Source: a virus
Reading direction: 5' to 3' (one strand)
Virus record (IMG/VR): IMGVR_UViG_3300050821_003964
Location: 1 to 23,949 of that record
DNA: 23,949 bases
The translations under genes and the position numbers were made by a program. Positions within the stretch are counted from its first letter, which is position 1. Every line of letters begins with the position of its first letter. Shown here in pieces: positions 1 to 23,949 of the stretch. The notes beneath the pieces are model-generated. The model was not told the origin of the DNA. It made no database searches and was given only the letters and a program-made list of their open reading frames with translations.

Positions 1-387
1 TATATATTGTTTGTCGAGTAGTACCGACGCCAGTGCCTTTTGTGTGAGCATCTCGGCAGACGACAACTCGTCAACCAAATATATCCCCCTGGGATGCTGC
101 TCAAGGTACTCTTTACTGGGAAGTTCCGGACTGCGCGTGAAAGCGCTGCCAGCGGTACCGTCAGGATTCTTGATCGGGAGCAGGAACCCTTTATAGTCCG
201 GCGCGTCCATCGTCGGCGCAAGGCTGCAATGGAAGCCAAAGTCTTCTCCATATTCAGCGCTCAGTTGAGCAACGATTGTGTGTTGGATTGCCTGAGTCTT
301 CCCACAACCCGGAGGACCCACCAATGAAATGGTGTCCTTGGATTTGTAGAGTTGACTCGCAATCTTTGTCAGGTCAAGAATGCGCAT
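1..387 (-). CDS. AAA+ ATPase, MoxR/AAA_5-like, N-terminal part (runs off window edge)
   Basis: The first 129 residues of a leftward gene are present and no stop is reached before base 1. A Walker A loop GPPGCGKT lies at residues 24-31, and a Walker B strand IYLVDEL at 102-108 is followed by Ser-Ser, as in MoxR or dynein-like AAA+ proteins. These ATPases remodel partner proteins or assemble complexes. In phages, such genes sit in early or accessory operons, often beside a von Willebrand-type partner, which would lie outside this window. The start ATG directly follows the TAA of the upstream gene, and AAGGAG lies 9 bases before it, so translation is coupled. The family call rests on the two motifs. 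The partner and exact role are unknown. Confidence 0.8.
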   Translation of the reverse strand, partial: MRILDLTKIASQLYKSKDTISLVGPPGCGKTQAIQHTIVAQLSAEYGEDFGFHCSLAPTMDAPDYKGFLLPIKNPDGTAGSAFTRSPELPSKEYLEQHPRGIYLVDELSSAEMLTQKALASVLLDKQYI

Positions 388-855
388 TTAACTCGTCTCC
401 TTAAATAAACGGTAGTGTTTGTCTAACATCGCCATCAAATCGATATCGCTCGCCACCTGCGAACGAAGCTTCGCCATGTACTGCTGAAGGCATGTGTTCG
501 ACACGCCGCTCAGCAATGCACAATAAATCGTGCCCTTGCTACCACTGCCGATATTCGACAGCATGTGCTCGGGCGACCACGCGGGCCAGGGGTGCGGCGC
601 GCTCTTGAAGTAGCCCATGTTGTAATAGGCTATGAGCAGTTCGCCGTCCGGTCTGTCCTTCCAGAGCCACGGCTTCGGAGTCGTGACGTACTGGAAGCAC
701 AGCTTGTATCCCGACTCGGTGTTGGTCATCCTCCAAGCGTGGAACCATTGCGTGAAGTCCCCATTGGGCCTGCGGAACTCTGCCCACAACTCCTTGCCAG
801 TAGTGTGTGCAAGGAACTCCACCAACTCCGCTTTAGTGTTGATCGGTGAGGTCAC
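388..855 (-). CDS. hypothetical protein, 155 aa
   Basis: I do not recognise the family. The protein is rich in aromatic residues in its middle, with many Trp, Tyr and Phe between about residues 24 and 95 (for example PHPWPAW near 87-93), and no membrane segment. It looks like a soluble globular protein with a helical C-terminus. The only upstream start in frame before the next stop is GTG at 853-855, which overlaps the preceding gene by 23 bases and has a weak ribosome site. It ends immediately before the ATG of the AAA+ ATPase, suggesting co-expression with it. The start is uncertain; the reading frame is convincing because it fills the gap between coupled neighbours. Confidence 0.7.
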   Translation of the reverse strand: MTSPINTKAELVEFLAHTTGKELWAEFRRPNGDFTQWFHAWRMTNTESGYKLCFQYVTTPKPWLWKDRPDGELLIAYYNMGYFKSAPHPWPAWSPEHMLSNIGSGSKGTIYCALLSGVSNTCLQQYMAKLRSQVASDIDLMAMLDKHYRLFKETS

Positions 856-1186
856 GATTGCACCGCGCGATGAAGATCAACTCACGGAACTTCGGATTGT
901 CCCGCTTGAACATCTCCACCATGTCGATCACCATCTGATTCATGGCATCGATGCGCACCGCTTTCTCGTCGGCTGCGCCGAACGTAGCCTGCGGAGCCGC
1001 TGTGATCGCGAGCCTGCGCTTGTGGATCAGATCGGCCATGCTCTCATAATGCTTTTGTGTGTACATCATCGTTCTCCGTTGAGCATGACAAGAAGCTTCT
1101 GCACGATCTACTACGAATGTGTACAGGGTTGCGCAGCCATCTTCGTCTGGCTCCCGCAGCAGTTGATACCCGATGGGCGTCTTCAT
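833..1186 (-). CDS. hypothetical protein, 117 aa
   Basis: The function is unknown. The start ATG at 1184-1186 overlaps the stop of the preceding 51-aa gene in an ATGA junction. That junction is why this start is preferred over the longer open frame reaching 1279. The N-terminal part (KTPIGYQLL...) looks like a small beta-rich segment, and the C-terminal half is helical with many charged residues and Met (IDAMNQMVIDMVEMFKRD near 80-97). No signal peptide, membrane segment or catalytic motif is seen. It is one link in the leftward chain of coupled small genes that ends in the AAA+ ATPase. Confidence 0.65.
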   Translation of the reverse strand: MKTPIGYQLLREPDEDGCATLYTFVVDRAEASCHAQRRTMMYTQKHYESMADLIHKRRLAITAAPQATFGAADEKAVRIDAMNQMVIDMVEMFKRDNPKFRELIFIARCNRDLTDQH

Positions 1187-1338
1187 GACGCGCGCTTCTT
1201 GACCGGGACAGCGCACAGATGCCGCTCGCCGAGTTGCTTCTTCGCGCGCTCCAGTTTGGACAGCAGCACTATGGGCCATCCCGCGTCACCCTGCGGGTTT
1301 GTCACAACCGGCTTGGTGTTGAATTTGATGCTGTTCAC
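1183..1338 (-). CDS. small hypothetical protein, 51 aa, GTG start
   Basis: A GTG start at 1336-1338 is preceded by TTTGGAG with six bases between, a clear ribosome site. The stop overlaps the next ATG (ATGA), and the start overlaps the stop of the upstream 39-aa gene (GTGA). The protein begins MNSIKFNTKPVVTNPQG and ends with a basic tail (PVKKRAS), with a Lys/Arg-rich helix in the middle (LERAKKQLGE). No family is recognised. The frame stays open up to 1494, but the ribosome site and the overlap favour the short form. The basic character would fit nucleic-acid or protein binding, though this is a guess. Confidence 0.6.
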   Translation of the reverse strand: MNSIKFNTKPVVTNPQGDAGWPIVLLSKLERAKKQLGERHLCAVPVKKRAS

Positions 1339-1454
1339 AGGCGTCTCCAAATTAGATATAGGATCAAGATCGTGGTGACAATGATTGCCCCCGCGCATTG
1401 CAGCGCCACCACTATGGTGTCGTGCATCAGTTGAACTCGTTCCAGGTCGCTCAT
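1335..1454 (-). CDS. small single-pass membrane protein, 39 aa
   Basis: This gene starts at ATG 1452-1454, with GGAG five to six bases upstream (CTAGGAGACCAAC). It encodes a short N-terminal helix (MSDLERVQLMHD), then a hydrophobic stretch at about residues 14-35 (AGAIIVTTILILYLIW), then a basic end RRL. That pattern is a single membrane segment with its charged C-terminus probably in the cytoplasm. The stop overlaps the GTG start of the next gene. Small phage membrane proteins of this type include holin-like, superinfection-exclusion and regulatory peptides, and nothing here picks one. The ribosome site, overlap and membrane pattern together support a real gene. Confidence 0.6.
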   Translation of the reverse strand: MSDLERVQLMHDTIVVALQCAGAIIVTTILILYLIWRRL

Positions 1455-1561
1455 GTTGGTCTCCTAGTAGATAGCGAATGGCAGCGCGGATCATGGCTCG
1501 GACGCTTCGTCATGCCCACCGGGCAATCGCCGACTAACATCTCGCGCCCACGATCATTCAC
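1451..1561 (-). CDS. possible 36-aa peptide, GTG start
   Basis: This is a short frame from GTG 1559-1561 whose TGA overlaps the ATG of the following membrane-protein gene (ATGA), as elsewhere in this operon. AGG lies six bases before the start. The product is polar, with two Cys and three His (GDCPVG...HDPRCHS), and has no recognisable family. An ATG inside it (MLVGDC) could be the true start. Support rests mainly on the overlap and the weak ribosome site, so it may be non-coding leader sequence. Confidence 0.25.
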   Translation of the reverse strand: MNDRGREMLVGDCPVGMTKRPSHDPRCHSLSTRRPT

Positions 1562-1726
1562 TTAGAACCTGTGTTGCCATTCGAAGAGAGCACTCGGTCA
1601 GATCAGTTCGCTAATAGGCGACTTTCGTAGGCCGCTCACGAGGTCCAATCCGAATGCGCTCATCGAATGGTGGTCCGTTTCGTGGACCAGACGGCTGCTT
1701 TCTTTCGAGGCAGCAATCGACACGTG

Positions 1727-2350
1727 TTAGCTGGACTGCACGATTGCAATCAGTTCCTCAGCCGCCTTGGCAATCTCTATCCGAACTTCGCTCGGGAGGT
1801 TGATCCAAGTGTCCGCGAAACTCACGGTCTCACCATTGCGTCGAGCCGTGATGCAATCACGCTCGTAGAGCTTCTGGGCAACGATGTACGGATCGGGACC
1901 ACGCAACGTCGGCTGCGGTGTCGAGAACCCGCTGATGTCAGCTTCCGGCTGGGTCGGCACGTCCTTCAGACGCTCGTCAGCACGTTCTTCCAACGATGCA
2001 ATGCGCGCGGCCAGGCTGCCAAGCTTGGCACCAAGACCTGTGATCGCATTCAGCGCCTTGAGCTTCATCTGCTCGTCGGCCAGGAAGTTGTTCGCAACGC
2101 TCTCAAGGCGCTCGAACCGCGCACGGTAGCCAATGCTGCTACCCTCCGCATTCTTCTCCAACGCGGTCAAGCGGGCTGCAACTCGCGGGCAGATCGCTTC
2201 TTCGAGGTCATCGATGGCCTCGTTGCTGTCGTTGAGGTCAGTCCGCAACGCTTCGATCTCGCGCTGTGCCTCAGCGATATCCAAACCTAAAACCTGAACG
2301 TCTTCAGCCACCGCTTTCGCTGTGACTTTCTTCTTTGGCTTTTTCGCCAT
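1727..2350 (-). CDS. coiled-coil protein with Lys-rich N-terminus, 207 aa
   Basis: The start at ATG 2348-2350 is chosen because AAGGAG lies seven to eight bases upstream; an in-frame ATG at 2380 has no comparable site. The first residues (MAKKPKKKVTAKAVAED) are strongly basic. Heptad-like helices follow at about 25-70 (IAEAQREIEALRTDLND) and 75-130, suggesting a long coiled coil. The C-terminal 60 residues look globular (PDPYIVAQKLYERDC...). It overlaps the end of the upstream gene by 47 bases. The function is unknown; a DNA- or protein-bridging structural role would fit the layout. No enzyme motif is visible. Confidence 0.75.
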   Translation of the reverse strand: MAKKPKKKVTAKAVAEDVQVLGLDIAEAQREIEALRTDLNDSNEAIDDLEEAICPRVAARLTALEKNAEGSSIGYRARFERLESVANNFLADEQMKLKALNAITGLGAKLGSLAARIASLEERADERLKDVPTQPEADISGFSTPQPTLRGPDPYIVAQKLYERDCITARRNGETVSFADTWINLPSEVRIEIAKAAEELIAIVQSS

Positions 2351-2753
2351 CGATACTCTCCTTAAGGTTACTCCACTCATCTAACACTACTGTGACCTGA
2401 TGTTGGGCCGGTTTTGACAATAATGGCCGCATTATTTTTGCCGCTAGGCGGGCTCGGCGCTTCTGGCCGATGTTCCGTTTCAGCACTCGCCGCTCGGCCT
2501 CACGTTGCAGTCGTGCCAGGATGTCCCTAGCATCAAAATACGCATGCGCAGCCGCTTCCAATTGGGCAGAGTTGTTTTGCTTCTGCTCGATCAGTGCCTG
2601 CTCTAAGCGGTCTCGGTCACTTTTGAATGCGATGACGCGCATTGAAAAGTGTGCGATTTGCCCTTCGATTGCGTCGTCGCTCATGTGCCTACGCCCAAGG
2701 CGGGAGCGCACACCGTTGTGCACCCCGCCGTGATCCAGCTTGTTTTTACCCAT
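2304..2753 (-). CDS. helical, charged hypothetical protein, 149 aa
   Basis: This is a leftward gene of very basic and acidic helices (KSDRDRLEQALIEQKQNN, ARLQREAERRVLKRN) ending in an acidic, Ser-rich tail. The chosen ATG at 2751-2753 overlaps the stop of the upstream CxxC protein by 8 bases. A second ATG at 2682-2684 (MSDDAIEG) is an alternative start that would shorten it by 23 residues; neither has a strong ribosome site. The 47-base overlap with the downstream gene is unusually long for this operon. Coiled-coil or nucleic-acid-binding character is likely; no family is recognised. Confidence 0.65.
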   Translation of the reverse strand: MGKNKLDHGGVHNGVRSRLGRRHMSDDAIEGQIAHFSMRVIAFKSDRDRLEQALIEQKQNNSAQLEAAAHAYFDARDILARLQREAERRVLKRNIGQKRRARLAAKIMRPLLSKPAQHQVTVVLDEWSNLKESIDGEKAKEESHSESGG

Positions 2754-3141
2754 TGCCCTGACTCGGATACATCGCCAAGCGCAACATGTTGAAGCTCTCC
2801 TGCGATACGAACATGACGTTCTTCGCGGGCTTGGGCACGTTGAACAGTTGATCCCACACAGAGTTGCGAACCCACGCGACAGCGCCGGTGCGATACGCTT
2901 CGTCTGCACTCAGGGTGTTGCGACCAGCCGAATTACTCTTGGCCTCGTCGATCTCCACCAAGGCAGTACGGTCATCATCGACCATCTTCTGGCACTCTGC
3001 GCACAGAGACAGCCCGGTGACGGTATTACGCTCGAAGCGCGGACGCAGTTGGCGGTCTAGCAAGATCGCCCCTGTGTCATGAAGTTGCAGACAAATGGGG
3101 CACTGGTGCTGCTCCATCGTCACGTGTGATTTCTCAGACAT
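2746..3141 (-). CDS. zinc-ribbon-like CxxC protein, 131 aa
   Basis: Two Cys pairs, CPIC at residues 14-17 and CAEC at 47-50, are separated by 29 residues. This is the C-x2-C...C-x2-C spacing of a small zinc ribbon, and the first 60 residues read like a zinc-binding module followed by an acidic helix (KMVDDDRTALVEIDEAKSN). The C-terminal half (WVRNSVWDQLFNVPKPAKN) is probably globular. The start ATG has AGAGGA seven bases upstream and overlaps the end of the 62-aa membrane gene by 8 bases. Zinc ribbons in phages bind DNA, RNA polymerase or other proteins; which applies here is not shown. The metal-binding call is an inference from spacing. Confidence 0.7.
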   Translation of the reverse strand: MSEKSHVTMEQHQCPICLQLHDTGAILLDRQLRPRFERNTVTGLSLCAECQKMVDDDRTALVEIDEAKSNSAGRNTLSADEAYRTGAVAWVRNSVWDQLFNVPKPAKNVMFVSQESFNMLRLAMYPSQGNG

Positions 3142-3322
3142 GTTTGCGTCCTCTGGTTACTAGAAGGATTCCTGCCAGCAGCGTCAAGCCACTGGCCGCT
3201 GAACTCGGGTCGATCTCCGGTGCTCGCGTCACGCCTATGCTGGGATGACCGGGCACGCTCGGTGGCGATGTCCACCCGCCTATCGAATACCACGGCTCGC
3301 TGACAACCACAATGGGCTGCAT
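3134..3322 (-). CDS. small protein with C-terminal membrane segment, 62 aa
   Basis: The ATG at 3320-3322 has GAGG eight bases upstream. The product has a Pro/Ser/Gly-rich N-terminal 40 residues, then APEIDPSSAASG, a hydrophobic run at about 46-56 (LTLLAGILLV) and a basic end (TRGRKHV). It is probably tail-anchored in the inner membrane, or it is a short exported protein with a sorting-like end. The arrangement of PE-P, hydrophobic helix and Arg/Lys cluster superficially resembles bacterial PEP-CTERM tails. It is the first gene of the segment downstream of the terminator at 3536-3585 and overlaps the CxxC gene. No family is recognised. Confidence 0.6.
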   Translation of the reverse strand: MQPIVVVSEPWYSIGGWTSPPSVPGHPSIGVTRAPEIDPSSAASGLTLLAGILLVTRGRKHV

Positions 3323-3677
3323 CGAAGCACCCTCACAGGCGACGCGGCAGGTTATTGCCCCATGGAACCACCCATGGATCGCTACACTGGTAATGGCTGA
3401 GCGTTGATCCGCCCGCCGCGCCGTTGGTCCTGATTAGATGTTCAAAAGAGCTAATCCACGTAGGGGCTATTTAAGGCACCGATGTCGCTCGGTGCTCACC
3501 CAAAGCTCGTGAGAGTTCGCTCTCGTCAACACCCAAAGAAAAAGCCCCCGCAGTGACCGCACATATTATGCGGGCTGCGGGGGCTGAGAGGCTGGTTAAG
3601 CTGATCTTTCGAGACTCGGTACCAGCCACGCTCAGTTCGGCGATTTCAGGGTCGCTATGCGGGCTGGTTGACCCAAG
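3323..3677. other. non-coding spacer with several hairpins
   Basis: No convincing gene was found on either strand. The spacer holds, from left to right: an inverted repeat GATTAG...CTAATC (3432-3437 with 3451-3456, 13-base gap); a 7-bp stem GCACCGA/TCGGTGC (3476-3482 with 3489-3495); a GAGAG-TTCG-CTCTC hairpin (3511-3524); and the terminator described separately. It separates the 121-aa gene from the leftward genes ending at 3134, so it should contain a promoter for them. I could not identify a convincing -35/-10 pair. Confidence 0.5.
3536..3585 (-). terminator. strong intrinsic terminator for leftward transcription
   Basis: A perfect 11-bp stem pairs AGCCCCCGCAG (3543-3553) with CTGCGGGGGCT (3575-3585). 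An inner CCGCA/TGCGG stem pairs 3557-3561 with 3569-3573. Read leftward, the stem is followed at once by TTTTTCTTT (3543 down to 3536). This is the classic rho-independent layout, and it would stop transcripts that come through the 121-aa gene at 3678-4043. Confidence 0.85.
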
Positions 3678-4043
3678 TCAAAGGAGATGCAGACCAACCT
3701 TGGCGTATACGATCACACCGACCGCGAGGGCCGCTGCGACATATCGCCAGTTCTTACCAAAGAAATTCACCACGCGCTGAACCCAAGGCTGGCTCGTCAG
3801 AACGAACGCCGCAGCCGTTGCCGCGCCCGCTGTGCTGGTCGGACTCGCCTTTTGGATCAGTGCCGTGGCCGCGTCTACCTCGGCCTGGTGGGCCGCTGCG
3901 TGCGCCTGGAGGGCCGAAACAATCGAAGCGATCTTCGTTGCCGCAGCCGACTCGGCAGACGCCAATGCCGCTTTCACGGCAGTGATATCTGTGTCAGCAG
4001 TAGCGACCACGGAAGCAACGCTGGAAGCAGTTACTGTTGCCAT
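3678..4043 (-). CDS. Ala-rich protein with C-terminal membrane helix, 121 aa
   Basis: The N-terminal 85 residues are dominated by Ala, Thr, Ser and Val in a long helical pattern (AALASAESAAATKIASIVSA). They are followed by NFFGKNWRY and a hydrophobic helix at about 101-116 (YVAAALAVGVIVYAKVG). One transmembrane anchor with an extended helical stalk is the simplest reading. Leftward transcription is closed by the terminator just downstream. The ribosome site is weak (AGG about 10 bases upstream). The 17-bp palindrome at 4077-4114 lies in its upstream leader. No family is recognised; a holin, spanin-like or exclusion role cannot be distinguished. Confidence 0.65.
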   Translation of the reverse strand: MATVTASSVASVVATADTDITAVKAALASAESAAATKIASIVSALQAHAAAHQAEVDAATALIQKASPTSTAGAATAAAFVLTSQPWVQRVVNFFGKNWRYVAAALAVGVIVYAKVGLHLL

Positions 4044-4076
4044 GATGTTGATACCTATATGAGTTGAAGGAGCCTG

Positions 4077-4114
4077 CTTCTCTGTAAGCTGGCGGATGCC
4101 AGCTTACAGAGAAG
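4077..4114. repeat. perfect 17-bp inverted repeat, 4-base loop
   Basis: CTTCTCTGTAAGCTGGC (4077-4093) is followed by GGAT and the exact reverse complement (4098-4114). It lies between the stop of the 68-aa gene and the start of the 121-aa gene. No T-run follows in either direction, so it is not a typical intrinsic terminator. An RNase III-type processing hairpin, an mRNA-stabilising hairpin or a dyad-symmetric protein-binding site would fit. Confidence 0.9.
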
Positions 4115-4129
4115 TGAACTCGCGGTCAA

Positions 4130-4336
4130 TTATTCGGCCTGTGGTCTGAGAAGTGAAGGCAGACCCTCGGCCCGCATCGCGCGGTACTCTACTGAGTCGG
4201 TGAGGATCAAGCGCATGCCGAGCTTGATCATGATGGGCCGTATGCTCGCTGGGATCATACGAAGAACGTGTGCTGAATCTCGCATCGGTGAGCCGAACGG
4301 CTTTCCGGTGCTGGAGACTATTTGATACATACACAT
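4130..4336 (-). CDS. small hypothetical protein, 68 aa
   Basis: ATG at 4334-4336 is preceded by AGGAG with eight bases between. The protein (MCMYQIVSSTGKPFG...) has a basic helix near residues 20-45 (HVLRMIPASIRPIMIKLG) and no membrane or catalytic motif. A second open frame overlaps it (4104-4334), but that one has a poor composition and lacks the ribosome site. The gene lies just downstream, in the leftward sense, of the CAAAGGGACA repeat cluster, whose first copies lie within about 70 bases of its start, so its expression may be controlled there. No family is recognised. Confidence 0.55.
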   Translation of the reverse strand: MCMYQIVSSTGKPFGSPMRDSAHVLRMIPASIRPIMIKLGMRLILTDSVEYRAMRAEGLPSLLRPQAE

Positions 4337-4365
4337 TGCACTAACTCCTGTTTTGGACGCTCAAT

Positions 4366-4627
4366 CAAAGGGACAGTTTGTCCCTTTGTCCGTTGTCCCT
4401 TTGATATCTCAGGTCGTTGGCGAATAAGCCCCGGCGCGGGCTGGGGTCAGCGCCCGCCAAGCGCTTCAGTGTCGCTAAATCACATACCCCTTATCTCACA
4501 ATATTTCTATATTAAAGGGACAAAGGGACAAAGGGATATATACACTATGCGGGCTGTGTAATATCAATGACTTAGCAGTTTGTCCCTTTGTCTAGGCTCC
4601 GCATATCATGGAACGGACAAAGGGATA
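4366..4627. repeat. cluster of CAAAGGGACA repeats in both orientations (candidate origin or operator)
   Basis: Copies of CAAAGGGACA or its complement TGTCCCTTTG occur at 4366-4375 (+), 4379-4388 (-), 4394-4403 (-), 4514-4536 (three overlapping AAAGGGA units, +), 4581-4590 (-) and 4615-4627 (+, ending GGATA). The interval 4476-4515 is AT-rich (TTATCTCACAATATTTCTAT). No gene occupies 4337-4692. Iterated short repeats beside an AT-rich stretch resemble iteron-type replication origins or multi-site operators. The repeats are visible directly; the function is inference. Confidence 0.8.
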
Positions 4628-4640
4628 CAGCCAAGATGCT

Positions 4641-4677
4641 GTGAGATGCGGGCTAGCCGTCCAGCCCGCATCATCAC
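4641..4677. repeat. GC-rich stem-loop after the leftward 175-aa gene
   Basis: GATGCGGGCT (4645-4654) pairs perfectly with AGCCCGCATC (4663-4672) around an 8-base loop, and GTGA/TCAC extends the stem past a one-base bulge. It sits 16-52 bases beyond the stop of the gene at 4693-5220 in the leftward direction. There is no T-run, so it may be a weak or factor-dependent terminator or an mRNA 3'-end hairpin. Confidence 0.7.
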
Positions 4678-4692
4678 AAGACCCTGCGGTGA

Positions 4693-5220
4693 TTAAGCGG
4701 CCTGCTTAACCTTCGGATCGAGTCCCGCTTCGCGGGCTAGGAGCACAAGCTTGCTAGCAAACGCGCGGGCCTCGGGGGAGACTTTCGGCGTCTTGCCATC
4801 TTCGTGCATGTCTGTATTGGTCGCGTTGCGGTTCAGGTTCCGCAAAATCGACTCTACCGTGACCGATACAGGGTCCTTCTCATTCGTCAGGTCGGCGAAC
4901 GAGGTTTCCATCGCTTCCGCAATCTTGAAGTCACCGTCCGCGCGGTCCTTCTTCAATTCAGCGGTCCACTCGCCCTTGGCGAAGGTGAAAATCAGCTTGT
5001 TGCTGCTGAAGTTCTTGAACCAAAACGCGAGCGCCTTGACGCGGGTGCCACGGGGCAATCCGTTCAAGAGCACAAGAGCTTGGGTGTAGTCCCCATGCAT
5101 GCGAGTGTGATCCAAGATGCTGCACGCGATCTGATGCACTTCCGCTTCGACGCGGCCAGCGATCCGAACAACGCGAGCAACCTTCGAGGCAACCTGCGAT
5201 TGAGTGTAAAGGGTAAACAT
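4693..5220 (-). CDS. conserved phage-type hypothetical protein, 175 aa
   Basis: The start ATG at 5218-5220 has AAGGAG seven bases upstream, which is why the longer frame to 5274 is rejected. The N-terminal 100 residues (RIAGRVEAEVHQIACSILDH, then HGDYTQALVLLNGLPRG and VKALAFWFKNF) match the general pattern of a small-protein family I recall from several podovirus-like phages. That family has a helix, a 'HGD...LL..LP.G.R..AL..WF' segment and a Lys-rich strand. The family's function is not known to me. The C-terminal part is charged (NRNATNTDMHEDGKTPKV). Its position next to the repeat cluster suggests an early gene. The family resemblance is from memory and needs a search. Confidence 0.75.
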   Translation of the reverse strand: MFTLYTQSQVASKVARVVRIAGRVEAEVHQIACSILDHTRMHGDYTQALVLLNGLPRGTRVKALAFWFKNFSSNKLIFTFAKGEWTAELKKDRADGDFKIAEAMETSFADLTNEKDPVSVTVESILRNLNRNATNTDMHEDGKTPKVSPEARAFASKLVLLAREAGLDPKVKQAA

Positions 5221-5333
5221 AGTCAGTCTCCTTGAGGGTGTTAGAACGCAATCCAAGCAGCACCCTGTCGCCAAGGTGCTGACGCATTACGCTTTGATTG
5301 ACCGAGTACCAATCAATCGCGGGGCCGGAATCG

Positions 5334-5471
5334 TCATTTGTCGTCCCCAGCTTGATCGCAATTGAGTTTGTGCGTGTATACGATCTGCTCGACTCGCGTC
5401 ACGGCTGACAGCGAACCAGCGATCACCAATGCGAACACACAACCGACCATGAATAACTTCGCGCATTTCAT
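5334..5471 (-). CDS. small exported or membrane protein, 45 aa
   Basis: ATG at 5469-5471 has GGAG five bases upstream (GGAGCAACG). The product has a textbook short signal or anchor: MKCAKLFM, then the hydrophobic stretch VGCVFALVIAGSLSA (9-23), then a polar tail with one Cys (THKLNCDQAGDDK). A Cys at residue 11 lies inside the hydrophobic segment, so a lipoprotein cannot be excluded, though the lipobox is poor. Its stop overlaps an ATG that opens a 16-residue frame (5287-5337), possibly another coupled peptide. The membrane-type sequence is the best evidence. Function unknown. Confidence 0.5.
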   Translation of the reverse strand: MKCAKLFMVGCVFALVIAGSLSAVTRVEQIVYTHKLNCDQAGDDK

Positions 5472-5830
5472 CGTTGCTCCGTTTGAGGGTATCACTCAAG
5501 CAGCCCGCGAAGCCCGCGAGACACTTGAGAGATACCCCCAAGGTAGTGCGCTCATTCGGCTTTCGCCGGAACCCGAACAGTGACCGGAGGACCTTGTGTC
5601 CATGCGGTGGCGCGGGCTGCGCGGTCTAGCTGCTGGGCGGATTTACTCGCGGAGTTACCGCGTAGCCCTATCGTTACTCACGACACGTGTCATTTTGATT
5701 TGCGTACCCTGGCGCGGCGTTCAGACCTAGTTTCCCAGTGTCCTACCACAGTCCCAGCGCAAAACCCTTGCGTGTGTCAGCGTGACCAAGAGAGCGAGCC
5801 GGTTTCGTTGCTGCGGTGATCGTTCTCTCA

Positions 5831-5859
5831 CAAATAGGGAATTTGCCCTCATTATGTAA
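5831..5859 (-). promoter_or_regulatory. candidate leftward promoter
   Basis: Read leftward, TTACAT (5859-5854) and TATTTG (5836-5831) are 17 bases apart, partial matches to sigma70 boxes. The near-palindrome AGGGAATTTGCCCT lies within the spacer and could be an operator. The -35 region overlaps one copy of the recurrent ACATAATG motif. The next leftward start is about 360 bases away, which weakens the call. Confidence 0.3.
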
Positions 5860-5884
5860 GACGACCCATGGGTGGATGGACCAA

Positions 5885-5896
5885 GGGGGGGGGGGG
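5885..5896. repeat. 12-G homopolymer tract
   Basis: Twelve consecutive G on the + strand lie in the non-coding divergent region, about 37 bases upstream of the candidate rightward -35 box. Such a tract is prone to slippage, so its length may vary between genomes or reflect a sequencing error. Confidence 0.9.
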
Positions 5897-5932
5897 TGCC
5901 CCGTCCGGCTCTGCTTTCGCGTATAGTTTTGC

Positions 5933-5961
5933 TTGCATAGGGTCTATACATACGTTATGCT
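5933..5961 (+). promoter_or_regulatory. candidate sigma70-type rightward promoter
   Basis: TTGCAT (5933-5938) and TATGCT (5956-5961) are separated by exactly 17 bases. Each matches the consensus -35 or -10 at four of six positions. The predicted start of transcription, near 5968, would give an 80-base leader before the 48-aa gene at 6050, the first gene of the rightward arm. The position and spacing make it the best promoter candidate in this region. Confidence 0.5.
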
Positions 5962-6049
5962 CTCCCCTCGCTCGCGCAATCGCATTCAGGATCAGAGTGA
6001 CAAACCACGCGGGATGGCAGTAAGCCCGCACAGCAGACAAGGTGACAAC

Positions 6050-6196
6050 ATGGGCGCATTCAAAAAACTGGTGAAGAAGCTCGAAGGCAAAGGACTCCCC
6101 GCGAAAGAGGCGGGCGGGATCGCCTACAAGCAGGGCGTGAAGAAGTTCGGCAAAGATGGCATGGCCCGCAAAGCCGCAGCCGGAAAGCGTAAGTGA
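6050..6196 (+). CDS. Lys-rich small phage protein, 48 aa
   Basis: This gene starts at ATG 6050 with AAGGTGA four bases upstream; longer in-frame extensions upstream lack a ribosome site and cross the promoter region. The product (MGAFKKLVKKLEGKG, then AKEAGGIAYKQGVKKFGKDG, ending in AAAGKRK) is very basic. I recall short phage proteins with a similar 'G.pAKeA..I....yGk.gM..kAA.gK' pattern near structural genes. They are usually annotated only as hypothetical, or as small virion or DNA-binding proteins. Its stop overlaps the next GTG start (GTGA). Function inferred only from charge. Confidence 0.7.
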   Translation: MGAFKKLVKKLEGKGLPAKEAGGIAYKQGVKKFGKDGMARKAAAGKRK

Positions 6197-6471
6197 AAGA
6201 CCCGATCATTGAGCAGAAGGCACCCCTAGATTTTTTCCTGCACGCAAAACCTTGCGTCGGAAAAATTCCTGAAGAAGCAACGCTGCTCCTTGGTCTCATG
6301 AAGTTGACAGCAGCCTGCTATATGTACGAGGGTGTCCGTATGTGGAGCATCGATAACCCAGCCACTTTGAAGTACGTGCGCATCGACGCTGAGACCTTGG
6401 GTCAAGACGAGGCTGTGTGGCGCGAAGTGATGGGCCTCCTTGTGGATTTCGGCAACGGAGCATTGAAATGA
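6193..6471 (+). CDS. small protein, putative member of a Trp-helix paralogue array, 92 aa
   Basis: GTG start coupled to the preceding stop. The second half has the layout shared with the following genes: a helix (PEEATLLLGLMKLTA, 26-40), a strand pair (GVRMWSI...LKYVRI), then a C-terminal helix with a Trp (EAVWREVMGLLVDFG, W76). No known family is recognised. The ATGA overlap with the next gene indicates tight co-translation. The paralogy with downstream genes is my reading of pattern, not a computed alignment. The copy is one of the most diverged. Confidence 0.65.
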   Translation: MKDPIIEQKAPLDFFLHAKPCVGKIPEEATLLLGLMKLTAACYMYEGVRMWSIDNPATLKYVRIDAETLGQDEAVWREVMGLLVDFGNGALK

Positions 6472-6668
6472 CTTTGATTCCAGAACTTGCACCCGGAGTG
6501 CGAGAGCTTATTCTCGTCGCGGGCTTCGAGGTTGCGCCGTTTAGCTCGACCTGGTTGGTCGGCAAACCAGGCTTGAAAAAATATCACATCCCTTCGAAGT
6601 GGACCACGATGGAGGAGTGGCAGAGTGCCCTCACTGCAATCACAGAAACGTATGAGCGCGGCGGTTGA
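6468..6668 (+). CDS. small protein, putative Trp-helix paralogue, 66 aa
   Basis: ATGA junction with the upstream gene, and GGAG seven bases before the ATG. The whole protein is essentially one copy of the array domain: helix GVRELILVAGF (10-20), a strand region with Trp (STWLVGK) and a Lys/Tyr strand (LKKYHI), then MEEWQSALTAI (W51). It is the shortest member and so may define the minimal domain. No catalytic residues, Cys pair or membrane segment is present. A small protein-binding fold is a guess. Function unknown. Confidence 0.65.
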   Translation: MTLIPELAPGVRELILVAGFEVAPFSSTWLVGKPGLKKYHIPSKWTTMEEWQSALTAITETYERGG

Positions 6669-6930
6669 GCACTCGCCTGAGCCTGGTGCCAACGTGTTCC
6701 GTGGAACCTTCACGGAGTACGTTCAGGCGGCGGCGGACTTGCTCGACCTCGACTTGAGCTACGACGTGCACGCGCAAACGCTGTACGTGATGAAGAAAAA
6801 TTCCCGCGCGAAAATCCACCGGTTCACGATGACGCTGCAAGCCTTTGCACAGATGACCGACCAGATGTGGAACGCGATCCTGATGGAAGTGAAAAATGCG
6901 AAGAAACCTGACGATGAACTTCCTGTGTAG
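6652..6930 (+). CDS. small protein, putative Trp-helix paralogue, 92 aa
   Basis: Starts at ATG 6652, overlapping the preceding gene by 17 bases. A GTG at 6625 behind GGAGGAG is an alternative that would add nine residues. Layout: helix TEYVQAAADLLDLDLS (21-36), strands QTLYVMKKNS and KIHRFTMTL, and C-terminal helix DQMWNAILMEVKN (W73). The tail is charged and Pro-rich. It fits the repeated domain pattern of its neighbours, though with a longer strand region. No family recognised. Confidence 0.65.
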   Translation: MSAAVEHSPEPGANVFRGTFTEYVQAAADLLDLDLSYDVHAQTLYVMKKNSRAKIHRFTMTLQAFAQMTDQMWNAILMEVKNAKKPDDELPV

Positions 6931-7144
6931 CGACCTCCCGGATGCGGTCCCGGAGTTGCTGGTGCTGCTGGGGTTGTACTCGCAGTGGGACCCGATCTTG
7001 CGCGAGCATAAAATCTGGCAGCGGGACTACGAGCCGCCGCGCTACCCGTGGACCTCGCGGCATTTCAAAGGTGGCACGCAACAGGAATGGTCTGTATTCT
7101 TAGGCAAGATCACCAGCGCTGGCTGGAAGGAAACAACCATATGA
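6896..7144 (+). CDS. small protein, putative Trp-helix paralogue, 82 aa
   Basis: ATG at 6896 with a GGAAGTGA-like site upstream; an ATG six codons later is an alternative. It overlaps the previous gene by 35 bases and the next by four. Layout: helix PDAVPELLVLLGL (15-27), then SQWDPILREHKIW, a Trp/Pro/Tyr-rich stretch (YEPPRYPWTSRHF), and QQEWSVFLGKI (W65). Trp is unusually frequent, with five in 82 residues. The helix, Trp-strand and Trp-helix order parallels the genes at 6468, 7141 and 7542. Function unknown. Confidence 0.65.
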   Translation: MRRNLTMNFLCSDLPDAVPELLVLLGLYSQWDPILREHKIWQRDYEPPRYPWTSRHFKGGTQQEWSVFLGKITSAGWKETTI

Positions 7145-7545
7145 GCAGGCTTTGTCCGCTGAACCCAGACATCGACTACGGCCCAGTGCGCGACGCGGTG
7201 CGCCGCATGACCAGTTGGGAGCAGGCGAACAAGGACCGCATCGTCCAAAAAATTTCTGTGTTTGAGATTCCCTATGAGCCGCCGCCCGTCGATGACGAGA
7301 CCACGGTCACGTTCTTCGAGATGATGGACCCCGACGTGCGTGCCGTCCTGTGCCTGCTCGACGCGCGCCTGGACTGGCACCAGTCCCTCCGGGCATGGAA
7401 GGTTCAGTTGACGGTGCGGGGACAGCGCACGTTCGTTTATTTTGAAGGCGGACAAGCCAGTGCCGATGACTGGAACACCTTCCTTGGATACACACTCACC
7501 CACGGGCACGCGCCCGCACAACCATTGGATAAATTTCCGTCATGA
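7141..7545 (+). CDS. putative Trp-helix paralogue with N-terminal extension, 134 aa
   Basis: ATGA overlap with the upstream gene. The first 60 residues (NPDIDYGPVRDAVRRM..., then YEPPPVDDETT) have no clear counterpart. Residues 62-120 follow the array pattern: MDPDVRAVLCLLDARLDW, strand AWKVQLTVRG, strand RTFVYFEGG, then ADDWNTFLGY (W111). This is the clearest copy together with 7542. The extension suggests the domain has been fused to, or has grown, another segment. No known family recognised. Confidence 0.7.
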   Translation: MSRLCPLNPDIDYGPVRDAVRRMTSWEQANKDRIVQKISVFEIPYEPPPVDDETTVTFFEMMDPDVRAVLCLLDARLDWHQSLRAWKVQLTVRGQRTFVYFEGGQASADDWNTFLGYTLTHGHAPAQPLDKFPS

Positions 7546-7853
7546 GAAAAATCGCAGTTGGAAAGAAACAGACGCTTGCTGAAGTGATGGCGCAGAACAA
7601 CGATGTGGGCAGCCAGGTCAACTACGACCGGCCCGTGATCGAGGAGGCGACGCCATCGAGCGCCGGGACCGCCGAGCCCGCCGTGCCGGACGCGTGCACC
7701 GCGTTGTTGATCATGAGCGGGGCGACGGCGCGATGGAACATCAACCACTTCCTGATCATATCCAAGAGCGGTAAGCGGTCGGGTGTCGGAGCCACGGCGA
7801 GTTTCGAAGAGTGGCGGGATGTCCTGAACAACCTGGCTGGAGGCCGCATGTGA
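7542..7853 (+). CDS. putative Trp-helix paralogue, 103 aa
   Basis: ATGA overlap with the upstream gene. It has a basic N-terminus (MRKIAVGKKQ), an Ala/Pro/Glu linker, then the domain: PDACTALLIMSG (49-60), TARWNINHFLIISKSG, GVGATAS, FEEWRDVLNNL (W91). The W-x-x-x-L helix at the C-terminus matches ADDWNTFL of the preceding gene and MEEWQSAL of 6468. Its stop closes this first run of paralogues; a spacer with regulatory features follows. Function unknown. Confidence 0.7.
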   Translation: MRKIAVGKKQTLAEVMAQNNDVGSQVNYDRPVIEEATPSSAGTAEPAVPDACTALLIMSGATARWNINHFLIISKSGKRSGVGATASFEEWRDVLNNLAGGRM

Positions 7854-7862
7854 CATAATATT

Positions 7863-7880
7863 TCGGTTGTGCAAAACCGA
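7863..7880. promoter_or_regulatory. dyad TCGGTT-GTGCAA-AACCGA, possible operator
   Basis: A perfect 6-bp inverted repeat overlaps the candidate -35 box of the repressor gene. Ribbon-helix-helix proteins usually bind short dyads near their own promoters, so it is a plausible autoregulatory site. A simple RNA hairpin is the alternative. Confidence 0.45.
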
Positions 7881-7894
7881 GATCAGGTCATAAT
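7867..7894 (+). promoter_or_regulatory. candidate promoter directly upstream of the repressor gene
   Basis: TTGTGC (7867-7872) and CATAAT (7889-7894) are 16 bases apart. The -10 box is a five-of-six match, and the -35 box is poor (three of six). The expected transcription start falls at or next to the ATG at 7901, so the transcript may be leaderless. The -10 box is part of the recurrent CATAATGTAC motif also found at 11689. Confidence 0.45.
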
Positions 7895-7900
7895 GTACAT

Positions 7901-8101
7901 ATGGCGAGAACGAAAGTCGGCGACCGCGAGAGGATCAATTTTTACTTCGACAGGCAAGTCCTGGAGGCGTTGAAGAAGATCGCGGCCTTGAAGAACACAT
8001 CCTACTCAGAGTTGATTCGCATCGGCATGAGAGAGTACGTCGTGCGCGAGGGCCAGAAGGCCATCGACTCCGGGCAACTCATAAAGGACATTCGCAAATG
8101 A
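7901..8101 (+). CDS. ribbon-helix-helix DNA-binding protein (CopG/Arc type), 66 aa
   Basis: Layout of the family: a short strand (ERINFYFDRQV, 10-20), helix A (LEALKKIAALKN), a turn with Ser-Tyr-Ser, and helix B (ELIRIGMREYVV, 37-48). The C-terminal tail is charged. Such proteins dimerise through the strand, which inserts into the major groove, and usually repress nearby promoters. It starts 47 bases after the previous gene and overlaps the next by four. No good ribosome site precedes the ATG; the promoter at 7867-7894 would start the RNA at or beside the start codon. A likely regulator of this gene block; its target is inferred. Confidence 0.85.
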   Translation: MARTKVGDRERINFYFDRQVLEALKKIAALKNTSYSELIRIGMREYVVREGQKAIDSGQLIKDIRK

Positions 8102-8328
8102 AACAAATCTGCCACCACGAGAGTGAAGAGAATCCTCCGAAGACCTACTTCGGTTTGTTCCGGTTCAAGAAGATGGGCTACGGTGAGCGCTTGCAGTTCC
8201 CGACCTTCTCGATGATCCACACTCACCGAGCGCGCCCACACAAGGGCCGCATCGACTACGGCGTGGCGGTGTTGGTGTTCGGAGTGATGGTGAGCATCAC
8301 GCCGTTCACCGGAAGTGAGCAGACATGA
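8098..8328 (+). CDS. hypothetical protein, 76 aa
   Basis: ATGA overlap with the repressor gene and with the following gene. The protein is rich in His, Lys and aromatic residues (KQICHHESEENPPK, FGLFRFKKMGYGERLQFP) and has a hydrophobic stretch at about 54-70 (YGVAVLVFGVMVSITPF). That stretch could be a membrane strand or a core beta-hairpin; it is short for a transmembrane helix. It lacks the Trp-helix end of the array proteins. No family recognised. Confidence 0.6.
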   Translation: MKQICHHESEENPPKTYFGLFRFKKMGYGERLQFPTFSMIHTHRARPHKGRIDYGVAVLVFGVMVSITPFTGSEQT

Positions 8329-8639
8329 GATTCGATGGTGGACGCGGCCAAGCATTGCAGAAGGTGGGCTTCTCGTTCGACTTGGACAAGGCGAGCTACA
8401 AGGGTCCGAAGAACATCGCCCTCGCGGCGCGCGACCCGGTGATGCCGCCGCAGGACCCGACGATCCTGGCGATGGCGGAGAAAGCGCTCTGTGTCGTGGG
8501 CCTCGGTGTGAACTGCTACGTCGTGAAGAACGTCTACGAGATGGAAATGAATGTGGAGTACGGAGCGCCGCTTGAAGTGTGGCAGGCCGTGTTCGATCAA
8601 CTGCTGAAACAAGCGATGGAATATGAGCCAACCTACTGA
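8325..8639 (+). CDS. putative Trp-helix paralogue, 104 aa
   Basis: ATGA overlap at the start and one-base overlap (TGATG) with the next gene. The N-terminal 40 residues are Gly/Lys/Pro-rich and unlike the neighbours. The second half follows the array pattern: DPTILAMAEKALCVVGLG (44-61), strands NCYVVKNV and MEMNVEYG, and LEVWQAVFDQLLKQA (W86). It lies beyond the repressor gene, so the array is interrupted by two other genes. Function unknown. Confidence 0.65.
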   Translation: MRFDGGRGQALQKVGFSFDLDKASYKGPKNIALAARDPVMPPQDPTILAMAEKALCVVGLGVNCYVVKNVYEMEMNVEYGAPLEVWQAVFDQLLKQAMEYEPTY

Positions 8640-8947
8640 TGCAAACCTTCATCGACAAATTCATGGGACGGAACTATCACCTAGCGCTGCTGATCTGCGG
8701 CGGGGGGCTCTTTCTTTGCTGGTATACCCGCATGACCGGAGGGGAATACGTGACCCTTTGTCTCGGGATATTCGGGGGCTTTCGTGCAGGCGATGCGGTG
8801 GTCAACTGGATTCACCGCGACGACACGAAGACAGTGGTCAAGGTGAGCGAGACCGACGTAGCATCAACCGCGTCAGTCTCACGTCCGTCTACGAAGTCGG
8901 ACCTGCCCTCCGACACTACGGATCATGGGAAGAAAGATCATGAGTGA
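8639..8947 (+). CDS. two-segment membrane protein, holin candidate, 102 aa
   Basis: Two hydrophobic segments, at about 13-30 (YHLALLICGGGLFLCWYT) and 36-54 (EYVTLCLGIFGGFRAGDAV), are linked by a short basic loop, with a long charged Ser/Thr/Lys/Asp tail. Two membrane helices, about 100 residues and a charged C-terminus are typical of small phage holins, and holins often lie near terminase genes. Other small phage membrane proteins look the same and no endolysin is in the window, so the role stays open. It overlaps the terminase small subunit start by 8 bases. Confidence 0.6.
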   Translation: MQTFIDKFMGRNYHLALLICGGGLFLCWYTRMTGGEYVTLCLGIFGGFRAGDAVVNWIHRDDTKTVVKVSETDVASTASVSRPSTKSDLPSDTTDHGKKDHE

Positions 8948-9461
8948 CCAGATGGACGAAGTGTTCCCGCCGATGTTCGAGATCGAGCCCGCATCGACGC
9001 CGGGTGCCGACGACGCGATCAACAGCGTAGACGCGCGGCTGATATGGGACCTCGTGTCGAACATCCGCACTCCTGAGAAGGTGTTGGAGTCATACGGACT
9101 TACCATAACGGATTTGAAGGCCAAGGCTGCCAACGCCCTGTTCTCCAGCGCTTACCGCGAGGCGGAGCGCGTCTGGAAGTCGGACATGAACATCAAGACG
9201 CGCATCCAGTTGAAGGCGAGCTTCCTGCTCGAAGACTCGTTGATGACGCTGTTCAACATCATCCGGCAGGAAGGCATCGGCGTGAACGCCAAGCTGGAAG
9301 CCATCGAGCAACTCACGAAGATCAGTACGGTCACGAACGTGCCTAAAGAGAACGGCACGACCGAGAAGCACAACATCACCATCAACATCGGCGGCAGCGC
9401 GCCACCAATCAAAGTCACAGCGGAGACATACAATGGATCAGCCAGCCTCTCAACAACCTGA
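8940..9461 (+). CDS. terS: terminase small subunit (probable), 173 aa
   Basis: The central part (RTPEKVLESYGLTITDLKAK, then MNIKTRIQLKASFLLEDS and NAKLEAIEQLTKI) has the all-helical layout of the small terminase subunits of podovirus-like phages, where it recognises phage DNA for packaging. The 'K..A..LLEDS....L' helix is one I associate with that group. The start at 8940 is preferred to 8925 because it gives the usual short overlap. The large subunit follows two genes downstream, as expected. The call is by pattern and position; sequence similarity is untested. Confidence 0.65.
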   Translation: MSDQMDEVFPPMFEIEPASTPGADDAINSVDARLIWDLVSNIRTPEKVLESYGLTITDLKAKAANALFSSAYREAERVWKSDMNIKTRIQLKASFLLEDSLMTLFNIIRQEGIGVNAKLEAIEQLTKISTVTNVPKENGTTEKHNITINIGGSAPPIKVTAETYNGSASLSTT

Positions 9462-9786
9462 GTTCCCCAACGGACCCGCCGCGCGCGGCAAGGTCTACGT
9501 GATGGACACCCCGCACAACCAGCGGATCATCATCATGTCCGAAGAGTCGTGGGCAGACTTCGGCACGAACCAGGAGACCATGCGCCAGTTGCTGGGACGC
9601 CAGGACAAGATGATCAAAGAACTCCGCGCTGATATCGCTGCACGCGACACGCGCAATGCTGATATGCTTTCCCGCCTCGAAGCTCTCCGCGATGTTCGGC
9701 GCGCGGAGCGCAGACCGTTGATTGAAGCGCAGGTAGCTGCGTTGCCGATTCTCGATACCTCCAATCCATACACAGTAAGGAAATAG
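9433..9786 (+). CDS. coiled-coil hypothetical protein, 117 aa
   Basis: Starts with CGGAG seven bases upstream and overlaps the small terminase gene by 29 bases. The first 35 residues are Pro/Gln-rich, followed by a short strand segment (GKVYVMDTP, QRIIIM). Residues about 58-92 form a charged coiled-coil (KMIKELRADIAARDTRNADM). Placement between the terminase subunits suggests an assembly or packaging accessory, but no function is recognised. Confidence 0.65.
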   Translation: MDQPASQQPEFPNGPAARGKVYVMDTPHNQRIIIMSEESWADFGTNQETMRQLLGRQDKMIKELRADIAARDTRNADMLSRLEALRDVRRAERRPLIEAQVAALPILDTSNPYTVRK

Positions 9787-9788
9787 CC

Positions 9789-10259
9789 ATGAGTCAGACT
9801 CTCGACCAATTGAACGTCATTCTGGGAAACATCCAGAACAACAAGGCCAACATCGTCACCCAGTTGGGGATGATCAACAGCGCCGCCGTCACTCCGGAAG
9901 TGCAGGCCGCGATGGACCTCCTGATCACCACCTTCAGCAGCAACGTGCAGTTGATCGGCCAAGCCATCGGCCAGCAGCTTCAGGTTGAAGCGCTGACGAA
10001 GACCTCCGCCGAGATCGACGTGCTGATCGCCGCGATGCAGACCGTGATCGCCGACCAGACTCTTGTCGATGCCACCGAAGCGCAGATCACTGCGAATGCG
10101 GGTACCGATGCCCCTCTTCCTGGCACCGCTGGAGCAAGCCAATCTTCAGCGGTTGATGCGGGGACGGATGGGACTGCTCCCGTCGCCCCTGCGGCACCGG
10201 TTGCGGACGGAACTGTCCAAGCGCCGAGTGCGGCGAACGACGGAACTTCTTCTTCGTAA
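9789..10259 (+). CDS. helical protein with disordered Ala/Pro/Gly tail, 156 aa
   Basis: AAGGAA lies upstream of the ATG. The first 100 residues are helical, with many Gln, Asn, Val and Ile (QLNVILGNIQNNKANIVTQL, VQLIGQAIGQQLQVEALT). The last 50 are low-complexity Ala, Gly, Thr, Pro and Asp, ending in Ser, and are probably flexible. Possibly a minor virion protein or assembly factor of the head region; no family recognised. It lies 18 bases before the large terminase gene. Confidence 0.65.
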   Translation: MSQTLDQLNVILGNIQNNKANIVTQLGMINSAAVTPEVQAAMDLLITTFSSNVQLIGQAIGQQLQVEALTKTSAEIDVLIAAMQTVIADQTLVDATEAQITANAGTDAPLPGTAGASQSSAVDAGTDGTAPVAPAAPVADGTVQAPSAANDGTSSS

Positions 10260-10277
10260 GCACTGGAAGATGTTCTA

Positions 10278-11684
10278 ATGAGCGACCTCGACTACACGGC
10301 CCCACCTACCCTCGCGTCCTTCATGCGGAGCGATCAGCGCATCCGCATCGTGCGGGGGCCGGTGGGGTCGGGTAAGTCGAGCGCAATGGTGATGGAGCTT
10401 CTGCGGCGCGCGCTTCAGCAAGCTCCTGACCCAAAGGATGGGATTCGACGCACGCGGTTCGTGATCGTCCGCAACACGATGCCGCAGTTGAAGACGACCT
10501 CCATGAAAACCATCGCGGAACTCTTGCGCGGAGTCGCCGTCTATCGCGCGCAGGACCATAGCTTCGATCTGAAGTTCGGCGACGTGGAGTCCGAATGGAT
10601 CATGCTCCCCCTCGACACACCCGAAAACGTCCAAAGATTGCTCTCGTTGGATTTAACCGCAGGTTGGCTATCCGAGTTGCGAGAGTTGCCGCCGCAGATT
10701 TTGTTAGATGTCTTGTCGCGGTGTGGACGCTACCCCTCGATGATGAACGGTGGACCTACCTGGTATGGCGTTATTGGCGAGACAAACTCGTTCAGCGAGG
10801 ATTCACCGTGGAACAAAATTTTAGAGGAAAAAGATTTGATGGGTAAGCCGCTGCCCCCGACGTGGGGCTACTGGATTCAGCCAGGTGCGCGCGAGGCCAT
10901 CGCAGAGAACAAGATGAATCTGGTCCCCGGATACTACGAGGACCTGATCGAGTCGAACTCACCCGAGTGGGTCGAGCAGTATATCGACAATCGCATCACC
11001 CCAAGTTTGTCGGGAGAGGCCGTGTTCCGCGCCAGCTTCCGCAGCGACTTCCACGTCGCGAAGTCAGAACTCATTCCGATCCCTGGCACCATGATCGTGA
11101 TCGGAATGGATTTTGGCCGCAACCCTGCGGCAGTCATCACGCAGACCGACCCTCGCGGTCGGCTCACAGTCCTCGACGAACTCACCGAGAGCGGCATGGG
11201 CGTCGAGCAATTCATCATCACCAAGTTGAGGCCACTCCTTGCGCAACCAAAATACAATCGTCTGCCTGCTGGTATTGTCGGCGATCCTTCTGGCGTCGCC
11301 CGTGGGCAGATCGGCGAAGAGTCAGTCTTCGCGATGCTCAAGCGCATGGGTCTCTCCTCGCAGCCCGCGCAGACGAATAACATTGAACCGCGACTACGTG
11401 CGGTGGAGAAATGGCTTCTTCAGCAGCGGGACGGCGGAGCCGCGCTCCTGATCAGCCCGACGTGCACGACCCTGATCCGCGCGATGCAAAGCCGGTACCG
11501 GTACGCCCGGACCAAGAGCGGCATCCTCCAGCCGATACCGGACAAGGGCCACCCCTGGTCGGACATCGCGGACGCTTTGCAATACGCGGTGCTAGGTCAT
11601 AGCGGCACGGTGTTGGGTAGATTAGTTCGCATAAGGCGAGACAACAACCAGCCCCGAAAAATAGGTAGCGGCGGCTGGACTTAG
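10278..11684 (+). CDS. terL: terminase large subunit (packaging ATPase and nuclease), 468 aa
   Basis: This is the motor that drives phage DNA into the prohead and cuts it. Walker A is GPVGSGKS at 27-34. The expected Walker B position has the strand LTAGWLSELREL with a Glu as the likely catalytic acid. The C-terminal RuvC-type nuclease shows its acidic residues at GMDFG (D278), VGDPSG (D336) and HPWSDIADALQY (D429/D432). Length and domain order fit the T4/P22-type large subunits. The ribosome site is modest (GGAAGA). The portal gene follows, as in most tailed phages. Confidence 0.93.
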   Translation: MSDLDYTAPPTLASFMRSDQRIRIVRGPVGSGKSSAMVMELLRRALQQAPDPKDGIRRTRFVIVRNTMPQLKTTSMKTIAELLRGVAVYRAQDHSFDLKFGDVESEWIMLPLDTPENVQRLLSLDLTAGWLSELRELPPQILLDVLSRCGRYPSMMNGGPTWYGVIGETNSFSEDSPWNKILEEKDLMGKPLPPTWGYWIQPGAREAIAENKMNLVPGYYEDLIESNSPEWVEQYIDNRITPSLSGEAVFRASFRSDFHVAKSELIPIPGTMIVIGMDFGRNPAAVITQTDPRGRLTVLDELTESGMGVEQFIITKLRPLLAQPKYNRLPAGIVGDPSGVARGQIGEESVFAMLKRMGLSSQPAQTNNIEPRLRAVEKWLLQQRDGGAALLISPTCTTLIRAMQSRYRYARTKSGILQPIPDKGHPWSDIADALQYAVLGHSGTVLGRLVRIRRDNNQPRKIGSGGWT

Positions 11685-11686
11685 TG

Positions 11687-11698
11687 GACATAATGTAC
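11687..11698 (+). promoter_or_regulatory. GACATAATGTAC motif before the portal gene
   Basis: GACATAATGTAC lies in the short spacer between large terminase and portal. CATAATGTAC is shared exactly with the spacer before the repressor gene (7889-7898). CATAAT could be a -10 box, but I see no good -35 box 17 bases upstream. It is one of five related sites in the window. Confidence 0.4.
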
Positions 11699-11733
11699 GA
11701 CAGGTGTTCGTACCAACTTTTTGTGAGTACCCC

Positions 11734-14094
11734 ATGGCCGGTGCAATTCCAACCTCGATGAGTACCCCCGGCATCGGAGTCGGTGGTGACACCCCGATGA
11801 ACCAAGGCTCCCCGCCGAGTCTCGCGAACCTAGCGAACTCAGCCCGCGCGGCCAGCCCGATCCCCGGCGTCTATGACGGCGCGTCGAGCAAAGCCAGCAA
11901 GCGACAGAAGGACAAGACCCTGGAGCCGATGAAGCATCAGGGGCGTGGATTGATGAGGGTAGTGGGCAACGACGAACTGGACGCCGCCGAAAAGCGCTCC
12001 ATTGATCTGTCTAAAGTGTCCCCAGAGGTAGCGACCGACCTGGCGAATTACATTCGTCAGCGCTTCGAGAAGGCTGTCCGGCACCGCCGAGTCATCTCAG
12101 TGGATGACGAGCTTATACGCGACATGCGCGCGTACAACGGGCAGTACGACCCCGGCAAACTCCAGGAGATCGAATCATTTGGTGGTTCGGCTGTTTACAC
12201 CCGCCTGATGTCCATGAAGTGCCGTGGCGCGACAGCGCTGCTGCGCAACGTGTACATGAACTCGGATCGACCGTGGACTCTCGAACCCACGTCTGATCCC
12301 GTGGTCCCTGACGACATCGACCAGCATGTTGCCACGCTCGTGCACCAAGAGGTCCTGAGCGCCAACTCGCAGGGCCAGAAGGTCCCGCAGGATGCCATCG
12401 AGCAGCGCCTCCACAATCTCTATGAAGCCGTGAAGCTGAACGAGCGCCGGAAGGCCGAAGAGGACGCGAAGGACGCGACCCGCAAGATCGACAAAATCCT
12501 GGAAGAAGGCGAGTTTTACCATGCCCTCAGCGAGTTCCTGTGCGACCTACCGGTGTACAAGTACGCTGTCGTGAAAGGTCCAATCACCCGTCGAACGACG
12601 AGCCTCAAGTGGGACCGAAAGAAGAAGATGCACGCGCACGAGGAAGCGAAATTCTTCTGGCAGCGCGTCAGCCCGTGGGACGTATGGTTCTCCCCCGGTG
12701 CGACCCAGATTGAGAATACGGAAGTCTTCGAGCGTCAACGGCTCTCGGTGATGGACTTGTATAATTTGATCGGCCTCCCTGGCTATCGCGAGGAGGACAT
12801 TCGCGCGATCATTCAAGCCTATGAAGGTCGTGGATTCAAAGAGTGGATTCAGATTTTTGATTATGAACGCGCGCAGATGGAAGGCCGCAACAATGTCCTC
12901 GACGACACCTTCATCAATGCGATTGAGTTCCATGGTCACGTCCTCGGTCGATACCTGATGGAATACAACGTGCCAGGTGTGAACGATCCGTTCAAGCCTT
13001 ACTTCATCACCGCCTGGATGGTGGACAAGCGCATCTTCAAAGTGATGATGAACCCGAGCCCGCGCCTGCGCGTGCCCTACTATGTCACGAGCTTCGACAA
13101 GCTCCCCGGCACGCTGTATGGCAACGGCATCCCCGCGCTCGCGAACGACCTGACCGACGTGATCAACGCGACGCTCCGCGCGCTCGTGAACAACATCTCG
13201 ATCAGTTCCGGCCCGCAGGTGGTCTACGACGAGGAGCTTATTTCCCCGACGCAGGATGACACGCTGTCGCCGTGGAAACGCTGGAAATATACGGGTGATC
13301 CTGCGAATCCGAATCGCAACCCGATTACGTTCTTCCAGCCTCAGAGCAACGCTCAAGAGTTGATGGGCATCATCGACAAGTTCTCAGTGATGTTGGACGA
13401 CGTTTCGACTATTCCCCGGTACCTCACCGGTGGCGGAGCAGGCTCGGGCGCGGGACGCACAGCGTCCGGTCTCTCGATGCTGATCAACAACGCGAACAAG
13501 ACATTGCAGAACGTGGCCGACAACATCGACAACGATATCTTCGAGCCGCTGATGCAGATGCTTTACGACTTCATCATGCTCACCGACGCGACTGGCATGT
13601 TGCGCGGCGACGAGAAGATCATCGTTGACGGTGTGCGCCAAGCTGCGAAGCAGGAGCAGGACCTCACTCGCCAGATGGAGTTCCTCAACACCATCAACAA
13701 CCCGAACTACCAGGCCCTTATCGGTCCGGGAGAAGTCGCGAAGATTCTCCAGAAGATCGCGGACAACATCGGCATGGAAGTCAAGATCAAACAGCCGGAC
13801 GACTTGCCGGGTGCACCGCCTCCGGGCATCTACACGCCGCCGCCGCCGCCCGCGCCGCCCGCTCCTCCGCCGCCTCACGTGAACGTGAACCTGGCCGGGA
13901 ACCTGCCGAACGCGGCTTTGAATCCGCTCGCCGGTCTGCCTCCGGGCGCTGGCGGTGGACCGAACCCGACTGGGAACAACACCCCCATGCCAAACGACGC
14001 TGCACCCCAAGGCGCAGGCGGACATCAGGGGGTGCCACCCGCTCCCCAAGTTGCCCCTGTGAATACTGTTGCAAGCAACGTGGGACATGGGTAG
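11734..14094 (+). CDS. portal protein, 786 aa
   Basis: Dodecameric head-tail connector through which DNA passes. Recognised by position after the large terminase, by length, and by family-like stretches: the helical N-terminal region with charged helices (AEEDAKDATRKIDKILEEG), a stem region (TYGNGIPALANDLTDVIN-like, with GTLYGNGIPALANDLTDV), and the SGLSMLINNANKTLQ helix after a Gly/Thr-rich loop. The C-terminal 90 residues are low-complexity Pro, Gly and Asn with a PPPPPAPPAPPPP run near residue 701. The start is uncertain: ATG 11734 is chosen, with GTG 11704 and ATG 11758 as alternatives; none has a strong ribosome site. Confidence 0.9.
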   Translation: MAGAIPTSMSTPGIGVGGDTPMNQGSPPSLANLANSARAASPIPGVYDGASSKASKRQKDKTLEPMKHQGRGLMRVVGNDELDAAEKRSIDLSKVSPEVATDLANYIRQRFEKAVRHRRVISVDDELIRDMRAYNGQYDPGKLQEIESFGGSAVYTRLMSMKCRGATALLRNVYMNSDRPWTLEPTSDPVVPDDIDQHVATLVHQEVLSANSQGQKVPQDAIEQRLHNLYEAVKLNERRKAEEDAKDATRKIDKILEEGEFYHALSEFLCDLPVYKYAVVKGPITRRTTSLKWDRKKKMHAHEEAKFFWQRVSPWDVWFSPGATQIENTEVFERQRLSVMDLYNLIGLPGYREEDIRAIIQAYEGRGFKEWIQIFDYERAQMEGRNNVLDDTFINAIEFHGHVLGRYLMEYNVPGVNDPFKPYFITAWMVDKRIFKVMMNPSPRLRVPYYVTSFDKLPGTLYGNGIPALANDLTDVINATLRALVNNISISSGPQVVYDEELISPTQDDTLSPWKRWKYTGDPANPNRNPITFFQPQSNAQELMGIIDKFSVMLDDVSTIPRYLTGGGAGSGAGRTASGLSMLINNANKTLQNVADNIDNDIFEPLMQMLYDFIMLTDATGMLRGDEKIIVDGVRQAAKQEQDLTRQMEFLNTINNPNYQALIGPGEVAKILQKIADNIGMEVKIKQPDDLPGAPPPGIYTPPPPPAPPAPPPPHVNVNLAGNLPNAALNPLAGLPPGAGGGPNPTGNNTPMPNDAAPQGAGGHQGVPPAPQVAPVNTVASNVGHG

Positions 14095-14099
14095 GATCG

Positions 14100-14108
14100 C
14101 ATTATGTC
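14100..14108 (-). promoter_or_regulatory. GACATAATG motif (minus strand) after the portal gene
   Basis: CATTATGTC on the + strand reads GACATAATG on the minus strand, in the 40-base spacer between portal and the next gene. It matches the core seen at 11687-11695. The reversed direction argues against a simple rightward promoter here and favours a protein-binding site or chance. Confidence 0.3.
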
Positions 14109-14134
14109 AACCGCGCCACGCTGAGGGCCACCAC

Positions 14135-14452
14135 ATGAAAGGCAAGATTCGAGCAACCAACGTCATCTCTCAGAAGGTCGGTCCGACGTTCACCGAGAAT
14201 GATCCCGCCAAGTTCAAAGGCGAAGGCAAAACCAAGGGTAAGACAATGGCAAACGGAATCGTTTCTGAGGGCAAAGGCCCGACCATCACTTGCAACGAGA
14301 CCCACATCCCGACGATGAACGCGGACAAGCCCGCGCCCGAGTCGAAGGTGAAGAAGGAATCGAAGGGCACCGACGTGTTCGACGCGCCGAAGCCGAGCAA
14401 CCATGATTTCCCCGGCGCACCCTACGAACTCAAGACGCACTACGCGAAGTGA
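14135..14452 (+). CDS. basic hypothetical protein, 105 aa
   Basis: ATG at 14135 has GAGGG seven bases upstream; the longer frame overlapping portal is less likely. The protein is Lys-rich (MKGKIRATN, KFKGEGKTKGKTM, KVKKESKG) with polar loops and no hydrophobic core, suggesting partial disorder. It sits between portal and scaffold, where small head-decoration or assembly proteins occur in some phages. Function not recognised. Confidence 0.6.
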   Translation: MKGKIRATNVISQKVGPTFTENDPAKFKGEGKTKGKTMANGIVSEGKGPTITCNETHIPTMNADKPAPESKVKKESKGTDVFDAPKPSNHDFPGAPYELKTHYAK

Positions 14453-14459
14453 GAACGCC

Positions 14460-14702
14460 ATGAGCGAACCTGGAACCAAAGTTCCGCCGAGCCTGTTCCC
14501 GAAAGAGGACGGCGGAACGAAATTGAAGTGCGCCCCCGGATGCAAATGCATCAAGTGCAGCGACATCCAATTCGGACGAGCGTCCGACATCGGTACGGCA
14601 CCCACCAGCCGTGTGTACACCCGCGACTACAAGAAAGTTGGTCGCTCCGAGGGTGACACCGACCTGGTTACAGCCGCACTAGGGAACCCCCTAGGTCTAT
14701 GA
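14460..14702 (+). CDS. small protein with a CxxxCxCxxC cluster, 80 aa
   Basis: ATG at 14460, eight bases after the previous stop. Four Cys occur within ten residues in CAPGCKCIKC (about residues 24-33), a spacing that could hold one zinc ion or form disulfides. The rest is polar (PSLFPKEDGGTKLK; TRDYKKVGRSEGDTD). A hairpin CTAGGG-AACC-CCCTAG (14679-14694) lies at its 3' end, just upstream of the next start. It overlaps the next gene by four bases. No family recognised. Confidence 0.6.
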   Translation: MSEPGTKVPPSLFPKEDGGTKLKCAPGCKCIKCSDIQFGRASDIGTAPTSRVYTRDYKKVGRSEGDTDLVTAALGNPLGL

Positions 14703-14914
14703 GCACATCCAGACAGGAACTTGCGGAGAATCTTCTCCGCTTAAAAGACAACGGCCATTGGCGTCATTACGTCAGTATGCTTGAAACCAAGTACAACAAG
14801 CGTGTCGAGGCCCTTCTCAACTCTGATTTCCCGGACGAGGCACTTCGTGGTGAATGCCGAGCCCTTCTCAACCAACTGAAAGACATCCACGGCAACTCAG
14901 GAACCCCATCATGA
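14699..14914 (+). CDS. small helical hypothetical protein, 71 aa
   Basis: Coupled by ATGA-type overlaps to both neighbours. It is charged and predicted mostly helical (QELAENLLRLKDNGHWRHY, KYNKRVEALLNSD, GECRALLNQLKDIHG). Such short helical proteins between portal and scaffold in short-tailed phages are often unnamed. The ribosome site is poor (AGG, six bases before the ATG) and lies partly in the preceding hairpin, so translation may depend on coupling. Function unknown. Confidence 0.6.
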   Translation: MSTSRQELAENLLRLKDNGHWRHYVSMLETKYNKRVEALLNSDFPDEALRGECRALLNQLKDIHGNSGTPS

Positions 14915-16017
14915 CCCAACCAGCCCAAATCTCCCCGACTTCGAACCTCCCGCCCGCCGCGCGCGCCCAAGTGGTCGCCGCGAACAAGCTCATTGCCGAG
15001 TTGAACGCCAAACCAGGGCAGATTCCGGCTGGCACCGAGGTCCAAACGATGCCGGACGACCAGCGCCCCGGCGCGAATGAGAACAACGACCGCCGTTGGG
15101 TCCCGGCGAGCACGCAGAATCAGCCGCCGCAGCCCGCCGCCGAGCAGCCGCGCAGCTTCGCGCCGCCGCCCGCGCCCGCCGACACGCGCGCACCCGAGGG
15201 AGAGGACTGGGCGCAGAAGTACCGGAGCCTTCAGGGCAAGTACAACAGCGAAATGGCCTCGCTCCGCGAGATCATGGCTGCTCAACAGCAGACGATGGAC
15301 AAGCTGATCGAGCGCGGCGGCATGCCGAGCGTCGCACCGGCCCCCACCGTCGAGAAGTCGCCCGAGGAAACCCTCAAAGAACTCGGCGCGACCGACAAAG
15401 AGATCGAAGATTACGGCGAGTTGCTGCCCATCGTGGCGCGTCTTGCCAACAACATGATTCGTCCCACCATGCAGAAGCTCGAAACCGAGCTTGCCCGGAC
15501 GAAAGCAGCCGCTGGCACCGTCGCCAAGGCTCAAATGAAGTCCAGTCAGGACCTGATGTTCCAGACCATGGATGCGAATCCGGCCATCAGGGGCTGGCGC
15601 GTCATCAACGAGGATGAGAATTTCCTTGCGTGGCTGGACGGTGTTGACATATTCTCTGGTACGACTCGTCGGGCAAGCCTGACGGGGGCTTTTCAGAACC
15701 TTGACACAGCACGGGTCACGGCCATCTTCGAAAAGTTTATACAGGAAGACTCTGTTCGCAGATCAACGTCGGGTCCCCAAGTGGACGCCAACACACTGAT
15801 CGCCCCTGGTGTTCCAAGGGGTGGCGCGGCGGAAGCTCCTGGAGGCGCAAACGATAGAAAAATCTGGACCGAAAGCGAGATCAGAAATTTCTACACACGT
15901 GTTAGGAAGAAGCAGATCAGCCAAGAAGACTACGCGCGCTTCTCGGCAGATATAGCAGCCGCCACGCAAGAAGGGCGAATCAAGCCCGACCGGCGTGACC
16001 ACCATGCCAACAGTTAA
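14911..16017 (+). CDS. scaffolding protein (probable), 368 aa
   Basis: The protein guides coat assembly and leaves or is degraded before maturation. It has a Pro/Gln/Ala-rich N-terminal 90 residues, a coiled coil at about 98-130 (WAQKYRSLQGKYNSEMASLR), a second helix near 180-215, and a C-terminal pattern I associate with phage scaffolds: AWLDGVDIFSGTTRR, then RVTAIFEKFIQE, then EIRNFYTRVRKK and a final AAATQEGRI. Position directly before the capsid gene fits. Overlaps the upstream gene by four bases. No protease motif is seen. Confidence 0.8.
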   Translation: MTQPAQISPTSNLPPAARAQVVAANKLIAELNAKPGQIPAGTEVQTMPDDQRPGANENNDRRWVPASTQNQPPQPAAEQPRSFAPPPAPADTRAPEGEDWAQKYRSLQGKYNSEMASLREIMAAQQQTMDKLIERGGMPSVAPAPTVEKSPEETLKELGATDKEIEDYGELLPIVARLANNMIRPTMQKLETELARTKAAAGTVAKAQMKSSQDLMFQTMDANPAIRGWRVINEDENFLAWLDGVDIFSGTTRRASLTGAFQNLDTARVTAIFEKFIQEDSVRRSTSGPQVDANTLIAPGVPRGGAAEAPGGANDRKIWTESEIRNFYTRVRKKQISQEDYARFSADIAAATQEGRIKPDRRDHHANS

Positions 16018-16054
16018 AATTTGATATCGGAGTGCGTCTCCGGGAGTTTTGAAA

Positions 16055-17143
16055 ATGAGTTACCCAATTTCAGGCAGTCCGTACCTTGGCTCGAACCCGA
16101 GTCCTGCGTATACCGGCGTCTTTATCCCGACCATCTGGTCTGGAAAGTTCGTCGAGAAGTTCTACGATGCGACCGTGCTCGGTGCGATTGCGTCCACGGA
16201 CTATGAAGGCGAGATTCGCAACTACGGCGATACCGTCAACATCCGCACCCATCCGACGATCACGATCAACACGTATGCGGCCAACCAGGCCCTGACCGTG
16301 CAGCGTCCGTCGAGCCCGCTGGTGCAGTTGCAGATCAACCAAGGCGCGTACTTCAACACCGTCCTCGACGACGTGATGGAGATTCAGGCCGACGTTGACT
16401 TGCTGAGCAACTGGGCCGACAACGCATCGGAGCAGATGAAGGTCTACGTTGATAGCGCCATCCTGACCATCGACAGCATCGGAAACGCGGTTGATCCCGC
16501 CAACCGTGGAACTGCCGCTGGCCGCTTGTCCGCTTCGATCAACCTCGGATACAGCGCGAACACCCTGGTTGCCGCGAGCACCCAAGGCGTCCCGCTCTCC
16601 GTTGGTTCGGTCGCTGCTGGTACCGGCACTGGCAATACCAACACCAACGCTCGCAAGATTGTCGATTACATAATCGACGCGGGTCTGGTTCTCGATGAAC
16701 AGCGCGTTCCGGAAACCGGTCGCTGGATCGTCCTCCCGGCATGGGCCGCTGCGATGATCAAGCGTTCGAACTTCCAGCAGGCTTACCTGACCGGAGACGC
16801 GGTGTCCATCGCGCGCAATGGTCGGCTCGGCATGATCGACCGCTTCACGGTGTACGTGTCCAACCTGCTGCCCATCGGCAACAGCGGAAACACGTCGGCG
16901 ACCGGCACCACCTACCCTGAGTTGGCCTCGGCCAGCAACGGCGGCGGTCTGGCGGCTGGCGAGTATGCGAGCTACTTCGGCCACAGCTTGGGCCTGACCT
17001 TTGCGTCGCAGATGACCAAGGTCGAGACCCTGCGGTCCGAGAGCACGTTCGGCACCTTGATGCGCGGTCTGCAAGTCTGGGGCTTCCAAGTTGTGAATCC
17101 GACCTTGGTCGGGTGCGCGATTCTGAAGAACTCTGGCCTGTAA
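16055..17143 (+). CDS. major capsid protein, 362 aa
   Basis: Start ATG at 16055 with GGGAG eight bases upstream, a strong site as expected for an abundant protein. The N-terminal part reads like a P22/HK97-type coat: FIPTIWSGKFVEKFYDATVL, then EIRNYGDTVNIRTHPTI, a helical spine near 110-150, and a C-terminal strand-rich end (YFGHSLGLTFASQMTKVE, LRGLQVWGFQVVNP-like). The length fits coat proteins of this type. It follows the scaffold and is closed by a strong terminator. No frameshift extension was found. Confidence 0.88.
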   Translation: MSYPISGSPYLGSNPSPAYTGVFIPTIWSGKFVEKFYDATVLGAIASTDYEGEIRNYGDTVNIRTHPTITINTYAANQALTVQRPSSPLVQLQINQGAYFNTVLDDVMEIQADVDLLSNWADNASEQMKVYVDSAILTIDSIGNAVDPANRGTAAGRLSASINLGYSANTLVAASTQGVPLSVGSVAAGTGTGNTNTNARKIVDYIIDAGLVLDEQRVPETGRWIVLPAWAAAMIKRSNFQQAYLTGDAVSIARNGRLGMIDRFTVYVSNLLPIGNSGNTSATGTTYPELASASNGGGLAAGEYASYFGHSLGLTFASQMTKVETLRSESTFGTLMRGLQVWGFQVVNPTLVGCAILKNSGL

Positions 17144-17165
17144 TCGCCCTCGGGTGATGTGAATC

Positions 17166-17203
17166 AAGGGGGCTACTGAGAAATCGGTAGTCCCCTTTTC
17201 TTC
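17166..17203 (+). terminator. intrinsic terminator after the capsid gene, GAAA tetraloop
   Basis: AAGGGGGCTACTGA (17166-17179) pairs with TCGGTAGTCCCCTT (17184-17197), including two G-T pairs, around a GAAA loop, and TTTTCTTCTT overlaps and follows the stem (17196-17205). A very stable rightward terminator placed 22 bases after the capsid stop. It should make capsid mRNA the distal end of the head transcript, with partial read-through or a new promoter for the connector genes. Confidence 0.85.
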
Positions 17204-17219
17204 TTCAGGAGAACGTGAC

Positions 17220-17639
17220 ATGAGCAGCTATGTTGGAAAGACAATCGATCAGTGCATTCTTGAGGCTCGACAGATGGTCAATGACGCATCCGAGCCCTAC
17301 CGCAATTCAGACGAGACCTATCTCGGGTACCTGAACTCCGCGCTGTTGACCGTCTACACGGTCCGGCCCGACGCGTTCATCGGCAACTTCACCCAAGGGA
17401 TTCTCTCGCAGGCGCCGGTGATTCAGTACGACACCACCGACCTTCAGGTCGTTGATGGCATCGCGAACCCGACGCCGCCCGCTCCCGCTACCCAGTTCCC
17501 GCTGGATCAGCGCTTCTTCTACAACCCGGTCGTGGTGTACCTCGCCGCGCGGGTCGAGATCGCCGACGACGAGTACGTGGACACGCAGCGTTCCGCGCAG
17601 TTGATGGCGTCCTTCATCCAGCAACTCCGGGGGCCATAA
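17220..17639 (+). CDS. head-tail adaptor-like protein, 139 aa
   Basis: AGGAG eight bases upstream. The pattern TIDQCILEARQMVNDA, DETYLGYLNSALLTVYTVRPDAF and a C-terminal helix with DTQRSAQLMASFIQQL resembles the small connector (gp4/DUF6682-like) proteins that follow coat genes in short-tailed phages and bind below the portal. Position is consistent. The match is from memory; an HMM search would be decisive. Confidence 0.65.
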   Translation: MSSYVGKTIDQCILEARQMVNDASEPYRNSDETYLGYLNSALLTVYTVRPDAFIGNFTQGILSQAPVIQYDTTDLQVVDGIANPTPPAPATQFPLDQRFFYNPVVVYLAARVEIADDEYVDTQRSAQLMASFIQQLRGP

Positions 17640-17642
17640 GCC

Positions 17643-18368
17643 ATGGCGATTATCACACTCGATGGCGGTCAATCCAGCGCGGCGCTCGGCGGTCAAACGA
17701 TCACCTACGTGCAGCAGATGGTCGCCCAGCAGGTTGCCGGTGCTCCCGACACTCTGATCGGCGCGCACCTGACGCGCGTCCTCAACGATTTCTATACGCG
17801 CTCCACCGCATGGCGCGCGAACGTCGGCCCATACGCGATCAACGGGGGCCAGGATGTCGTGCTGCTCAATCCGATAGATCAGAACACCCGGCTCCAGTTC
17901 GTGCTCGGCGCGTTCATGTTCCCCTTCAATCAGGCGAACGATCCGCTCCCCTTGGTCCCGAGCGTGCGACAGTTCCTCGGTGGATCGCCCGCGCCGCCGA
18001 CGCGCTACTACATGCAGGTGCCCGACCAGATGGTCCTGTACCCGAAGCCCGACAAGTCGTATGGCAACATTTTGTACGTGTACGGGTCGCTTGTTCCCAC
18101 GACTCTGGCAGCAATCCTTCCGGACATGTCCTACACGCAGCACGCCGACGCGCTCATATGGGGCACGCTCGCGCGCCTGTACATGATGCCGAAGAAGCCC
18201 TGGTCCGATAAGGAACTGGCCCAGCAATACCAGAAGCAGTACCGGCAGGAAATCCTGCTGTATCGCGACCTCGCGAACCGGGGCTACGGACCGGCCAACA
18301 CCGGCTTCCGCTTCCCACCGTTCGCTGGCCGCGCCGGGTCGCAGATTCTCCCGAGGGCGTCGGGATGA
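17643..18368 (+). CDS. connector or tail structural protein, 241 aa
   Basis: Lies three bases after the adaptor gene and overlaps the next by four. The second half (RYYMQVPDQMVLYPKPDKSY, GNILYVYGSLVPTT, then a C-terminal helix HADALIWGTLARLYMMPKKP and YQKQYRQEILLYRDLANRG) is the kind of beta-body plus helical tail seen in phage adaptor or neck proteins. Probably part of the head-tail connector. The exact family is not recognised. Confidence 0.6.
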   Translation: MAIITLDGGQSSAALGGQTITYVQQMVAQQVAGAPDTLIGAHLTRVLNDFYTRSTAWRANVGPYAINGGQDVVLLNPIDQNTRLQFVLGAFMFPFNQANDPLPLVPSVRQFLGGSPAPPTRYYMQVPDQMVLYPKPDKSYGNILYVYGSLVPTTLAAILPDMSYTQHADALIWGTLARLYMMPKKPWSDKELAQQYQKQYRQEILLYRDLANRGYGPANTGFRFPPFAGRAGSQILPRASG

Positions 18369-18769
18369 GCAGCTTCGTTTACAACCAAGCCCGCACAGAC
18401 TTCGCGACCGCGCAGATCAACTGGATCACGGCGGACATTCGCATGGCATTCACGAACGGTAACTATGCGCCGAGTCTCGACGACCTCACCGTAGCCGACG
18501 TTGGTGCTGGCAACCTGATCGTGCGCGACGTGATCCTTGCCAACAAGAACGTGGTGAATGGCATTTGCAGCGGGACGATCCCCGCGTTCAATGCGTTCAT
18601 CGAGCCCGCGCCCGTGATCGGTGTGCTGATTTACATCCTCGGCAGCGACGACTCGCATTCGCGGGTGATTTATTACAGCGACGACGGGATCGGTTTTCCG
18701 TTCACACCACAGGGGTTCAACTATTTGGTAGCATTCGACCAGACGAGCGGCGGATTCTTCGAGGTCTGA
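18365..18769 (+). CDS. tail/virion structural protein, 134 aa
   Basis: ATGA overlap with the upstream gene. The opening SFVYNQARTDFATAQINWIT followed by ADIRMAFTNGNYAPSLDD is a pattern I associate with small tail-associated proteins, widespread in phages, that start with a similar 'YN.....a...i.w....i...l....Y.p..d' segment. The remainder is beta-rich with Gly and aromatic residues (IYYSDDGIGFPFTPQG). Placement among fibre genes supports a particle protein. Specific role unknown. Confidence 0.6.
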   Translation: MSSFVYNQARTDFATAQINWITADIRMAFTNGNYAPSLDDLTVADVGAGNLIVRDVILANKNVVNGICSGTIPAFNAFIEPAPVIGVLIYILGSDDSHSRVIYYSDDGIGFPFTPQGFNYLVAFDQTSGGFFEV

Positions 18770-18770
18770 C

Positions 18771-19172
18771 ATGGCTTATACGGCACCGGTTTATTACACG
18801 AGCCAGATATATCCGGTGGTCGCTGTTGAGGCGATAAAGACCGGTGGCAGTGTGCGTAATACGGCGACGTATTTCGAGCCGCTCGCCGAGGAGAATTTTA
18901 AAATCGGCGGAGACTTCCTTGCCGGGACTCTGACCACCAACCTGTTGAGTTACAACAATGGGGTGCCTGACGAGTTCCAGACAGGCGGTGATTTTGTCGC
19001 GGGAACATTTGCCCCCGGCCTGGTGACTTACACTTTCTGGCCCGAAGAGAATATGAAGGTGAACGGTGACTTTTTGGCAGGTACAATCGCGAACGCGTTG
19101 ACGACTTACACTCGATGGCCTATAGAGAACATGAAAATGAACGGCGATTTTATAGCAGGTACTCTCACATGA
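18771..19172 (+). CDS. 26-residue tandem-repeat virion protein, 133 aa
   Basis: After a 42-residue start (MAYTAPVYYTSQIYPVVAVE...), the protein is built of three complete and one partial 26-residue repeats: residues 43-68, 69-94, 95-120 and 121-133. Each has the core GGDFLAGT or NGDFLAGT at positions 4-11, then a Leu/Thr/Tyr segment (LLSYNN, LVTYTF, LTTYTR) and W-P-E/I-E-N. Such repeats suggest a beta-type fibre or spacer, or a sheet that binds other virion proteins. The last unit overlaps the next gene's ATG. The repeat is visible; the role is inferred. Confidence 0.75.
   Translation: MAYTAPVYYTSQIYPVVAVEAIKTGGSVRNTATYFEPLAEENFKIGGDFLAGTLTTNLLSYNNGVPDEFQTGGDFVAGTFAPGLVTYTFWPEENMKVNGDFLAGTIANALTTYTRWPIENMKMNGDFIAGTLT
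18897..19169 (+). repeat. 78-bp tandem coding repeat, 3.5 copies
   Basis: Codes for the 26-residue units of the gene above, with units starting at 18897, 18975, 19053 and 19131. The DNA copies have diverged, but the GGN-GAY-TTT/C core is kept. Copy number may vary between related phages. Confidence 0.75.
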
Positions 19173-20089
19173 ACAACGTAATCAAAATCCACACAGCGCT
19201 GCGCGGCATGTATAAGCTTGAGGCTGTGCGTCCGGACGGATCAAAGCGCCTGCTCGCTGATTGGTTCCCCAACTTGATCACCGACAACGGACTTGAGATC
19301 ATCGGCAACACTGGTGGGTTCCTTCAGTCTTGTTGTGTCGGGTCCGGCAATACCGCTCCCACGAATGCTGACACAGCGCTCCAATCATTCGTAGCAAGTA
19401 GCAACAGCAATACGTCGTTCACTCGTACCGCTCAATCCTCACCCCCGTATTTCGGAACGTCCACTGCGACCTACCGATTCAACATCGGCGTTGCCACCGG
19501 CAACTTGTCTGAGGTTGGCATGGGGCCTAACACTGGCGGTGTGAATTTGTTCAGTCGCGCTCTGATTCTCGACTCACTCGGCTCGCCGACAACCATCACG
19601 GTGCTGTCTTCGGAAGCACTCGACGTGACATACCAGATTCAAGAGTACGTGCCAACTGCGGACGTGACCGGGACTGTGGTGATTGCTGGCGTATCGTATG
19701 GCTATACACTCCGAGCGATGGCTGCCACGAGCGCAGCGTCATGGTCCCCGTATATTGTCGGCGGACAGGGCGGCACGACCAATCTGACCGTTGGTCAGGG
19801 AACCATCGGCGCTGTCACTGCATCTAGCCCGACTTACACGGGCACCGGCAACCCTGATTCGGCCACGTTGCAGACCTACGGCGCTGGAAACCACTATCGC
19901 GATACCGTATTTGGCTTCGGCCTGACTGTTGGCAACGTGTCTGGTGGCATCAACTGCTTCCATTATTTTTGCGGAACCAGCTACAACGACTTGGGCGCGT
20001 TCCAATGCCAATTGTCGGCGTCGATCCCCAAGGACGGAACCACAGTGATGTCTCTCACCGTTCGCCACACCTGGGGTCGGTACCCGTAA
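19169..20089 (+). CDS. tail or fibre structural protein, 306 aa
   Basis: ATGA overlap with the repeat protein; AGGT lies eight bases before the ATG. N-terminal segment NVIKIHTALRGMYKLEAVRP, then LLADWFPNLITDNGLEIIG, matches a theme found in phage particle proteins that begin with a short beta domain and a 'N.itd.Gl..ig' motif. The rest is Gly, Ser, Thr and Asn-rich beta sequence, as in fibre or appendage proteins, ending with TVRHTWGRYP. Two paired Cys near the start (SCCVG) are unusual. A specific receptor role is not shown. Confidence 0.65.
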   Translation: MNNVIKIHTALRGMYKLEAVRPDGSKRLLADWFPNLITDNGLEIIGNTGGFLQSCCVGSGNTAPTNADTALQSFVASSNSNTSFTRTAQSSPPYFGTSTATYRFNIGVATGNLSEVGMGPNTGGVNLFSRALILDSLGSPTTITVLSSEALDVTYQIQEYVPTADVTGTVVIAGVSYGYTLRAMAATSAASWSPYIVGGQGGTTNLTVGQGTIGAVTASSPTYTGTGNPDSATLQTYGAGNHYRDTVFGFGLTVGNVSGGINCFHYFCGTSYNDLGAFQCQLSASIPKDGTTVMSLTVRHTWGRYP

Positions 20090-20811
20090 TGCTCCCGAAC
20101 CACGCGCTCTCACTAACGGTAGAGTCAGCGGCGTTCGTAGCGCCGAAGACCAGCGCTGTCAAACCGGCGCTGCACGACTTCTGTCAGGGGCCAATCGCCA
20201 TAGGCGACTCCTCGCAGGGCTTGCTCTATCAGGTGTGGGAGGTCAGCACCGATGGTGCCAACAACGTGATCTTCACGCCGCAGACCACCGGCTCGCCGAC
20301 GACCGTCTACGTCGGCACCGACGTGATCAACTGGGTGGCCGGGACGTTCGACCAGTCTGGCCGCGCGCAGGTGGCCTTCATGATCGACTCGTCGGCGTAC
20401 TTCTACTGGTACGACTCGACCATCAGCGCCTACACCCTGACCCCACTGGGCACCGACGATTTCAACCCATACATCTGCCTGGATGATCCGCGACCGTCAC
20501 AGTCGAGCACGTCTGACGTGATCCTGTGCTACACCAACAACACGACCAACCACCTATACTTCCGTGCCCAGCGCGACCGCTTCGGGGTCGAATACGACCT
20601 TGGGTTCATAGGAGCCGGGACCCTGATGACGCAGGCAGGCCCCAACATCGTGGGAAGGTTCCAGTTCCAGTTCCAGTCGTTGCTCGCTGCCCAGAACCTG
20701 AAGTTCACAAAATTCGTGGCGTCAAGGACATTCCGGCCTATACTTGTGACTGACGCCAAGGGCATCAAGCCACGCATCTGGAAGCCGCGTGAGAACAACA
20801 CGGTGAGGTAG
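20089..20811 (+). CDS. virion structural protein, 240 aa
   Basis: Begins at ATG 20089, overlapping the preceding TAA by one base (TAATG), which favours this start over the longer open frame. Beta-rich, with many Asp, Tyr and Thr (VWEVSTDGANNVIFTPQTTG, AYFYWYDSTISAYTLTPLG). It ends with a basic segment (KGIKPRIWKPREN). Its place among connector and fibre genes suggests a particle protein; the family is not recognised. Confidence 0.6.
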   Translation: MLPNHALSLTVESAAFVAPKTSAVKPALHDFCQGPIAIGDSSQGLLYQVWEVSTDGANNVIFTPQTTGSPTTVYVGTDVINWVAGTFDQSGRAQVAFMIDSSAYFYWYDSTISAYTLTPLGTDDFNPYICLDDPRPSQSSTSDVILCYTNNTTNHLYFRAQRDRFGVEYDLGFIGAGTLMTQAGPNIVGRFQFQFQSLLAAQNLKFTKFVASRTFRPILVTDAKGIKPRIWKPRENNTVR

Positions 20812-20813
20812 AT

Positions 20814-21137
20814 ATGAGCACGTTTCAGGCACGATTCACGCAGTCCCCCGCCGAGCGCAAGCGATACGTGCTGGACTACACCCTGTTCCTGGCTCCGGGC
20901 GAGAGCATCCTGTCCGTAGCGACGGCGATCAGCCCGATTGATCTGACCAGCCCCCTGGTGATTGATGGCATGGCCCTGCTGCCACCGGACGTGATCGGCG
21001 GTCCGACCATCGGCGCGGCCTACTTCTGCTCGGGCGGGAACAACACTGCAGTGTATGAAGTGCAGTTCCTTGCTACCACGAGCCTGGGACAAATCCTTGA
21101 GGACGTGGTGCAATACACCCTGCGAGAGAATCTATGA
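20814..21137 (+). CDS. fibre-tail adaptor-like protein, 107 aa
   Basis: GAGG lies five bases before the ATG, a good site. The opening FTQSPAERKRYVLDYTLFLA then GESILSVATAIS matches the pattern 'SP.E...Y.lDyt..L..GE.I' that I associate with small proteins linking fibres to the tail in several phages. The rest is a small beta domain. It overlaps the Collar-domain gene by four bases, which supports a joint role at the fibre base. Identity should be checked by profile search. Confidence 0.5.
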   Translation: MSTFQARFTQSPAERKRYVLDYTLFLAPGESILSVATAISPIDLTSPLVIDGMALLPPDVIGGPTIGAAYFCSGGNNTAVYEVQFLATTSLGQILEDVVQYTLRENL

Positions 21138-22144
21138 GCAACATATTCGTCTTTTCGAACAACGCGTCCTCGCTTCTCGCCTCGGCCATCGTACCGAGCG
21201 ATACGGTTGCAACCGTGCAGGCAGGCCAAGGCGCACTGTTCCCGACCATCTCGGCGGGACAAATCGCGGCGATCACTCTCGAAGATGTTAGCGGCGACAT
21301 CGAAGTGGTCTACTGCACAGGACGGACTGGCGACGCACTGACCATCGTGCGCGCACAGGAGGGCACCACGGCCCTGAACTTCGCATCCGGATCGCGCGTT
21401 GAGCAGCGCATCACGGAAGTGGTTCTGAGTACCTTCTTGCAGAAGACCGGGGGCGATACGCTGTCTGGAACGACCACCCTGTCCGGCGTCCTCAACATGG
21501 GCAGCGGTGGCTCGATCCAACTCGGCGAGATCGCTGGCACCAAGATGCGCTCGCAACCGGGCGACACCAGCAACGAGATCAACGTCCCCATCGGTGGACC
21601 GGCGACTGAAGGTGGCAGCGTACTGTTGACTACCGGCAACCTGGCGGCTCATATGCCTGCTGGCACGGCGCTGATCGTCACTGGCATGGTCGTGATCTGG
21701 ACGGGGCTTTCCTCGGCCATTCCCGCAGGATGGGCGCTGTGCAATGGCACGAGCGGCACCCCCGATCTTCGGGACCAGTTCATCGTCGGCGGAGGCGGAT
21801 CGCTCGCTTCCACCGGCAGCTACGCGCACGTCACGGACCCCGCGAGCGGCGGAACGCCGGTCATCAATCCGGTTACGCTGTCGCCGAGCAACTTCCCCAG
21901 CCACACGCACCCCATCGACTTCTTCGGTGGAAGCACTGGCATGGTGATGGGTGCTCCCGGCATCTCCCCCGGCGCGGCGTACTTCTTCACCGGCAGCGGC
22001 GCTGGCGTTCGCAACTCGGTCAACACCGGCCCGAATGCTGGCACGACCGCTCCGTTCACCCCGACAGCGGCAGTGCTGCCGACCCATACCCACACGGTGG
22101 AATCGCCGCCTTACCGCGCAGTGTTCTTCATCATGAAGTTGTGA
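21134..22144 (+). CDS. tail fibre protein with Collar domain, 336 aa
   Basis: The N-terminal module (DTVATVQAGQGALFPTISAG, then DALTIVRAQEGTTA) is a common fibre-base module of phages. A linker with a DTLSGTTTLSG repeat-like segment follows. At residues 196-220 the phage Collar signature appears: PAGWALCNGTSGTPDLRDQF. The C-terminus ends in PPYRAVFFIMKL, as in collar-type fibres. His pairs (SHTHP, THTHT) near 270 and 317 also fit metal-binding tips. Probable receptor-binding or fibre tip component. Confidence 0.85.
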   Translation: MSNIFVFSNNASSLLASAIVPSDTVATVQAGQGALFPTISAGQIAAITLEDVSGDIEVVYCTGRTGDALTIVRAQEGTTALNFASGSRVEQRITEVVLSTFLQKTGGDTLSGTTTLSGVLNMGSGGSIQLGEIAGTKMRSQPGDTSNEINVPIGGPATEGGSVLLTTGNLAAHMPAGTALIVTGMVVIWTGLSSAIPAGWALCNGTSGTPDLRDQFIVGGGGSLASTGSYAHVTDPASGGTPVINPVTLSPSNFPSHTHPIDFFGGSTGMVMGAPGISPGAAYFFTGSGAGVRNSVNTGPNAGTTAPFTPTAAVLPTHTHTVESPPYRAVFFIMKL

Positions 22145-22154
22145 GGTTAGCGTC

Positions 22155-23522
22155 GTGGCGACCGCAGGAATTACCACCGCTATCCGAGCACCTACGAAGA
22201 GTTTGGACAATCACCAGGTTGTCCTCACTCAGTTGAAGGAGACCACCGAGGTTGCGCAACGCTTGCGCGGCCAGCCCGGTGACAGCTTCGTCAAGCTCAG
22301 CGAACTGATCAACGCTGGCATCGTCAATTACATCGGCGGTGTCGTCTCCGCGAACAAGATCAAAGCAGGCGCGGCTGGCACCGGCAACACGGCCAAGTCG
22401 ATCCAAGGCGACGGCTCGCCCGCGAACCCCATCGAGTTGGTCAACGACGCGACGAGTCCGGGAGCCAACACTTTCTATGGAACCAACGGCGCTGGTGTCA
22501 AGGGCTTCTACCCAACCAGTGGCGGCGGCACTGTCACGAGCGTCGGGTTCACGAGTTCTACGCTGACCGTCACCGGCAGCCCCATCACCACGAACGGGAC
22601 CATCAACGCCGAGATCACGCATCCGTATGGTCCGCTGACGACCAAGGGCGATCTGTACGGATTCTCGACGGTCGGAGCCCGCGTGCCTGTCGGGGCCAAC
22701 GGCAAGGTGCTGACGGCTGACTCGACGGCGGCGACCGGCGTCTCCTGGCAGACGCCATCGGGCGGGGGCGGCGGAGCAGTGACCCTGAGCGACATCGAGA
22801 TAGTGCGTGGTGGCACGTTCACGGGTGGAACGACCGTGATGACGAGCGCGCCCGATATCCCGCTGATCATCCCACAAGGTTGTACCATTGCAAAGGTCGT
22901 GCTCTTGACAGAAGGCGGCACCGGCTCATGCCAAGTGGACATCTTCAAGGCCCCGTTTGGCGGGACTTACCCTCCGACCGCGAGCATCACCGCGTCGGCC
23001 AAGCCCACCATCTCGGCTGGCACGACCTACTCGGACGCCGTTTTGACCGGCTGGACCACGGCCATCAACGCCAATGACGTGCTCCTACTGCGGCTCCTTT
23101 CGACCTCGGGCTTCACCAGCGTCAGCGTCGTGCTGTATCTGTCGGTGCCCGCCGCGCTGAAGCCGACCTCTAAGGGCGCGGCCTGGTCGTCCAGCAGCGG
23201 CCCGGTCGTGGCGGCTGGTTCGGTACAAATACCTATCACCATCCCCGCTGACTGCACCCTGATCGGCGTGGATATGCTCTCGGCTGGCGGTCCCGGCACC
23301 TGCTCGTTCTCGATCTGGAAGGCCCCCGCTGGTACCTTCCCGCCTGTCATCGCCGGGGACATCACTGGCGGCGCACCCGTGGGTATCACGGCAGCAAAAG
23401 CCAATAGCATCACGAGCCTGTCAGGATGGACGACTTCGTTTTCCGCAGGTGACGTGATACTCTTCACCCTAAATTCGTGCTCTACCTTCACTCTGGTTAC
23501 GATTTCCTTGAGGATGCAATAA
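22155..23522 (+). CDS. tail fibre/virion protein with duplicated C-terminal domain, 455 aa
   Basis: GTG start at 22155 behind GAGG with eight bases between. After an N-terminal helical segment (NHQVVLTQLKETTEVAQRLR) and a Gly/Ser/Thr-rich beta section, residues about 213-330 and 338-455 are two copies of one domain. Shared features: IPLIIPQGCTIAKV with IPITIPADCTLIGV, then CQVDIFKAP with CSFSIWKAP, and LTGWTTAINANDVLLL with LSGWTTSFSAGDVILF. It is likely a particle appendage. The overlap TAATG links it to the next gene. Confidence 0.75.
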   Translation: MATAGITTAIRAPTKSLDNHQVVLTQLKETTEVAQRLRGQPGDSFVKLSELINAGIVNYIGGVVSANKIKAGAAGTGNTAKSIQGDGSPANPIELVNDATSPGANTFYGTNGAGVKGFYPTSGGGTVTSVGFTSSTLTVTGSPITTNGTINAEITHPYGPLTTKGDLYGFSTVGARVPVGANGKVLTADSTAATGVSWQTPSGGGGGAVTLSDIEIVRGGTFTGGTTVMTSAPDIPLIIPQGCTIAKVVLLTEGGTGSCQVDIFKAPFGGTYPPTASITASAKPTISAGTTYSDAVLTGWTTAINANDVLLLRLLSTSGFTSVSVVLYLSVPAALKPTSKGAAWSSSSGPVVAAGSVQIPITIPADCTLIGVDMLSAGGPGTCSFSIWKAPAGTFPPVIAGDITGGAPVGITAAKANSITSLSGWTTSFSAGDVILFTLNSCSTFTLVTISLRMQ

Positions 23523-23949
23523 TGACCGTCAATACAGCCGTTACCACGACCCCAGCTTCGAACTCTTCGAACGCGAATTTCCAGGCTTGGGTCCAGGAAG
23601 TCATCGACCTACTGACCGCAAACAGCGGTACCGCACCGGTCGGAGTCAGTCTGACGCACGTCACCTGCTCTGGTGAGATCGACACTACCTCGGTCGCCGC
23701 GCCTACGACCAGCGCGCCAGTCGCAGGATTCATGGTGTTCGAGTTCAACGACCCGCTCTTTTCGAGCAACCCGGTCCTCTTCAAGCTTTGGTTTGGCTGC
23801 ACGCAGTACGCTGCGACCACGCCCGCGATGTGGATACAGGTGTGCTCTGGCACCGGCGCGGCGGTAAACACCAGCACTGGTGTGTTCAGCGGCGGCATGC
23901 AATACCCCTCGACCCTCGTCGCCCCCGGTGGCTCGATCCAAGTGGGATA
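23522..23949 (+). CDS. virion/fibre-type protein, N-terminal part (runs off window edge)
   Basis: A frame opens at ATG 23522, overlapping the preceding TAA, and stays open to the window end (142 complete codons, no stop). The product begins MTVNTAVTTTPASNSS, then a short helix (NFQAWVQEVIDLLTANSG), then Gly, Thr and Ser-rich beta segments (FMVFEFNDPLFSSNP, LFKLWFGCTQYAATT). This pattern fits phage appendage proteins of the same cluster. Incomplete, so no domain call is possible. Confidence 0.7.
   Translation, partial: MTVNTAVTTTPASNSSNANFQAWVQEVIDLLTANSGTAPVGVSLTHVTCSGEIDTTSVAAPTTSAPVAGFMVFEFNDPLFSSNPVLFKLWFGCTQYAATTPAMWIQVCSGTGAAVNTSTGVFSGGMQYPSTLVAPGGSIQVG

Follow-up and report, generated by a model that had tools for sequence, protein, structure and literature searches.

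The window analysed here is a 23,949-base virus record from an uncultured phage. An earlier note had drawn attention to seven small genes in it, and all seven open reading frames are present at the coordinates given there. They lie on the plus strand and are labelled in order: g1 (6193–6471), g2 (6468–6668), g3 (6652–6930), g4 (6914–7144), g5 (7141–7545), g6 (7542–7853) and g7 (8325–8639). For the fourth gene, the ATG at 6914 was preferred over the start at 6896; g1 has a GTG start and may be shorter. A codon-model gene caller, trained on the codons of the phage itself and blind to the finding, called these genes too, choosing a shorter start for g1 and, in one of its runs, also for g3. Substitutions between close orthologs were concentrated at codon position 3. 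These two results confirmed the seven ORFs, which are real, mostly overlapping genes under protein-level constraint.

The genes form two runs. The first (6050–7853) contains g1 to g6, with overlaps of 4, 4, 17, 17, 4 and 4 nt. The second consists of a ribbon-helix-helix (RHH) gene (7901–8101, plus strand), g8 (8098–8328, plus strand) and g7, with overlaps of 4, 4 and 1 nt, the last with the gene that follows at 8639. The RHH protein is a conserved neighbour found in 23 related loci, and its Pfam RHH_1 match (E 4.7e-4) lies at the cut-off. The product of g8 is a basic 76-residue protein with a family of its own (9 rows). The 47-nt gap between the runs (7854–7900) holds a stem-loop (7863–7880). 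It also contains a TATAAT-like box, whose end lies about 7 nt ahead of the RHH start codon. A standard sigma-70 scan yielded no site in the window; the promoter-like box rests on the comparison of relatives, in many of which it recurs. This arrangement suggests that the RHH transcript is leaderless and that g7 belongs to a second transcription unit, so that the seventh copy likely lies beyond a transcription-unit boundary. No Rfam family was found in the window.

The array had been described as standing beside a repressor gene. An RHH gene does adjoin it, with a repressor role that is at most putative. Such a gene is present as well where a relative holds few copies, or none that was detected (as in L031). 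The RHH gene and the array are therefore not an obligate pair.

Downstream of the array lie the terminase gene (10278), structural genes, and genes for a portal-like protein and a major head protein. The genes farther upstream of the array in the window run leftward. In some relatives, tail-fibre or S74-peptidase genes stand upstream of the array, which places it at the junction between the end of the tail genes and the start of the packaging genes. The neighbourhood of tail fibres is a usual place for accessory genes.

The closest relatives are uncultured IMG/VR contigs with terminase identities up to about 90%. The nearest named phages by terminase are Rhizobium phage RHph_TM3_14A (43%) and Pseudomonas phage Rollin (39%); no array member was seen in either, which is weak evidence at such a terminase distance. 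One contig (L032) represents essentially the same phage as the window and was excluded from the counts; when the g6 protein by itself was scanned against the collection, this near-identical contig was the sole match. A terminase-based scan of genomes turned up no relative and hence no host.

Homology of the seven genes

Searches of the array genes against Pfam, PHROGs, PADLOC (which covers defence genes, not inhibitors), PDB sequences and annotated phages gave nothing above noise. A GDPD_2 match of g1 that stayed below the cut-off (E 0.0035) was treated as chance. A literature search, with subscription papers mostly outside its reach, revealed no described array of this kind.

Homology between the seven genes had only been inferred in the earlier note, from a shared motif. 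Iterative HMM searches joined g2, g6 and g7: the g2 profile retrieved g6 at E 1.5e-12, the g6 profile retrieved g7 at 3e-10, and the g7 profile retrieved g6 at 5.5e-5. All copies except g2 have protein-level orthologs in other phages. The best matches of g2 are the g6 group, and direct searches with g2 and g6 matched the same genes of relatives. The same iterative approach gave no link between g8 and the array family, and both g8 and the RHH protein are non-members.

The all-against-all profile comparison proposed in the earlier note was carried out with hhalign. Separate profiles were built for g1, g3, g4 and g5 from their own orthologs, and all pairs were compared. The controls (n = 98) comprised 96 clusters of other ORFs from the same contigs and two neighbouring genes; many of these clusters are antisense ORFs, so that the set controls for composition and length and does not consist throughout of real proteins. 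On both sides, 12 of the 21 pairs were more probable than all 98 controls. The g6 family scored 21.7 (with g1), 45.3, 22.0, 17.9, 26.5 and 29.8 against the other six, the best control reaching 15.1. The corresponding probabilities were 95.6% for g2–g6, 60% for g6–g7, 30.7% for g5–g6 and 13.3% for g3–g6. For g4, the values of 30% to g2 and 70% (69.9%) to g3 both exceeded all controls. The g3–g4 link in the iterative search was threshold-dependent, being absent under a stricter run, and was kept on the basis of the 69.9% hhalign probability and the tree. Neither g1 nor g5 showed a BLAST-level or direct sequence-level match to the other copies; their links rest on profile comparison and the tree and, for g5, also on the predicted model.

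A family profile run over the ORFs upstream of the terminase gave 90 matches, about 80 of them further ones in relatives. Among the decoys, 0 of 1,126 reversed ORFs and 1 of 1,178 antisense ORFs matched. The single antisense match, also found in the whole-record search (E 5.5e-8), is probably a true leftward member of the family. How the seven genes scored with the pooled profile was not counted as evidence, since these genes had helped to build it.

The six other copies share only 11–21% identity with the g6 protein. This, together with the missing direct matches of g1 and g5, is what would be expected if seven unrelated small proteins had come to look alike through convergence or composition. 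The independently built profiles, however, exceeded the 98 controls, the decoys remained nearly silent, and separate alignments of g6 and g5 led to the same predicted order of elements. Convergence as the source of the likeness was rejected on the profile and decoy results, and the lack of a common origin is extremely improbable. We are confident that the seven genes are homologous members of one previously undescribed family, with a fold predicted from two of them.

Predicted fold and conserved positions

AlphaFold predictions were made for two copies. The g6 model, computed from the family alignment, comprises helix 50–59, strands 62–66, 69–73 and 79–83, and helix 88–98, with a pLDDT of about 95 over the domain (residues 48–100 approximately). 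The g5 model, based on five orthologous sequences only, has an N-terminal extension followed by helix 64–72, strands 76–80, 85–92 and 95–102, and helix 108–121; its pLDDT of mostly about 67–78 is below that of g6. The order of elements, alpha-beta-beta-beta-alpha, is common to both. The structure predictions thus bore out a shared order for the two copies modelled, at lower confidence for g5, and the one or two strands originally described had to be replaced by three. The family domain is predicted to be a compact unit of 50–65 residues with a dsRBD/HicA-like topology.

The Trp noticed in the C-terminal helix proved to be a family feature: its column, at the start of the last helix, is 90% Trp among the members. 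The core columns are hydrophobic in 92–100% of members, and most other columns vary freely. The hydrophobic core holding the domain together would include this Trp. No conserved polar or catalytic set of residues appears among the columns of the family alignment. The domains are mostly acidic, with a median pI of 5.5, and the two columns before the conserved Trp are 61–62% Asp/Glu.

The topology raises two alternatives for the function. As regulators binding RNA or DNA, perhaps together with the RHH protein next to them, the array proteins would use the element order that they share with the dsRBD; a Foldseek search with the g5 model was uninformative, with dsRBD structures listed at very low probability. 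dsRBDs carry lysines at the start of helix 2, the very position where Asp/Glu prevails here. With the overall acidity of the domains, this makes nucleic-acid binding improbable.

For the g6 model, E. coli HicA (6hpb) was second in the Foldseek list with a probability of 0.82, the highest of that list, although the E value of 0.27 was not significant (TM by target 0.54, rmsd 3.0). Thermus TTHA1913 (1whz) came tenth, and the viral list contained a phage 'HicA-like toxin'. HicA is the best-ranked solved domain of the size of the g6 domain in these results, as a weak match. HicA is strongly positive, unlike the acidic array domains. The fold order of HicA is alpha-beta-beta-beta-alpha (PMC10865869; PMC3969222), so the likeness extends to element order and similar size (PMC10865869). 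A derivative of a toxin–antitoxin system, with HicA-like toxins and the RHH protein or g8 as antitoxin, could also draw on the fact that HicB antitoxins may carry RHH domains (PMC10865869). Yet HicA toxicity requires Gly22 and His24 (PMC3969222). The array proteins have no Gly-Ser-His motif, and His reaches at most 4–10% in columns 35–37, the beta1–beta2 turn. PF07927 was matched by none of the 67 members and in none of 14 related records or genomes, but was present in 7 of 14 control genomes. Furthermore, several copies occur per phage without a HicB: adjacent genes gave no HicB-like profile match, and the RHH protein has no RNase-H-like part matching a family. Active HicA toxins were rejected on the absent catalytic His, the acidic domains and the lack of a PF07927 match. 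The resemblance to HicA is one of topology only, and a toxin–antitoxin origin of the function is very improbable.

Copy number and age of the lineages

A tree was calculated from 71 columns, with many forks unresolved. A branch with supports of 95/91 separates g1, g3, g4 and g5 from g2, g6 and g7. Each of g1, g4, g5 and g7 groups with copies of other phages at bootstrap values of 96–99; g1 is joined to its ortholog L002:2618 (27% identity) at 98/88. The grouping of g3 with copies of other phages reached 97–99, with a weaker second support, and g2 and g6 were poorly placed. The array had been attributed to repeated duplication of one domain. Read as a local, recent event, this was rejected, as g1, g3, g4, g5 and g7 are closest to copies of other phages. 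This grouping, together with the 11–21% identity to g6, indicates duplications older than the split between these phages.

Accessory copies kept the order seen in the window: g1, a g2-like copy and g6 in L002; g3, g5 and g6 in L006 and L012; g3, g4 and g6 in L029; and g4, g5 and g6 in L003. Orthologs of g3 are found in L006, L012 and L029, and those of g4 in L003, L004, L005 and L029. Most close relatives keep a g6-type copy immediately before the RHH gene, with about 20 orthologs in the same position, and a g7-type copy after it, for which more than 20 loci hold an ortholog. The core copies are g6 and g7; the other five, including the g6-like g2, form an accessory set. On comparison of the sequences, the array appears to be an inherited, reshuffled set of old paralog lineages, retained or lost separately in each phage.

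The suggested check on copy number confirmed its variation: 14 of the longer related records carry 0–5 copies in differing subsets. The seven copies of the window are the highest count, a contrast not to be pressed because contigs are often cut and sub-threshold ORFs occur in L031, L044 and L045. In these three records, several small ORFs resemble the domain below the threshold. The variation in number and content among related phages agrees with the likeness to diversifying accessory arrays proposed earlier. Members also occur within longer proteins (L030:2074, L034:2898 and, by eye, twice in L041:2972), some of which have Gln/Pro-rich tails.

Possible roles of the array

We tentatively favor a reading of the array as a diversifying group of small anti-host factors that bind proteins, a predicted role that we regard as possible. 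The domain would be a small non-enzymatic binding scaffold, with its core kept and its exposed positions diverging. Different copies would bind different host proteins, either defence or takeover targets, and the array would amount to the phage's repertoire of anti-host factors. Several observations point to this. The hydrophobic core is kept while most other columns are free, no set of polar or catalytic residues is conserved, and acidic domains predominate. The subset differs from one relative to the next, with old lineages in kept order, and tail-fibre genes adjoin the array in some relatives. A precedent in kind is AcrIIA4, a small acidic domain of comparable order that inhibits a defence nuclease (PMC5832863). 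It shares the small size, the succession of a helix, three antiparallel strands and a helix, and the negative patches (PMC5832863). It differs in an extra third helix and does not appear in the list of 50 Foldseek matches; a relationship by sequence is not claimed.

On the other side, none of the members is similar to a known anti-defence protein, and some are part of longer proteins with Gln/Pro-rich tails. Two copies are near-universal in the group and adjoin packaging genes, which fits a structural or packaging role too. The latter is the strongest competing explanation, particularly for g7. The copies would then be virion or morphogenesis components, or packaging accessories, specialised for different contacts. 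g7 heads the packaging genes, overlapping the next gene and leading into them, and the positions of g6 and g7 are conserved in most relatives. A member stands directly 5' of the terminase gene in L028, L042, L044 and L045, and the upstream tail-fibre genes of some relatives would suit this role as well. Against it, five of the seven copies are patchy, and there are relatives with one or no detected copy. The array proteins also diverge very fast: they are 13–50% identical where the terminases are 69–91% identical. On this evidence, we consider the structural role unlikely.

Returning to the anti-host reading, a more specific form would have each paralog of one ancient scaffold neutralise a different host defence protein, as a combinatorial repertoire with a different subset in every phage of a little-known clade and some copies fused into longer proteins. 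We hold this form to be rather doubtful.

The locus invites comparison with acr-aca type loci, where small overlapping orphans adjoin a small DNA-binding gene and the content varies among relatives. Here, in contrast, the orphans are mutually homologous, and no known Acr is among them. Aca regulators are usually HTH proteins; the neighbour of the array is an RHH protein, whose gene appears to have its own promoter. The protein family is new, and the accessory locus is of a known kind.

Accessory genes of phages are mostly orphans that do not lend themselves to mutual comparison. In this case, as many as seven orphans side by side, and about 70 distinct proteins from about 30 related phages, are reduced to one domain, and a single family with a predicted fold can be modelled, searched and tested collectively. 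Should every copy have a host target of its own, these phages would offer a natural series on how a small scaffold gains new partners, and a route to unknown defence or takeover targets. Two uncharacterised small phage proteins, A0A6J5P3C4 and A0A1V0DYB4, the latter from Dinoroseobacter phage vB_DshS-R5C, matched in Foldseek with a probability of 1.00 and a TM of 0.61–0.65 by target, at 17–22% identity and E values of 0.02–0.07.

Further copies and possible copies of the domain in relatives

In four related uncultured IMG/VR phage contigs, a member resembling g7 (the array copy 3' of the ribbon-helix-helix, RHH, gene) immediately precedes the terminase gene (L028:6182, L042:1738, L044:6742, and L045:6679). 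Because it adjoins the terminase gene there rather than following the RHH gene, this copy has moved. Another family member was found outside the array on the opposite strand (L052:174-473, minus).

In four relatives the family domain seems to be embedded in longer proteins, 240–320 aa in length and partly rich in Gln and Pro (L030:2074-3018, L034:2898-3824, L041:2972-3946, and L018:1259-1975); the L041 protein perhaps contains two copies. Runs of small ORFs resembling the domain by eye, below the profile threshold, were seen at L031:3225-3446 and 3443-3688, L044:2120-2783 and 3697-3945, and L045:3914-4452. The true family size probably exceeds our count.

Genes and sequence upstream of the array

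Immediately upstream of the array, window positions 6050-6196 encode a basic, Lys-rich protein of 48 aa, which is much more conserved than the array proteins. It showed 94% identity across 33 aa with its L031 counterpart, and counterparts also occur in L002, L018, and L019. The relatives retain the leftward gene at 4693-5229 (minus), which matched the function-unknown phrog_1448 (E = 8e-15). The non-coding stretch 5' of the array carries a G run (5885-5897), a possible weak spot of sequencing or assembly.

The gap preceding the RHH gene

The gap at 7854-7900 contains a TATAAT-like box, whose 3' end lies ~7 nt upstream of the RHH start codon. Many relatives have an equivalent site (L004, L008, L012, L016, L029, and others). 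This spacing is as would be expected for a leaderless transcript. In the window, the gap also holds a stem-loop.
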